Part shown: positions 1 to 64,000 of the stretch, in pieces
Layout: each line of letters begins with the position of its first letter
How positions within the stretch are numbered: position 1 is the first letter of the stretch
Source of the DNA: Acinetobacter pittii
GTDB taxonomy: Bacteria > Pseudomonadota > Gammaproteobacteria > Pseudomonadales > Moraxellaceae
Reading direction: 5' to 3'
Length of the DNA: 64,000 bases
Assembly (NCBI RefSeq): GCF_034067285.1
Contig: NZ_CP139286.1
Location: 62,001 to 126,000 of the forward strand
Program-made: the position numbers and the translations under genes
Notes under the pieces: model-generated
Database searches by the model: none
The model's input: only the letters and a program-made list of their open reading frames with translations
What the model was told of the DNA's origin: nothing

Positions 1-1
1 T

Positions 2-316
2 CAAACAGCAGTTTACTTAGCAACGAGTGCAAAAAGTAATAGTACTTATTTAGCGATTAATAAGGCTCTGGAACTTGCCGAAAAAACGGCGAATTTACCT
101 GTGCCTTTGCATTTAAGGAATGCACCAACCAAGCTTATGAAACAGCAAGGCTATGGGATTAATTATCTCTATCCTCACGATTACCCTGAACACTTTGTGC
201 TGCAAGATTATTTGCCGCCTGAGTTAAAGGGAACCAAACTCTATGAGTCTGCGAGAAATAAGCGTGAGGTTGAAGGTGAGCGCTTACAACAACGTAGATG
301 GCAGCAGGAACAATAG
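2..316 (+). CDS. rarA: Replication-associated recombination protein A, C-terminal part (partial)
   Basis: The gene enters from the left edge; only about the last 104 codons are present and the frame is open from base 2. The visible part (residues QTAVYLATSAKSN, then PLHLRNAPTKLMK, GYGINYLYPHDYPEHF, and YLPPELKGTKLYE) matches the C-terminal tetramerisation region of the RarA/MgsA (WRNIP1) AAA+ ATPase family, which acts at stalled replication forks with SSB. The Walker motifs lie outside the window, so the call rests on the tail alone. The stop at 314-316 is followed almost at once by the convergent FNT gene. Confidence 0.85.
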   Translation, partial: QTAVYLATSAKSNSTYLAINKALELAEKTANLPVPLHLRNAPTKLMKQQGYGINYLYPHDYPEHFVLQDYLPPELKGTKLYESARNKREVEGERLQQRRWQQEQ

Positions 317-331
317 TTTTATTGTGTCCTG

Positions 332-1171
332 CTATTGTTCCAATTCTTCAGTCACCTGACCATAAATCAGTAGCGTAAACACGCCTGTACCGCCAACAAT
401 GTTGCCAATAGTGGTTGGGACCAAAAAAGTAAAGAGATATTCATTAATAGAAGCTTCTCCTTGCCAGACCAGATAGGACATTTCTGTAGAACCAACCACT
501 ACATGGGTAAAATCACCCAGTCCTATCAGGTAAGTCATGAAAAAAATAAGCAGGAACTTATTACTGACTGAGGGCAACATCCAGACCAATGCAGCAATTA
601 ACAGTCCTGACATAATACCTTTGAGCAGATTCTGGGTGGCAGAAAAGGAACCCACATGAAGGGCGAGTTCATCTAGTGCCTTGTCAATACCTGGAGTAAA
701 CAGGTGAGTAGTGAGGAAAAATAAACTCGCCAAAGCTGTTCCAATGATATTGCATAGAATCACAATTCCCCATAATCGGCCCACTGCTCGTAATTTATCG
801 AAGGTAAAGGGTTTAAATAAAGGCACAACTGTGGTGATGGTATTCTCGGTAAAGAGTTGCATGTGACCCAAAATGGCGATCAGGAAGCCGATGGTATAAC
901 CGATATTGGTAATTAAATTGGTCCAGATCGCATCAGTTGGGAGATAAGAGGCAATAATCGCTTTAAATACAAATGAAAAACTGATGACTAAACCCGCAGC
1001 AATCCCCGAAAAGATCAGTGCAGCAGTTGGGCGATCCAGCTCTTCGGCACCATCACGGCGGATAATTTCATAGACTAGACGGGGAGACAGTTTTTCATGT
1101 TCTTCAACTGCCATTTTTTCACGCCAGCTTAAGGTTTTCTCGACCTTTTTTTCCTCTATTTCGTGATCCAT
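332..1171 (-). CDS. Formate/nitrite transporter (FNT) family membrane protein
   Basis: A 279-residue protein with about six hydrophobic segments and a charged N-terminal tail of some 50 residues. Segments such as LFTENTITTVVPLF and the GNIVGGTGVFTLL stretch near the C terminus are typical of FNT channels, which move formate, nitrite or similar small monovalent anions across the inner membrane. The long charged N terminus resembles the YfdC-like branch more than FocA or NirC. The start is supported by GAGGAG about nine bases upstream. No formate or nitrite metabolism gene lies next to it, so the substrate cannot be given. Confidence 0.85.
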   Translation of the reverse strand: MDHEIEEKKVEKTLSWREKMAVEEHEKLSPRLVYEIIRRDGAEELDRPTAALIFSGIAAGLVISFSFVFKAIIASYLPTDAIWTNLITNIGYTIGFLIAILGHMQLFTENTITTVVPLFKPFTFDKLRAVGRLWGIVILCNIIGTALASLFFLTTHLFTPGIDKALDELALHVGSFSATQNLLKGIMSGLLIAALVWMLPSVSNKFLLIFFMTYLIGLGDFTHVVVGSTEMSYLVWQGEASINEYLFTFLVPTTIGNIVGGTGVFTLLIYGQVTEELEQ

Positions 1172-1321
1172 CAGGTTTACTCCTCACTGAATAAATTTCT
1201 TATATTTATAGTTTTATTTATTGTTAAGGCAGTGCTCAGGATAAATCTAGTCTATTCATAACACGTTTATGTGTCTTTTTATAAATTGAATATGCAATGC
1301 AGCAGATCATCGAAAAGAAGG

Positions 1322-1525
1322 TTAAAGAAATGTATAAGCTCTTAAAGTGCGGATGAGTGCCATATAGTCGCCTTGAGAGGCTTTAGAAATAACGGATTCA
1401 ACCTCTGTTTGAGTCCAGCCTTGTTTTAAAGCAGAACTGCTAAAGTTAGTTAATAAGACTAGAGGATTTTCACCAAAATGGACTGGATGATTGATTAATT
1501 TCTTTTCAAACTTAGTTATTTCCAT
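1322..1525 (-). CDS. Small hypothetical protein, 67 residues
   Basis: I do not recognise this family. It encodes 67 residues with no signal peptide or membrane segment; the second half (GWTQTEVESVISKASQGDYMALIRTLRAYT) looks like a small helical domain. A good ribosome binding site (AGGGTGA) stands before the ATG, and the gene sits alone between the FNT gene and purC on the same strand. The RBS and the plausible amino acid composition argue that it is real, but homologues were not checked. Confidence 0.6.
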   Translation of the reverse strand: MEITKFEKKLINHPVHFGENPLVLLTNFSSSALKQGWTQTEVESVISKASQGDYMALIRTLRAYTFL

Positions 1526-1671
1526 AAATTCACCCTAGTTTTTAAATTTAATTATTGTGAAGTACTTTGTGTTTTTTTAGATTTTAGTGTTTTAAATTAA
1601 GTTTGTGCAAGTGATAATTTATTTTAATAGACAAATCTGTCTATATTATTTGGTTCTCGAGCATTAAATAT

Positions 1672-1700
1672 AAAAAAACCGGGCTGAAACCCGGTTTTTT
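1672..1700 (-). terminator. Rho-independent terminator after purC
   Basis: Hairpin ACCGGG/CCCGGT flanked by A and T runs on both sides, so it can act in both directions. It lies just beyond the purC stop codon and probably ends the dapA-bamC-purC transcript. Confidence 0.85.
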
Positions 1701-1713
1701 ATAAAGTAACTGA

Positions 1714-2433
1714 TTAGATGTCAGATAAATCTACGCCTAAACGAGCAGCAACTTCTTCATAAGCTTCAACAACACCGCCTAAACCTTGACGGAAACGGTC
1801 TTTGTCGAGTTTCTTCTTAGAGTCTTTATCCCATAAACGGCAGCCGTCTGGAGAGAACTCATCACCAAGCACGATACGGTCATGGAAAACACCGAATTCA
1901 AGCTTGAAGTCCACCAAAATCATGTTGCCTTCAGCAAACAATGCTTTTAATACGTCGTTTACTTTATAAGTTAAAACTTTCATTTGTTCTAACTGTTCAG
2001 CAGTCGCCCAACCTAAAGCAATCGCTTGAGATTCGTTAACCATTGGGTCGCCTAGACCGTCATCTTTATAGAACAATTCAAATGTAGGAGGAGTTAACTC
2101 TTTACCTTCTTCTACACCTAAGCGACGGCATAGAGAACCAGCTGCGTAGTTACGAATTACACATTCAACTGGAATCATTTGAAGTTTTTTAACAAGCACT
2201 TCAGTTGGAGAAAGCAATTTTTCAAAATGCGTTTCAATACCCGCAGCAGCAAGTTTTTCCATAATGAAGGCGTTAAAACGGTTGTTCACCTTGCCTTTAC
2301 GATCTAGTTGTTCGATTTTTTCGCCGTTGAACGCAGAGGCATCATCACGAAAGACTAAAATCAGATGGTCGGCATTGTCTGTTTCATATACAGATTTTGC
2401 TTTACCAGTATAGAGCAAGGTTTGTTTTAACAT
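1714..2433 (-). CDS. purC: Phosphoribosylaminoimidazole-succinocarboxamide synthase
   Basis: The 239-residue product has the length and sequence of SAICAR synthase, which joins CAIR and aspartate using ATP in de novo purine synthesis. Recognisable stretches are [13 protein letters not shown] near the N terminus, [12 protein letters not shown] in the middle, and [10 protein letters not shown] with [13 protein letters not shown] toward the end. It is the third gene of dapA-bamC-purC, the order found in E. coli. A strong terminator follows it. Confidence 0.97.
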
Positions 2434-2469
2434 GAGGGAACCTTTTTAAAAAAAATGCCTAGTAAACGA

Positions 2470-3075
2470 CTAGGCTGGCCAATTTTGGTAAATCTGGTTT
2501 AACACTTCAGCGGCCACATCTGGACTTGCAAAAGTGTTATCTACATTAAATAGGGCAAGAGTATGACTAGAACCCACACCAGTAAGTTTAAGCACATAAG
2601 TATTGTCATTTACTTTAATCGTCGCCTGATTACTGCCTTGAGCGATGATGTTGTAATTTAAAGTACTTAAAGTTGCTTTGGTGTATTGCCAAATCTCGGT
2701 CGTATTTCCATCAATCTTTAATAACGGGTTTTTATTACCGTCAGTCACAAGTTGAGGGCGTCCAAGGGCAGTCGTGGTTTGAGCAGACGCATCTGCTGTA
2801 GCATTACCTTGCGTTTGTTCCGGGCGTGGCAATTCAAAACGGTTACCACGCTTGTTTTCAAACTTCGGTGCGTTATCGATAGCGCGCTGCTCTACAGTTG
2901 GTGCAGGATACAAAGGTGTCGCTGGTCGTACAGTTGCATCGGCAGGGTACTCAAGCGGGGCAAGTTCCTTGGCATTTTTATAATCTAAAGAATGATTATT
3001 AATTGCGAAGCGACTACAACCAGCTAAACTTAAGGCTGAAACTGCAAGGACTAAACCAAGACGTAATTGCATCAT
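2470..3075 (-). CDS. bamC: Outer membrane lipoprotein, BamC-like
   Basis: A 201-residue lipoprotein with a type II signal peptide ending in the lipobox LSLAGCS. BamC (NlpB) is an accessory lipoprotein of the outer membrane beta-barrel assembly machine. The assignment rests mainly on position: it lies between dapA and purC, as bamC does in E. coli. The sequence is shorter than E. coli BamC (about 344 residues) and seems to hold the unstructured N-terminal part plus a single C-terminal domain (about residues 120-200). Start is ATGATG, either ATG possible. A divergent lipoprotein in the same place remains possible. Confidence 0.75.
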   Translation of the reverse strand: MMQLRLGLVLAVSALSLAGCSRFAINNHSLDYKNAKELAPLEYPADATVRPATPLYPAPTVEQRAIDNAPKFENKRGNRFELPRPEQTQGNATADASAQTTTALGRPQLVTDGNKNPLLKIDGNTTEIWQYTKATLSTLNYNIIAQGSNQATIKVNDNTYVLKLTGVGSSHTLALFNVDNTFASPDVAAEVLNQIYQNWPA

Positions 3076-3087
3076 AAATTGCTCTTA

Positions 3088-3981
3088 TTAAATAATTCCC
3101 GCATCTTTTAGGGCATTGCGGAGAGGTTCGCGATATTGCTCAGCGAGAGGAGTGAGTGGTAAGCGAATACCAGTATCAATCAGTCCCATCTCATGTAGTG
3201 CCCATTTCACAGGAATTGGGTTTGATTCGCAAAATAGAATATTGTGTAAATTTGCAATCTTATTGTTAATCGTCTTCGCTTGTTGTTCATCTTTAGCAAT
3301 CGCAACAGCACATACTTCACTCATTGCTTTAGGTGCAATATTGGCAGTAACCGAGATATTGCCGTCAGCGCCAAGAAGCATGAGTTCCCAAGCGGTCTCG
3401 TCATCACCTGAGTACACAGCCATTTTGCCGTTTAAAGCCTCGATTAAAGCTTTACCGCGAGGTACATCACCTGTCGCATCTTTAATACCAACAATATTAG
3501 GGATCTCTGCTAAACGTACAGCTGTGTCGTTTGCAAGATCTACACCAGTACGGCCAGGTACGTTATAAAGAATAAGAGGGAGCTCTACGGCTTCAGCAAT
3601 CGCTTTATAGTGTTGGAATAGGCCTTCTTGAGTTGGCTTGTTATAGTACGGTGTTACAAGTAAAGCTGCATCTGCGCCAAGATCTTTCGCAGCTTTAGTT
3701 AATTCGATTGCTTCACGGGTTGAGTTTGCACCAGTACCGGCAATAATTGGAATACGTTTATTGGCTACACGAATAATTTCTTTAATAACCTGTGTGTGCT
3801 CTTCCATGCTCAATGTTGAGGCTTCGCCGGTTGTACCGACGGCTACAATACTGTTTGTACCTTGTTCTATGTGCCACTCAACCAGCTTCTCAAGACCCTT
3901 CCAATCTACACCGCCGTCTTTCAACATTGGTGTGACGATTGCGACGATTGAGCCTTGAATGGTCTGTGCTTGCTGAGTCAT
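3088..3981 (-). CDS. dapA: 4-hydroxy-tetrahydrodipicolinate synthase
   Basis: A 297-residue TIM-barrel enzyme that condenses pyruvate with aspartate semialdehyde, the first step toward lysine and meso-diaminopimelate. Visible motifs are GTTGEASTLS near residue 50, the catalytic tyrosine in YNVPGRTG, and the Schiff-base lysine in GIKDATGD. An AGGATA sequence about ten bases upstream supports the start. It heads the dapA-bamC-purC run, with 12 bases to bamC. Confidence 0.97.
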   Translation of the reverse strand: MTQQAQTIQGSIVAIVTPMLKDGGVDWKGLEKLVEWHIEQGTNSIVAVGTTGEASTLSMEEHTQVIKEIIRVANKRIPIIAGTGANSTREAIELTKAAKDLGADAALLVTPYYNKPTQEGLFQHYKAIAEAVELPLILYNVPGRTGVDLANDTAVRLAEIPNIVGIKDATGDVPRGKALIEALNGKMAVYSGDDETAWELMLLGADGNISVTANIAPKAMSEVCAVAIAKDEQQAKTINNKIANLHNILFCESNPIPVKWALHEMGLIDTGIRLPLTPLAEQYREPLRNALKDAGII

Positions 3982-4310
3982 TTTTAAAAATATCCTATTT
4001 ATCCATCCGAATCTGAGGTAAGAAAAACAAAATGTGGGATGGTTGCAGTATTTTGATTGTCCAGTTCTAACAATAACAGATTGTTGAATGACAATTATGC
4101 AAATTATGACTGATCAGACGCATAAGAACAATACGCCTAACGGATAATCGCGATGTAAACTTGAGGAAAAGATAGGATGTTTTCATTATTGTAAGCTAAG
4201 AATACCCAGTAAATATAACAATACAGCCTGATTCGACTGAGCCTTACTTAATATAGGCTTTTTTTATGGCAAGATAGAATGAAATTTTCCCCATTGGGAT
4301 TGAAGATGAC
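3982..4310. other. Divergent intergenic region dapA/pncA with an orphan hairpin
   Basis: No gene of useful size was found in these 329 bases. The region must hold the dapA promoter on the minus strand. On the plus strand it holds a small hairpin with a T run at 4240-4265 that belongs to no annotated gene and could end a short RNA. Confidence 0.5.
4240..4265 (+). terminator. Possible terminator with no annotated upstream gene
   Basis: AGCCT (4240-4244) and AGGCT (4255-4259) form a short stem followed by a run of T. It points in the plus direction, but the nearest upstream gene on that strand is rarA, four kilobases away. The stem is only five base pairs. Confidence 0.4.
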
Positions 4311-4955
4311 ATGAGTATGAATAAACAACCTCAAAATGCGGCTTTAATCATAGTTGATGTACAAAATGGTTTTACACCGGGTGGAAACTTAGCAGTTGCT
4401 GATGCCGATACAATTATTCCAACCATTAACCAATTGGCGGGTTGTTTTGAAAATATTGTTCTGACTCAAGATTGGCATCCAGATAATCATATTTCTTTTG
4501 CACAAAACCATTCGGGCAAACAGCCATTTGAAACGATTGAACTCGACTATGGACCGCAGGTGCTTTGGCCTAAGCATTGTGTGCAGGGCACCAAAGATGC
4601 TGAGTTCCATGCTGATTTAAATATTCCAACTGCTCAACTGATTATTCGAAAGGGCTTTCATGCGCATATTGATAGCTACTCGGCCTTTATGGAAGCAGAC
4701 CACAACACAATGACGGGTTTAACGGGATATTTAAAAGAGCGTAGCATTGATACGGTTTATGTGGTCGGAATTGCCACAGATTTTTGTGTCGCATGGACTG
4801 CTTTAGATGCAGTTAAACAAGGTTTTAAAACTTTAGTGGTTGAAGATGCTTGCAAAGGTATTGATCTGAATGGTTCATTAGAACACGCGTGGCAAACCAT
4901 GCAGCAACGAGGTGTTGTACGTATTCAATCGACTGATCTGTTGAGTAAGTATTAA
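4311..4955 (+). CDS. pncA: Nicotinamidase
   Basis: A 214-residue isochorismatase-fold hydrolase that converts nicotinamide to nicotinate in NAD salvage. The catalytic Asp is in LIIVDVQNGF, metal-binding residues are in TQDWHPDNH, the lysine is in IIRKGFHAHIDSYS, and the nucleophilic cysteine is in VGIATDFCVAWTALDA. Its product feeds PncB, which is encoded near 40.5 kb in this window. The start ATG at 4311 is followed by a second in-frame ATG two codons on; neither has a strong RBS. Confidence 0.96.
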   Translation: MSMNKQPQNAALIIVDVQNGFTPGGNLAVADADTIIPTINQLAGCFENIVLTQDWHPDNHISFAQNHSGKQPFETIELDYGPQVLWPKHCVQGTKDAEFHADLNIPTAQLIIRKGFHAHIDSYSAFMEADHNTMTGLTGYLKERSIDTVYVVGIATDFCVAWTALDAVKQGFKTLVVEDACKGIDLNGSLEHAWQTMQQRGVVRIQSTDLLSKY

Positions 4956-5008
4956 GTATATTGCTCTAGTATTTTAACTTTCATATTTTATTTTTAGGGA
5001 TAGAAAAT

Positions 5009-5968
5009 ATGGCTGCATTTCTGCGTTTTACTCAATTTATTCAAAAAACTTTTGCCCTATGGGTGATTGTTTTTGCAGCTCTGGCGCTATGGCAGCCTGA
5101 ATTTTTTGTCTGGCTCAAAGCATACATTCCATGGATTTTGGGGATTATTATGCTCGGCATGGGAATGACCATGACCGTTGATGACTTTAAAGGGGTATTA
5201 CAAAGCCCTAAAGCTGTGTTGATTGGGGTGGTGGCACAGTTTGTGGTTATGCCGGGTTTGGCATTTATCTTATGTAAATTATTTAATTTACCGCCTGAAA
5301 TTGCTGTCGGTGTCATTTTAGTGGGATGTTGTCCGGGCGGAACGGCTTCAAACGTAATTACTTATATGGCTAAAGGCAATGTGGCTTTATCGGTGGCCTG
5401 TACATCGGTGTCTACGCTTTTAGCGCCTGTGTTAACACCTGCTATTTTCTATCTGCTTGCGAGCCAATGGCTAAAGATTGATGCAGCTTCGATGTTTATT
5501 TCGATTTTGCAGGTGGTCCTGCTTCCTATTGTCGTGGGTCTGATTTTAAGAACATGGCTTAAACGTCAAGTCGAATCTTATATTCAAGTGATGCCTTTAG
5601 TGTCAGTCATTGCAATTGTCGCGATTGTGGCAGCCATTATTGGCGGCAGTAAAGCGGCAATTTTACAGTCGGGTTTGCTCATTTTGGCTGTGGTGATATT
5701 GCATAATGGCCTTGGATATTTATTAGGCTTTACCGCGGCACGTTTCTTTAAATTACCTTATGCGGACAGTAAGGCAATTGCCGTAGAAGTAGGAATGCAA
5801 AACTCAGGCTTAGGCGTTGCGCTTGCCGCAGTACATTTTGCAGCATCTCCAATTACTGCCGTACCGAGCGCAATTTTCAGTCTTTGGCACAATATTTCTG
5901 GGCCTGCGCTTGCGACTTACTGGGCAAGTCGTAAAGATGTAAATGATCTTGCTAAAAAAATTGAGTAA
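5009..5968 (+). CDS. Bile acid:sodium symporter (BASS) family transporter
   Basis: A 319-residue protein with about ten membrane segments. [12 protein letters not shown] near residue 50, [25 protein letters not shown] near residues 108-130 and [15 protein letters not shown] near 270 are hallmark sequences of the BASS family. Bacterial members carry organic anions such as pantoate, keto acids or sulfonated compounds with sodium; the real substrate cannot be read from sequence. AGGGA precedes the ATG. It follows pncA by 53 bases on the same strand and may be cotranscribed with it. Confidence 0.88.
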
Positions 5969-5971
5969 CTT

Positions 5972-6442
5972 TTAAAGAGGGTGCTCTACTAACCAATCTT
6001 CAATTTCATTTTCAGAAATCACTTCAAAACCATGGCGCCGCAACAGTGCCGTGGTGATTCCAGTTCCCACAATTTTTTCGCCTTGAAAAGTACCGTTATA
6101 AATTTTTTGACTGCCGCAAGACGGACTATTTTCTTTTAATACCACACAACTTGCTTTTATTTGTTGTGCGACTTCTAGTGTGCGATAAGCACCTTTTAAA
6201 TATAGATCAGTTACATCTGAACCAGATGAATCGGTAATTTTTGCTTTGCCATCAAGCACATCTTGCCCTGTTCCTCCTACAATCTCTGCAGGTAAGCGAG
6301 GTGTAGTAAAACCCCCTAATAACTCTGGGCATAATGCTTGGGCTTTTTTATTGATTAATAGCTGCTTAAGTATGGTATTTGGACAAGATTTACCATCATA
6401 TCGAACAGGTTCACCAATTAAACAGGCGCTCACTAAGATCAT
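5972..6442 (-). CDS. DUF523 family protein
   Basis: A 156-residue protein of the DUF523 family, function unknown. The family signature is visible as LVSACLIGEPVRYDGKS at the N terminus, then LCPELLGG, and LKENSPSCGSQKIYNG, with conserved cysteines in each. I chose the ATG at 6442 because GGAAAAC stands just before it and the family begins with this MILVSACL-type sequence; an upstream in-frame ATG at 6556 would add 38 residues with no family likeness and would run through the operator-like palindromes. Confidence 0.85.
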   Translation of the reverse strand: MILVSACLIGEPVRYDGKSCPNTILKQLLINKKAQALCPELLGGFTTPRLPAEIVGGTGQDVLDGKAKITDSSGSDVTDLYLKGAYRTLEVAQQIKASCVVLKENSPSCGSQKIYNGTFQGEKIVGTGITTALLRRHGFEVISENEIEDWLVEHPL

Positions 6443-6548
6443 AAGTTTTCCTAAATCAAATGGATGGTGTGGCTGACTATAAGAATCATAAACAAAATTT
6501 GAAAACTGACCATTAATTTTAAAATAGCTTAATTCAAGATTACTAAAA

Positions 6549-6583
6549 TTATGCAATTCATAATTAAGTTATGTATTGCATAA
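6549..6583. promoter_or_regulatory. Pair of 15-base palindromes, candidate IclR-type operator
   Basis: TTATGCAATTCATAA (6549-6563) and TTATGTATTGCATAA (6569-6583) both fit TTATG-N5-CATAA and start 20 bases apart, close to two helical turns. The same pattern recurs upstream of the fahA operon, so a shared regulator is likely; the IclR gene at 8.1-8.9 kb is the natural candidate. Confidence 0.6.
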
Positions 6584-6701
6584 TTTAATTGTTTTTAGTA
6601 GCATCTAATTCAAGGTAAATGGCCATTGGAGATCCAACAAGGATGTTGGTCTCCATAAATCTATAAATGATTTTTAGGAAAAGACGATTTTTAAAGGTTT
6701 A

Positions 6702-6730
6702 TTGAAAAATCTCAATCGTACTTTTAGATA
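6702..6730 (+). promoter_or_regulatory. Candidate sigma-70 promoter for hpd
   Basis: TTGAAA at 6702-6707 and TAGATA at 6725-6730 are separated by exactly 17 bases. The candidate operator lies about 120 bases upstream of the -35 box, which would suit activation or looping better than simple blocking. Confidence 0.5.
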
Positions 6731-6967
6731 ACAAAGGACAGTGTGTATGGAAAATAAACACCACATGGAACGGAAATTAATCATCAAAGGCTTTACGCCC
6801 ATCATATCTTCGTTTTAGCGACTCGTTTTTTTCTCATAGGATGCGTTGGGTTAAGGCATTTTGACGGTTCAAATACTCACTCAATGACGACGTATTCTAT
6901 AGAGAAAGGAGCTGAGTTCATCAGCAATAGAGATAAACGGAACAGGTAATCACCAGAGGGAAACTAG

Positions 6968-8023
6968 ATGGATATTTTAGAGAACCCATTAGAATTATGC
7001 GGTTTTGCATTTATTGAATTTGTTTCAAAAGAAAATGAATTAGATCCAGTTTTTGAAACGATCGGCTTTTCAAAAGTAGCCAAGCATAAATCGAAAGAAG
7101 CGTACTTATGGCGTCAAGGAAATATCAATATTATCCTGAATTATCAGCCAGAATCTTATGCTTCATTCTTCTTTAATGAACATGGTCCATCTGCTTGTGC
7201 GATGGGTTTTAAAACACGTGATGCAGCAAAAGCTTTCCAAAAAGCAGTAGAGCTTGGTGCTGAACCAATGTATTCAAAAGTTGGGCCAATGGAGCTCAAC
7301 ATTCCGGCAATTAAAGGTATTGGTGGCATGCCAATCTTTTTAGTTGACCGTGATATTTATGAAAATGACTTTGTTTTCTTTGATGATGCCGAGAAACGTC
7401 CAGTAGGGGCAGGCTTAAACGAGATTGACCACTTAACTCATAACGTCTACAAAGGCCGTATGGAGTATTGGGCAAACTTCTATGAAAAAATCTTCAACTT
7501 CCAAGAAATTCGCTACTTTGATATTAAAGGCGAATATACAGGTTTAACGTCTAAAGCATTAACAGCGCCAGACGGCATGATTCGTATTCCTCTAAACGAA
7601 GATTCGGACAAAGGAAACGGCCAAATTGCAGAGTTCCTATCTGACTTTAATGGTGAAGGTATTCAGCATATCGCATTTATTTGTGATGACTTAATCTCGA
7701 CTTGGGATAAGTTAAAAGGCCTGGGTCTGAAATTTATGACTCCGCCACCAAATACGTATTATGAAATGCTAGAAGATCGTTTACCTGAGCATGGTGAACC
7801 GACTGATGAATTAAAACAGCGCGGTATTTTGCTCGATGGTAATACTAAAGACGGTCAGAAAAAGCTGTTATTACAAATTTTCTCTGAAAACATGATTGGT
7901 CCAGTTTTCTTTGAATTTATTCAACGTAAAGATGATGATGGCTTTGGTGAAGGTAACTTCAAGGCATTGTTCGAGTCGATTGAACGTGACCAGATTCGCC
8001 GTGGTGTTTTAGAAACTAAATAA
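6968..8023 (+). CDS. hpd: 4-hydroxyphenylpyruvate dioxygenase
   Basis: A 351-residue two-domain VOC enzyme that turns 4-hydroxyphenylpyruvate into homogentisate using oxygen and Fe(II), in tyrosine and phenylalanine breakdown. The iron ligands are in [10 protein letters not shown] (His155), GIQHIAF, and FFEFIQR near residue 315; the C-terminal helix follows in [14 protein letters not shown]. An AGAGGGA ribosome site lies six bases before the ATG. The companion genes fahA and maiA are 2 to 4 kb away on the other strand. A clear terminator follows. Confidence 0.96.
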
Positions 8024-8048
8024 ATAAGCTGAGCTTTATTCCTGAGCT

Positions 8049-8082
8049 AAAAAAACCAAGAGTTGATCTCTTGGTTTTTTTT
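8049..8082. terminator. Bidirectional terminator between hpd and the IclR gene
   Basis: AAAAACCAAGAG (8051-8062), loop TTGAT, CTCTTGGTTTTT (8068-8079), with T runs on both strands. It separates the two convergent genes. Confidence 0.88.
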
Positions 8083-8093
8083 ATCGCTATTGA

Positions 8094-8873
8094 TTAGCGG
8101 CTTTTAATATATTGATTGATGAGGTTTACTTCATTTTTCAAGATTTCAATCGTTTTACTGTGAGGGTCGACTGGTAAAAACATTTCACTATCCAATGCGA
8201 CAATACAAAACTCAATGCTCTGGTTTGAGTTAAACACAGGTAAACCCACCGCATTAATCCCCGTCAGTAAATCACCTTTCGCTGCCGACATTTGTTGTTG
8301 GCGAATAGTGTCTTTGAGCTCTGTAAACTCTTGCCAGTTTCGTGGTGCGATGTGCAATCCAAGTTCTTGATGCTTTTGCCATTCAGCTTCCATTAAAGGA
8401 CGAACAAAATGCTCTGGAAGATAAGAAGCAAATAGACGTCCCGCAGCAGAATTGACTAAAGGCATAATTGAGCCGACTTTAGTGACAATCGAAATAGGGT
8501 GGTTCGATTCAATCGATTGAACCACGACAGGACCTTTCGGTGACCATTTACTGATTTGTATGCCGCAACCAATTTTGTTTTGTAGGTCGTAAATTAAATG
8601 CTGTACCAGCTGTAGTGTGTCGCTATGCTGAACACAGTTTAGACCTAAGCGCCATGCCTGATCACCTAAAGCATATTGCCCATCATCAAGCTGTTTTGCA
8701 TATTCCATACGAATAAGGCTGACCAGATAACGATGTACCTTGGCAGGATGCATGTCGAGCTTGCTCGATAGATCTTTGAGAATAATAGGTTGATTGTGTT
8801 CCAAAAGGGCGTTTAGTACAGATAAACCGACTTCAAGTGATTGAACCCCCCCAGATACTTTTTCTTCAATCAT
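8094..8873 (-). CDS. IclR family transcriptional regulator, likely of tyrosine/homogentisate catabolism
   Basis: A 259-residue regulator with the IclR layout: an N-terminal winged helix-turn-helix (about residues 10-75, including DLSSKLDMHPAKVHRYLVSL) and a C-terminal effector-binding domain (about 85-250, with the GITAVGLPVF-like segment GINAVGLPVF). It sits between hpd and the fahA-maiA-VOC operon, the place occupied by hmgR in other bacteria, so control of those genes is likely but inferred. AAGGG precedes the ATG. Candidate binding sites are the TTAYG-N5-CRTAA palindromes near 6.56 and 11.85 kb. Confidence 0.88.
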   Translation of the reverse strand: MIEEKVSGGVQSLEVGLSVLNALLEHNQPIILKDLSSKLDMHPAKVHRYLVSLIRMEYAKQLDDGQYALGDQAWRLGLNCVQHSDTLQLVQHLIYDLQNKIGCGIQISKWSPKGPVVVQSIESNHPISIVTKVGSIMPLVNSAAGRLFASYLPEHFVRPLMEAEWQKHQELGLHIAPRNWQEFTELKDTIRQQQMSAAKGDLLTGINAVGLPVFNSNQSIEFCIVALDSEMFLPVDPHSKTIEILKNEVNLINQYIKSR

Positions 8874-9094
8874 TTAAATACCCTTAATAAATTTACTTCA
8901 GCTGTTAAATAGTGACGATCAAAACATAAATTGAAATTGGCGCGTTTTACATCATGCCTGAGCCTAGTGAAAAATAGAAATCACCTTTTTCTATTAGCGA
9001 AATTGACATGTTTAATAATCAACAATTTTCTAAAATCACTATGCTCTTATTTATAGCGCAATTTTCTAGAAATTTAGCAGTATTAAATAATATA

Positions 9095-9156
9095 AATCGG
9101 CATTGATATAGAACTGCTCGTTAAAAACAATTCTAATCAATGCCGACTTTTTAGTT
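9095..9156. repeat. Inverted repeat downstream of the fahA-maiA-VOC operon
   Basis: TCGGCATTGA near 9097 and TCAATGCCGA near 9138-9147 are perfect arms about 30 bases apart. The T run follows the right arm on the plus strand, which is the wrong side for the minus-strand operon, so its role as that operon's terminator is uncertain. The rest of 8874-9169 holds the IclR promoter region and no gene. Confidence 0.45.
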
Positions 9157-9169
9157 CGCTCTTTTAAAA

Positions 9170-9718
9170 TTAGGTTCCTAACTCTTCTTCATGTAAGAAA
9201 TGAGTGTGGTGCGGAGCGCGTTTAGTTTTGCTCCATTCCTCTAGCATTTCAACTTTCATCTCTTCAGTAATTTTCGCAATTTTTTCTTCAGCATGCACAT
9301 CGTTATAAGTCAGCTCTAAACGGTGGCCATTTGGGTCAAAGAAGTAAATTGAGTGGAAAATGCCATGGTTGGTCACGCCTAAAACTTTCACACCATTTTC
9401 TTCTAAATGTTGCTTGGCAGCCATCAGTGCATTTAAGTCTTCAACTTCAAAAGCAATATGTTGTACCCATTGAGGCGTATTCTCGTCGCGCCCCATTTCC
9501 GGTTGAGTTGGCAATTCAAAAAATGCCAAAACGTTACCTTGGCCGGCATCTAAAAATAAATGCATATATGGGTCAAAGGCTTTAGTTGAAGGTACATGGT
9601 CCTCAGCAAAAGCTAAAATAAAGTCCATGTTGAGCATTTTTTTATACCACTCAACAGTTTCTTTCGCATCCTTACAACGATATGCAACGTGATGTATTTT
9701 TTTAATGGCAAATGTCAT
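9170..9718 (-). CDS. VOC-superfamily metalloprotein, candidate ring-cleavage dioxygenase
   Basis: A 182-residue vicinal-oxygen-chelate protein with two beta-alpha-beta modules. Likely metal ligands are His10 (in KIHHVAYRC), His87 (in WVQHIAF) and Glu135 (in GHRLELTY), the His-His-Glu triad of extradiol dioxygenases, FosA and glyoxalase I. A 45-residue helical tail follows. It is the last gene of fahA-maiA-VOC. Since no hmgA-type homogentisate dioxygenase is in the cluster, it may do that step; this is inference, and a glyoxalase-like or other role is equally open. Start at 9718 is set by AAAGGAG before the ATG; an upstream start at 9745 would overlap maiA. Confidence 0.82.
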   Translation of the reverse strand: MTFAIKKIHHVAYRCKDAKETVEWYKKMLNMDFILAFAEDHVPSTKAFDPYMHLFLDAGQGNVLAFFELPTQPEMGRDENTPQWVQHIAFEVEDLNALMAAKQHLEENGVKVLGVTNHGIFHSIYFFDPNGHRLELTYNDVHAEEKIAKITEEMKVEMLEEWSKTKRAPHHTHFLHEEELGT

Positions 9719-9735
9719 ATTAAAACTCCTTTTTA

Positions 9736-10368
9736 CTATTCCCAATCTGGTTGTTGTTCTGGCGCCGCGTTATAGAAGGCTGGGATAGACAAACAATGGT
9801 GATAAATCGATTCAACTTTTGGAAACGCAGATAAATCAATCTTGAAGCGTTTCGCGTTGTAGACCTGTGGAATTAGGCAGCAATCCGCAATTGTTGCTTG
9901 TTGTCCAAAGCAAAATTGTCCATTTGAATCTTGAAGTTGCTGTTCGAGATTTTGAAAGCCTTCAATAATCCAGTGCTGATACCAATAGTTTTTCTGCTCA
10001 TCTGAAACATTTAATTCATTTTTTAAATATTTCAGTACGCGTAAGTTGTTTAATGGGTGAAGATCGCAGGCGATTGCTTGGGCAAAGGCACGGATTTTGG
10101 CTCTCTCTTGCACATCACTTGGAAGTAACTTGGTTTCTGGATATTGCTCATCCAAATATTCCAAAATACTTAACGATTGAGACAAGGTTAAACCACCATC
10201 AATTAAGGTCGGCACAAGAGCACTGCGGTTTAACTTTAAATAGTCTTCGCTCTGCTGTTCATTTTTTACCAGATGAACTGGAACAGTCTCATAAGCTAAG
10301 CCTTTAATGTTGAGGCCAATCCGTACTCTGTAAGCTGCAGAGCTACGAAAGTAACTATACAGCTTCAT
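9736..10368 (-). CDS. maiA: Maleylacetoacetate isomerase (zeta-class glutathione transferase)
   Basis: A 210-residue protein with a thioredoxin-like N-terminal domain and a helical C-terminal domain. The zeta-class active-site motif is present as YSYFRSSAAYRVRIGLN (residues 3-20), and the glutathione-binding SxS loop as TLSQSLSILEYL. It isomerises maleylacetoacetate to fumarylacetoacetate with glutathione. The start at 10368, with GGAG upstream, overlaps the end of fahA by 14 bases, which points to coupled translation. Confidence 0.95.
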   Translation of the reverse strand: MKLYSYFRSSAAYRVRIGLNIKGLAYETVPVHLVKNEQQSEDYLKLNRSALVPTLIDGGLTLSQSLSILEYLDEQYPETKLLPSDVQERAKIRAFAQAIACDLHPLNNLRVLKYLKNELNVSDEQKNYWYQHWIIEGFQNLEQQLQDSNGQFCFGQQATIADCCLIPQVYNAKRFKIDLSAFPKVESIYHHCLSIPAFYNAAPEQQPDWE

Positions 10369-11662
10369 AGTCAGGCTCCGAAGTTTCTGCAAAATCGAAA
10401 GTTAATGCAGGAAGAACCGTGTTTCGAACCTCGCCAAAGCCAATGCGAATACCATTTTTCTCACAGTGACCTTTCATGATCAGGGTATCGCCGTCTTGCA
10501 AGAAACCACGAGTTTCACCATTGGCGAGTGTTAAAGGCTTGGTGGTGTTCCAAGTCAGCTCAAGCAAGCTGCCATATGAATCTGGCGTAGAACCAGAAAT
10601 GGTACCTGAGCCCATCAAGTCACCGACCTGAACGTTACAGCCTGCAATCGTGTGGTGAGTCAACTGCTGAGCCATTGACCAATACATATATTTGAAATTG
10701 GTTTTGCAGATCACATCAGGTTGTGCTGATTTCGGGCTTTGAATTTCAACACTCAAATTAATGTCGTAACTATTTGCGATATTTTCTTGTAAATACGCTA
10801 AAGGTTTAGGCTCTTGTTTTGGGCCTTCCACCTTAAATGGCTCAAGTGCTTCAAGCGTGACTACCCAAGGAGAAATCGAACTTGCAAAAGTTTTTGCGTT
10901 AAAGGGTCCAAGTGGAACATATTCCCATTGCTGGATATCGCGTGCTGACCAGTCGTTCAGCAAAACCATTCCAAAAATATGGTCCCATGCATTTTCAATC
11001 GAGATAGGTTGCCCAAGCTCCGTTGGTTTACCAATAACAAATGCTGTTTCAAGTTCAAAATCGAGTTTACGTGTCGCTGAAAAAACTGGGCGCTCTTCAT
11101 TTGGAAGCTTAATTTGTCCAGATGGACGAACGATTTGAGTACCACTGACTACAACAGAACTAGCACGGCCATTATAACCAACAGGTAATTCACTCCAGTT
11201 TGGCAGTAAAGCATTTTTAGGATCGCGGAACATACAGCCCACATTGGTCGCATGTTCTTTAGAAGAATAAAAATCGGTATAACCCGGGACTTGAAGTGGT
11301 AAATGCAAAGTTACGCTGTCTTGTTTAACCAAAACTTCTTGGCGCAATGCTTCATTTTCTTGAAGTGTTAAATTTTCAACCGAGAGAAGAGACTGTAGTG
11401 TCTTACGAACTTTTGACCAGTTGGCTTTGCCAGACTCGATAAATTTATTCAGTGTAGGCTGGTTAAAATATGTGTCTTGTTCTGAAAGTTTTAAAAGCCC
11501 GTGCTTTTCAAGCGCAGCGAGATCAATCACCCAATCACCGATTGCTACACCAACTTGACGATCACTTTCGTTAGTTCTACTAAAAATACCGTAAGGCAAA
11601 TTATGAATAGTGAAATCTGATTGAGGTGAAACTTCAATAAAAGAGTTTAGTTTTTGTTCCAT
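10355..11662 (-). CDS. fahA: Fumarylacetoacetase
   Basis: A 435-residue hydrolase that splits fumarylacetoacetate to fumarate and acetoacetate, the last step of tyrosine breakdown. It has the FAA N-terminal domain (about 1-120) and the catalytic domain; diagnostic stretches are DFYSSKEHATNVGCMFR, RKLDFELETAFVIG, LLNDWSARDIQQWEYVPLGPF and GDLMGSGTISG. The acidic metal ligands are in DFYSS and in the ELETA and NDWSARD segments. I chose ATG 11662 because AAGGA stands before it; the longer reading frame to 11698 has none. It heads the fahA-maiA-VOC operon. Confidence 0.96.
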   Translation of the reverse strand: MEQKLNSFIEVSPQSDFTIHNLPYGIFSRTNESDRQVGVAIGDWVIDLAALEKHGLLKLSEQDTYFNQPTLNKFIESGKANWSKVRKTLQSLLSVENLTLQENEALRQEVLVKQDSVTLHLPLQVPGYTDFYSSKEHATNVGCMFRDPKNALLPNWSELPVGYNGRASSVVVSGTQIVRPSGQIKLPNEERPVFSATRKLDFELETAFVIGKPTELGQPISIENAWDHIFGMVLLNDWSARDIQQWEYVPLGPFNAKTFASSISPWVVTLEALEPFKVEGPKQEPKPLAYLQENIANSYDINLSVEIQSPKSAQPDVICKTNFKYMYWSMAQQLTHHTIAGCNVQVGDLMGSGTISGSTPDSYGSLLELTWNTTKPLTLANGETRGFLQDGDTLIMKGHCEKNGIRIGFGEVRNTVLPALTFDFAETSEPDYEAV

Positions 11663-11832
11663 TTTCGCGTCCTTGTCTTTATCTCGGGTCTTATACAAAT
11701 AAAAGTTCGGTCTAGGACTGAGCTACTCAATAAGTTTTTAACCTTTGCTTAGATCATCTTTGGTCTTATGAGTTTGATATAGACCGAGCACAACCAATTG
11801 CTTCATGTCTCTATAATACTGAATTCATCAAA

Positions 11833-11867
11833 TTACGCAATACATAATTTAATTACACATTTCATAA
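11833..11867. promoter_or_regulatory. Pair of palindromes, candidate IclR-type operator
   Basis: TTACGCAATACATAA (11833-11847) and TTACACATTTCATAA (11853-11867) start 20 bases apart, the same spacing as the pair upstream of hpd. The second copy departs from the consensus at one position. Confidence 0.6.
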
Positions 11868-11962
11868 TAATTGTCATTTCTTGTATTTTCTGTTTTCATT
11901 CGCGTTCTTGAGAAAAGTCACGCAATTATTTTTTCATCAATCTCTATGAAAGTTTGATCAAT

Positions 11963-11977
11963 TTATGATATACGTAA
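11963..11977. promoter_or_regulatory. Single palindrome before the permease gene
   Basis: TTATGATATACGTAA fits TTAYG-N5-CRTAA. It lies in the presumed promoter spacer of the permease gene (a weak TTGATC box at 11954-11959), where a bound protein would block transcription. Confidence 0.45.
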
Positions 11978-12019
11978 TTTATTGGAAAAAAATTACGTGA
12001 CACGGATGAGAATAATCAT

Positions 12020-13408
12020 ATGTCAGCACAAGAGCAAGGAAACCTGAAACATGGTTTGAGTAATCGGCACATCCAGCTTATTGCATTGGGTGGGGCGATT
12101 GGCACAGGGCTTTTTCTTGGTATATCACAATCGATTAAATTAGCAGGTCCATCGGTCATCCTCGGTTATGCCATTGCAGGATTTATTGCTTTTTTAATGA
12201 TGCGCCAGCTTGGTGAAATGGTGGTTGAAGAGCCAGTAAGTGGTTCTTTTAGTCATTTTGCCTACAAATATTGGGGACCATTTGCCGGGTTCATGTCAGG
12301 ATGGAACTATTGGGTACTCAATGTCCTCGTCTGCATGGCAGAACTCAGTGCAATTGGTCTTTACATTCAATATTGGTGGCCGCAAATCCCGACGTGGGCA
12401 TCTGCTTTAACCTTCTTTGTCTTAATTAATGGCATTAATCTGCTCCACGTTAAGTTTTTTGGCGAAATGGAATTTTGGTTTTCTATTGTCAAAATCTTGG
12501 CGATTCTTGCAATGATTGGCTTTGGTTCATATCTACTTGCAACAGGCACAGCAGGTCCACAGGCAAGCATTTCGAACCTCTGGGCACTTGGCGGTTTCTT
12601 CCCGTTTGGTGTTGAAGGCTTAGTCATGGCAATGGCGGTTATTATTTTTGCTTTTGGTGGTATTGAGCTGTTCGGTATTACTGCGGCTGAAGCACGTGAC
12701 CCTGATAAAACTTTACCTAAAGCTGTGAATCAAATTATTTACCGTATTTTGATTTTCTATATTGCGACACTTTTTGTTTTATTCTCGCTATTCCCATGGA
12801 ATCAAATGGCACAAGGCGGAAGCCCGTTTGTGATGGTTTTTGCTTCTTTAGATAGCCAAGGCATTGCAACGTTATTGAACTTTGTCATTTTGACAGCAGC
12901 GGTTTCAGTTTATAACGGCACAAGTTATTGCAGTAGCCGTATGCTATTGGGCCTTGCACAACAAGGAAATGCACCAAAAGTATTTGCACGTATTAATAAA
13001 CGCGGTATTCCAACCAACGCAGTGATCCTTTCTGCGGCAGTCACTATTTTATGTGTACTGTTAAATTATATTTTCCCTGAAAAAGCATTTGGTTTACTGA
13101 TGATGCTGGTGGTTGCGGCGATTGTGATTAACTGGGTAGTCATTTCATGGACGCACTTAAAATTCCGCAAATATATGCAGCGCCAAGGGCAAACAACCAA
13201 GTTCCCAAGCTTTATGTATCCGTTTAGCAACTATCTATGCATATTATTTATGCTTGGCATTTTGATCGTGATGTCTTTAACACCAGATATGCGTGTTGCG
13301 GTCATGATGATTCCTGGCTGGATTTTGTGTTTGATGGTGGCTTATCAATTTAAACGCCGGAAATTAAAAGCTGAGCAGTCTATACGCGCTTTAGAAGCAG
13401 ATATTTAA
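12020..13408 (+). CDS. Amino acid permease of the APC (AroP/ProY-like) family
   Basis: A 462-residue inner-membrane carrier with about twelve membrane segments. The AAT signature is clear at the N terminus (NRHIQLIALGGAIGTGLFLG, and LAGPSVILGYAIAG) with FAFGGIELFGITAAEARDP near residue 220. It is divergent from fahA and shares its control region, so uptake of phenylalanine or tyrosine is likely but inferred. It is a close paralogue of the permease at 22.1 kb in the hut operon. No strong ribosome site is visible before the ATG. Confidence 0.9.
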   Translation: MSAQEQGNLKHGLSNRHIQLIALGGAIGTGLFLGISQSIKLAGPSVILGYAIAGFIAFLMMRQLGEMVVEEPVSGSFSHFAYKYWGPFAGFMSGWNYWVLNVLVCMAELSAIGLYIQYWWPQIPTWASALTFFVLINGINLLHVKFFGEMEFWFSIVKILAILAMIGFGSYLLATGTAGPQASISNLWALGGFFPFGVEGLVMAMAVIIFAFGGIELFGITAAEARDPDKTLPKAVNQIIYRILIFYIATLFVLFSLFPWNQMAQGGSPFVMVFASLDSQGIATLLNFVILTAAVSVYNGTSYCSSRMLLGLAQQGNAPKVFARINKRGIPTNAVILSAAVTILCVLLNYIFPEKAFGLLMMLVVAAIVINWVVISWTHLKFRKYMQRQGQTTKFPSFMYPFSNYLCILFMLGILIVMSLTPDMRVAVMMIPGWILCLMVAYQFKRRKLKAEQSIRALEADI

Positions 13409-13430
13409 TAAATTATTGAGTTGTACTTAA

Positions 13431-13460
13431 AAAAAGGACGTTCGAGAGGCGTCCTTTTTT
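13431..13460 (+). terminator. Terminator after the permease gene
   Basis: AAAAAGGACG (13431-13440), a nine-base loop, CGTCCTTTTT (13450-13459) and more T. Confidence 0.88.
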
Positions 13461-13501
13461 ATTTTTAAAATTTAGCAACAGAAATTAAAGGATTTTATTA
13501 T

Positions 13502-13516
13502 TGTTATAATATAACA
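13502..13516. promoter_or_regulatory. Zur-type operator upstream of zrlA
   Basis: TGTTATAATATAACA is a perfect 15-base palindrome about the central A and extends to the right as ATTTC, matching the well-known Zur pattern with TGTTATA and TATAACA half sites. It lies 57 bases before the zrlA start. Confidence 0.85.
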
Positions 13517-13573
13517 TTTCTTCAATTTAATGATGAGCAATTTTCCCATTTTTGGTGAAGATAGAGCATATTT

Positions 13574-14254
13574 ATGAAGCGTTATTTAGGTTTACTTTTT
13601 TTATCTCTCACAGCGTGTAGTACTCAAACTCCCAAGCCAACAATTCCTCTGCACACCCAGACCTCTTTACCTCAACCTACAAAACCAGTGGTCAGAATAA
13701 AGCCTCAACCCGAGGCGTATGTTGCATGGTTAGCTACAGGCGATCACAGGCAGTCTGTGCAAGCTTACAAGCAATTTCTTAAGCAAAAGGGTCTTGCCGA
13801 TTTAGTTCCAGATCATGAGTTATTACGTTCAGCTCGAGACTGGCAAAAATGTGGAGTCGAGCCTTATGCGGTGCCACCAAGAGAAATTTGGTCCAATATT
13901 GTTCCGACACTTAGCATTTTAAAAGCGTTAGTTGACGCTGGTGTAATTAATGATTTTGAAGTGACTTCGGTCTACCGTGCTTTATCTTTAAACCGCTGTG
14001 CAGGTGGTGCGGATGCTTCCCGACATGTCTTTAATGCAGCACTTGATTTTAGAATTGGCCCAGAACAGCCGAGTGATTTAGACCAGTTTAATATTCAACA
14101 AACCAAAACCAAACTGTGTCAGTTCTGGGAAACAAAGGGCCAAGCACTTAATATGGGGCTAGGTGTTTATGCTTCGGGACAAATTCATATTGATAGCCAA
14201 GGGTTCCGTTCATGGGGATCTGACCATCACTATAGAACCTCAATTTGTCAGTGA
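13574..14254 (+). CDS. zrlA: Zinc-regulated M15-type peptidase lipoprotein ZrlA
   Basis: A 226-residue lipoprotein (lipobox LTACS at residues 12-16), then a proline-rich linker, then a peptidase M15A-like domain. Zinc ligands are visible in DASRHVFNAALDF (His and Asp) and GQIHIDSQG (His). In A. baumannii the zinc-regulated lipoprotein ZrlA is a peptidase that protects the cell envelope during zinc starvation and is encoded beside zigA; the Zur box upstream and zigA downstream fit this exactly. Assigned from memory of that system, not by a search. Confidence 0.87.
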   Translation: MKRYLGLLFLSLTACSTQTPKPTIPLHTQTSLPQPTKPVVRIKPQPEAYVAWLATGDHRQSVQAYKQFLKQKGLADLVPDHELLRSARDWQKCGVEPYAVPPREIWSNIVPTLSILKALVDAGVINDFEVTSVYRALSLNRCAGGADASRHVFNAALDFRIGPEQPSDLDQFNIQQTKTKLCQFWETKGQALNMGLGVYASGQIHIDSQGFRSWGSDHHYRTSICQ

Positions 14255-14325
14255 CTATAAAAGCAATTTTTTCAAATACTAAGAGTGTTAGCTTAAATAA
14301 AACTGGAATAAAAACTTGATCAATA

Positions 14326-14343
14326 GTTATGTTATAACATAAC
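14326..14343. promoter_or_regulatory. Zur-type operator upstream of zigA
   Basis: GTTATGTTATAACATAAC is a perfect 18-base palindrome with Zur half sites. It lies about 95 bases before the chosen zigA start. Confidence 0.85.
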
Positions 14344-14438
14344 ATTATTATGGTTTAGAAATAGATTACGCCTGTGATCTGGCCATATTTAAATGGCCAG
14401 CCATGATCAGTTTAAAGATTATTCAAAGAGATCAAGCC

Positions 14439-15668
14439 ATGCACACTGCAATCGCCAACTCATTTGCCAAGCTTCCAGTCACTGTTTTGTCAGGCTTTTT
14501 GGGTGCAGGAAAGACCACATTACTCAACCATATTTTAAATAACCGTGAAGGCCGCCGTATTGCCGTGATTGTCAATGATATGTCTGAGGTAAATATTGAT
14601 GCGGCATTAGTACGCGAAGGTGGAGCAGAGCTTTCAAGAACAGATGAAAAGCTGGTTGAAATGAGTAATGGTTGTATCTGTTGCACGCTACGAGAAGATT
14701 TACTGGTTGAGGTGAGGCGTTTAGCTGATGAAGGACGCTTTGACCAATTGGTGATTGAGTCTACTGGCATTTCAGAACCTTTACCTGTGGCAGAAACCTT
14801 TACCTTTGAAGATGAAGATGGAAACTCTCTAAATGAATTCGCTCGACTTGACACCATGGTCACGGTAGTCGATGCTTTTAACTTTCTTAAAGATTACAGT
14901 TCGGTTGACTTACTACAAGAGCGTGGTGAATCATTAGGCGAGCAAGATGAAAGAACTGTGGTTGACCTTCTTATCGATCAGATCGAGTTTTGTGATGTGA
15001 TTGTGCTGAATAAAATTGATTTGATTGACCAAGCTCAGCAAAACCAGCTCATCGCAATTTTAAAAACTCTCAATCCACGTGCTCGAATTGAAATTGCTCA
15101 ATTTGGAAAGATTGCTTTAGATAAAATATTAAATACACAGCTATTCGATTTTGATGAAGCCGCACAAGCACCAGGCTGGTTAAAAGAGTTGCGCGGCGAG
15201 CATACGCCAGAGACTGAAGAGTATGGAATCAGTAGCTTTGTTTACCGTGCACGTCGACCTTTCCATCCCGAGCGTTTTTATGATTTAGTACAGTCTGAAT
15301 GGCCGGGTGTCGTCCGTTCTAAAGGCTTTTTCTGGTTGGCTGCTGAACCGACATTGGCTTATTCATGGTCACAAGCGGGAGCAATGGCTCGCCACGGCTT
15401 AGCAGGTTACTGGTGGGCGGCCGTTGCAGAAGAAGACTGGCCGAGTGACCTAGCCAGTATTGAAGAAATTAAGAAAAACTGGGATGCCCGCACAGGTGAT
15501 GCACGTCAGGAACTGGTTTTAATTGGTATGCAAATGGATGAGCAAGCCTTAATACAACGTTTAGATCGTTGCTTGTTAAATGATGAAGAAATGGCTTTAG
15601 GACCACAAGCTTGGCAGAGCTGGTCTAATCCTTTTAAGCAAGATAATGAAACCATGTTGATCGCTTAA
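14439..15668 (+). CDS. zigA: COG0523 GTPase, zinc metallochaperone ZigA
   Basis: A 409-residue G3E-family GTPase. It has the P-loop [11 protein letters not shown] (residues 19-29), the metal-binding CICC motif at 79-82 in [11 protein letters not shown], the ESTGISEP switch, and the NKID specificity motif. A C-terminal CobW domain follows from about residue 270. ZigA is the zinc-binding GTPase of A. baumannii made under zinc limitation and linked to the hut genes; the Zur box fits. I chose ATG 14439 (AAAGAGA upstream); ATG 14403 would add 12 residues and cannot be excluded. Confidence 0.92.
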
Positions 15669-15670
15669 TA

Positions 15671-15703
15671 AAATAAAGCCCCTATTTTAAAGGGGCTTTA
15701 TTT
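15671..15703. terminator. Bidirectional terminator between zigA and the acyltransferase
   Basis: AAATAAAGCCCC (15671-15682) and GGGGCTTTATTT (15692-15703) serve both convergent genes. Confidence 0.87.
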
Positions 15704-16816
15704 CTATGATTTATCTTTAATAAAAACCTTTCGAATGTAGTTGTTAAGTGGGGTGGAATAATATTTTTCAATTGCTGCGCTAATGATGAAAGTCAGAACC
15801 AAATAGCCAATTAAAAGCATAATTTTGATGCTAGCGTCGGTTTGAGCCGGAATAAAAGCAACTTTCATAAGCCCCAGCACAACCAGATGGAACAAATAAG
15901 TTTCATAACTTCTTTGCCCCAACCAGACCATGACTTTGGTAAATAGATTATGCGCTTGCGCTCCTGAAGGATGTTGAAAACACAAAATCAGTAAGCCTGT
16001 GGCAAAAGCAAATAAGCTAATCCCCCATGTACTCACTTCTTTAATTGGCGCATATAAATATAGAGCGGTCATGCCCAAAATAATCAACCACGAAAGAGGT
16101 TTTTTATAAGTCCAGTCTGGTCGATATGTATGAGAAAAAATGGCAGTTAAACAGCCAATCGCTATGCCATCAAAACTCGAAAAATAATGATATAAATAGG
16201 CGCCGCTTTCTTCTCCAAAATGTAGAGATCTAAAATAAGGCCCATATAAAATTACTCCAATCAGTACAGCAATAAAGAGCTTATTACTACGCGTGAGCAG
16301 GCACAATAATGGAAAAACAAAGTAAAAAACTTCTTCTACAGAGAGCGACCACAACACGCCTAAAGCATAGTTTACCCAACCGAATTTAATAATCAGAATA
16401 TTCATCCAGAAGGTTAAAGCTGCAAAAATTGTTAATGGATAAGAGACCTCAATGCCATTCGGGGCTTGGTTCATAAAAGGTTTTAAATCAAATGACCCAA
16501 GTAGACTTACCCCTAAAATGAGTAATCCTAGACACGGTAAAATACGCGCTGCCCGTCTGATATAAAAATGCTTGAGATTAATTGCGGAGAATTGTTTATC
16601 TCTTTTTAAAGTGTGATGGGTAATTAAAAAACCCGAAATCACAAAAAACATGGTGACGCCATAATTTCCGTTTCTTGCGATGACTGTGCTAAATGCTTCA
16701 CCTAAGAAATCAAAACCTAACCATGTGTCTTTAAGTTTATAGGGAATATTAAAATGATGTAAAAGAACCAAAAGGATAGAAATTCCTCGGAGAATATCTA
16801 TTTTATAATTACGCAT
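15704..16816 (-). CDS. Acyltransferase 3 family (OafA/YrhL-like) membrane protein
   Basis: A 370-residue protein with about ten membrane segments. The family features are RGISILLVLLHHF near the N terminus with the conserved histidines, GVTMFFVISGFLITH, and RRAARILPCLGLL. These enzymes acetylate or succinylate sugars of surface polysaccharides or peptidoglycan from the cytoplasmic side. The substrate is unknown. It interrupts the zigA-hut block on the opposite strand and has no functional link with it that I can see. No catalytic SGNH extension is present. Confidence 0.88.
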   Translation of the reverse strand: MRNYKIDILRGISILLVLLHHFNIPYKLKDTWLGFDFLGEAFSTVIARNGNYGVTMFFVISGFLITHHTLKRDKQFSAINLKHFYIRRAARILPCLGLLILGVSLLGSFDLKPFMNQAPNGIEVSYPLTIFAALTFWMNILIIKFGWVNYALGVLWSLSVEEVFYFVFPLLCLLTRSNKLFIAVLIGVILYGPYFRSLHFGEESGAYLYHYFSSFDGIAIGCLTAIFSHTYRPDWTYKKPLSWLIILGMTALYLYAPIKEVSTWGISLFAFATGLLILCFQHPSGAQAHNLFTKVMVWLGQRSYETYLFHLVVLGLMKVAFIPAQTDASIKIMLLIGYLVLTFIISAAIEKYYSTPLNNYIRKVFIKDKS

Positions 16817-17169
16817 TCGATGTGCTTCCAGTTTTATTAATATACTGTGTGGCAGAAGAATACTATCGATCAGTTATTTTAAATAAAAATTTTAAGCAGC
16901 GTTTCGTAAATTAGAAAAGATGATACTTTTTACATCCTTGAATTGAGCATAGTCTTAGCAGAAATAACTATTAAATAAATATTGATAAAAGCCTAATATA
17001 TTTGAATTTCTCTACATAAAACTTTAAATTAGCTCTTATTGAGCTATGTTTATTTTTTAAACTTTTTAAAATCTATTTAATTCATCAATTAACATGTTGT
17101 ATGTAGTTGTATATACATAGCATGTCAACTAAAATACCTTTTTGCCTGCTGCCTTTTTGAGTATTTGTT
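16817..17169. other. Divergent region between acyltransferase and hutC
   Basis: 353 very A+T-rich bases with no gene. It holds the promoter of the acyltransferase on one side and, at 17108-17117, the HutC-type operator before hutC. Confidence 0.6.
17108..17117. promoter_or_regulatory. HutC-type operator upstream of hutC
   Basis: TGTATATACA, a perfect palindrome typical of GntR/HutC-family operators. An identical ten-mer stands before hutU. It lies 52 bases before hutC, consistent with autoregulation. Confidence 0.7.
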
Positions 17170-17922
17170 ATGCCCAGAACATCAAAACAAGAACATGCTG
17201 AGCTTTCGATTGAAGCTGATAGTCCAGTTCCTTTATATCAACGCGTCAAACAGCTAATTTCACAAAAAATTTATGAAGGCTCGTGGGCTGTAAATAAAAA
17301 AATTCCTTCGGAAAGTGAACTCGTTAATCAACTCGGCTGTAGCCGTATGACGGTAAACCGTGCGCTACGTGAGTTAACCACTGAGGGCTTGCTTGTGCGA
17401 ATTCAGGGCGTTGGTTCTTTCGTAGCCGAAGGACAGGGCCGTACTGCACTTTTTCAGATTAATAATATCGCCGATGAGATTATTGCACGAAACCATAAGC
17501 ACCACGCTGAAGTTTTAGTCTTAGAACAAATTTATGCAAATGCAGAGCAAAGCGTGTTAATGCAGACTCGCGAAGGGCAAAGATTATTTCACTCGATTAT
17601 TGTGCATTATGAAAATGATGTGCCTGTTCAGGTCGAAGATCGTTTAGTCGATGCAGCACTGATTCCAGATTATCTACAACAAGATTTTAAAACGATTACG
17701 CCTAATGCTTACCTCATGGCAAAAGCGCCTGTGACGGAAGGTGAGCATATTGTCGAGGCCGTTTTAGCATCTGCTCAAGAGTGCAAGTGGTTGAAGATCA
17801 CCAAAGCTGAACCATGTTTACTCATCCGTCGCCGTACATGGTCAAATAAACAACTCATTTCAAGTGCACGTTTGATCTATCCGGGCAGCCGCTATTATCT
17901 CGAAGGGAAATTTAATCCATGA
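17170..17922 (+). CDS. hutC: Histidine utilization repressor HutC (GntR family)
   Basis: A 250-residue regulator: GntR winged helix at about residues 17-85 (VPLYQRVKQLISQKI, and GCSRMTVNRALRELTTEG with VRIQGVGSFV) and a UTRA effector domain at about 95-240. In other bacteria HutC binds urocanate and releases the hut promoters. It opens the hut cluster and overlaps hutD by four bases (ATGA). TGTATATACA sites before hutC and hutU are its probable operators. Confidence 0.94.
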   Translation: MPRTSKQEHAELSIEADSPVPLYQRVKQLISQKIYEGSWAVNKKIPSESELVNQLGCSRMTVNRALRELTTEGLLVRIQGVGSFVAEGQGRTALFQINNIADEIIARNHKHHAEVLVLEQIYANAEQSVLMQTREGQRLFHSIIVHYENDVPVQVEDRLVDAALIPDYLQQDFKTITPNAYLMAKAPVTEGEHIVEAVLASAQECKWLKITKAEPCLLIRRRTWSNKQLISSARLIYPGSRYYLEGKFNP

Positions 17923-18494
17923 TTGAATTGATCAGGGCCGATCAATATACAAAAATGCTTTGGAAAAATGGTGCGGGTTTCACTTTAGAAATTGCTCGAA
18001 GCCAAGGTGAGGCTGACTTTGAGTGGCGCATTTCGATGGCAGATGTAACTACTTCTGGGCCATTTTCGCTATTTCCCAATAAGCAGCGAATTATTAGTGT
18101 ACTCGATGGACAGGGCATGGTTCTGCATGTCGATGATCTTCCTGCCAAGACGCTAAACCAAGGCGATATTTTTGCTTTTCATGGTGAGAGTCAGATCCAA
18201 AGTGAACTGGTAGACGGTGCAATTCGAGATTTAAATTTAATTTATGATCCAGCAAAGTTTTATGCTCGTTTTCAGTGGTTGAATGAGGCAGCGGAGCAGA
18301 CATTTATTAGCTCGGCAGATCTAATTTTTATCTTTAACCAGGGTGGTGAGACACAAGTGAACGTTGATGAGCATTCCTTTGAAATTGCTGCCCATGAGAC
18401 TTTAAAAATTGAAAAAAATACTGGGGTAACATCGGTTCATTTTACTCAAATTCAGGCAAAAAGTTGTTATGTTATTGAGCTAATTCAACGTTAA
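17919..18494 (+). CDS. hutD: HutD family protein
   Basis: A 191-residue cupin-fold HutD protein. Its N-terminal sequence (YTKMLWKNGAGFTLEIARS) and the DFEWRISMADVTTSGPFS segment are diagnostic. HutD is thought to limit the urocanate level in the cell, but its biochemistry is not settled. It begins within the hutC stop codon (ATGA), so it is translated with hutC. A terminator separates it from hutU. Confidence 0.92.
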   Translation: MIELIRADQYTKMLWKNGAGFTLEIARSQGEADFEWRISMADVTTSGPFSLFPNKQRIISVLDGQGMVLHVDDLPAKTLNQGDIFAFHGESQIQSELVDGAIRDLNLIYDPAKFYARFQWLNEAAEQTFISSADLIFIFNQGGETQVNVDEHSFEIAAHETLKIEKNTGVTSVHFTQIQAKSCYVIELIQR

Positions 18495-18516
18495 AACTTA
18501 AATAATTTGCTTATTC

Positions 18517-18554
18517 AAAAGCACATGTCTAGTGAAAAGGCATGTGCTTTTTTT
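18517..18554 (+). terminator. Terminator between hutD and hutU
   Basis: AAAAGCACATG (18517-18527) and CATGTGCTTTT (18541-18551) plus more T. It splits the hut cluster into hutCD and hutU-hutG transcripts. Confidence 0.87.
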
Positions 18555-18661
18555 ATGCCAGTTATAAAAATAAATTAATTTAATTCATAAGCTTATTCAA
18601 TTTTTTTAAAAAAATATGAGCAACCCTCTTCACGCCGAAAAATATTTGTGTAGTATATAGA

Positions 18662-18671
18662 TGTATATACA
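18662..18671. promoter_or_regulatory. HutC-type operator upstream of hutU
   Basis: TGTATATACA, identical to the site before hutC, 75 bases before the hutU start. Confidence 0.7.
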
Positions 18672-18746
18672 AGTTAATACATTACTATACAAATGCAGAA
18701 ACAAGTGATGTTCTGCTGATGTAAGCTCAAAGGAAGGAGTCCGCCT

Positions 18747-20423
18747 GTGACAACAATGACAACAAAATTTCGTGATGTAGAAATTCGTGCGCCACGCGGC
18801 ACTGAATTGACGGCTAAAAGTTGGTTAACTGAAGCTCCATTACGTATGTTGATGAATAACCTTGATCCGGACGTTGCAGAAAACCCGAAAGAGTTGGTTG
18901 TATACGGTGGTATTGGCCGTGCAGCACGAAACTGGGAATGTTTCGACAAAATTGTAGATACTTTAAAAAATCTTGAAACTGATGAAACTTTATTAGTTCA
19001 ATCAGGCAAACCAGTAGGTGTATTTAAAACTCATAAAGATGCACCTCGTGTTTTAATTGCAAACTCAAACCTTGTACCGCACTGGGCAAACTGGGAACAC
19101 TTCAACGAGTTAGACGCAAAAGCACTTGCAATGTACGGTCAAATGACAGCAGGTTCATGGATCTACATCGGTAGCCAAGGCATTGTACAAGGTACTTATG
19201 AAACTTTCGTTGAAGCAGGCCGCCAACACTACAACGGTGACTTAAAAGGTCGTTGGGTACTTACTGCCGGTTTAGGTGGTATGGGTGGTGCTCAGCCTTT
19301 AGCTGCAACACTTGCAGGTGCATGTTCTTTAAACATTGAATGCCAACAAGCAAGTATCGATTTCCGTTTACGTACCCGTTATGTAGACGAACAAGCAACT
19401 GATTTAGATGACGCTTTAGCGCGTATTGACCGCTATACAAAAGAAGGCAAAGCAATTTCAATTGCGCTTCATGGTAACGCTGCTGAAATTTTACCTGAGC
19501 TTGTTCGCCGTGGTGTACGTCCAGACATGGTGACCGACCAAACAAGTGCACACGATCCACTCAATGGCTATTTACCAGTAGGTTGGACTTGGGATGAATA
19601 TCGTGAACGTGCAAAAACTGAACCAGAAACTGTTGTAAAAGCTGCAAAACAGTCGATGGCTAAGCATGTACAAGCGATGCTCGATTTCCAAAAAATGGGT
19701 GTGCCAACATTTGACTATGGCAACAACATTCGTCAAATGGCGAAAGATGAAGGCGTAGCAAACGCTTTTGATTTCCCAGGTTTCGTACCTGCATACATCC
19801 GTCCATTGTTCTGCCGTGGTATTGGTCCATTCCGTTGGGCAGCGTTGTCTGGCGACCCAGAAGATATTTATAAAACAGATGCCAAAGTTAAAGAGTTAAT
19901 TCCTGATGATGAGCATTTACATCACTGGTTAGACATGGCTCGTGAACGCATTAGCTTCCAAGGCTTACCAGCGCGTATTTGCTGGGTAGGTTTAGGCTTA
20001 CGTGCAAAACTTGGTTTAGCATTTAACGAAATGGTTCGTAGCGGTGAATTATCAGCTCCAGTTGTGATTGGTCGTGACCATTTAGACTCAGGTTCAGTTG
20101 CAAGTCCAAACCGTGAAACTGAAGCAATGCAAGACGGATCTGATGCAGTATCAGACTGGCCTTTATTAAACGCATTGTTAAATACAGCGGGCGGCGCAAC
20201 TTGGGTGTCTTTACATCACGGTGGCGGTGTAGGTATGGGCTTCTCTCAACACTCAGGCGTTGTGATTGTGTGTGATGGTACAGATGAAGCTGCTGCACGT
20301 ATTGCTCGCGTACTAACCAATGACCCTGCAACAGGTGTTATGCGTCATGCCGATGCAGGTTATGAAATTGCGATTAACTGTGCGAAAGAGCAAGGCCTAC
20401 ACTTGCCAATGATCACGCAATAA
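18747..20423 (+). CDS. hutU: Urocanate hydratase
   Basis: A 558-residue NAD-dependent urocanase, the usual length. It turns urocanate into imidazolone propionate. Diagnostic stretches are [44 protein letters not shown], and the conserved cysteine in [15 protein letters not shown]. The start is probably GTG 18747, seven bases after AAGGAAGGAG; the in-frame ATG at 18756 is too far from that site. It is the first gene of the main hut operon. Confidence 0.97.
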
Positions 20424-20442
20424 AAATACACGGAAGAACTGG

Positions 20443-20472
20443 CGGTGCTTTTTGCAATTGTGAAAAGCACCG
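20443..20472 (+). repeat. Hairpin between hutU and hutH
   Basis: CGGTGCTTTT (20443-20452) and AAAAGCACCG (20463-20472) form a perfect ten-pair stem without a following T run. It may be an mRNA processing or stability element within the operon. Confidence 0.55.
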
Positions 20473-20510
20473 TCTCAGCAGAATATAGTGCAAAAAATTA
20501 GGAAGCCAAC

Positions 20511-22049
20511 ATGGAATTATTGATCCAACCGGGAAAACTGACCTTAGCCGATTTACGTCAAGCGTACCTCAATCCGATCAAAGTTAAATTAGATGAAAGT
20601 GCTTCATCTGCAATTAATGCAAGCGTGGCTTGTGTTGAGAAAATTGTAAATGAAGGACGTACAGCTTACGGTATTAATACGGGCTTTGGCTTACTCGCTT
20701 CAACCAAAATTGCTCCTGAAGATTTAGAAAAATTACAACGTTCATTGGTTCTTTCACATGCCGCAGGTGTTGGTGAAGCACTTGATGATGCAATGGTTCG
20801 TCTAATCATTCTATTGAAAGCAAATAGCTTGGCGCGTGGTTTCTCTGGTATTCGTCGTAAAGTGATTGATGCATTGTTGGCTTTAATTAATGCCGAAGTT
20901 TACCCACACATTCCACTGAAAGGTTCAGTAGGGGCTTCAGGTGACTTGGCACCACTTGCACACATGTCTTTAGTGTTACTTGGTGAAGGTAAAGCGCGTT
21001 ATAAGGGTGAATGGTTACCAGCAGTTGAAGCTTTAAAAGTTGCAGGTTTAGAACCGATTTCTTTAGCAGCTAAAGAAGGTTTAGCACTTTTAAACGGTAC
21101 ACAAGTTTCAACCGCTTATGCTTTACGTGGCTTGTTTGAAGCTGAAGATTTATTTGCAGCTGCAACGGTTTGTGGGGGCTTAAGCGTTGAAGCAATGCTA
21201 GGTTCACGTGCACCATTCGATGCGCGCATTCACGAAGTACGTGGCCAACGCGGTCAAATTGATGTGGCTGCGGCTTATCGTGATCTATTGACTGATTCGA
21301 GTGAAATTGCACATTCACATGAAGACTGTAGCAAAGTTCAAGACCCATACTCTTTACGTTGCCAACCACAGGTGATGGGTGCATGTTTAACCCAAATCCG
21401 TCAGGCGGCTGAAGTTTTAGAAATTGAAGCAAATGCTGTATCGGATAACCCGCTTGTTTTTGCTGAACAAGGTGATGTGATTTCTGGTGGTAACTTCCAT
21501 GCAGAACCTGTAGCAATGGCGGCAGATAATTTAGCATTGGCAATTGCAGAAATTGGTTCACTGTCTGAACGTCGTATTTCAATGATGATGGACCGTCACA
21601 TGTCACAGCTTCCACCGTTCTTGGTGGCAAATGGTGGTGTGAACTCAGGCTTTATGATTGCTCAAGTGACCGCTGCTGCGCTTGCGAGTGACAACAAGGC
21701 ACTTGCACATCCTGCAAGTGTTGATAGCTTGCCAACTTCAGCGAATCAGGAAGACCATGTATCAATGGCTCCGAATGCTGGTAAACGTCTTTGGTATATG
21801 GCTGACAACGTCCGTGGCATTTTAGCTGTTGAATGGTTAGGCGCTTGTCAGGGTCTAGACTTCCGTGAAGGCTTAAAAAGCTCGCCTAAACTTGAACAAG
21901 CTCGTAAAATCTTGCGCGCTCAAGTGCCTTACTACAGTGAAGACCGTTTCTTTGCTCCTGATATTGAGCAAGCAAGTGAATTACTCTCAAGCGGCTGCCT
22001 AAACGAGTTAATTATTCCAAAACTACTCCCTAGTTTATCTGAAGTGTGA
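20511..22049 (+). CDS. hutH: Histidine ammonia-lyase
   Basis: A 512-residue enzyme that removes ammonia from histidine to give urocanate. The self-made MIO cofactor comes from Ala142-Ser143-Gly144 in [14 protein letters not shown]. Other conserved parts are [15 protein letters not shown] near residue 50 and [15 protein letters not shown] near 280. AGGA precedes the ATG. In A. baumannii, histidine breakdown has been linked to freeing zinc from histidine, which would explain the nearness of zigA. Confidence 0.97.
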
Positions 22050-22113
22050 TTGATAAAACGGTCACATGGAGTGGCCGAATCTAACTAAATATCCTCAAGG
22101 ATTGGAGATTATA

Positions 22114-23526
22114 ATGTCACAAAACTCCACACTACAGCGGGGTTTAAACACCCGCCATATTCGTTTCTTGGCATTGGGCTCAGCAATTGGAACTGGGCTT
22201 TTCTATGGTTCGGCAACTGCCATTAAAATGGCAGGGCCTTCAGTTTTACTTGCGTATATCGTTGCAGGGATTGCAATTTATATCGTTATGCGCGCATTGG
22301 GTGAAATGGCTGTCCATAATCCCGTCTCTGGCTCATTCAGCCACTATGCATCACAGTACATTGGTCCTTTGGCTGGCTTTACGACAGGCTGGACTTATGT
22401 CTTTGAAATGGTGATTGTTGCGATTGCCGATGTGACTGCTTTTGGTATTTATATGGGGTTCTGGTATCCCGATGTACCACGGTGGATCTGGATTTTATCC
22501 CTGATTATGTTCTTGGGTGCAATTAACCTGATTCACGTTAAAGTCTTCGGTGAACTCGAGTTTTGGCTTTCTATTGTCAAGGTGAGTGCGATTGTTGCCA
22601 TGATTTTAGGTGGAATAGGCTTAATGTTCTACGGCTTCCATGCTGACCATAGCAGTGTAGTACCGGGTATTCAAAACTTGTGGATTTATGATGGCTTTAT
22701 GCCGCATGGGATTGCAGGCTTGGTTGCATGTTTATCTGTGGTGGTATTTGCGTTCGGTGGTATCGAAATTATTGGTATTACGGCAGGTGAATCACAAGAC
22801 CCGAAAACAACTTTGCCAAAAGCGATTAATGCTGTTCCAGTACGTATTCTACTTTTCTATGTACTGACCATTTTTGTTTTGATGTCGATTTTCCCATGGA
22901 ATCAAATTGGTAGCCAAGGTAGTCCATTTGTACAAATTTTTGAAAATCTAGGAATTCCATCTGCTGCGCATATTTTAAATATGGTGGTGGTAACAGCTGC
23001 GATCTCGGCAATTAATAGTGATGTGTTTGGTGCTGGCCGTATGCTTTATGGTATGGCAAATCGTGGTCAAGCGCCTCGAGTTTTTCAGAAATTATCACGT
23101 AATGGCGTGCCATGGATGACCGTAGTGGTTATGGCTGGTGTGCTATTAATTGGTGTCGTACTGAATTACCTGATTCCTGAAAATGTATTCATGATCATTG
23201 CGTCGATTGCAACTTTCGCAACCGTTTGGGTGTGGCTCATGATTTTACTTTCGCAAGTCGCAATGCGCCGTAAGTTGTCTACTGCTGAAATTAAGGCACT
23301 GGATTTCCCTGTATGGGGTTGGCCATATGCACCTGCATTTGCGATTGGTTTTATGGCGTTCATTTTAGTCATGATGGGGTATTTCCCAGATTCACGTCCT
23401 GCAATTTATGTAGGAATCACTTGGCTTGCTCTGTTAACAATTGCTTATCGCATTTGGGTAAAGCCAGAGCAAAGCTTGGGAAAGGAAAGTAATCCTATCC
23501 AGCAAAATGTTGAGATAGAAAGCTAA
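22114..23526 (+). CDS. Amino acid permease of the hut operon (probable histidine permease)
   Basis: A 470-residue APC-family carrier with about twelve membrane segments and the AAT signature [19 protein letters not shown], plus [19 protein letters not shown]. It is ProY/HutT-like; its place between hutH and hutI makes histidine the likely substrate. Start ATG 22114 is chosen for the GGAG site before it; the longer frame to 22066 has no family match. It is a paralogue of the permease at 12.0 kb. Confidence 0.9.
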
Positions 23527-23577
23527 CAAATGAACTGCCCAATGGTTGAACTATTGGGCAGTTTTGAGGAAGGGCTA

Positions 23578-24783
23578 ATGAAAAAACTTTGGCAAAATTG
23601 CCACATTGCGACCATGCAAAATGGGCAATATTCCTACATTGAAGATGCTGCAATTGTCACAGAAGGGCATCTCATTCACTGGATTGGAAAACAACAACAA
23701 CTTCCTACTGACACATATTCCGAAACAGTTGATTTAAAAGGCGCTTGGGTAACCCCAGGGTTCATCGACTGCCATACGCATAGTGTATTTGGTGGCAACC
23801 GTAGTGTTGAGTTTGAAAAGCGCTTACAAGGCGTAAGTTATGCGGAAATTGCAGCAAGCGGTGGCGGTATTGCAAGTACAGTACGCGCAACCCGAGAAGC
23901 CAGTGAAGAACAACTCTTAAACTCAGCACTAAAACGTATTCGCTGTATGCAGCAAGACGGTGTCACCACCATTGAAATTAAGTCTGGCTACGGACTCAAT
24001 TACGAAAACGAGCGCAAAATGCTGCGTGTAATCCGTCAAATTGGTGAAAAATTACCGATGACGGTCAAAAGTACCTGTTTGGCTGCACATGCGTTACCGC
24101 CAGAGTATAAAGACCAAAGCGATGCTTATATCGAGCATATCTGTACAGAAATGTTGCCTAAACTACATGCTGAAGGTTTAGTCGATGCAGTAGATGCGTT
24201 TTGCGAGCATTTAGCCTTTTCACCCGCTCAGGTCGAACGTGTTTTTAAAACGGCACAATCATTGGGTCTACCCGTTAAGCTTCATGCTGAACAGCTTTCA
24301 TCACTAGGCGGCTCAAGCTTAGCAGCACGTTATCATGCTTTGTCGGCTGACCATTTAGAGTACATGACCGAAGATGATGTCAAAGCAATGGCAGAGTCGG
24401 GTACGGTTGCTGTGTTATTGCCGGGTGCCTTTTATTTATTGCGTGAAACACAATACCCACCAATTGAAAGTCTGATTAAGCATGGCGTGCGTATTGCGCT
24501 GTCGAGTGATTTAAATCCGGGTACATCTCCAGCACTTTCTGTACGTTTAATGCTGAATATGGGCAGTACGTTATTCCGTTTAACACCTGAGCAAGCTTTA
24601 GCGGGTGTCACCATTCATGCGGCACAAGCACTTGGTTTAGAACAAACGCACGGCAGTCTAGAGCAGGGCAAAGTCGCTGACTTTGTGGCTTGGGATATTG
24701 AGCATCCATCTGAAATTGTTTACTGGCTGGGCGGAGATTTGCCTAAGCGAGTCGTTCAGCATGGACAAGAAGTTATTTTTTAA
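23578..24783 (+). CDS. hutI: Imidazolonepropionase
   Basis: A 401-residue amidohydrolase that opens imidazolone propionate to N-formimino-glutamate. The metal site begins with [14 protein letters not shown]; further ligands are in VKLHAEQLS and [11 protein letters not shown]. Start ATG 23578 has AGGAAGGG upstream and begins with the usual [12 protein letters not shown]; the longer frame to 23530 is not needed. It is 10 bases from hutG. Confidence 0.96.
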
Positions 24784-24793
24784 ACGGTGTCAC

Positions 24794-25714
24794 ATGAATC
24801 ACACATTTAAATGGCAAGGCCGCCATGATGGCGAGGGTGAAGCACACCAACGTATCCACCATATCATGAACAAAACTCAACACGCTGAATTTGCGCTGAT
24901 TGGTTTTAGCTCTGATGAAGGCGTGAAGCGTAATAAAGGCCGGGTCGGCGCTGCCGATGCACCAGATGCAATTCGTACTCAACTTGCCAATTTACCCATT
25001 CATCGTCCAGTCAGTATGGTCGATTTGGGTACAGTGACCTGTGAATATGGCAATCTAGAGCAAGCCCAAACAGAGTTGGCGGAGCAAGTCGCAAATAGCC
25101 TACAAAATGGTTTAAAACCGATTGTATTAGGCGGTGGACATGAGGTTGCATTTGGCAGCTTTAGCGGCCTGTTCCAATATGTACAAGCTCACGCGCCAGA
25201 TAAAAAAATAGGCATTATTAATTTTGATGCCCATTTTGACTTGCGTGAAGCAGAGCATGCCACCTCTGGAACACCTTTTTTACAAGCAGCAAAACTATCT
25301 GAGCAACATCAAAAACAATTTAATTATTTATGTATTGGGGTTGCTAACCACGCCAATACTAAAATTTTGTTTGATACAGCCGATGCGTTGAATTGTTCAT
25401 ATTTACGCGATCATGAAGTTAATATTTTTAACCTAAATAACGTGCTCGCGGCAGTTGATGCTTTTATCGAAAAAGTAGACTGTTTGTACGTTACGATTGA
25501 TTTAGATGTCTTCGCGGCTGCGATTGCACCCGGAGTCAGTGCACCTGCTGTAAAAGGAATTGATTTAGCTACTTTTGAAGCAATTCTTAAGCATATTCAG
25601 GAGACTGGAAAAATCAAACTTTTAGATATTGCTGAGTGCAATCCAAAATTTGATTTAGACAATAGAACAGCAAAACTGGCTGCGTATATTGTTTATCAAT
25701 ATTTGTTTTCTTGA
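24794..25714 (+). CDS. hutG: Formimidoylglutamase
   Basis: A 306-residue member of the arginase/agmatinase family that splits formimino-glutamate into glutamate and formamide. Manganese-binding motifs are visible: GGGHEVAFGSF, NFDAHFDLR, and TIDLDVFAAAIAPG. The start ATG 24794 comes ten bases after hutI; longer in-frame starts lie inside hutI. Last gene of the hut operon. The cluster therefore uses the four-step route to glutamate and formamide. Confidence 0.95.
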   Translation: MNHTFKWQGRHDGEGEAHQRIHHIMNKTQHAEFALIGFSSDEGVKRNKGRVGAADAPDAIRTQLANLPIHRPVSMVDLGTVTCEYGNLEQAQTELAEQVANSLQNGLKPIVLGGGHEVAFGSFSGLFQYVQAHAPDKKIGIINFDAHFDLREAEHATSGTPFLQAAKLSEQHQKQFNYLCIGVANHANTKILFDTADALNCSYLRDHEVNIFNLNNVLAAVDAFIEKVDCLYVTIDLDVFAAAIAPGVSAPAVKGIDLATFEAILKHIQETGKIKLLDIAECNPKFDLDNRTAKLAAYIVYQYLFS

Positions 25715-25737
25715 GAAACAATTTTTAATGTAGAAAT

Positions 25738-25775
25738 AAAAAAGTGCACTGAGATCGCTCATGTGCGCTTTTTTT
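25738..25775 (+). terminator. Terminator of the hut operon
   Basis: AAAAAAGTGCAC (25738-25749) and GTGCGCTTTTTT (25763-25774), one G-U pair, then T. Confidence 0.85.
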
Positions 25776-25966
25776 AGTTTCTGGATCATTAAATTCAGAT
25801 ACGGAATATAGATAGCAACTATAAATAATATAATTAAAAAGAAAATTAATTTATAAAATCATTGAGTTAAAAAAATACTCGATTTTTACACCATTTTATA
25901 GGCTGCTTGGCACGTAATTTGTTTTGTCTTTATTTTAACCTTCGTTAAATATTTCTGGATAATTAA

Positions 25967-27793
25967 ATGAAAAACAGAACCTTACATTTTGCTTGTATCA
26001 GTGTTTTATTTTGGATATCTCATTCTTCTGGTGCTGCAACCCCCGAAATAAATACAAATACCATCAAAAAATCACAATCTAAACCCAATAGTGATGTCTC
26101 TGTTCGGGTGAAAGCTTTAAACCAGCTTTTACAAGAACAATGGGAATATACTTTGAAAAATAATCCTGAAACTGCAACGACTTTAGGAGATTTACGCTAC
26201 AACAAGCAATGGACTGAGCTTTCAAAAAATCAGATCGAGAAAGATAAAAAAACTACGCAAAATTTTTTAAAACGTTTTGAAGCAATTGATAGCACAGGGT
26301 TTTCAGCAACTGATCAATTAAATAAAGATTTAATGATTTATCAGTTGAAAGAGACTCTTAAAAATTATGATTTGAAACTCTATGAGATGCCTTTCAATCA
26401 AATGTGGGGGCTACATTTACAGTTTCCGGGATTTATTAGTTCGATTCCATTTAATAATGCGAAGCAATATCAAGATTATATTGCTCGTTTAAAACAAATT
26501 CCTCTTATTCTTGATCAAGGTATTCAGTTAGCGAAACAAGGACAAAAAGACGGCTTGATGCCACCCAAGTATTTAATTGAAAAGGTGGCAAAGCAGATTG
26601 ATAGCATTGCAACTCCCGCAGGGAAAGACAGTGTGTTTGCTTCTCCATTAAAGCAATTCCCAAAAAACATTTCGAAAACAGAACAAGAACGTTTAAGCCG
26701 TGAAATACTACAGGCCATAGATCAAAATGTTCGGCCTGCCTATCAAAAACTCGGGACGTTTATTAAGAAAGATTACTTACCCTATGGACGACAACACGAG
26801 GGTATATGGAGCTTGCCAAACGGTGACGAGCTCTATCGCTTTTATGTAGAAAATAATACGACAACCTCTGAAAGCCCTGAAACTATTCATCAGCTCGGAT
26901 TAAAAGAAGTTGCTCGTATAGAAGCGGAAATGCTGAAAATTGCCAAAGCACAAGGTTTCAATAACTTAAAAAGTTTCCAACAATCCTTAAAAACAAATTC
27001 CGCTGTTTTCCCAAAATCTCGTAAAGAAATTTTAGAGATTTATCGCGGGTATATTGCCCAAATGCAACCAGAGTTGCCGAAGCTGTTTGGTTTACTACCC
27101 AAAAATAAAGTCGAAGTTTTGCCTGTAGAGCAATATCGAGAAAAAGAAGCGGCAGGTGCGGAGTATCACCAAGGCACACCTGATGGTTCACGCCCTGGGC
27201 AAGTGTATGTGAATACAGGGGACTTCTCTGAACGTTCCAAAATATCAATGGAAGCGACCGCTTACCATGAAGCCATTCCCGGCCACCATATGCAGATTGA
27301 TATTGCCCAAAACTTACCAAATTTACCGATGTTCCGAAAGCAACCCAACCATACAGCTTATATTGAAGGATGGGCACTTTACGCAGAGCAATTGGGTAAG
27401 GATGTGGGTTTTTATAAAGACCCGCTTTCAGATTATGGAAGGCTCTCGAGTGAGTTATTCCGTGCTTGTCGGTTAGTGGTAGACACTGGCGTGCATTATA
27501 AAAAATGGACCCGTCAGCAAATGATTGATTTCATGAGAGAACACTCAGCTTTAGATGAGCCTGATATTCAGGCAGAGACAGACCGCTATATTGCTATTCC
27601 TGCCCAAGCATTGGCATACAAGATGGGCCAACTCAAAATTTTAGAGCTAAGAGAGCTAGCCAAACAGGAGCTTGGAGACCGTTTTGATATAAAAGCGTTC
27701 CATGACATGATCTTAAATGCAGGAACATTGCCTTTAAATATATTGGATGCACGTATTAAAAATTGGATTAAGGAACAAAAAGTGGCAGCTTAA
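25967..27793 (+). CDS. DUF885 family exported metallopeptidase-like protein
   Basis: A 608-residue protein with an N-terminal signal peptide (FACISVLFWISHSSGAA, cleavage near residue 24). The DUF885 body holds YHEAIPGHHMQ near residues 433-443, an HExxxxHH zinc site, and FRACRLVVDTGVHYKKW near 508. These are gluzincin-fold proteins of mostly unknown substrate, presumed periplasmic peptidases. It stands alone between hut and murI. Confidence 0.87.
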   Translation: MKNRTLHFACISVLFWISHSSGAATPEINTNTIKKSQSKPNSDVSVRVKALNQLLQEQWEYTLKNNPETATTLGDLRYNKQWTELSKNQIEKDKKTTQNFLKRFEAIDSTGFSATDQLNKDLMIYQLKETLKNYDLKLYEMPFNQMWGLHLQFPGFISSIPFNNAKQYQDYIARLKQIPLILDQGIQLAKQGQKDGLMPPKYLIEKVAKQIDSIATPAGKDSVFASPLKQFPKNISKTEQERLSREILQAIDQNVRPAYQKLGTFIKKDYLPYGRQHEGIWSLPNGDELYRFYVENNTTTSESPETIHQLGLKEVARIEAEMLKIAKAQGFNNLKSFQQSLKTNSAVFPKSRKEILEIYRGYIAQMQPELPKLFGLLPKNKVEVLPVEQYREKEAAGAEYHQGTPDGSRPGQVYVNTGDFSERSKISMEATAYHEAIPGHHMQIDIAQNLPNLPMFRKQPNHTAYIEGWALYAEQLGKDVGFYKDPLSDYGRLSSELFRACRLVVDTGVHYKKWTRQQMIDFMREHSALDEPDIQAETDRYIAIPAQALAYKMGQLKILELRELAKQELGDRFDIKAFHDMILNAGTLPLNILDARIKNWIKEQKVAA

Positions 27794-27813
27794 AATAAAA
27801 TTCGAAATTTAGG

Positions 27814-27840
27814 TCAGGTCCTCGTTGGGCCTGATTTAAA
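27814..27840 (+). terminator. Weak terminator after the DUF885 gene
   Basis: TCAGGTC (27814-27820) and GGCCTGA (27828-27834) form a seven-pair stem with a wobble pair, followed by only three T. Confidence 0.4.
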
Positions 27841-27908
27841 AACGGATAGAAAACATAATATAATAATGAAAAATATAGTTTCTTTTAAAATTTTAAATTG
27901 GAAAAATA

Positions 27909-28709
27909 ATGAACCAGAAGAATAACCCGATTGGAATGATTGATTCTGGTTTAGGTGGGCTGTCTCTCTTTAAGCACATTCGGCAGGCCCTTCCGAATGA
28001 AGATATTATCTACTTCGCCGACTCGAAATATGTCCCATATGGCGACAGAGAAAGCGACTGGATTGTTTCTCGAACCACGCATTTAATTTCAAACTTAGTT
28101 GCTCATGGCAAATGCAAAGCGATCGTGATAGCTTGTAACACCATGACGGCTGTAGCGATTGAAACAATCAGATCGCAAATTAATGTGCCGCTTATTGCCA
28201 TAGAACCAGCGGTAAAACCTGCTATAGCAATCACACAAAGTAAGCACATTGCTGTTTTGGCGACTGCAACCACAGTTAAGGGTAAAAACTTAAAAAGTTT
28301 AATTGAAACTTACGCACAAGATATCAAAGTGTCTTTAGTGCCTTGTATTGGTTTAGCCGAAAAAATTGAAACGGGTAAAGCACATACCGCGGAAGTGAAG
28401 GATTATTTAAAAAATATTTTGGCGCCGCTGGTCGAGCAAAAAGTTGATACGATTATTTTAGGATGTACACACTATCCGTTCGTCTCAAACATTATTCAGG
28501 ACCTTGTTGGCTCTGATATCCAAATTATTGAGCCATCAGAAGCAGTTACAGCGCATTTAATGCGTCAATTAAAGAGATATGATTTAAATTCAGAAAGTCC
28601 AAATGAGGGAAATCATATTATTTGGACCAGTTCAGAGCGGTTGAAAGTTGCGGACGTGATTTTTTCTTTGTTATCTGAGAAGTTGTCTGTAAAAGCAGTA
28701 GACCTATAA
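27909..28709 (+). CDS. murI: Glutamate racemase
   Basis: A 266-residue enzyme making D-glutamate for peptidoglycan. Both catalytic cysteines are present, in VIACNTMTA and ILGCTHYPF, with the N-terminal GMIDSGLGGLSLFK (catalytic Asp/Ser) and YFADSKYVPYGD. A GGAAAA sequence precedes the ATG. Confidence 0.96.
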   Translation: MNQKNNPIGMIDSGLGGLSLFKHIRQALPNEDIIYFADSKYVPYGDRESDWIVSRTTHLISNLVAHGKCKAIVIACNTMTAVAIETIRSQINVPLIAIEPAVKPAIAITQSKHIAVLATATTVKGKNLKSLIETYAQDIKVSLVPCIGLAEKIETGKAHTAEVKDYLKNILAPLVEQKVDTIILGCTHYPFVSNIIQDLVGSDIQIIEPSEAVTAHLMRQLKRYDLNSESPNEGNHIIWTSSERLKVADVIFSLLSEKLSVKAVDL

Positions 28710-28710
28710 A

Positions 28711-28744
28711 AAGCCCGATATGCATTAATATACATATCGGGCTT
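28711..28744. terminator. Hairpin between murI and glmS
   Basis: AAGCCCGATATG (28711-28722) and CATATCGGGCTT (28733-28744), a perfect twelve-pair stem between two convergent genes. The T runs are short, so termination may be modest. Confidence 0.7.
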
Positions 28745-28795
28745 AATCAATCATTTATTAAAGCAAAAGATGTCTTAATAATGATCTTTTTTGAA

Positions 28796-30634
28796 TTACT
28801 CTACAGTTACTGACTTCGCCAAGTTACGTGGCTGGTCAACGTCTGTACCACGTAATACAGCAACGTGATAAGACAATAACTGAACTGGTACGCTATAAAT
28901 AATTGGTGCAAGCCATTCATTTACTGCTGGAATATGTACAACATGTTGTCGGTCTTTTTCATTGATTCCGCTATTTTCATCAGCAAAAACGAATAATTCA
29001 CCACCACGTGCCTGAACTTCTTCCATATTCGATTTTAGCTTATCAAGCATTTCATCATTTGGTGCAAGAATCACGATTGGCATTTCATTATCAACAAGTG
29101 CTAATGGGCCGTGTTTTAACTCACCAGCTGCATAGCCTTCAGCATGGATATATGAAATTTCTTTGAGCTTTAATGCGCCTTCCAATGCGATTGGATAATT
29201 CGTGCCACGGCCTAAGAATAAGCAGTGATTTTTCTCAACGAATAATTCAGACAAACGCAAAATTTCTGGGTCATTCTTAAGCGTATCAAGAATAACTTTC
29301 GGGCTGTGCCATAATTCACGTGTAATTTCTTCAAGCAGAGCAGGGCTAATACGTTGTTTCACTTGACCAATTTTCAAGATTAACAACATAAGCGCAGCAA
29401 GCTGAGTCGTGAACGCTTTAGTTGAAGCAACACCAATCTCAGGACCAGCAAGAGTCAATAAGTGGTGATCAGTTTCACGAACCATTGAAGACGTAGCAAC
29501 GTTACAGATAGTCAAAGTTTGAATATCGATATTGTTTGCTTTTGCACGTTTTTGAGTTTCACGTAGTGCCGCTAAAGTATCGGCTGTTTCACCTGACTGA
29601 GAAATACAAATATAAAGTGTATTTTCAACAATTACAGGAGTGCGATAGCGGAATTCGCTTGCGATTTCAACTTGGCAAGGCACGCCAATGAGTTGCTCAA
29701 ACCAATATTTCGCAATCATTCCTGAATGGTAACTTGTACCACATGCAATAATTTGTACGCTTTGAATTTTATTGAAATCTGCATCAGCATTTTTCAAGAA
29801 ATCATCACGTAAGCTATTGCCATCAAGCGCTTGAGAAATCGTTTGCTTGATTGCTTCTGGTTGCTCATAAATTTCTTTGAGCATGTAGTGTTTGTATTCA
29901 CCTTTTGATGCACTACTTACGGTTGCATCAAGCTCTCGCACTGGACGTTCAACGCGCTCGCCATTTGCAAATACTTCAATTGAAGTACGAGTAAGACGTG
30001 CAATATCACCTTCTTCTAGGTACATAAAGCGGTTAGTCACTGGTAAAAGGGCTAATTGGTCTGAACTAATAAAGTTTTCACCAATACCTACACCAATCAC
30101 TAAAGGTGAACCTTCACGTACAGTAATCAGTTCATCTGGATAGTCGCTATGGATAATACCTAACGCATAGGCACCTTTAAGTTGCGGTACAACAGTTTCG
30201 ACAGCTTCTAAAAGGCTATCTGTGCTTTTTAGTGCTTCAGCAACTAAGTGGGCAACAACTTCAGTATCTGTTTGAGAAGTAAAAACATAACCTAAAGCTT
30301 GAAGGTCATCTTTTAATTCTTGATAGTTTTCAATAATACCGTTATGTACAACAGCAACCTTACCAGACATATGCGGGTGAGCATTATTTTCAGTTGGTTT
30401 ACCGTGCGTTGCCCAACGTGTATGTGCAATCCCGATCGCCCCTGTAAGCTGGTGTTCAGCAACAGCATCTGCAAGGTTGATGACTTTACCTACACGGCGC
30501 TCACGTAAAATTTGTTGATTATTTAATAAAGCAACACCCGCAGAATCATAACCACGGTATTCAAGACGTTTTAAACCTTCAATTAAAATCTCGGTTACAC
30601 AACGTTCTGCAACGCCTCCGACGATACCACACAT
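28796..30634 (-). CDS. glmS: Glutamine--fructose-6-phosphate aminotransferase (isomerizing)
   Basis: A 612-residue enzyme that makes glucosamine-6-phosphate. The N-terminal glutaminase starts MCGIVGGV with the catalytic Cys2; two SIS domains follow (about 285-425 and 460-600), with CGTSYHSG and SQSGETADTLAAL, and the protein ends in the usual LAKSVTVE. It lies 12 bases after glmU and completes the UDP-GlcNAc supply pair. No glmS ribozyme is expected or seen. Confidence 0.97.
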   Translation of the reverse strand: MCGIVGGVAERCVTEILIEGLKRLEYRGYDSAGVALLNNQQILRERRVGKVINLADAVAEHQLTGAIGIAHTRWATHGKPTENNAHPHMSGKVAVVHNGIIENYQELKDDLQALGYVFTSQTDTEVVAHLVAEALKSTDSLLEAVETVVPQLKGAYALGIIHSDYPDELITVREGSPLVIGVGIGENFISSDQLALLPVTNRFMYLEEGDIARLTRTSIEVFANGERVERPVRELDATVSSASKGEYKHYMLKEIYEQPEAIKQTISQALDGNSLRDDFLKNADADFNKIQSVQIIACGTSYHSGMIAKYWFEQLIGVPCQVEIASEFRYRTPVIVENTLYICISQSGETADTLAALRETQKRAKANNIDIQTLTICNVATSSMVRETDHHLLTLAGPEIGVASTKAFTTQLAALMLLILKIGQVKQRISPALLEEITRELWHSPKVILDTLKNDPEILRLSELFVEKNHCLFLGRGTNYPIALEGALKLKEISYIHAEGYAAGELKHGPLALVDNEMPIVILAPNDEMLDKLKSNMEEVQARGGELFVFADENSGINEKDRQHVVHIPAVNEWLAPIIYSVPVQLLSYHVAVLRGTDVDQPRNLAKSVTVE

Positions 30635-30646
30635 ACTTCAATCCTC

Positions 30647-32011
30647 TTATTTTTTAACCTTTTGGGGACGTTGATAATTTGCTTTTGAAATTTGTTGCGC
30701 ACGTTCAAAGGAGAGACTTTGTTCGGCTACATCTTTCGTAATCACAGAACCCGCACCAACTGTAGCGCCATTCCCAATGGTCACCGGAGCAACCAGCGAG
30801 CTATTAGAACCGATAAAAACGGCATCGCCAATAGTGGTTTTGTGTTTATTTGCACCGTCATAATTACAAGTAATCGTACCTGCCCCAATGTTTGATTCAG
30901 CACCGATTTCTGCATCACCTAAATAGGTGAAATGGTTAGCTTTACTACCCAATCCAATTGTTGTGTTTTTAACTTCCACAAAATTGCCAATATGTACTTC
31001 ATTTGCCAATTTAGCGCCTGGGCGTAAGCGTGCAAATGGTCCAATTTGAGCATTTTCACCGACAACCGCACTATCAAAAATGCTATAAGCCTGAACTTTA
31101 GTGCCTGCTGCAATTTTGGTGTTCTTTAAAATACAACCAGCGCCGATTTCGACAAAATCACCAAGCTCGCAGTCGCCTTCAATAACCACATTGACGTCAA
31201 TACGAACGTCATGTCCAACTTTCACAGTACCGCGTAAGTCAAAACGTGCAGGGTCGGCAAAAGTTACGCCTTGTTGCATAAGCTCTTTTGCTTGCTGTTG
31301 TTGAAACTCACGTTCAAGTGCAGCCAGTTGCAAACGGTCATTGACACCTTCAACTTCAAATGCGAGTTCTGGTTGAATAGATGCGATTTCTAGTCCATCT
31401 GCAACAGCCATTGCCACGATATCGGTTAGGTAATATTCGCCTTGCGCATTTTCATTTGAAAGTTTAGGCAACCACTCATGAAGTTTTGCGTTGCTAACAC
31501 AGTAAATACCGGTGTTGATTTCTTGAATCTGGCGCTGAGCTTCTGTTGCATCTTTATGCTCAACAATCGCTTGAATCTTGCCTTCTTGACGAACGATACG
31601 ACCATAACCTGTTGGGTTATCGACATGTAAAGTAATCATGCCAATACCCGTTTTACTTGATTCTTCAACAAGTTGCTCGAGCGTTGTTTGACGTACTAAA
31701 GGTACATCACCATAAAGAATTAATGAAATACCGTCTTTAGGAAGTACGGGTAAGGTCATTTGTACTGCATGGCCTGTACCTAATTGTTCTGCTTGTTCAA
31801 CCCATTCAATATTTTCTTGTGAAAAAGTTTGTTTGACGTGGTCACCACCATGTCCATAAATCGTAATAATATTTTCTGCGAGTATTTTTTTTGCTGTTTG
31901 AATGACATGTCCTAAAAGTGGGCGACCCGCTAAAGGTTGTAGTACTTTAGGAAGCTGAGAACGCATACGCGTTCCTTTGCCAGCAGCAAGAATAATGACG
32001 GTAGTTGACAT
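30647..32011 (-). CDS. glmU: Bifunctional GlcNAc-1-P uridyltransferase / glucosamine-1-P acetyltransferase
   Basis: A 454-residue two-domain enzyme. The N-terminal pyrophosphorylase has [17 protein letters not shown]; the C-terminal left-handed beta-helix has hexapeptide repeats from about residue 250 and the acetyltransferase segment [20 protein letters not shown]. It gives UDP-GlcNAc from GlcN-1-P. It is 16 bases after pgpA and 12 before glmS. Confidence 0.97.
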
Positions 32012-32027
32012 GTATAACTCTAATGAT

Positions 32028-32543
32028 TTAACTCGAATGGATAATAATTAGTGTACAAAGAGCAGCCCATACACCGGCAATAATATCGTCAAGCATAATA
32101 CCAAAACCACCATGCACTTGACGATCAATAACGCGTATAGGCCAAGGTTTCCAAACATCGAAAATCCGAAATAATATAAATCCCCCGATCACCCACATCC
32201 AATTCATTTGTTGTAAATAAAGCAGAGGAAGAAAGGTAATAGATTGACCTGCAAATTCGTCCCACACAATTCGACCATCATCGTGTACATCTATAACTTT
32301 TGCAGTTTGACCACAGATATAAATCCCAACCAATGACATGATGAGGATGGCGATCAAGCTTAAGTTAAAGCCAAGCGATAACCAGATTGGAACGAAGAGT
32401 AGGGCAAAGGCAGAGCCAAAAGTACCGGGAGCTTTAGGTGCGAGACCAGATCCGAAACCAACTCCACAGAAAACGATGCAGCGGTTGAACCAAGACATGT
32501 CCTTAAAATGAATCGGTGGCTTATGCAAAGTGTTGGTATCCAT
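32028..32543 (-). CDS. pgpA: Phosphatidylglycerophosphatase A
   Basis: A 171-residue membrane phosphatase that makes phosphatidylglycerol from its phosphate. Family markers are [16 protein letters not shown] near residue 30, and WDEFAGQ plus [13 protein letters not shown] with [15 protein letters not shown]. It follows thiL, as in E. coli (nusB-thiL-pgpA). I chose ATG 32543, which overlaps the thiL end by 23 bases; a start at MSWFN 15 codons later is possible since neither has a clear ribosome site. Confidence 0.93.
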
Positions 32544-33438
32544 GAATTTGCAATGGGTAATCTGAACCCAAATGCTCAAAAGTTAGTTGTGTTTTTTCAA
32601 CGATCTCTCCGATCATTGTAATCTTAATGTCTAGTTGTTTTTGCAAAAGTTTTTCATAATTTTGCGGTGTTATTGTAAAACATAATTCGTAGTCATCGCC
32701 ACCAGCGAGTGCATATTGCCAACGCTGATGTTCTGGTAGTTCTTGTAGAGTTAAATCAATCGGTAACTTTTCTAAAAGTAACCGAGCGCCGACGTGCGAG
32801 GCTTTTAAAATATGGCCTAAATCTTGGGCTAATCCATCAGAAATATCAATCATGCTAGAAGCAAGTCCCTTTAACTGTTGTCCAAGCTGACAACGTGGTG
32901 TCGGGTAGTCTAGTCTTTTTTGTAATGGATGACCTAGGTGCTGTAAACCATATGCTGCATCACCAACTTGACCGCTCACACACACATAGTCACCGACTTT
33001 TGCGCCCGAACGTAACACCGCTTGTCCAGCTTCAATCCAACCCATAGCCGTCACAGTAATGGTCAGATGTGGACCTTGGGTCGTATCTCCGCCAATAAGA
33101 GCAACCCCAAATTGATTACAGCAGTCATAAATTCCCTGACTGAATCCTTCAAGCCATTCATGGTCAATAGTAGGAAGACTTAACGCTAGTAAAATACTAT
33201 GCGGTTTTGCCCCCATTGCTGCAATATCTGAAAGATTGACAGCTACGCTTTTCCAGCCAATCGCATGGGCAGAAGTATCAAGAGGGAAGTGACGTCCAGC
33301 AACGAGTGTATCTGCACAGATCACCAATTGTTGGTTTGCGGGAGGGGTAATTAAGGCTGAGTCATCTCCAATACCTAAGGTGACATCTGTATAAGATTGT
33401 CTGTTAAAGTACTGGTCAATAATAGAAAACTCAGCCAT
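32521..33438 (-). CDS. thiL: Thiamine-monophosphate kinase
   Basis: A 305-residue PurM-like ATP-dependent kinase making thiamine diphosphate. Motifs: LGIGDDSALI, the VNLSDIAAMGAKP segment, GGDTTQGPHLTIT, MIDISDGLAQDL and LAGGDDYELCFT. Start ATG 33438 gives the usual MAEFSIIDQYF; the longer frame overlaps nusB. It belongs to the ribB-ribH-nusB-thiL-pgpA run. Confidence 0.96.
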   Translation of the reverse strand: MAEFSIIDQYFNRQSYTDVTLGIGDDSALITPPANQQLVICADTLVAGRHFPLDTSAHAIGWKSVAVNLSDIAAMGAKPHSILLALSLPTIDHEWLEGFSQGIYDCCNQFGVALIGGDTTQGPHLTITVTAMGWIEAGQAVLRSGAKVGDYVCVSGQVGDAAYGLQHLGHPLQKRLDYPTPRCQLGQQLKGLASSMIDISDGLAQDLGHILKASHVGARLLLEKLPIDLTLQELPEHQRWQYALAGGDDYELCFTITPQNYEKLLQKQLDIKITMIGEIVEKTQLTFEHLGSDYPLQIHGYQHFA

Positions 33439-33454
33439 ATCAACTTCAAACCTG

Positions 33455-33904
33455 TTAGTTTGCTTGTTGTTTTTCAGCACTACGTAGTGTTGAACTTAAA
33501 CGATCTAGAACGCCATTAATATATTTATGGCTATCTGCTCCACCAAAGTGTTTAGCGAGTTCAATAGCCTCATCTAGAACTACTCGGTAAGGTACTTCTA
33601 AATGATCACGTAACTCGTAAGCACCTAAGCGTAATGTTGCTAGCTCTACACCATCAAGTGCACTAAGTTCACGGTCAAGAACCGGAACAAGTAATGCATC
33701 AAGATCTTCGTGCTGTGCAATCACTTGTGTTAGCAGTTCGTGATAGTAGTTTAAGTCTACCTTGTGCATTGCATTTTCCGCACGGGTACGTGCTTCGATT
33801 TCATGTACAGGATTGTGACTCATTTGCCACTCATAAATACCTTGTACAGCAAAACGACGTGCTTTACGTTTTGCTGCATAAGCGGCTTGCAGTGTTTGAG
33901 ACAT
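33455..33904 (-). CDS. nusB: Transcription antitermination factor NusB
   Basis: A 149-residue all-helical RNA-binding protein; with NusE it binds boxA in rRNA leader transcripts. The N-terminal arginine-rich [13 protein letters not shown] and the C-terminal [26 protein letters not shown] are typical. It lies three bases after ribH. Confidence 0.96.
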
Positions 33905-33907
33905 GCT

Positions 33908-34378
33908 TTAAATTGCCTTTAATAAATTAACCATTTCAATAGCAGTCAATGCAGCTTCGCTACCTTTGTTTCCTGCTTTTGTACCTGAACGTTCGATGGC
34001 TTGCTCGATGCTATCAGTAGTTAATACACCATTGATGACAGGCAAGCTGCTTTCTAACGCGACTACACCTAAACCTTTTGCACATTCACCAGCAACGAAG
34101 TCAAAGTGTGGTGTGCTACCACGAATCACTGCGCCAAGTGCGATGATTGCATCAAATTGGTTTGATGTAGCTAATTTTTTAGCAACAATCGGGAGTTCCC
34201 ATGCGCCAGGAGCATGAATAACAGTAATGTTATCTTCATTTACACCATGACGTTTTAATGTGTCGATTGCACCATCCAATAAGTGTTCAACAACAAAGCT
34301 GTTGAAACGACCCACTAAAATCGCATAACGACCTTCGCTTGCGAGATGTAATAAACCTTCAATACGGCGAATTGCCAT
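33908..34378 (-). CDS. ribH: 6,7-dimethyl-8-ribityllumazine synthase
   Basis: A 156-residue lumazine synthase, which joins the ribitylamino-uracil with dihydroxybutanone phosphate. Typical motifs: [30 protein letters not shown], and [19 protein letters not shown] with the catalytic His. It is 11 bases after ribB, which supplies one substrate. Confidence 0.97.
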
Positions 34379-34389
34379 AGCAACCTCGA

Positions 34390-35511
34390 TTATTTCGTTG
34401 TGATTTGATCAGCAGTGACATATTCCACTACTTCTAAATTAAAGCCAGATAAAGCATTGAAACGTAATGGTGAGCTAAGAAGCTTCATTTTTTCAACACC
34501 TAAATCACGCAAAATTTGAGCACCTACACCAATGGTTTGATATTGATGTGAAAGTGCTGCATTGGATTTCACCGGTTTTGGCTTATTTAAATCATCCAAC
34601 GCTGGTCCCAAGTCTTGCAAATGATCTTGTCCGATCCAGACTAAAACACCGCGATCACTCGCTGCAATCGTCTGTAGTGCACGGTCTAGATTCCACGCAG
34701 GTTCACCATCAGCTTTATTCAGCTTAAGTAAATCGCGAATTGGACTGAAACCATGTACACGTACTGTTGTAACACCTTCTTTTGGCTCGCCTTTAACTAA
34801 AGCCAAATGAATGTCCGGGTTACCAATCTCACGATAACGATAGAGTTCAAATGAACCATATTCTGTTTGAATGGTCTTTTGATCCAGACGTTCAACCGTT
34901 TGCTCATTGGTCATGCGGTAGTGAATCAAGTCCGCAATTGTACCAATTTTTAAGCCATGCTTCTCGGCAAAAATTTCTAAATCTGCACGGCGTGCCATTG
35001 TGCCATCTTCATTAATGATTTCACAAATGACAGAAGCCGGTTCAAGACCTGCTAAACGCGTTAAATCACAACCTGCTTCGGTATGACCTGCACGATGTAA
35101 AACACCACCTGGTTGTGCCATTAATGGGAAAATATGGCCAGGTTGTACGATATCAGTTGGTTTTGCATGCGCTGCGACAGCAGTTTGAATTGTATGTGCA
35201 CGCTCTGCTGCTGAGATACCTGTTGTAATACCTTCAGCGGCTTCGATTGATAACGTAAAGTTAGTGCTATGTTGGGCACCGTTTTGGTCAACCATCAAAG
35301 GAAGGTTTAACTGTTTACAGCGCTCACGACTTAACGTTAGACAAACTAGACCACGTGCATGAGTAATCATGAAGTTAATATCTTCAGGACGAACATGCGT
35401 TGCTGCAATGACAAGATCACCTTCATTTTCGCGATCTTCGTCATCCATCAAGATAACCATTTTGCCTGCACGAATATCGGCGACAAGATCTTCAACACGA
35501 CTCAGCGGCAT
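34390..35511 (-). CDS. ribB: Dihydroxybutanone phosphate synthase fused to a degenerate GTP cyclohydrolase II-like domain
   Basis: A 373-residue protein. Residues 1-205 form a complete RibB domain: [16 protein letters not shown] acidic loop, [11 protein letters not shown], and [13 protein letters not shown]. Residues 210-373 align with GTP cyclohydrolase II in outline, but where active RibA has its zinc cysteines after VRVHSE, this protein reads [16 protein letters not shown] with no cysteine, so that half is very likely not a GTP cyclohydrolase. Such RibBX proteins are known in proteobacteria. A separate ribA is expected elsewhere in the genome. It heads the ribH-nusB-thiL-pgpA run; no FMN riboswitch was seen upstream. 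Confidence 0.92.
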
Positions 35512-35707
35512 TCGCTTTCACCTTTTTTTGTCGTAAGACAATTTCTATTTAATAAATTTTGCATAGTTTACGCTGTTTAGATAATTTTGCCTATGATTCT
35601 GATTTATCCAAATTTGTGACACTTAAGAATAGATCGAGATTTATTTATACAAATAAATCATAAGAAAAAGGAGGGGTTTTAAATAAAAGCTATGAATTTA
35701 AATAAAA

Positions 35708-35730
35708 AAACCTAGCCAAAAGGCTAGGTT
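35708..35730 (-). terminator. Terminator after the YtjB-like gene
   Basis: AACCTAGCC and GGCTAGGTT around a four-base loop, followed on the minus strand by a run of T. It ends the gene that begins at 37058. Confidence 0.87.
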
Positions 35731-35750
35731 CTGGTATGCGCAGTTATTTT

Positions 35751-37058
35751 TTATGAAGCTGCACTGCTTGGACTATCATTTTGTGGGATTGATTTTTTAC
35801 CCATTAAAATTTCAGTCCGGATATTTTGAGCAAGTTCAGCACACTCTGCATTCATGCCATTGATCATAAATGCATGACGAGTCATCACATTGCTTGGGTT
35901 TGGCATTGCAACAAGTTGATAGCTGTCTTGAATCGCCTTGAGTTGATCATTCTCAAGATATAAAGCCGACTCTTTGGCATGAAGATGCTGTGCTAAACGT
36001 TGAGCAGCTTCTTTCGCATCAATTTGCATGGCTTCTACAGCGTTACACGTTGCACTACGAGTTTGCAGTGCGAAACGTTTATCTTCACGGTAACGTTTAT
36101 ATAAAACGTCAGAGAGTAGTTGGAAGACAGTTCCAATCATGAGCAGACACTCTACGGCATGCGTATGCGACGTTGAAATCGCAAGCGTCGCACCGTCGGC
36201 ATTAAACTCGTCTACCACTTCAATATCGGTTAGCTTCAATTGGTAATGCTTAACGCACAACTCAATACTCTTGTTTAAAAAGAGCTGACAGAGTTTGAAA
36301 TAAGGCACAGAAACAGATTGGTTAACACTGCTTAATAACTGTTTAGGGTCATAAAACTGGATATTGAGTGCCAAAGTATGTTGATCAACTGAATCTGAAG
36401 TTTTTTCAGTTTGTGGGCGAACCTTTGGTTTAGCTTTTGCTTGTTGCTGTGCTTGTGCAACCAACGTGACCGTATTTTGCTTTTCTAGAGCCAATGCTTG
36501 AGTTAACTGCTGAATTTCATGCTTCAAGCGGTTTTCTTCATTAATACGTGCCAAATATTCGCTACGGGTTGGACGAGCAATCGCGCGATAGGCAAGCCAT
36601 AATAAAACATGCAAAAATAGTGAAGCTAAAATTGCAAGCCATTGTGTACGAAGAATTTCTCCAATACTTGGCTGGATCAGCGTAACTTCGATAGACCCTA
36701 CTTTCTTTTCATTTTGAAGGGCATCACGAGCAAAAATCTCGCCTTGGCGGGTTTTTGAAATTCCGCTCGTTGCTAGAACCTGTTTGTTAGCATCAAGAAT
36801 GCGAATAGACGCAACACTTGGATTGGTCGCATAGCGATTGGCAATCAGAGCTAAAGACACCGTATTGGCAGGTTCAAGCTCAGATAAGCTGTCTGCAACG
36901 AGCTGACTGGTCATGAGCTGACCTTGACTCGCACGGTTTTCATTAAGCTGGTGTGTCGTTGCAATGACCAATAAAAAGGTATGCAATGCAAAACTAACGA
37001 TCAGTAGGCTAGCAAATAGCCCTTGTCTAGGCGCAATCAAGTTAAACTTCCAAGGCAA
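35751..37058 (-). CDS. YtjB/SMP (AhpA-like) family membrane protein, enlarged
   Basis: A 435-residue protein with an N-terminal membrane helix (about 15-35), a periplasmic domain of about 100 residues, a second helix near 140-160, a coiled-coil stretch rich in E and Q (about 168-210), and a cytoplasmic part of unknown fold up to 435. The first half resembles E. coli YtjB (SMP), which is also divergent from serB. The cytoplasmic half is extra compared with YtjB (about 214 residues). Function not known. The name rests on topology and synteny. Confidence 0.65.
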   Translation of the reverse strand: MPWKFNLIAPRQGLFASLLIVSFALHTFLLVIATTHQLNENRASQGQLMTSQLVADSLSELEPANTVSLALIANRYATNPSVASIRILDANKQVLATSGISKTRQGEIFARDALQNEKKVGSIEVTLIQPSIGEILRTQWLAILASLFLHVLLWLAYRAIARPTRSEYLARINEENRLKHEIQQLTQALALEKQNTVTLVAQAQQQAKAKPKVRPQTEKTSDSVDQHTLALNIQFYDPKQLLSSVNQSVSVPYFKLCQLFLNKSIELCVKHYQLKLTDIEVVDEFNADGATLAISTSHTHAVECLLMIGTVFQLLSDVLYKRYREDKRFALQTRSATCNAVEAMQIDAKEAAQRLAQHLHAKESALYLENDQLKAIQDSYQLVAMPNPSNVMTRHAFMINGMNAECAELAQNIRTEILMGKKSIPQNDSPSSAAS

Positions 37059-37117
37059 TTATATTGAAATTCGATTATGATTCTTACAATAGTTGTCACT
37101 CAGACTAGAGTCAATTC

Positions 37118-38341
37118 ATGCGAGAAATCATTCTTATATCCTTTTTAGGACCAGACCAACCAAACCAGTTTACCCGATTAATGCAAGTACTATCCGTACA
37201 TTCATTGCAAATACTGGATGTAGGTCAGGCTGTTATTCATAATCAACTTACATTAGGCATTGTGGTCGCTTCTGATAATGAAACTGCGACCGCATTGGCA
37301 ATGAAAGAGATTCTGATTTTAGCACATGATATTGGCTTAACAGTGCGCTTTAAACCAATCACGGGCGCAGAATACGATCAATGGGTAAGCGAAGGCGGCC
37401 GTACTCGTTATATCGTCACGGCTTTAGCCCCAGAACTCACTGCTGCACATTTACAAGCGGTTACACAAATTGTGTCTAGCCAAGGCTTTAACATCGAAAC
37501 GGTAACGCGTTTATCAGGTCGTGTCGACTTTGAAAAGGATAGCGCATTCCCACGCCGTGCATGTGTACAGTTTGGTTTAAGTAGTGGCCCAACTTTAGAT
37601 GCACAAGCTATGCGTGCTGCATGTTTACTTCTTTCAAGCGAATTAAATATTGATGTTGCTGTTCAAGAAGACAACGCTTATCGACGCAATCGCCGTTTAG
37701 TGTGTTTTGATATGGACTCAACCTTAATTGAGCAAGAAGTGATTGATGAGTTGGCGATTGAAGCAGGGGTAGGCGCTCAAGTTGCTGAAATTACTGAAAG
37801 AGCGATGCAAGGTGAGCTTGATTTTCAGCAAAGTTTCCGCGCACGTGTCGCATTATTAAAAGGGCTTGATGCCGCTGTTTTACCTAAAATTGCAGAGCGA
37901 TTAACCATTACTGAAGGTGCAGAACGCCTGATCTCGACTTTAAAAGCACTTGGGTATAAAACGGCAATTTTATCAGGTGGATTCCAGTATTTTGCTGAAT
38001 ATTTACAAGGCAAACTGGGTATTGATGAAGTTCATGCCAATATCTTAGATGTGCAAGACGGTTTCGTAACAGGTGAAGTGAAAGGTGCGATTGTTGATGG
38101 TGCCCGTAAAGCTGAGCTATTACGCGAGCTTGCGAATAAAATGGGTATTTCTCTAGAGCAAGCGATGGCAGTAGGCGATGGCGCAAACGACTTGCCAATG
38201 CTTGCTATTGCGGGCCTGGGCGTTGCTTATCGTGCAAAACCATTAGTACGTCAAAATGCAAATCAAGCGATTTCAAGTGTGGGTTTAGATGGTGTACTTT
38301 ATCTACTCGGTATGCATGACAAAGATTTAAATCGTGCTTAA
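37118..38341 (+). CDS. serB: Phosphoserine phosphatase
   Basis: A 407-residue protein, the last step of serine synthesis. It has ACT-like domains in the N-terminal half (about 1-170) and a HAD phosphatase domain (about 195-400) with the nucleophile in VCFDMDSTLIEQE, the AILSGGFQYF segment and GDGANDLPML. The long N-terminal region is common in this group. It has its own terminator. Confidence 0.96.
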   Translation: MREIILISFLGPDQPNQFTRLMQVLSVHSLQILDVGQAVIHNQLTLGIVVASDNETATALAMKEILILAHDIGLTVRFKPITGAEYDQWVSEGGRTRYIVTALAPELTAAHLQAVTQIVSSQGFNIETVTRLSGRVDFEKDSAFPRRACVQFGLSSGPTLDAQAMRAACLLLSSELNIDVAVQEDNAYRRNRRLVCFDMDSTLIEQEVIDELAIEAGVGAQVAEITERAMQGELDFQQSFRARVALLKGLDAAVLPKIAERLTITEGAERLISTLKALGYKTAILSGGFQYFAEYLQGKLGIDEVHANILDVQDGFVTGEVKGAIVDGARKAELLRELANKMGISLEQAMAVGDGANDLPMLAIAGLGVAYRAKPLVRQNANQAISSVGLDGVLYLLGMHDKDLNRA

Positions 38342-38359
38342 CCTATATGGATAAGCTTT

Positions 38360-38388
38360 AAGCGCTACTTCAGAGTAGCGCTTTTTTT
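38360..38388 (+). terminator. Terminator of serB
   Basis: AAGCGCTACT (38360-38369), loop TCAG, AGTAGCGCTT (38374-38383), then T. Confidence 0.9.
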
Positions 38389-38750
38389 ATGCAGAATAGT
38401 CATAAAAACAAGCAAGTTATGACAGAATTTTGCACAGAAAAAAGGCAATAAAAAAAACTGAAAAAAACTTATTTTGATCCTTAAAAACAGCATATTTTTT
38501 TGTAATGACACGCCAGAATTGATGCCATATAGGGAATCGAACTTTTTGAATTTTACAAAAATGTAATGACAAAAGAATGTTGCGACAAAGTATGTCGCAT
38601 TAAGAAAAAACGGGTCTTTTTTTCTAAAAAAAAACATACATAATGCATCCTAAGCTTCAACACAAATCATGAATTAAAGTTGTTTTTGGAATGAGGTCGG
38701 GTATTAAAGACCGAATGTTTTTAGACGTTTTCATTAAGACGGAGGTTTCT
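38389..38750. other. Long A+T-rich leader before a small membrane gene
   Basis: About 360 bases with no convincing gene and many A and T runs. It holds two copies of TGTAATGACA (38501-38510, 38562-38571), a hairpin TGCGACA/TGTCGCA at 38581-38599, and a poly-T tract near 38616. This looks like a regulated promoter or leader, details unknown. Confidence 0.5.
38581..38599. repeat. Short inverted repeat in the leader
   Basis: TGCGACA and TGTCGCA separated by five bases. It could be an operator or a hairpin in RNA. Confidence 0.45.
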
Positions 38751-39086
38751 ATGGTAACAGCGAATTTTGCCGCTATCGCCGGATTCAGCTTAATTGCTGT
38801 CGCGCTTGTTGCTGTTTTCTTTTCTCCTTACCGTCGTTGGCTTGGTTTTATGCTTGCAGGGATGTTCTTTTGGGGGCTATTGGAAGTGGTCCGTTTTGGA
38901 GTTCAAGTCACTTTTGAGATGCCAGTCACATATAGTTATTTAACTGCACTAAGTCTAGCGATGGTAATGGTTACATTTATTTTGTTACGTGAGGATAAAC
39001 AAGCACAAAAGGCTTTGGCAAATCGCCAATATATAGAACACACGCCAGTATATGAAGATGATCAGCAGCAATGTTCTAGCCGATAA
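38751..39086 (+). CDS. Small inner-membrane protein (possibly AciT)
   Basis: A 111-residue protein with three hydrophobic segments (about 5-25, 32-50, 58-80) and a short hydrophilic tail ending in QQQCSSR. The start at 38751 is fixed by GGAGG seven bases before it; the upstream ATG at 38691 has no ribosome site. From memory it resembles the Acinetobacter protein called AciT, tied to ciprofloxacin tolerance, but I cannot verify this and give no symbol. It has a long leader of its own and its own terminator. Confidence 0.75.
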   Translation: MVTANFAAIAGFSLIAVALVAVFFSPYRRWLGFMLAGMFFWGLLEVVRFGVQVTFEMPVTYSYLTALSLAMVMVTFILLREDKQAQKALANRQYIEHTPVYEDDQQQCSSR

Positions 39087-39106
39087 TTAAATTGTTATCT
39101 AAAGGT

Positions 39107-39133
39107 AAAAAGGCATGCACAGCATGCCTTTTT
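39107..39133 (+). terminator. Terminator after the small membrane gene
   Basis: AAAAAGGCATGC, loop ACA, GCATGCCTTTTT: a perfect twelve-pair stem with T run. Confidence 0.9.
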
Positions 39134-39332
39134 CATTTACGAAACGTGATTTTTATTATACAAAGCATTTATTAAAAAATAGCCAGTTATGCTACGATAG
39201 ATGTGTCTGTTGACGTTTCATCTAGATTGCGTTGTCAGCTAAAAAATTATCAATTGAGGCATAAAACATAAGCAATGGTATGGCCTTGCTAAGTTTTGCT
39301 CTAAAGTTTTCATAAAAATACAATAGGCGTGA

Positions 39333-39818
39333 ATGTTCATGAAACTTTCTTCTATACCTGTAGTCAAGTTACCTCTCGTTGATGTCAGTACAGACCCGTT
39401 AGATTTATTGGTAGCAGGTTTAGTGCTGCGTATGAAGCAGTTGGCGCGTACTAGCCCTAAGTTTATTGAACTGATTCATGACCGTGCTTTCCGTATTCAG
39501 ATCGGTACAGATTTAGGTGTTGCTCGCCAAATTATTATTAACAATGGTCACATCGATACAGTCGCTGGCTCACCTGAAAAAGCTGATTTTATTTTGCAAT
39601 TTGCAGACAGTGAGCAAGGTGTAAAAACTTTGATCAAAGGTGACCCAACAGCATTTATGACGGGGATGCAAGAAGGCAGTATTAAAATGGAAGGTGACTT
39701 CAGCCTATTGGTATGGTTTAACCAAGTTGCTAAGCTCATTCCACCTAAGTTACCAAAACCAGTAAAAGATAAAGTACGTCAGGCGCGTGCTTTTATTAAA
39801 GAGAAAACTGGTCGCTAA
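39333..39818 (+). CDS. SCP2 sterol-binding domain protein
   Basis: A 161-residue cytosolic protein with an SCP2-like lipid-binding domain (about residues 50-140; DFILQFADSEQGVKTLIKGDPTAF and GSIKMEGDFSLLVWFNQ). It is like E. coli UbiT, the anaerobic ubiquinone-synthesis SCP2 protein, in size and domain, but ubiU and ubiV are not beside it, so that role is only a guess. The start could be the ATG at 39333 or the one two codons on. Confidence 0.82.
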   Translation: MFMKLSSIPVVKLPLVDVSTDPLDLLVAGLVLRMKQLARTSPKFIELIHDRAFRIQIGTDLGVARQIIINNGHIDTVAGSPEKADFILQFADSEQGVKTLIKGDPTAFMTGMQEGSIKMEGDFSLLVWFNQVAKLIPPKLPKPVKDKVRQARAFIKEKTGR

Positions 39819-39829
39819 TATCCAGCTAT

Positions 39830-39857
39830 AAAAAACTCCCGTTTTGGGAGTTTTTTT
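39830..39857. terminator. Bidirectional terminator between the SCP2 gene and dtd
   Basis: AAAAAACTCCC, loop GTTTT, GGGAGTTTTTTT; works for both converging genes. Confidence 0.9.
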
Positions 39858-39861
39858 ATAT

Positions 39862-40305
39862 TTATGCTTCAACTTCCAGATTGAATGTCACTGGACCATC
39901 ATTTATTAAATGTACTTTCATGTCAGCAGCAAATATTCCAGTTTGAACTTTTTCAAATTGAGAATGCGCATATTCAACCAATTGCTCGTATAAAGCTTTT
40001 GCGTCGCTAGGTGGCATTGCTGGACCAAAATCTGGACGTAATCCCTTTTGTGTTTGTGCCATCAAGGTAAATTGTGACACAAGCAGGATTCCACCATTTG
40101 CTTGAGATACATTCCAGCCCATTTTGCCTTGCTCATCATCAAAGATTCGATATTTCAAAATCTTATCAATAAGCTTTTGGCCAATAGCCAAAGTATCATC
40201 TCGGCCAATGCCTAAAAACACCAGTAGGCCGTGTTGGATTTCGCCTGTAGTTTCACCGTCTACGACCACTTTGGCTTCAAGAACTCGTTGTATTAAAGCG
40301 CGCAT
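39862..40305 (-). CDS. dtd: D-aminoacyl-tRNA deacylase
   Basis: A 147-residue protein that frees D-amino acids from wrongly charged tRNA. Diagnostic sequences are MRALIQRVLEAKVVVDGE at the start, LLVSQFTLMAQTQKGLRPDF (the SQFTL motif), and NDGPVTFNLE (the GPVTF motif). Expressed alone, with its promoter in the short gap before pncB. Confidence 0.96.
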   Translation of the reverse strand: MRALIQRVLEAKVVVDGETTGEIQHGLLVFLGIGRDDTLAIGQKLIDKILKYRIFDDEQGKMGWNVSQANGGILLVSQFTLMAQTQKGLRPDFGPAMPPSDAKALYEQLVEYAHSQFEKVQTGIFAADMKVHLINDGPVTFNLEVEA

Positions 40306-40473
40306 AGTTAAAGCAAATTTCTATAATTAATTGAATTAATGTAGTTTAGCAGAATTTAAATTAAATGATTTTTAAAAGGAAATTTCATGGAACTGCAACA
40401 ATGGTATAAAACCTCGCAATTCATCCATAAAAATATGCTTTAATGCTAAGAAGCAAGCGAATAATCATTGACT

Positions 40474-41688
40474 ATGTCTCCAATTATCCATTCTTTACTA
40501 GATACAGACTTGTACAAATTTACGATGCTACAAGTGGTTTTGCATAAATTCCCGCAAACACATAGTGTCTATCATTTTCGTTGCAGAAACTTAGAAGATA
40601 CAGTTTATCCGTTAGTGGATATTTTGGATGACTTAAACGAGCAACTCGACCATTTATGTAATCTCAAATATAAAGAAGACGAGCTACAATATTTACGAAA
40701 ATTACGATTTATTAAAAGTGACTTTGTCGATTATTTAGAATTATTCCAACTCAAACGACGTTTTATTCAGGCAAGTATTGACGCGGAAGGCCGACTAGAT
40801 ATTCATATTGAAGGACCAATGGTCCAAGCTATGATGTTCGAGATTTTCGTTCTGGCTATTGTAAACGAATTATATTTTAGCCGTATCAAAACAGATCAAG
40901 TTTGGGCTGAAGGCGAACGCCGTTTACAAGCAAAACTCGAATTGATTCAGCAATATGAAAAGTCTCAACATCCGAATGACCCACCGTTTTTAGTTTCTGA
41001 TTTTGGTACGCGTCGTCGTTATAGCTTTGCATGGCAAAAACATGTCGTAGCAGCTTTTCATAAAACTGTACCAAATGTGTTCCGTGGTACAAGTAATGTA
41101 TTACTGGCTAAAGAGCTTAACATTACACCAATTGGAACCATGGCTCATGAATTCCTACAAGCGTTTCAGGCGCTTGATGTCCGCTTACGTGATTTCCAAA
41201 AAGCTGCTTTAGAAACATGGGTGCAAGAGTATCGTGGAGATTTAGGAATTGCCCTAACTGATGTGGTGGGGATGGACGCCTTCTTACGTGATTTTGACCT
41301 GTATTTTGCCAAACTATTTGATGGTTTGCGTCATGACAGTGGTGACCCGTATGAATGGGGTGATAAGGCTTATGCGCACTACCGTAAATTAAAAATTGAT
41401 ACCAAAACCAAAATGCTGACCTTTAGTGATGGTCTTAATTTGCCAAAGGCATGGGAGTTGCATCAATACTTTAAAGATCGTTTTCAGGTGAGTTTTGGTA
41501 TTGGAACTAACCTAACCAATGATATGGGCCAAAAGCCGCTCAATATTGTGTTGAAACTTGTTGAATGTAATGGTCAGTCTGTTGCGAAAATCTCTGACAG
41601 TCCAGGTAAGACCATGACTGATAATGATACGTTCTTGGCCTATTTACGTCAGGTTTTTGAAATCGAAGAACTTGAAGAAGTGGTTTAA
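40474..41688 (+). CDS. pncB: Nicotinate phosphoribosyltransferase
   Basis: A 404-residue enzyme making nicotinate mononucleotide in NAD salvage. Marks of the family: [13 protein letters not shown] near the N terminus, [12 protein letters not shown] near residue 175, [22 protein letters not shown] with the catalytic His near 215, and [14 protein letters not shown]. It uses the product of PncA (4.3 kb). Start ATG 40474 is preferred to the TTG two codons upstream. Confidence 0.96.
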
Positions 41689-41739
41689 GTAAAAAGTAGT
41701 CTCGCTATTTTTTATTTTTAAAAGTGAGAATGCTGATAT

Positions 41740-41772
41740 CTGATTTTCTGCTAAAGCGTAGCAGAAAATCAG
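41740..41772. repeat. Strong perfect hairpin between pncB and the rhodanese gene
   Basis: CTGATTTTCTGCT (41740-41752) and AGCAGAAAATCAG (41760-41772): thirteen pairs, seven-base loop, no clean T run after it. Likely the pncB terminator or an RNA stability element. Confidence 0.65.
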
Positions 41773-41829
41773 AGTTTGTTAGATATATGCTTATGCTAAT
41801 ATGAAATTAAGCTGGTATAAAAAGAAACC

Positions 41830-42684
41830 ATGACGATGATACTCCCTGATTTTAAACTCGGTTTATTAATAGAAGCAGAAGAGTTAGTGCCTTATTTAGG
41901 CAATGAATTTATTCGCGTTGTAGATTTGAGCCGTGCATCGGTTTATGAACAACTTCATGTTCCACATGCCATTCACTTACAACCAAAATGGTTGGTAGCT
42001 CAACATGAAGAAGCTACTGGTGTTTTGCCGGATGAAGCGGGCTTACAAGCACTGATTGAAAAATTGAATATTTCACCTAATCATCATGTTGTGGTCTATG
42101 ACGATGAAGGCGGAGCATGGGCTGGGCGTTTAATCTGGAATTTGCATTGCTTAGGATTCACCCGTACCAGTTTAATTAATGGCGGTATCCATGCATGGTT
42201 AGGAGCAGGGCTACCAACCACAGCAGAAGTCGAAAAAGTTTCTCCTGTTGCAGACTTAATTCAGATTGATTTATCGCATGCTGCTCAGTTCCGAGTGAAC
42301 TATGAAGAGCTGCGCAAACAAGTTGAGCAAGAAAATGTGCAATTGTGGGATTGCCGCACGAGTGATGAATATAGTGGTGTCCGTTTAGCAGCGCGACGCG
42401 GCGGTCACATTCCAAATGCTCTCCATTTTGAATGGAGTACTGCACTTAATCGTGAAAATCATCTAAAATTGCATCCGCTTGAACGCACGCGGCAGCGCCT
42501 TGAACAACTGGGGTTTGATTTACATCAACCTGTAGTTGTGTACTGCCAGTCACATCACCGTTCCGGTTTGGCCTATATTCTGGCTAGACTCTTGGGCTGG
42601 GAAGCAAAAGCCTATGATGGTGCGTGGAGTGAATGGGGCAATCGCCTCGATAGTCCTATTATTACTGGAGAATCACCGTCGTGA
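41830..42684 (+). CDS. Two-domain rhodanese-type sulfurtransferase
   Basis: A 284-residue protein with two rhodanese domains (about 15-130 and 155-275). The active-site cysteine is in [13 protein letters not shown] near residue 240; the N-terminal domain keeps the [13 protein letters not shown] fold segment but has no cysteine there, as usual. The loop CQSHHRS is not the CRxGxR of 3-mercaptopyruvate or the CGSGVTA of SseA, so the donor is uncertain. It overlaps psd (GTGA). Confidence 0.9.
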
Positions 42685-43532
42685 GTTTCACATCTCGATT
42701 AAAAAAAGAATTATTTATTAAGGCACAAAATCTTGTACCACAGCATCAATTGAGCCGTGTGATAGGTAAAGTGGCGGCGAGTGAAAATCCAGTTGTGAAA
42801 GCCGCTGTTATTCATGCATTTAAAACCAAATATGGGATTGATTTATCAATCGCTGAACAAGGCAATGCATTGAAATATAAATCTTTTAATGACTTTTTTA
42901 CCCGTGCATTAAAAGAAGGTGTACGTCTAGTTGATGAAAATGCAGATAGCATCGTGTCTCCAGCAGATGGTGCGATTTCCCAAATTGGTAAAATCACTGC
43001 GGGTGAAGTATTTCAAGCCAAAGGCCAAAGCTTTTCTGTAGAGAAACTCATTGGTGATCCACAGCTTGCTCAGCCATTCCAAGACGGTGAGTTCGCTACA
43101 GTTTATTTGTCACCGCGTGATTATCATCGTGTGCATATGCCTTTTGCAGGGACATTAACAGAAACGTTATATGTACCCGGCGAGCTATTTTCGGTAAATC
43201 AAGTCACTGCGGAAAATGTACCGGGTTTATTTGCTCGTAATGAACGTATGGTGTGTTTGTTTGATACTGAACTTGGCCGTATGGCGGTTGTTTTAGTGGG
43301 TGCAATGATTGTTGCTGGTATTGAAACTGTGGCAACAGGTAAAGTGAAACCTTCAGGTCGTATCGAATTACAGCATCATCAGTTAAAGCTAGAAAAAGGT
43401 GCTGAGCTTGGACGTTTTTATTTAGGTTCTACCGCAGTTATATTATTTGAAAAAGATAAGATCGAATGGGAACAACGTTTTAAAGCTGAGTCTGTGGTTG
43501 TAATGGGCGAGCGCATGGGTCATACAGTTTAA
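42681..43532 (+). CDS. psd: Phosphatidylserine decarboxylase proenzyme
   Basis: A 283-residue membrane-bound proenzyme that makes phosphatidylethanolamine. The self-cleavage site is LGST with Ser250, which becomes the pyruvoyl group; [19 protein letters not shown] (catalytic His) and [18 protein letters not shown] are also clear. It starts with GTG inside the preceding stop codon (GTGA), so it is translationally coupled to the rhodanese gene. Confidence 0.96.
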
Positions 43533-43560
43533 TCACTTTTATAGCCTGTATAATACAAAT

Positions 43561-43598
43561 AAGCCCTGAATTTAATTATTCAGGGTTTATTTTTTTAA
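43561..43598. terminator. Terminator between psd and the AcfC-like gene
   Basis: AAGCCCTGAAT and ATTCAGGGTTT with a six-base loop, then T on the plus strand. Confidence 0.82.
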
Positions 43599-43674
43599 TA
43601 CAAAAATTAAGTCGTTATTATATTCAACTTAAAAACGAATATATTCTAGATAGAGCCGAAATAATAATTTTAAA

Positions 43675-44436
43675 TTATTTAGTCCAACCATATTTTTTGA
43701 AAATAATATTACCTTGCTGAGACGATAAGAACTCTACAAAACGTTTCGCTTCAGCATCTTTTAAACTATGTTTTGTTAATGCTACACCTGTATCGCGATA
43801 GACAACTAGCTCTGGCTCGATAGGGATAATTTGCCCTACGTCTGGGTTACTAATTCCCCAAATATTAAAGACTAGCCAAGCATCGTAGCTGCTATTTTCT
43901 TCCCAATTTTTCTTGGCAATACCTGTGTTGGCAGCGTAGGTGACAATATTTTTTCGAAAAGATTTTGTTAATTGAATATTTCCGGTTCTACCCGCAATAT
44001 CCTCCCACATACCGACTTGACCTGCACCATGCGTAACTAAAACTTTAACACCGGGTTTAGTGAGATCCTTAAATCCTTTAATATTTTTAGGATTTCCTTT
44101 TCTCACTAAAATCGCTGCGGGACGTAAATATAAAGGTTCCACCGAGTCTTTTATAATTTGTTCAGAAAAAGCATTTTCAAAATCAGACATCATCGCCTCG
44201 GAACCACTATAGATCACATCGGCATCTAATTTCGCTTTATCAGACCATTGAGAAGTTGGGCCGGAAGTCACATGGACTGCTATCCCCGTTTTTTTGGTGA
44301 ATTGTTTGGCAGCTTCTTTCATTGCTGGGGCTGGGCCACCAGGACCATAGACTTGTATGTCTGCAAAGCTATGGATAGGTAGAGAACCGAGAATAAGACA
44401 AATCAGGTACGGTATAAATTTATATTGTTTTGACAT
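43675..44436 (-). CDS. Periplasmic substrate-binding protein, AcfC/ModA-like
   Basis: About 253 residues with a signal peptide (IPYLICLILGSLPIHSFA) and a type II periplasmic-binding fold: DIQVYGPGGPAPAMKEAAKQF, then DADVIYSGSEAMMSDF, and YRDTGVALTKHS. The closest named protein I recall is the Vibrio accessory colonization factor AcfC; the fold is that of molybdate- and sulfate-binding proteins. No transporter permease or ATPase is nearby, so it is an orphan binding protein. A GTG at 44445 is an alternative start. Confidence 0.8.
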   Translation of the reverse strand: MSKQYKFIPYLICLILGSLPIHSFADIQVYGPGGPAPAMKEAAKQFTKKTGIAVHVTSGPTSQWSDKAKLDADVIYSGSEAMMSDFENAFSEQIIKDSVEPLYLRPAAILVRKGNPKNIKGFKDLTKPGVKVLVTHGAGQVGMWEDIAGRTGNIQLTKSFRKNIVTYAANTGIAKKNWEENSSYDAWLVFNIWGISNPDVGQIIPIEPELVVYRDTGVALTKHSLKDAEAKRFVEFLSSQQGNIIFKKYGWTK

Positions 44437-44673
44437 TTTAATCACTATCGTAATTAAGAAAATATCAGCATATATTTTTTATTATTTAAATGGGATTAAT
44501 TTTTTGCAACTATATTTATACTAGATATTCTTAAAAGTTTTTTTATTAAATTTCAGCAATAATATTCAAAGTATTTAGTTATTGAATATAAATATAGATA
44601 ATTTTATGGTAATTTATATTTTATAAATTAATTATTTAAATAGATGTAATATTAATAATAGAGGAGTAATCCC

Positions 44674-45870
44674 TTGATTAGAAAAAGTAATTCTTTTTTA
44701 AAAATTTTATTTAGCAGTGCTTGTTTGGTGTCAGGTTCTGCTATGGCTGCTCCAATTACAGATTTGGGTAAGCAAATTGTGAGCGAAAAACCGGGTTCAA
44801 TACTCTCTATAGAACAACAAAAAGTGACGGATTTATTTCCTCATGCCGATCAACGTTTGTTAGTCAATTATCGTAGTCGAGGTATTCAGAACGAACCCAT
44901 CGTGGCATCGGCTTTTATTTTATTACCGAAAGGAACACCACCAAAAAATGGCTGGCCGATACTTGCTTGGGCACATGGCACGACAGGAGTTGCTGATACC
45001 TGTGCACCTTCGGGTGATTATGTTGGTGGACCAGTTCATACATATCAAGAAGTTGCTTCTAAAGCTTTAGATGGTTGGTTGGCACGTGGCTATGCAGTTG
45101 TCGCACCTGACTATCAAGGCTTAGGTACTTTAGGTGCACATCCTTATATGAATGCAAAGAGCCAGCTACATACGGTGGTCGATGCTGTGCGGGCATTACA
45201 TGTGCTTAAGCCTAAAGATTTTAATAAACAGTGGTTGGTAATGGGGCATAGTCAGGGTGGAGCTGCGGCAATTACAGTGGCGGCTTATGGTCAGAAAGAT
45301 GCTCCCGAATTAGATTTAAAAGGAGCGATTGCACTTGCTCCGGGTGGTTATCAATATGAAGGCATTGCAGAATATGTGTTGAGTCACCCAAATCCAGAAC
45401 CTAGTGTAGCCGCATTTTTCCCAATTGTGTTGTTGGGAGCACAAGCAGCGGAGCCAAGTATTGTTCCTGAAAATTTAGTTAGTCCAGAAATGAACACGGT
45501 GCTGACTCAAGCACGTAGTCGCTGTTTATCTGAACTCCAATCTGATTTGAAGAAATCGCCTTCGAGCATATTTCGACCTGATGCAGACTTAAAACCTCTT
45601 TTGGCTTATCTAAAACAACAGTCCATTGAAAATATGGTGCCTACTGTACCGTTAATGATTGTTCAAGGTTCTAAAGATCATTTAGTCGACCCTAGAGGGA
45701 CATCAGCTTATTACCAACAGTTATGTAAATTAAAAAAACCAACTATCTATCAAACAATTGATGGCGGAGATCATCGCGATGCATTGCGCCAGAGCAATAC
45801 GTTTGCCACTAGTTTTTTAAACGTAATTGAGAAAAATCAGAGCAAATCGTATTGCTCTAATTTTAAGTAA
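44674..45870 (+). CDS. Secreted lipase-like alpha/beta hydrolase
   Basis: A 398-residue exported protein (signal peptide ending GSAMAAP near residue 26) with an alpha/beta hydrolase fold: LAWAHGTTGVADTCAP oxyanion region, nucleophile in MGHSQGGAA near residue 191, and an Asp/His end region (VQGSKDHLVDP, DGGDHRDAL). It resembles the secretory lipases (LIP family). Start is TTG, set by GAGGAG seven bases upstream, and no ATG is near. The 228 bases upstream are A+T-rich with no gene. Confidence 0.85.
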   Translation: MIRKSNSFLKILFSSACLVSGSAMAAPITDLGKQIVSEKPGSILSIEQQKVTDLFPHADQRLLVNYRSRGIQNEPIVASAFILLPKGTPPKNGWPILAWAHGTTGVADTCAPSGDYVGGPVHTYQEVASKALDGWLARGYAVVAPDYQGLGTLGAHPYMNAKSQLHTVVDAVRALHVLKPKDFNKQWLVMGHSQGGAAAITVAAYGQKDAPELDLKGAIALAPGGYQYEGIAEYVLSHPNPEPSVAAFFPIVLLGAQAAEPSIVPENLVSPEMNTVLTQARSRCLSELQSDLKKSPSSIFRPDADLKPLLAYLKQQSIENMVPTVPLMIVQGSKDHLVDPRGTSAYYQQLCKLKKPTIYQTIDGGDHRDALRQSNTFATSFLNVIEKNQSKSYCSNFK

Positions 45871-45888
45871 ATTGGTTTTAACTAATAC

Positions 45889-45920
45889 AAAAAAGCCGAC
45901 TTTTCATAAGTCGGCTTTTT
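45889..45920. terminator. Bidirectional terminator between the hydrolase and phoR
   Basis: AAAAAAGCCGACTT, loop TTCAT, AAGTCGGCTTTTT. Confidence 0.9.
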
Positions 45921-45939
45921 ATATGTACGGGGGATAATT

Positions 45940-47298
45940 TTAAGTCATGTTATATAGTCTTTCTTTTGGAAAAACTGCGGTAAATGTTGATCCTTCGTTT
46001 TCTTTAGACTGCACATCTAAATACGCGCCGTGTTGCATCAGCACGTGTTTTACAATCGCAAGACCTAAACCTGTACCACCTGTTTGGCGACTACGGTCAC
46101 TGTCAACTCGATAGAAGCGTTCAGTTAGTCGTGGCAAATGCTTAGGGTTAATACCAATACCTGTGTCTTGTACACTAAAGTAAGCATGTTCGCCATCGTC
46201 GTGCCAGCCAATCGTAATCGTTCCACCTTTTGGTGTGTACTTGATGGCATTGGTAATTAAATTACTAAATGCACTGGCAATTTCCATGTCAGAACCAATC
46301 AAGTCACAGTGGCTATCAATATGTAAATTGAGCGTATGTCCATAATCGGCATTGTAGGCCTGAGCATCATCAAAGAGTTGATTCATTAAGCTCGGCATTT
46401 CAATAATCTGATTTTTCGCAATTTTCTTATTATTTTCTAAATTTGATAACAGCAGTAAATCATTCACCAAAGCATTCATACGCTTAGTTTGAGACTGCAT
46501 CTGATCAAACGCACGTTTCCAGCGTGGACTAATATCTTCCTGATCGGTAAACGTTTCGATGTAACCACTGAGTACGGTTAGCGGGGTACGAAGTTCATGA
46601 GAAATATTATCGACGAAGTCTTTACGCATTTGCTCAAGGTTGTGCATGCGAGTCACATCGTAAGCGACTAATAAACGACTTTCTCCACCAAATCTTGTGA
46701 GTTTAACCTGCACATAGCGGTCATCATCAAAATTTGAGTGAAGCTTAATCCCGTCGGGTGCCTGATCAATATTGTTAAAATATTCAATAAAGGTTGGCTG
46801 ACGTAAAATCGTTAATAAGTTACGACCACGGTCGAGAGGACTGATTCCTAACAAACGTTCAGCTGCAGGGTTCCACCATTCGATTTGATGTTGGTCATCA
46901 ATGAGTACAACCGCTTCAGCAAGCGCAACTAATGAAGACTGTGCTCGGTCAATTAAACCAACCATTTCGGCCTGAACAATTCGTTCTTGGCGCTGAGCAC
47001 GGTAGACGTTAAATAATAATGCCCCCCAAATCCCATTAAGATTTGGAGGAACGTCATAAGGTTTATTCGCAATCCAGTCATTGACCAGATATAAAGAACG
47101 CAACTGGAGTGTAAAAAACACCACGAAGGCGATAAAAATACAACTCCAGAAATACCCGACGCCTAAACCGACTAAACCGGCAATGATTAGAAAAAATAAT
47201 AAAAGCCGTAAATCTTGTTTGGCAAACGTCCATAAACTACTGTAGCGAGAAAGCTTTTGTTCACGTACCTGTTCAGGGACGGGGTAGGGTTCATACAT
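45940..47298 (-). CDS. phoR: Phosphate regulon sensor histidine kinase PhoR
   Basis: A 452-residue inner-membrane kinase: two membrane segments near residues 30-65, a PAS domain (about 115-205, DDQHQIEWWNPAAERLLG), H box VDNISHELRTPLTVLSGY with the phosphorylated His near 233, and the ATPase boxes NLITNAIKYTPKGG and GTGLGLAIVKHVL. It follows phoB by nine bases. Confidence 0.95.
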   Translation of the reverse strand: MYEPYPVPEQVREQKLSRYSSLWTFAKQDLRLLLFFLIIAGLVGLGVGYFWSCIFIAFVVFFTLQLRSLYLVNDWIANKPYDVPPNLNGIWGALLFNVYRAQRQERIVQAEMVGLIDRAQSSLVALAEAVVLIDDQHQIEWWNPAAERLLGISPLDRGRNLLTILRQPTFIEYFNNIDQAPDGIKLHSNFDDDRYVQVKLTRFGGESRLLVAYDVTRMHNLEQMRKDFVDNISHELRTPLTVLSGYIETFTDQEDISPRWKRAFDQMQSQTKRMNALVNDLLLLSNLENNKKIAKNQIIEMPSLMNQLFDDAQAYNADYGHTLNLHIDSHCDLIGSDMEIASAFSNLITNAIKYTPKGGTITIGWHDDGEHAYFSVQDTGIGINPKHLPRLTERFYRVDSDRSRQTGGTGLGLAIVKHVLMQHGAYLDVQSKENEGSTFTAVFPKERLYNMT

Positions 47299-47307
47299 AA
47301 ATCTTGG

Positions 47308-48018
47308 TTAACCTGCGGCTAAATCTGCACGTGTAGAGAAACGGTAGCCAGTTCCACGTACGGTCTGAACAAATCGGTCAACACCAAAAGGTTCTAGCAC
47401 TTTACGCAAACGACGGATATGCACATCGATAGTGCGGTCTTCAATATATACATTACCGCCCCATACTTGATCGAGCAACTGGGCACGCGTATATGCACGC
47501 TCCGGATGGGTCATAAAAAATGCAAGTAAGCGATATTCAGTTGGACCCATATCTAAAATACTGTTACCAAAGCTAACACGCTGGCTCACAGGATCAAGAA
47601 TTAAACCATTGGCATCAATTGTTTTTTCACCACTTAATGCATTAGCACGACGCAGGACTGCCTTAATACGTGAAACCAATTCACGTGTTGAAAAAGGCTT
47701 AGTCATGTAGTCATCTGCACCCGCGTCAAGACCTTGTACTTTGTGGTCTTCTTCTCCGCGAGCGGTGAGCATAATCACTGGAATTTCTGCTAAGTTCTCA
47801 TCGCGTTTTAAGCGGCGACATAAATCGACACCGCTTACGCCTCCAGGTAACATCCAATCAAGCAAGATAAGCGCCGGACGTTGGTCGACGATAATTTGAT
47901 GAGCCTGTTTGGCATCTTCTGCCTGTAAACATTGAAAGCCTGCCATGTCCAAAGAAGTATGGATCATTTCGCGAATAGGAAGCTCATCATCGACAATTAA
48001 AATGTAGTCATCTTTCAC
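47308..48018 (-). CDS. phoB: Phosphate regulon response regulator PhoB
   Basis: A 236-residue OmpR-type regulator: receiver with the phosphorylated Asp in [11 protein letters not shown] and [27 protein letters not shown], then a winged helix (about 135-230). It is the first gene of phoBR; a Pho box stands upstream, so it is probably self-activated at low phosphate. Confidence 0.96.
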
Positions 48019-48161
48019 AACGCAATATCCTATAGATTTAACGGTGAACCGTTTTGTAGTTATGACAGGCTTATTACAAAGATTAATTATGACAATTTCA
48101 TTGCAGAAAAGTCTATAAAATTGAATTTAGCAATAATTTGTGACAAAACCAAGGCAAAGGT

Positions 48162-48179
48162 ATGACCAAATTATGACAT
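48162..48179 (-). promoter_or_regulatory. Pho box upstream of phoB
   Basis: On the minus strand it reads ATGTCATAATTTGGTCAT: two seven-base repeats (ATGTCAT and TGGTCAT) with a four-base A+T spacer, as in the known CTGTCAT-N4-CTGTCAT. It is about 145 bases before phoB. Further single CTGTCAT/TTGTCAT copies lie nearer the gene, around 48060-48100. Confidence 0.65.
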
Positions 48180-48272
48180 ATAACTTAGAGAATTCTTAAA
48201 ATCATTCAATAAGTTACTATGTTAAAGGTTTAACTGGTTTGTCCCATTTATAGCTGTCAAAAAACTTTAATA

Positions 48273-48944
48273 TTATTTTGAAACTTGAGCTAATAAAGAT
48301 AAGAAAACGATACGGCATGCGGTTAAAACCTGCTCAAGAGACTGCTCAAAGCCACCCATGACCCATCGAATCGCAATTTGAGTGACATATCCATTCAAAC
48401 CAGTTGCGATTAAAGATAGCTCATTTTCATGGTGTTGAATTTGCGGCATGGTCAGCATAACGAAGGCCTGAATCATGCGATCAAATTGCGCAAGTGTTTC
48501 TTGAATGGTGGCTTGATTATGTAATTCTTGTACCAGAACTGCATCGACATAGACGATGCGAGCTAATCTTGGGTCATCTTTTAAGGTAGTCAGCAGTGCT
48601 CTTAAACCTGCATCAACCATTTTTTCTGGATCGGGTGCAGCTTTAATCACGGCTTGCATCAGATTTTGCTGTAATTCTTCAATCATTTTTAAAAAGATGG
48701 TTTGGAATAAATCTTCACTCTTCTTAAATGATTCATAAAAATAACGTTCTGTGAGTTTTGCCTCTTGGCAGACATCTTTTACCGTCACTGAAAAAAAACC
48801 GAGCGTTCCGTAGGTCGCAATGCCTGCTTCAATCAGTTTTTCGCGGCGTGCCTCTTTACGTTCAGATAGAGATAACCCTTTGAACTGACGTTCTTTACTC
48901 ACACTTTTTGTTTTCTTTTTACTGGTTGAGTCGTTAGTCGTCAT
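48273..48944 (-). CDS. TetR family transcriptional regulator
   Basis: A 223-residue regulator with a lysine-rich N-terminal tail, a TetR helix-turn-helix (about residues 33-80: GIATYGTLGFFSVTVKDVCQEAKLTERYFYESF) and a ligand-binding helical domain. It is divergent from an SDR gene; the palindrome at 49048-49067 between them is the likely operator. Confidence 0.92.
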   Translation of the reverse strand: MTTNDSTSKKKTKSVSKERQFKGLSLSERKEARREKLIEAGIATYGTLGFFSVTVKDVCQEAKLTERYFYESFKKSEDLFQTIFLKMIEELQQNLMQAVIKAAPDPEKMVDAGLRALLTTLKDDPRLARIVYVDAVLVQELHNQATIQETLAQFDRMIQAFVMLTMPQIQHHENELSLIATGLNGYVTQIAIRWVMGGFEQSLEQVLTACRIVFLSLLAQVSK

Positions 48945-49047
48945 AAATAAGTCGTTTCCTAATTTATAGGTTTTAGCCCAATATGCTCACTATGATAAAG
49001 CGCTCAGAAGAATTGTGCCATTCTATCTGAAATTACAGTGTACTATA

Positions 49048-49067
49048 TTGACAATGTGTATTGTCAA
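49048..49067. promoter_or_regulatory. Palindromic operator between the TetR and SDR genes
   Basis: TTGACAAT-GTGT-ATTGTCAA, a perfect palindrome with eight-base arms and a four-base centre. Its place between two divergent genes suits a TetR operator. Confidence 0.72.
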
Positions 49068-49141
49068 AATTATATTGAAGATGTCTAAACTGCACATGCA
49101 ATGAACCGATTGTGCAAATATCGAAAAACAAAGGATGGACA

Positions 49142-49975
49142 ATGAAAAATTTTAAAAACAAAGTCGCTGCAATTACGGGCGCAGGTTCTGGCATTGGGCA
49201 ACAGTTAGCAATTCTTTTGGCAAAACAGGGCTGCCATCTTTCGTTGAGTGATATTAATGAAAAAGGATTACAACAAACTGTCGAGCTTTTAAAACCGTAC
49301 AGTGATATTACTGTTACCACCAAAAAGCTTGATGTGTCTGATCGCGAAGCGGTAAAGCAGTGGGCGCAAGAAACTGTACAAGATCACGGTTCTGTTAACC
49401 TGATTTTTAACAACGCTGGCGTAGCATTAGGTTCTACTGTTGAGGGTGCAACCTACGAAGATTTAGAGTGGATTGTTGGAATTAACTTCTGGGGTGTGGT
49501 TTACGGGACTAAAGAATTTTTACCGTTCATTAAGCAGACTCAAGACGGCCATATTATTAACATCTCAAGCTTATTTGGTCTGACTGCTCAACCGACTCAA
49601 TCTGGTTATAACGCGACTAAATTTGCTGTACGCGGTTTTACCGAATCATTACGCCAAGAACTAGATATCGAAAAAAGTGGCGTGAGCTCTTTGTGCGTAC
49701 ATCCGGGGGGAATTCGCACCAATATTGCTAAAGCGGCAAAAATGAGTGATAGCTTGAGTAGTTTGGGTATGGACCCGACGAAATCAATTCAAAACTTTGA
49801 CAAGTTACTACGTACTCCACCAGAAGAAGCTGCACGTCAAATCTTGGATGCCGTTTTGAAAAATAAACGCCGTTTATTGATTGGTAGTGACGCAAAAATT
49901 CTTGATGCTTTTCAGCGTTTGTTCCCAACAGGATATCAACGTGCTTCAACCATTGTGACCAAATGGATGAAATAA
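49142..49975 (+). CDS. Short-chain dehydrogenase/reductase
   Basis: A 277-residue classical SDR. NAD(P) binding motif TGAGSGIGQQ, NNAGVALG, catalytic Ser in INISSLFGL and YxxxK as SGYNATKFA are all present. The PGGIRTNI segment fits. Start ATG 49142 has AAGGA before it; the longer frame to 49112 has none. It is controlled together with the divergent TetR gene by inference. Substrate unknown. Confidence 0.93.
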   Translation: MKNFKNKVAAITGAGSGIGQQLAILLAKQGCHLSLSDINEKGLQQTVELLKPYSDITVTTKKLDVSDREAVKQWAQETVQDHGSVNLIFNNAGVALGSTVEGATYEDLEWIVGINFWGVVYGTKEFLPFIKQTQDGHIINISSLFGLTAQPTQSGYNATKFAVRGFTESLRQELDIEKSGVSSLCVHPGGIRTNIAKAAKMSDSLSSLGMDPTKSIQNFDKLLRTPPEEAARQILDAVLKNKRRLLIGSDAKILDAFQRLFPTGYQRASTIVTKWMK

Positions 49976-49985
49976 GATTTAAATT

Positions 49986-50014
49986 AAAAAAGCCATCAAT
50001 CGATGGCTTTTTTT
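49986..50014. terminator. Bidirectional terminator between the SDR and MATE genes
   Basis: AAAAAAGCCATC and GATGGCTTTTTTT flanking a four-base loop. Confidence 0.9.
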
Positions 50015-50031
50015 ATATGGTTTAGATCGTT

Positions 50032-51399
50032 CTAAATAAGAACTTTGATCTTCTTTTTCTTCCAGATAAATTGGTAATACAGGCCTTGGATAATACATAA
50101 ACTGACAAATGCCAAGGCATAGGCAACCCAGATGCCTTTAAGGCCCCATATTGAGCTAAACCAATAAGCACATGGAATTTCAATAAATAAAATAGCCGAG
50201 ATATTGATTAGCATTGGGACAGTCACAGTTCCACTGGCACGCATAATCGATGCAAAAATCGCACCTGCACCAAAGAATAAAATTGCCCAAAGTACAATGA
50301 ATAAAAGTTGCTGCCCTAATACCACCACAGTTGGGTCGGTAATAAACAAAGCCATTAAATATTTTGAAAATAAATAGCCAAGTGCAATTAAGGCACCTGT
50401 AAATAAGAAGTTCATGCCTAAAGCTGTGCGGGTTACCCGTGCTAATAGATCTGATTTGCCCGCACCAATCGCTTGTGCTGCAAAAATTGAAGCTGCAATT
50501 GAGATGGATAAGGCAGGAAACTGAATGTAGTTGAGTACCTGATTCACTGCACCATACGCTGCTGTAGCATGTGATCCATAACGATTAACTAACCCAACAA
50601 TAACCAAGCCTGCCATTGAGGTGGTAATCATTTGAATACCGGTTGGGACACCTAAGCGCAAAATGATTTTGCTCAGTTCTGGATTATGACGGATATGTTG
50701 CAGAAGCTGACGATTCGGCCGGAGTGGATGATTTTTCTTGTTCAGATAAATTGCGAGAAAAATCAAAATAGCTACATAGCCCGTAATCGTTGCGATTGCT
50801 GGCGCAATAATCCCTAGAGCGGGTAAACCAAAATAACCTTTAAGCAATATCGGGGTAATCACTAAGCCAATCACACTGGTTAAAGCAAGGGCCAGCAAAG
50901 GGGTAGTACTATCGCCTACACCACGTAAAATTGATGTATAGATAATATATACAAACAGAAGCGGGCTACCTGCAAGCATCCATTGCACATAAGGCAAAGA
51001 AAGATGCATCACCTTTGGATCTGTACCTAATAACTCTAAAATATCGTGGGCAAAAAACACACCGATAATCGCGGTAATTACCCCACCAATCAGTGTCATA
51101 AATAGGGTAGAGCCAACCACACTTTGAACTTTCTCTATATTTTGCGCACCCCATGCTTGCCCAACTAAAACAGTAGTACCCGTTGATATCCCGATAATAA
51201 AAGCGAGAAGTAAGAATAAAATAGGGAAAAAAACCGAGACGGCAGCAATCGCGTCTACTCCCAGCATTTGACCAACAAAGATGGTGTTAATCGTTCCCGA
51301 CAAGTTCTGTAAAATATTGGTTGCAATGAGGGGCAATAAGAAAACAAAAAATGCTTTCCATAGATTTTGCTGATGAATTAAAGACTGTCTTGGTGGCAT
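50032..51399 (-). CDS. MATE family efflux transporter
   Basis: A 455-residue carrier with twelve hydrophobic segments in two repeats. N-terminal TINTIFVGQMLGVDAIAAVSV and GISTGTTVLVGQAWGAQN are family marks, repeated in the second half as SISIAASIFAAQAIGAG. Such carriers export drugs or metabolites against sodium or protons. Start ATG 51399 is set by GGAG six bases upstream; ATG 51417 is possible. Confidence 0.9.
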   Translation of the reverse strand: MPPRQSLIHQQNLWKAFFVFLLPLIATNILQNLSGTINTIFVGQMLGVDAIAAVSVFFPILFLLLAFIIGISTGTTVLVGQAWGAQNIEKVQSVVGSTLFMTLIGGVITAIIGVFFAHDILELLGTDPKVMHLSLPYVQWMLAGSPLLFVYIIYTSILRGVGDSTTPLLALALTSVIGLVITPILLKGYFGLPALGIIAPAIATITGYVAILIFLAIYLNKKNHPLRPNRQLLQHIRHNPELSKIILRLGVPTGIQMITTSMAGLVIVGLVNRYGSHATAAYGAVNQVLNYIQFPALSISIAASIFAAQAIGAGKSDLLARVTRTALGMNFLFTGALIALGYLFSKYLMALFITDPTVVVLGQQLLFIVLWAILFFGAGAIFASIMRASGTVTVPMLINISAILFIEIPCAYWFSSIWGLKGIWVAYALAFVSLCIIQGLYYQFIWKKKKIKVLI

Positions 51400-51505
51400 G
51401 TATTCTCCATCGCCCATCTCTTTGATGAGCGGGGCGGATATTCAACTTAGCATAGTTGGAGCGAATGACTTGTAGTGTTTTTACAGTGCTAAGTGGCTAA
51501 ATTTA

Positions 51506-52660
51506 TTAACATTCATTCAAGATTTCTCCTGCTTTTTGCAGAGTTTCATCATTTTTTGCAAAGCAGAATCGAATCAAACGTAAAGACTCAGGCGCTTGCT
51601 GATAGAAAACCGAAACTGGAATAGCCACGATCTTATGTTGCTCAGCTAAAAATTGGCACATTTCCACATCGTTTAAGTCGGGTCTAATTTGACTGTAATC
51701 GAGATTTTGAAAATAAGTACCTTGAGATGGTTTTAGTAAAAAACGACTATTGTGAATCGCCTGATTAAACCGATCTCGCTTAGTTTGATAAAACTGCGAA
51801 AGCTCTTGAATATGTTCTGGATGTTGTTCCATGTATTGAGCTAGAGCAATTTGGCAAGGTGTCGTGCCACAGAAATTTGCATATTGGTAAATCTGGCGGA
51901 ATAAACGCATTAACTCAGGTGAGGCGACGCAATAACCTGTTTTCCAGCCTGTCACATGAAAGGTTTTTCCAAAAGACCCAATCACAAAACTACGCTCTCT
52001 GAGCTCTGGAAAATGCAATGCACTAAAGTGTTGTTGACCATCAAAAACTAGGTGTTCATAGACCTCATCAGATAAAACTACAATATTTTTATCTCGAATC
52101 AGTTCAATAAGCTCTAACCAATCTTGTTTTGCCCAGATCGTACCTGTTGGATTATGAGGAGTATTCACCACAATCATTCGGGTTTTGTCATTAATCAGAT
52201 CTTTAACTTGTTGCCAGTTCACCCTAAAGTCAGGGGCTTGCAGGGCAATATGAACCGCTTTGCCGCCTGCTAACTCGACAGAAGGGCCGTAGCTGTCATA
52301 ACTTGGGTCGAAAATAATCACTTCATCACCTGCAGTGATGCATGCCTGTATGGCACAAAAAATTGCAATGGTTGCGCCGGGCGTAATCGTGATTTGAGTT
52401 ACAGGATCAAGTTGAAGCTGATCGCGCTGTTGAAATTGTAAAGCGAGTTGCTCTCGTAAACCGAGAATACCATCGCCGGGCGGGTACTGATTATGTCCAG
52501 CTAAAGTCGCCTGAGATAGGGCTTCCAGCAGGGCTTGTGGTGCCGGAAAATCTGGAAAGCCTTGTGACAGGTTGAGTGCACCTAGACGATGTGCCAGTGC
52601 CGTCATGGTACTAAAAATAGTTACGCCTTGAGTGGCCAATTTTGACATTAGCTGTAGCAT
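51506..52660 (-). CDS. Pyridoxal phosphate aminotransferase, methionine aminotransferase-like
   Basis: A 384-residue class I aminotransferase. It resembles the YbdL/methionine aminotransferase group: KLATQGVTIFSTMTALAHR at the start, NLSQGFPDFPAP, NTPHNPTGTIW, and the PLP lysine in GSFGKTFHVTGWK. The specific substrate (methionine, glutamine, kynurenine) cannot be settled. Start ATG 52660 has AAAGAGA before it; the longer frame would overlap the DUF445 gene. Confidence 0.9.
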   Translation of the reverse strand: MLQLMSKLATQGVTIFSTMTALAHRLGALNLSQGFPDFPAPQALLEALSQATLAGHNQYPPGDGILGLREQLALQFQQRDQLQLDPVTQITITPGATIAIFCAIQACITAGDEVIIFDPSYDSYGPSVELAGGKAVHIALQAPDFRVNWQQVKDLINDKTRMIVVNTPHNPTGTIWAKQDWLELIELIRDKNIVVLSDEVYEHLVFDGQQHFSALHFPELRERSFVIGSFGKTFHVTGWKTGYCVASPELMRLFRQIYQYANFCGTTPCQIALAQYMEQHPEHIQELSQFYQTKRDRFNQAIHNSRFLLKPSQGTYFQNLDYSQIRPDLNDVEMCQFLAEQHKIVAIPVSVFYQQAPESLRLIRFCFAKNDETLQKAGEILNEC

Positions 52661-52688
52661 ATTGTTCTCTTTTTTAAAATATTTAAAG

Positions 52689-53999
52689 TTATAAAATTGA
52701 TTCAATCACTGCCCGAATTACACCGAGTGTCAAACCAATAAATGCACCGACTACAACGCCATTCACTCGAATCATGTGTAAGTCGCCACCGACTTCATTT
52801 TCAATTTTTCCAATCATTTCACGCGAATCCCATTCATGAATGCGCTCACTCACATAGCGTATGATTTTATGGCTATATTGTTCCGTAAAATTCATAGCAA
52901 GTCCTGTCATTTCTTTGTTGAGAACTTCACGTACTTTTACATTCTGAATAAGGTTTTCACCCAGTTGCTGGATTGCCGCTCTTAAGTTCATTGCAATGCC
53001 AGAGTCTTCTTTCATTAAATCTTCTTTAATGGCATCACACAGAATCGTGACAGCCCCACTAATAAAATTTAGAACTTGCGGACTGTCTAGCAGCGCATCC
53101 TTACCGCTGTTAAGGCGCTGACTCGCAATGCTGTCTGGTTTCGCCAGCTCAAGCATGAGTGAATGAGCTATGGTTTCAATTTCTTGTCGCCATGGGTGTT
53201 CATGATCTGCCAGCATCGATTCTACTTTTTCAACCAAGGAGTCGATGGTGCGTTGTTGAACATCAATACCAATCCAGCTTGCACCTCTTGCAAGAGACCA
53301 TACGCCCAACGCTTTAAACATTTTTCTGGTTAATTCACGAGTTTTATCCGGATTTTGTACCACCCACTCATGAGCGATATCGAGACCACGCTGTAATACA
53401 TCTTGGTGGAAATCATTTTCCAATACTGCACGCAGCATTTCACTTGCGAGTTTATTGACTTGAGTGTTACGTACCCACTGCACGCTATTATTTTGCACAA
53501 AATTGGCAATTTGCTCTTGGCTAACAAATTCAAAAATTTTCGGTACAGTTTGCTGAATGAGCTCTACCACTTGTGTATTGTTTTGTGGACTTGCTAACCA
53601 TTGACCAATTGCGAGGCTTAAGTCAGTTTTTTCTAAGCTACGTTCAACCACTTGAGGCGAAAGAAAATTTTCTTGTACAAAACGGCCCATTGACTCTGCA
53701 ATACGTGCCTTGTTGCGTGGAATAATCTCGGTGTGGTCACGTAAAAACTTAGGAATTGGCAGCTTACCAAATGGGTTACGAAACAGAACCGTAATCGCGT
53801 ACCAGTCGGCTAAACCACCGACTACACCTGCTTCAGCACCCAGCATTAAAATATGAATAAAATCTGTGTACTCTGGCAGAAACCGGTCGGCAACCATCAG
53901 TGCAACCCACAGCACAACGACGATAATTAGCGCTAGAGTGGCAAAATATTTGCTACGTTTAAGACTGGGCACGTGGTGGACTTCTTCTACCATGCTCAT
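52689..53999 (-). CDS. DUF445 family membrane protein
   Basis: A 436-residue protein with a membrane helix near residues 20-40, GAEAGVVGGLADWYAITVLFRNPFG near 55-80 (the DUF445 signature), a long helical middle rich in charged residues, and a terminal membrane helix (GAFIGLTLGVIRAVIESIL). The family has no agreed function. It sits 28 bases before the aminotransferase and may be cotranscribed with it. Confidence 0.88.
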   Translation of the reverse strand: MSMVEEVHHVPSLKRSKYFATLALIIVVVLWVALMVADRFLPEYTDFIHILMLGAEAGVVGGLADWYAITVLFRNPFGKLPIPKFLRDHTEIIPRNKARIAESMGRFVQENFLSPQVVERSLEKTDLSLAIGQWLASPQNNTQVVELIQQTVPKIFEFVSQEQIANFVQNNSVQWVRNTQVNKLASEMLRAVLENDFHQDVLQRGLDIAHEWVVQNPDKTRELTRKMFKALGVWSLARGASWIGIDVQQRTIDSLVEKVESMLADHEHPWRQEIETIAHSLMLELAKPDSIASQRLNSGKDALLDSPQVLNFISGAVTILCDAIKEDLMKEDSGIAMNLRAAIQQLGENLIQNVKVREVLNKEMTGLAMNFTEQYSHKIIRYVSERIHEWDSREMIGKIENEVGGDLHMIRVNGVVVGAFIGLTLGVIRAVIESIL

Positions 54000-54012
54000 A
54001 CATTTATCCTAT

Positions 54013-54576
54013 TCATTTTTGTTTTACTGGCGGCTCAGGCGGTGGCAACAGCGCTCCTGTCGGACTCAATCCATATTTTTGGCCGATTGACTTCAAGATC
54101 AAGGTTGCATCAAAAGCGTCCTGAGGAGCCTGTTTTTGATCCCGATAACATTCAATAGTATACGACACTTGAACAGGATCGATATTGACCACTTGTGGGT
54201 AATCATAGAACGGATCATGCCAGAAACCTGGATAGCGTCGACCATAGCCATAAGGATAAAAACTTGGAGCAGATGGATAAATCACAGCCTGACGTGGTGG
54301 TTTTTGACTCTGATTACTTGGGTCATTGAGTACTTTAAAAAAGCGGAAACCTTTTTGTACGGTCGTTTGTGCAGATTTCACCAAGGTGATTTCTTCAGCT
54401 CTGCCATAACTCATATTTGAATCGGCTTGAAAACTAATACGAAACGTTTGGGCATTTAAAGGATATGCTGAAAACTGGCCAAGCTGATCAAAGGTTCTTG
54501 GTTTACTTGGAGTGGTTGCACATGCAGTTAAGGTTAAGGCAGTGCCTAAAGCTAAACAAAGAGAGAGATATTTCAT
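54013..54576 (-). CDS. Lipoprotein of the CC0125/CC1285 type
   Basis: A 187-residue lipoprotein: signal peptide with lipobox LTACA (residues 15-19), then FDQLGQFSAYPLNAQTFRISFQADSNMSYGRAEEITLVKSA, a Tyr/Pro/Gly-rich middle (about residues 100-125), and a proline-rich end. From memory this is the CC0125/CC1285 lipoprotein family, function unknown. Start ATG 54576 is chosen for the GGGAG site before it. Confidence 0.82.
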   Translation of the reverse strand: MKYLSLCLALGTALTLTACATTPSKPRTFDQLGQFSAYPLNAQTFRISFQADSNMSYGRAEEITLVKSAQTTVQKGFRFFKVLNDPSNQSQKPPRQAVIYPSAPSFYPYGYGRRYPGFWHDPFYDYPQVVNIDPVQVSYTIECYRDQKQAPQDAFDATLILKSIGQKYGLSPTGALLPPPEPPVKQK

Positions 54577-54634
54577 GATGAACTCCCGACTGAGCATTAA
54601 AAAATAATGACTCAGCATTAAGAATTAAGAAACT

Positions 54635-55174
54635 TTAAAAACTACTGTTTGGTTCTAATAAAAATTCGGTTTCCTCTGGAGTAGAAACACGTCCGAGAAT
54701 AGTATTGCGATGAGGATAGCGTCCAAAACGGTCAATAATGACTTTATGCTTTTTCTCAAAGCTTAAATTAATTTCATTGCCGAGGCGTTGAAATAATTTT
54801 AAGGCAAACTCATGAATCAATTTTGATTCACTATGCATAAACGGCATATATAAAAAAGAACGTTGCTCTGGATTAAGCTGTGCATCGAGTTGCAAACTAA
54901 TTGCCTCTTGTGCCAACGCTAATGCCAAGCTGTCATAAGCAAAAGATTGAGGCTGATCACGATAGATGTTGCGAGAAAATTGGTCTAGTACAATAATCTC
55001 TGCTAAACGGCCTTCTGCTGTTTTTCGCCAAGACCAGAGTTCTGCTTGAGTTGCCTGTCGATGAACATCAGAAAAATTTTCACGGATTTTTTTGTCAAAA
55101 TCATCACTTTTCGCAAACCAAAGTGAACGGTGTTCAGGAGAAAACCAGAAATTTAAAATGTCTTGTTCGTTCAT
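54635..55174 (-). CDS. DUF924 family protein
   Basis: A 179-residue helical TPR-like protein of family DUF924. Marks: ILNFWFSPEHRSLWFAKSDDFD, IIVLDQFSRNIYRDQPQSFA and FLYMPFMHSES, and GRYPHRNTILGR. The function is unknown. It is divergent from gshA. Confidence 0.88.
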   Translation of the reverse strand: MNEQDILNFWFSPEHRSLWFAKSDDFDKKIRENFSDVHRQATQAELWSWRKTAEGRLAEIIVLDQFSRNIYRDQPQSFAYDSLALALAQEAISLQLDAQLNPEQRSFLYMPFMHSESKLIHEFALKLFQRLGNEINLSFEKKHKVIIDRFGRYPHRNTILGRVSTPEETEFLLEPNSSF

Positions 55175-55342
55175 GATATTGACAACTCTTTAGCAATTAT
55201 TCTTCAATAAAATCACAATTCTTTCGTGTCTTAAATAACAAGATTGTGATAAAAATTGCCAAACTGGAATGATGTGATTATATAAATAGCCGTATCATCT
55301 CACGATTTTGTATATAGTGATCTTTAATAAGCGAGCAAATGC

Positions 55343-56920
55343 ATGAGTCAACCCACTACACCATCTCAATCAGTTATTCCTGCTTGGGTGGATTCGTCGC
55401 TACTACAAGGCATGTTACGTGGAATAGAGCGTGAAAGCCTACGTATGCAAAGTAATGGGTTCTTATCGCAAGAGTTACATCCGAAGGCATTAGGTTCAGC
55501 TTTAACACATCCACAAATTACGACTGATTATTCAGAAGCGTTGATGGAGTTTATTACTTCACCTAAGCCAACGATTGAAGAAGCTTTGCATGAGCTCACC
55601 GATATTCATGCGGTTGTGCACCGTCATTTAGAAAATGGTGAAAAACTCTGGCCACTTTCGATGCCATGTATGTTAGACGACAATGAAGAACGGATTCGTC
55701 TAGCACAATACGGCACCTCTAATATTGGTCGTTTTAAAACACTATATCGCCGTGGGTTAGGAATTCGATATGGTCGTCGTATGCAGACCATTTCAGGGGT
55801 GCATTACAACTTATCTTTCCCAGATACACTTTTTGCTGAGCTACAAGCTCACGAAACTGACGAACAATTAAAATCATTAAGTTTGCAGGATTATCGTAGC
55901 CATCGTTATTTTGGGCTTATTCGTAACTTCATTCGTTTAACACCATTAGTGATGTTCTTGGTGGGTGCGAGTCCAACAGTATGTCGCTGTTTCTTGACCG
56001 GACATAAACATCATTTGTTGCCTTTAATCAAAGGTTCATACTATTTGCCGTATGCTACAGCACTCCGTATGGGACGATTGGGTTATCAAAACTCGGCTCA
56101 AAAAAGCTTAGGCATTCATTACAACAATTTGACTGGCTATCTGGATGGTTTACAAAAAGCCGTTCATTCTCCTTACCCGCCATTTAGCCGTTTAGGGTTA
56201 AATGATGCATCTGGTGAGCCGTTGCAAATAAATGATCATGTTTTACAGATCGAGAATGAATATTACAGTCTAGTACGTCCAAAACAGGTGCCTCAAGCAG
56301 GTGAAACACCGTCACAAGCTTTGAAAAATCGAGGGGTGGGTTATGTTGAATTACGTGCTGTTGATGTAAATCCATATTCGGCAATTGGCGTTGATGAAAC
56401 GACAGCAGGCTTCCTTGAAGTGTTAGCACTTTATTGTTTGCTAAGTGATAGCCCAGATTTGTTAGGTCCAGAGCAAGACTTGGTTGAGAAAAATCAGACA
56501 GAAGTGGTGAACCGAGGCCGAGCGCCGAACGCAACCATTACAGATTTAACTGGGTCATATCACATCGAAGATTGGGCACGTCTGTATATTGCAAAAATGC
56601 AAGATTGTGCGCAGTTACTCGATCAGACCTACGCAACGGACTTGTATAGTTCAGCTTTAGCGGTCATGCAAGCACGAATTGATGAAGTTGATGAGACTTT
56701 GTCTGCACATGTTATTGACGATACGTTAAAGCATGGTGGAACTTGGAGTTTTGGTAGCCACATGGCTCAGTTACATGCGGAAAGTTATGAACAGCATGAG
56801 CTTAGTGTGGACACTTTGAAACATTTTGAACAATTGGCTGCACAATCTTTACAGCAGCAAGAACAACTTGAACAAGATACTCAGGTCAGTTTTGATCAAT
56901 ATCTTGAACAATATCGATAA
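55343..56920 (+). CDS. gshA: Glutamate--cysteine ligase
   Basis: A 525-residue type 1 (proteobacterial) gamma-glutamylcysteine ligase, the first enzyme of glutathione synthesis. Typical parts: [44 protein letters not shown], and [21 protein letters not shown]. It has no clear ribosome site before ATG 55343. Glutathione is the cofactor of MaiA at 10 kb. Confidence 0.96.
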
Positions 56921-56936
56921 TAAAACGAGGTTTTAC

Positions 56937-57452
56937 ATGCGATTAAGTTACCGTTTGGTGAGTGGACTACTTGTTTTAGCAAGTATTGTCGGCATGTCTT
57001 TTGCGTTGTATCTGGAACATGTAAAAGGTTTAGAGCCATGTCCGCTCTGTATTTTTCAACGTGTTGGCTTAATGGCGATGGGCCTTGTAGCACTGATTGC
57101 CTTTTTACATAACCCGGTTTCCAACGCGGTGAAACGTTTTTATGCATTTTTAGCAGGTATCGCAATTTTATGGTCAGTCGGTGTGGCAGGACGTCATGTC
57201 TGGTTGCAACATTTACCACCTGATCAAGTACCAAGTTGTGGTCCGGGATTAAATTACCTCATTGATGCTTTACCAATGAAAATGGTTTTACAAGAAGTAT
57301 TATCCGGTTCAGGTGAATGTGCAGCAATTGATTGGACCTTTTTAGGCCAATCTTTACCAGTTTGGTCATTTGTTTATTTTCTTTTGATATTACTGGTTTG
57401 TTTATGGCAATTGTTCCGTTTTTATCCAGTATTTAAGACTGCTAAAAAGTAA
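56937..57452 (+). CDS. dsbB: Disulfide bond formation protein DsbB
   Basis: A 171-residue four-helix membrane protein that reoxidises DsbA and hands electrons to quinone. The first cysteine pair is in PCPLCIFQR (residues 33-40), the second in VPSCGPG and SGECAAIDW. Start ATG 56937 is preceded by CGAGG and lies 16 bases after gshA; the in-frame ATG within gshA is not used. Confidence 0.95.
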
Positions 57453-57470
57453 ATGTAAAGTGGTTAAAGG

Positions 57471-57500
57471 AAAGCTCAACATAAGTTGGGCTTTTTTATT
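57471..57500 (+). terminator. Terminator after dsbB
   Basis: AAAGCTCAAC, loop ATAA, GTTGGGCTTT with T run. Confidence 0.82.
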
Positions 57501-57616
57501 ACTTTCGAATAAGTGAAAATATAAAAAAATTGATAAAAATAACGCATAATTTTGTAGACAGATAGGTCTGTTTTTTATAAAGTGCAGCCGTTTTATATCC
57601 TTATGATTATAAAAAA

Positions 57617-60600
57617 ATGCTTTTCAATATATTTAATGTTTTGGAAAAAATAGGGTTAAGTGCGCAGAAACGTGCCATCCATGTGCAATTTTCTAATGAG
57701 CTACTCAATAGCCAAGTTTTTTTACAGCGTATCGAAGGCCAACATCAGCTAAATGGGGGATTGGAAGCTGAGTTGATCTGTCTTTCAACGAATGCCCAAA
57801 TTGCATTAAAGCAGTTTATAGGGGTACAAGTTGCTGTTGATCAGGTTACTGATTCTGGACAATTATTTCGAACTACAGGAATAGTGACAGAAGCCAGTTA
57901 TGGTCAAAGTGACGGTGCTTTAACACTTTATAAACTCACCTTAAAAGACGCGACAAGCTTATGGCACAAGCGCCGTAATAGTCGTGTTTTCATGAATAAA
58001 AGTATTATTGAAGTCACGGAAATATTATTTAAAGAATGGCAGGAAAAAAGTCAGCTTTTTGCGGCAAGTTTAAGTCTTGATCTTAGTGGGTTAAGTCAAA
58101 ACTATGATATTCGACCTTTCACCATGCAGCACAATGAGTCTGACTATGACTTTCTTACGCGCTTATGGCGAAGTGAAGGCATTAGTTGGCTTATTGATGA
58201 GTCAGAACTTTTTGTTCCGCATTTTACTGCGCCCATACAAGCTCAAAAACTAAGACTCATTGATGACAATAGCCAGTATGAGGCTTTAGAGCGTCGTAGT
58301 ATTCGCTATCACAGAAGTAGCGCAACCGAATATCAAGATAGTATTACTGGTTTTGTTGCAGTGCGAAGTTTGCAGCCGACAGCGGTACATGTACAGCGCT
58401 GGCAACCGGATGTCCTTGCACAAGAAGAGGGTAATGGTTCGGTTGTTACCACGCATACACATTCAGATAACTTCGACTCAGCCACTTTAAGTCTTGAGCA
58501 AGCATGGCACGTAAGCCCCGCTTGGATGCAAGATTTAAAAGGGGAAGATCAAGCTACCGCTTCAAGTAGTAATCAGCTAGAGAAATTAAATCAGCAATTT
58601 ACGAATATGTACGCGAGTCAGGCCAAATACTTTAAGGCCTATAGTAGTGTCCGTGATAGCCAAGTTGGTTATTGGTTTAATCTACAGGAGCATCCTGAAA
58701 TTGATCAGCATGAAGGAGCAGATCAAGAGTTCCTAATCATTGCTAAAAATTTCTATAACCAAAATAACTTACCTAAAGATTTACATCAGCAAGTTAGCCA
58801 GTTATTAACCCAAAGTCGTTGGGATCAACATGGTTATGAAGATATCGAACGTCAAGGTAATGAGCTGACATTAATACGTCGTCAGATCAAGACAGCACCT
58901 GAATATAATCCAGAACAGCATCGACCAATGGCCTATCCACAAAGAGCGAAAGTCATGGGACCAGAGGGAGAAACCATTCATGTCGATGAATGGGGGCGCA
59001 TTAAAGTACGTTTTCTATTTACCCGTAGTGATGATCATGGCCATGACGGTGGCGCAGGTAGCAATGACAACGATACTGACTCGGCTTGGGTGGATGTACT
59101 GACTCCTTGGGCAGGAGAAGGCTATGGCGCACGTTTCTTACCACGTATTGGTGAAGTGGTTGTCATTGACTTCTTTGATGGCAATATTGACCGTCCATTT
59201 GTGACTGGGCGCATCCATGAAGCACAGCGCTCACCCACCAAGTTCGATGTAAAAGGTCAGCTTCCTGCAACTAAAAAACTGAGCGGGATTCGCAGTCAGG
59301 AAATCAATGGAAGCGGCTTCAACCAATTACGTTTTGATGACACAACCGGACAAATCAGTACTCAACTCCAAAGTAGTCATGCGGCAACACAGCTGAATTT
59401 GGGTAATTTAAGCCATCCGAAAGAACAAGAGACGAGCCAAGGCCGAGGTGAAGGCTTTGAACTCAGAACAGATGCTTGGGGTGCTGTGCGTGCGGGTAAA
59501 GGCATGCTCATTAGTACCTATGCACAAGAGCAGGCGATTGCAGACCATTTAGAGGCTGCACAAGCACAATCTTTACTTTCACAAGGCTATGAAAGCATGA
59601 AAATGCTCAGTGAAGTTGCAGCAAAGCAACAGACTGATGCTTTGAACGTGATTAATCGCTTACCCAAATTCATCCAGTCCCTTGAGCTAAAAACTACAGG
59701 ACAGGCATTAGATAGTACGGTGAACTTATTTAAAGAAGGGATTAATAACGATCCTATTCACGCCTTAAAAGACTGTGGTGGCTTTATTCAAGATATTGGC
59801 GCGCTAGGGGGAAATGCAAAAGGCGTTGTAGACGAATTTAATTCTTTCTTTAGTGATGCCAAAGATGCGGTGGAAAACTTAAAAGCATTTATTGAAAATG
59901 TTGAAGAGCATGGTGCCGACATCGTTAAAGGAAAACTTGCCAGTATTAAAGAACGCATTCATAAAAATCCATTTGAAAGTATTCAAGAGGTTGGAAAAGT
60001 CTTAGCCAATGTTGAGACCAAAGACTTTGACATGATGAGTGTATGTGGAACTTTTAGTAAAGGCAGTAAATTAGAAGTATCACCTTCTAAAGCATTAAGT
60101 TCTTTGCAAGGCTTTATGGAAGGTTATACCCAAGGTTTAGAAAGCAGTTCCGATACTAAACAGCAAGAGCAAGGCAAGATCTTTAGACAAGCTCTTATGT
60201 TGTTGGCATCGCCAAATGGTATTGCTTTGACGACGCCTGAAAATATTATTCTACAAGCTTCGCAAGATATTGCTGAAAGTGCGAGTGGTTCAATTAATTT
60301 GAGTGCGCAGAAAAATATTATTGGGCATGCACAAGACAAAATCAGTTTGTTTGCCGCACAAAAGGGTTTTCGCGCTTATGCAGCAAAAGGAAAGCTCGAA
60401 CTACAAGCGCAAGATGATGCTATTGAAGCGATTGCCAAGAAGGTCATCAAGTTCATTTCTACTGAAGAAAAAATCGAGCTTACCAGTCCAAAAGAAATTG
60501 TATTAACAGCAGGTGGGTCACAGCTCAAAATTAATGCGGATGGCGTATTTTCAACAACAGGCGGTAAGTTTGAAAGTAAAGCTGGGCAGCATTTGTTTAC

Positions 60601-60946
60601 GAGTGGAGCAACAGTAAATGCTGAGTTGCCGAAAATGCCGGCAACTGGAATGTATAGTATGAGATTTGATTTAAGTCAAATATTTGATACTAAAATATTA
60701 AAAAATATGAAGTATAAATTAATTAATCATTCTAAGAAAATTGAAGCTGTATATGAGTTTGAGCAAGAAAGTAGCGCGAGAGTTTACAGCGATTCTGTTG
60801 ATAATTTAGAACTCGCTTTAGTCCCAGGAGCTTATTTAACAGAAATTAAAGAGCTGATGCTTGGACAGGAAGCTGAATCACTAGATGGTGAGGAGATTGA
60901 TGGCTGTGGATGTGGAATTGATCATGAACATACACATAATGATTAG
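57617..60946 (+). CDS. vgrG: Type VI secretion tip protein VgrG with C-terminal extension
   Basis: An 1109-residue spike protein. Residues about 40-340 are the gp27-like part, about 440-545 the gp5-like OB domain (EGETIHVDEWGRIKVRFLF, WAGEGYGARFLPRIGEVVVIDF), about 616-867 a long helical insertion, about 868-1010 the DUF2345 beta-helix, and about 1011-1109 a beta-rich extension ending CGCGIDHEHTHND. It heads a cargo cluster and probably carries the effector encoded downstream. There is no clear ribosome site. No core T6SS genes are in the window, so this is an orphan vgrG island. Confidence 0.96.
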   Translation: MLFNIFNVLEKIGLSAQKRAIHVQFSNELLNSQVFLQRIEGQHQLNGGLEAELICLSTNAQIALKQFIGVQVAVDQVTDSGQLFRTTGIVTEASYGQSDGALTLYKLTLKDATSLWHKRRNSRVFMNKSIIEVTEILFKEWQEKSQLFAASLSLDLSGLSQNYDIRPFTMQHNESDYDFLTRLWRSEGISWLIDESELFVPHFTAPIQAQKLRLIDDNSQYEALERRSIRYHRSSATEYQDSITGFVAVRSLQPTAVHVQRWQPDVLAQEEGNGSVVTTHTHSDNFDSATLSLEQAWHVSPAWMQDLKGEDQATASSSNQLEKLNQQFTNMYASQAKYFKAYSSVRDSQVGYWFNLQEHPEIDQHEGADQEFLIIAKNFYNQNNLPKDLHQQVSQLLTQSRWDQHGYEDIERQGNELTLIRRQIKTAPEYNPEQHRPMAYPQRAKVMGPEGETIHVDEWGRIKVRFLFTRSDDHGHDGGAGSNDNDTDSAWVDVLTPWAGEGYGARFLPRIGEVVVIDFFDGNIDRPFVTGRIHEAQRSPTKFDVKGQLPATKKLSGIRSQEINGSGFNQLRFDDTTGQISTQLQSSHAATQLNLGNLSHPKEQETSQGRGEGFELRTDAWGAVRAGKGMLISTYAQEQAIADHLEAAQAQSLLSQGYESMKMLSEVAAKQQTDALNVINRLPKFIQSLELKTTGQALDSTVNLFKEGINNDPIHALKDCGGFIQDIGALGGNAKGVVDEFNSFFSDAKDAVENLKAFIENVEEHGADIVKGKLASIKERIHKNPFESIQEVGKVLANVETKDFDMMSVCGTFSKGSKLEVSPSKALSSLQGFMEGYTQGLESSSDTKQQEQGKIFRQALMLLASPNGIALTTPENIILQASQDIAESASGSINLSAQKNIIGHAQDKISLFAAQKGFRAYAAKGKLELQAQDDAIEAIAKKVIKFISTEEKIELTSPKEIVLTAGGSQLKINADGVFSTTGGKFESKAGQHLFTSGATVNAELPKMPATGMYSMRFDLSQIFDTKILKNMKYKLINHSKKIEAVYEFEQESSARVYSDSVDNLELALVPGAYLTEIKELMLGQEAESLDGEEIDGCGCGIDHEHTHND

Positions 60947-60957
60947 GAGATTGACTG

Positions 60958-61521
60958 ATGTTTAATAAACAAAATATTGTTTGCCTCTTTTTGGTTTTAT
61001 TTTCACTGAAAAGTTATGCAAAAGAAGATTTTAATCTTATTTCACAATGTACGGACGAATATGAGACAAGTTGTAATGTTGTTCTAACAGCAAATGGTAA
61101 AAAAAATATTTTATTACGCGATATAAAATCACCAAGTATTGAAAAAGTTAATGAAGACATCTTTCATGTAGTAAGTTCATGTGGTTCACCTTGTGTAGGA
61201 CATTACTTTATCGGAAAACATGAGGAAGATTATACTGAGGAGTTGATTAGTTTTGATATTAAGTCTAAATGTATTATAGAAAGTGATAGTCGTAAAAAGA
61301 AAATATATGCAAAAAAGATGTTCACTAATAATAAAAGAATTTTAATAGACTTAAGTGAAAAGAAATTCAATATTCTTCCATCAAAATTTAATTATTACAG
61401 TGATTTTAGTGAGATGTCTCATTTTGATAATACTGGAGAGCTCAATTTAATTGCAAATGATTATGGTAAAATTCTATTTAAAAAGAAAATTCAAAATCCT
61501 TGTGGAAGTAACAGTAAATGA
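60958..61521 (+). CDS. Exported protein of the vgrG cargo cluster, possible immunity protein
   Basis: A 187-residue protein with a signal peptide (IVCLFLVLFSLKSYA, cleavage near residue 21) and six cysteines after it (as in SQCTDEYETSCN, VSSCGSPCVG, KSKCII, NPCGSN), so it is presumably periplasmic with disulfides. I do not recognise the family. AGGAGA lies before the ATG. It sits between vgrG and the hydrolase gene and overlaps the latter by four bases (ATGA). A periplasmic protein coupled to a wall-degrading effector would most naturally protect the producing cell; this is inference. Confidence 0.8.
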   Translation: MFNKQNIVCLFLVLFSLKSYAKEDFNLISQCTDEYETSCNVVLTANGKKNILLRDIKSPSIEKVNEDIFHVVSSCGSPCVGHYFIGKHEEDYTEELISFDIKSKCIIESDSRKKKIYAKKMFTNNKRILIDLSEKKFNILPSKFNYYSDFSEMSHFDNTGELNLIANDYGKILFKKKIQNPCGSNSK

Positions 61522-63878
61522 GTTATTCAGAAGAATTTATAAAGTTTGTTGGGACTGTGGCGGGAGAAGCTGGAGGATGCAGTCCAACCACTTGGAAAGT
61601 TGTGGCGCACTGTATAAAAAATAGGATTGGTTTTGCAGAGTGGCTTAATGCAAGAAATATTAGTGATATTTTAAAAAAGAATTTCGATGCTATTACTGAT
61701 AAAAATCCACCTTTTAAAAAAGCTGTGACAGAAATGTATTCGGGGAATATATCTGATCATACCCAAGATATCATTGAAGCAATATCACCAATTTATCAAG
61801 GACTGGAAGAGGATATAACAAATGGAGTTGTATTATATTTTAGCCCTAAAGCTCAAGCAGCTTTACATAAGAAAAATCCAGAAAAATATACTTCACTAGT
61901 TCCAGATTTTGCTAAAAGTTCCTTGACTGAAGAAGTAAAAATAAAAGGAACAGAAAATGATGATATGCGTTGGTATAGATATAAAGGCACATCACGTTTC
62001 TATGTTCAATTTGTTGATAGAAGTGCTAATGTACTTGCTAAGTCTAGTGTAAGTATTGGGTACAAGAAAACAAAAGTAGTACCAGCGTTAAGTAATTTAG
62101 TTACTGATAATCAAGGTAAAATTAGATCATTTCTTGTGAAAGATGGTTGGGGAGCAAGATTTACTATTGATGGTGTTCAAGCGGTTGATAATAATAATAA
62201 AGAAATTTTATTAATTGCTGATGGGAAAAATCATTCTTCGGTTATAGTTGTTGCAAGTGGTCGTAGTGGAATAAAATCTCAAACTGACATACATAACCAA
62301 CAGACATCACCTAGTCAAAAGCAAGAATCTGTAAAAAAAGACACCAAAGCTGAAGTAAATAATGAAAAAAAAGCAGAAGAGGGTGAGAATAATACTAAAC
62401 AAAAAAACGTTAATTTTAGTATTAAGATCATAGATAGTGAAAATAAGGTAATACCAAATTTTTCCTATTTTTTAAAATATAAAAATGCTGAAAAGAAGCA
62501 TAGTGTAGGTACTAATGGTATTGAAAATAACTTAGTAGCGTTAAGTGGTGAGGAGATTATAGTTTTAATTAGTGGGCTGGACTCAAAACAAGAAATTATT
62601 CGTTTTACAGCACAAGAGGGGATGGGTGAAAAGACTATAAAGGTTAATTTACATACTTTTAATATCCTGTTCAGACATAGAGATACGAAAAAACCTATAA
62701 CGAATTTGAATTTAATTCAAAAATATAGAAATCAGATAAAGCAAAAAAAGACTGATGGTAATGGAAAGATAACTGTTAGTGCAATGCCAGGATTCGAACT
62801 GAATTATAAATTAAGAGATGAACGGAATTTATTAACTATCAAAGTTGATAAAAATAAATCGCTTCGTGTTATCGATGTTGATTCCTCAGCAATAGAGCAA
62901 GCATCAAAAAATATAAAGACAGGGACTAAAGTTGTAGAAATATCTCAATCTAAACAACCAATTTCTTCAGCTAAACATAAGCGACTAGTTGATAAGCCAG
63001 TTGAAACTCATGACTCTACCCCTAAGAGGGATGAAAAAGTAAAAACCAGTACAGAAGGCCATCCTAAAACTATTGTTATAGATAATAGTGATATAGAGTT
63101 TAAAATTTTAACTTATGACAAAATAACTAAGCAATTAGTTAGTAATTGTGAATATATAATTGAGTATAAGGGAAATAAAAACTCTCATATAAGCGGTGTT
63201 AGCGGTCTAGGTGCAAAAATACATAAGGGCCAAGCCGGACAAACAATAAAAATATTTGAAAATACAAACCTATTGACCCAAGTAGTATTACAAAAAGATA
63301 TGAAACCTATATCTATTAATGTTACTAAGTCGGATTCATCTCAACTAAAAGTTAGCGGGGTGGATTGGTGTAGCTTGTTCTTACAAAGTAATAGATTAAG
63401 TGATTTAGCTGAGCCTTTCAAAACCAACGCTTCAAAATTTATTAATGGTATGAAAAATGCCGGTATCAGTGTCGTAATTAATACAACTTGGCGTCCATCT
63501 GAAAGAAGTTATTTAATGTATTATTCTACAGCGATAGCAAGAGGAGAAATTGCTGTAGATAAAGTACCTCCATTTCCGGGAGTAAATATTGATTGGACAC
63601 ATAAAGGAAATAAAACTGAAGCAATAAAAGCAGCAAAAGCAATGTATAAAAAATATGGTATAGGCAAGAATCCAGTAGGTAAACCAGGCTCTTCAAACCA
63701 TAATAGAAAAAAAGCAGTAGATATGAGAATATCTAATTATATTGGAAAAGTTATGACTATTGATGGTGAAAGTATAAAAATTACAAGTTGGGCAACATTA
63801 ACTCAATTTGGCAAAAAATATGGTGTAATTTGGTATGGTAGTAAAGATGCACCTCATTGGTCAGAGACAGGTAGGTAA
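61518..63878 (+). CDS. Putative T6SS effector: SleB-like hydrolase plus M15-like peptidase
   Basis: A 786-residue protein with no signal peptide. Residues 1-140 resemble SleB/Hydrolase_2 wall enzymes (VAGEAGGCSPTTWKVVAHC, IKNRIG, GVVLYFSPKAQ), with Glu in GEAGG as likely catalyst. Residues 160-252, 296-380, 381-460 and 526-610 are beta-rich, related-looking repeats joined by K/E/Q-rich linkers. Residues 613-786 resemble M15 carboxypeptidases or endopeptidases: TTWRPSERSYL, His728 and Asp735 in SSNHNRKKAVDM, His780 in APHWS. A. baumannii is known to have a two-activity wall-degrading T6SS effector (Tse4); whether this is its orthologue was not tested. Starts in the previous stop codon. Confidence 0.85.
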   Translation: MSYSEEFIKFVGTVAGEAGGCSPTTWKVVAHCIKNRIGFAEWLNARNISDILKKNFDAITDKNPPFKKAVTEMYSGNISDHTQDIIEAISPIYQGLEEDITNGVVLYFSPKAQAALHKKNPEKYTSLVPDFAKSSLTEEVKIKGTENDDMRWYRYKGTSRFYVQFVDRSANVLAKSSVSIGYKKTKVVPALSNLVTDNQGKIRSFLVKDGWGARFTIDGVQAVDNNNKEILLIADGKNHSSVIVVASGRSGIKSQTDIHNQQTSPSQKQESVKKDTKAEVNNEKKAEEGENNTKQKNVNFSIKIIDSENKVIPNFSYFLKYKNAEKKHSVGTNGIENNLVALSGEEIIVLISGLDSKQEIIRFTAQEGMGEKTIKVNLHTFNILFRHRDTKKPITNLNLIQKYRNQIKQKKTDGNGKITVSAMPGFELNYKLRDERNLLTIKVDKNKSLRVIDVDSSAIEQASKNIKTGTKVVEISQSKQPISSAKHKRLVDKPVETHDSTPKRDEKVKTSTEGHPKTIVIDNSDIEFKILTYDKITKQLVSNCEYIIEYKGNKNSHISGVSGLGAKIHKGQAGQTIKIFENTNLLTQVVLQKDMKPISINVTKSDSSQLKVSGVDWCSLFLQSNRLSDLAEPFKTNASKFINGMKNAGISVVINTTWRPSERSYLMYYSTAIARGEIAVDKVPPFPGVNIDWTHKGNKTEAIKAAKAMYKKYGIGKNPVGKPGSSNHNRKKAVDMRISNYIGKVMTIDGESIKITSWATLTQFGKKYGVIWYGSKDAPHWSETGR

Positions 63879-63881
63879 AAA

Positions 63882-64000
63882 GTGATTTACAAAACATTAA
63901 TTGGTATGTGTTTATTGGGATTGGGCTTAAGTGCTTGTGATAATAAACATTTAAGTGAGACTACTCATGTTAAACCTACTGAACAACATAAAGTCGAGAT
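63882..64000 (+). CDS. Lipoprotein, N-terminal part (runs off the window)
   Basis: An open frame starting at GTG 63882, four bases after the effector stop, gives a signal peptide with lipobox LSAC (VIYKTLIGMCLLGLGLSACD). The remaining 20 residues to the window edge are polar. No ATG is in a better place. A periplasmic lipoprotein next to a wall-degrading effector is a second candidate immunity protein; function unknown. Confidence 0.6.
   Translation, partial: MIYKTLIGMCLLGLGLSACDNKHLSETTHVKPTEQHKVE

Follow-up and report, generated by a model that had tools for sequence, protein, structure and literature searches.

The tyrosine cluster of this Acinetobacter genome raises the question of which enzyme opens the ring of homogentisate. 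The cluster lies in the window, that is, the whole 64-kb stretch of DNA analysed. It begins with hpd for 4-hydroxyphenylpyruvate dioxygenase (6968–8023, plus strand; TIGR01263, 382 bits against a cut-off of 277) and an IclR-type regulator (8094–8873, minus strand; Pfam HTH_IclR and IclR_C), presumed to control the tyrosine cluster. Three minus-strand genes follow in the transcriptional order fahA, maiA, VOC: fumarylacetoacetase (10355–11662; TIGR01266, 590 bits, cut-off 375), which is the operon's first gene, maleylacetoacetate isomerase (9736–10368; TIGR01262, 293 bits, cut-off 171), and a small protein of the VOC superfamily (9170–9718; Pfam Glyoxalase PF00903) that starts from the ATG at 9718. 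An AroP-like amino acid permease (12020–13408, plus strand; PF00324) stands beyond them, and its best model, PRK10238 AroP, gives 688 bits, below the cut-off of 848. With fahA and maiA sharing 14 bases and the VOC gene starting 17 bases past maiA, the layout makes the VOC gene the third of the fahA operon. An earlier note on this DNA had described the same arrangement, with an aromatic-type permease; coordinates and family models agree with it, and hpd, maiA and fahA all score above curated NCBIfam cut-offs. The operon position is borne out by the layout, and the translation confirms a protein of 182 residues with His, His and Glu at positions 10, 87 and 135.

The same note had found no cupin-like HmgA in the stretch and had advised searching the whole genome. 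This search was run on the complete genome that contains the window (one contig, 3.69 Mb, rated 100% complete), where PF04209 gives no match at E <= 0.001 and TIGR01015 none at E <= 10, which rules out a standard hmgA elsewhere in it. Other genomes show that the TIGR01015 search works: it scores above the cut-off in Caulobacter, the only one of 14 controls to do so, and in 20 of the 203 gammaproteobacterial genomes. Cupin-type HmgA (TIGR01015) shares with the VOC protein the proposed reaction and the position in the pathway; it differs in length (about 430 residues against 182), and a relation between the two is undetectable. Among the Pfam and NCBIfam matches listed, the VOC protein has no assignment to the HmgA families TIGR01015 or PF04209.

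The VOC protein matches PF00903 with 65.1 bits (cut-off 20.6, 1e-17). Its glyoxalase/dioxygenase domain and its paired beta-alpha-beta-beta-beta fold, seen in a structure model and in fold matches, place it in the VOC superfamily. Aligned with XylE, a catechol 2,3-dioxygenase of the type I extradiol class, residues H10, H87, H118, Y125 and E135 fall on XylE H153, H214, H246, Y255 and E265, which we take to be functional residues of that enzyme, and the extradiol signature is matched by both proteins. All five are invariant in 94 of 94 aligned VOC relatives, and together they supply the His-His-Glu triad, catalytic His and Tyr of type I extradiol enzymes. The placing of His10, His87 and Glu135 as a metal triad, as proposed earlier, is consistent with this alignment and with the invariance, and the three residues form a putative metal site. 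The acid-base His199 of XylE has no partner in the alignment; an invariant His53 of the VOC protein lies in the same half. XylE itself is a two-domain chain of 307 residues acting on an ortho-diol, whereas the VOC protein has 182 residues and one domain instead of the two domains and roughly 300 residues of its class, and it is therefore filed under the VOC superfamily and not under the two-domain enzymes. LinE, a hydroquinone dioxygenase of the same superfamily, resembles it in taking, by the product name of its record, a para-diol substrate like homogentisate, and in its His-His pairs at 12–13 and 228–229. It differs in having 321 residues, a score of only 13.7 bits against the VOC profile and no match to the extradiol signature.

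The crystal structure PDB 9U42, 98% identical to the window protein, amounts to near identity with a named protein, and no notable difference between the two is seen. Its title, 'Crystal Structure of Homogentisate 1,2-Dioxygenase from Acinetobacter in Complex with Zn ion' (released 2025-07-23), is the depositors' own, and the metal bound is Zn; a literature search found no paper naming it. After 9U42, the closest folds among the Foldseek and VIA matches listed include FosB, FosA, glyoxalases and GloA2. The same listed matches contain no two-domain extradiol enzyme, which excludes nothing. Such neighbours would suit an accessory role for the VOC protein, as a repair enzyme, a thiol-dependent isomerase or a partner that assists Hpd, with homogentisate cleaved by a third, unrecognised type of enzyme encoded elsewhere in the genome. 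The genome does hold other VOC proteins, with six PF00903 matches of which two are the VOC gene and hpd. We nevertheless consider an accessory role improbable: the conserved residues match those of ring-cleaving enzymes, the title of 9U42 names the dioxygenase, and scores against fosfomycin-resistance and glyoxalase I models lie far below their cut-offs (FosB model PRK04101, 41.2 bits against 171; glyox_I model TIGR00068, 28.4 bits against 120), which rejects both identities.

Earlier publications treat the gene in different ways. A 2020 review table lists A1S_3416 of A. baumannii ATCC 17978 as hmgA, 'glyoxalase/bleomycin resistance protein/dioxygenas', beside hmgB, hmgC and hpd, and gives it as 24-fold up in biofilm together with those three genes (PMC7273844, in the portion available). 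This locus is equated with the window's VOC gene by product name and gene order in that table. In a 2017 study, A1S_3414 and A1S_3415 are listed as up together with A1S_3416 in part of the bile-salt comparisons (PMC5423435). Section 2.3 of PMC11945678, as far as its text is accessible, uses an 'hmgA' reference stretch of 633 bases that slightly overlaps the hmgB reference; judged from the coordinates, it would have the length and place of maiA and not of the VOC gene, and gene names may be mixed up there.

Pigmented strains are the subject of a published judgement against activity. The accessible text of PMC7646211 (2020) states that hmgA was not found in a pigmented A. baumannii, notes that the gene lying between hmgC and hmgR encodes a type I ring-cleaving dioxygenase domain, and suggests on sequence grounds that it is a remote homologue 'with no dioxygenase activity'. 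The VOC protein would on that account be an inactive remnant, and homogentisate would stay uncleaved and end as pyomelanin, as the same text proposed; the pigmented strains it describes carry the VOC gene without HmgA. This reading is very improbable, more so than an accessory role. The catalytic-type residues are invariant in all 94 aligned rows, maiA and fahA would be left without a substrate, and the available portions of PMC7646211 and PMC9431530 call the pigment rare in A. baumannii. An hmgA plasmid moreover abolishes pigment, according to the text seen of PMC9431530 (2022), which in that portion does not state the gene family of hmgA.

The latter paper also reports a Tn2006 insertion that interrupts hmgA of the pigmented A. 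baumannii strain DETAB-R21, and prints the target duplication as CATTTTTTT. It calls this duplication 11-bp although the printed form has nine letters, and elsewhere it gives 9-bp for duplications made by Tn2006. An identical site lies in the window at 9635–9643 (plus strand), within codons 26–28 of the VOC gene, and it occupies the same codons in all 6 Acinetobacter stretches examined. A second copy of the nine-base string occurs only once in those stretches, in fahA of L103. Since the 64-kb window holds 3 copies against 5.65 expected by shuffling, a match in the 549-base VOC gene could arise by chance with an estimated probability of a few per cent. Read from the printed duplication, the published insertion and plasmid would point to the VOC gene as the interrupted 'hmgA', which counts against an accessory role. 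As evidence on turnover of homogentisate, the pigment complementation is indirect.

Gene content across the bacterial family agrees with a role in the Hpd pathway. Among 99 sampled genomes from 16 genera, the VOC gene is present in 28, all with at least 233 bits, and the next-best genome reaches 93 bits. The search matched 30 of the 99 at E <= 1e-15, from which G038 and G068 (about 93 bits, 34–35% identity) were left out. Genomes with hpd above the cut-off number 28 as well and are the identical set (G067, at 19.7 bits, is not counted), and HmgA is found in 0 of the 99. Both genes are patchy within three genera (7/19, 14/17 and 7/17 genomes). In 6 of the 28 genomes the two are separated by more than 20 kb or sit on separate contigs, and linkage is therefore not enough to account for the co-occurrence. 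An accessory role would need a further unknown enzyme that tracks hpd across exactly this set of 28 genomes. Genes for fahA above the cut-off occur in 21 of the 99, all inside this set of 28. Seven VOC genomes of genus g11 have no fahA over the TIGR01266 cut-off. In five of these seven (G036, G045, G063, G071 and G086), a weak match to a fumarylacetoacetase-type hydrolase (about 21–24 bits) is found no more than about 1.5 kb away from the VOC gene (e.g. G045:C1:1944258-1944557), perhaps a divergent replacement of FahA.

In the gammaproteobacteria, VOC and HmgA appear as alternatives. Of the 203 genomes searched, 32 carry hpd above the cut-off; 16 of these have HmgA above the cut-off, one an HmgA fragment, seven a weak HmgA-like protein (70–88 bits), five the VOC protein at more than 240 bits and one (G204) a VOC relative 46% identical at 129 bits, which leaves two (G157 and G200) with neither. 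These counts rest on a VOC search that matched 8 of the 203 genomes, with G188 (73 bits) left out and G204 kept apart, and on an HmgA search that matched 29, with 20 above the cut-off and fragment G121 and eight weak matches kept apart. VOC and HmgA occur together in none of the 203 genomes. Among the 32, this lack of overlap has a probability under independence of 3e-5, or 3e-4 without G204, kinship uncorrected. HmgA above the cut-off is present without hpd over its cut-off in G104, G148, G188 and G217. The divergent HmgA-like proteins, at 70–88 bits with TIGR01015, are encoded on the same contig as hpd and near it (G103, G122, G125, G133, G149, G215 and G271), and they may represent a further branch of the homogentisate step. 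In G246 (2.0 Mb), a VOC protein 62% identical to that of the window (G246:C1:1625995-1626528, L115) has a flavin monooxygenase near it, and the genome has no hpd above the cut-off.

Beyond these samples, a scan of named genomes was considered for its best 80 loci (67–99% identical), which fall in alpha-, beta- and gammaproteobacteria and one Holophagaceae MAG; the protein of L017 is 99% identical to that of the window. In 65 of these 80 loci, the stretch also holds hpd, fahA or maiA. Gene order varies, being hpd-VOC-fahA in betaproteobacteria, fahA-maiA-VOC with a TRAP transporter in Marinomonas, and HmgA-fahA-metallohydrolase-flavin monooxygenase-VOC-maiA in Ruegeria and its kin. The last order is seen in L047:328-7246, where a true HmgA is followed by fahA, a metallo-beta-lactamase-fold protein, a flavin monooxygenase (PRK08132), the VOC gene and maiA, and similar alphaproteobacterial clusters occur in L043, L045, L049, L053, L066, L083, L086, L087 and L088. 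The stretch contains both VOC and HmgA in 18 of the best 80 loci. This company of a true HmgA in many alphaproteobacteria would speak for an accessory role.

HmgA was searched in the genomes of 50 of these 80 loci, some of them MAGs and all of unstated completeness, and exceeds the cut-off in 23; it is in two pieces in L054 and a weak match in L057. By context, HmgA is present in 2/19 genomes where VOC is with hpd and no monooxygenase, 10/15 with a monooxygenase only, 4/4 with both and 7/12 with neither. As the hpd-only and any-monooxygenase groups differ in this way (2/19 against 14/19; Fisher 2e-4, kinship uncorrected), VOC as the companion of hpd tends to stand in for HmgA, and as the companion of a monooxygenase it tends to occur beside HmgA. 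The presence of both in monooxygenase contexts is the main result against replacement everywhere. The neighbourhood survey suggested by the earlier note, which asked whether HmgA is consistently absent where VOC sits with fahA and maiA, thus has a divided outcome: HmgA is absent from the VOC genomes among the 203 gammaproteobacteria searched, but present in 23 of the 50 wider ones.

The two contexts do not correspond to two clean VOC subfamilies. When the contexts are mapped on a tree of 94 VOC proteins, 14 changes are needed for the hpd-linked rows and 16 for the monooxygenase-linked ones. The two therefore interleave, although 0 of 500 shuffles are as low. Bootstrap support in this tree is not settled, and poor trimming probably accounts for the long branches of L118, L116, L115 and L117. 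A locus 84% identical, from a MAG labelled Neisseriaceae (L029), lies in the Acinetobacter branch, which reflects either a transfer or a bin that is mislabelled or mixed. In one of the best 80 loci, from a Rhodoferax MAG (L041:4810-6531), a single open frame of 574 codons spans hpd and VOC; it is a fusion or an assembly error, and it is counted in favour of the dioxygenase assignment. Similar fusions considered in L091 and L116 were rejected, as the long frames found there hold no hpd.

The layout of the genes, the co-occurrence of VOC with hpd, the lack of HmgA beside it in the gammaproteobacteria searched, the invariant residues, fold, 9U42 and the fit of the insertion together lead us to predict that the VOC protein is, with high probability, the homogentisate 1,2-dioxygenase of this genome, in place of the unrelated cupin-type HmgA. 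In the proposed pathway, Hpd would make homogentisate, the VOC enzyme would open its ring with O2 to give maleylacetoacetate, MaiA would convert this to fumarylacetoacetate, and FahA would split the latter into fumarate and acetoacetate. The working metal is probably Fe(II), held by His10, His87 and Glu135, and the chemistry would be of the extradiol or hydroquinone-dioxygenase kind. Points that speak against this assignment are the HmgA found beside VOC, G246 with no hpd, the verdict of PMC7646211, the unpartnered His199 of XylE and the Zn in 9U42. The earlier proposal of an unrelated replacement dioxygenase thus stands for this genome through gene content, residues, insertion fit and 9U42; it is neither new nor true everywhere, with HmgA in 23 of 50 VOC genomes.

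The assignment itself had been made in the title of 9U42 (2025) and, as hmgA, in the 2020 review table. No biochemical description of the enzyme was found among the literature matches listed, and as far as the literature searches reached, the spread of the family is unreported. The scope may be new, a widespread second family for the homogentisate step with no curated name, and so may the pairing with a flavin monooxygenase beside true HmgA in alphaproteobacteria. A broader scenario, which we regard as evenly balanced between right and wrong, is that hpd-VOC operons, mostly without HmgA, form a widespread second solution for homogentisate in Pseudomonadota, and that alphaproteobacteria have recruited the same enzyme to a module of flavin monooxygenase, VOC and MaiA next to true HmgA, in which VOC would open homogentisate of another source or another hydroquinone acid.

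For the sampled family, the finding means that an apparent gap in a textbook pathway is closed by an unrelated enzyme in three hpd-bearing genera. As most named relatives among the matches listed are called only 'VOC family protein' or 'glyoxalase', a curated model of this VOC family would better annotate many genomes. The verdict of missing dioxygenase activity given in the available text of PMC7646211 merits a second look, and an enzyme of the VOC type helps to explain pigmented Acinetobacter strains.
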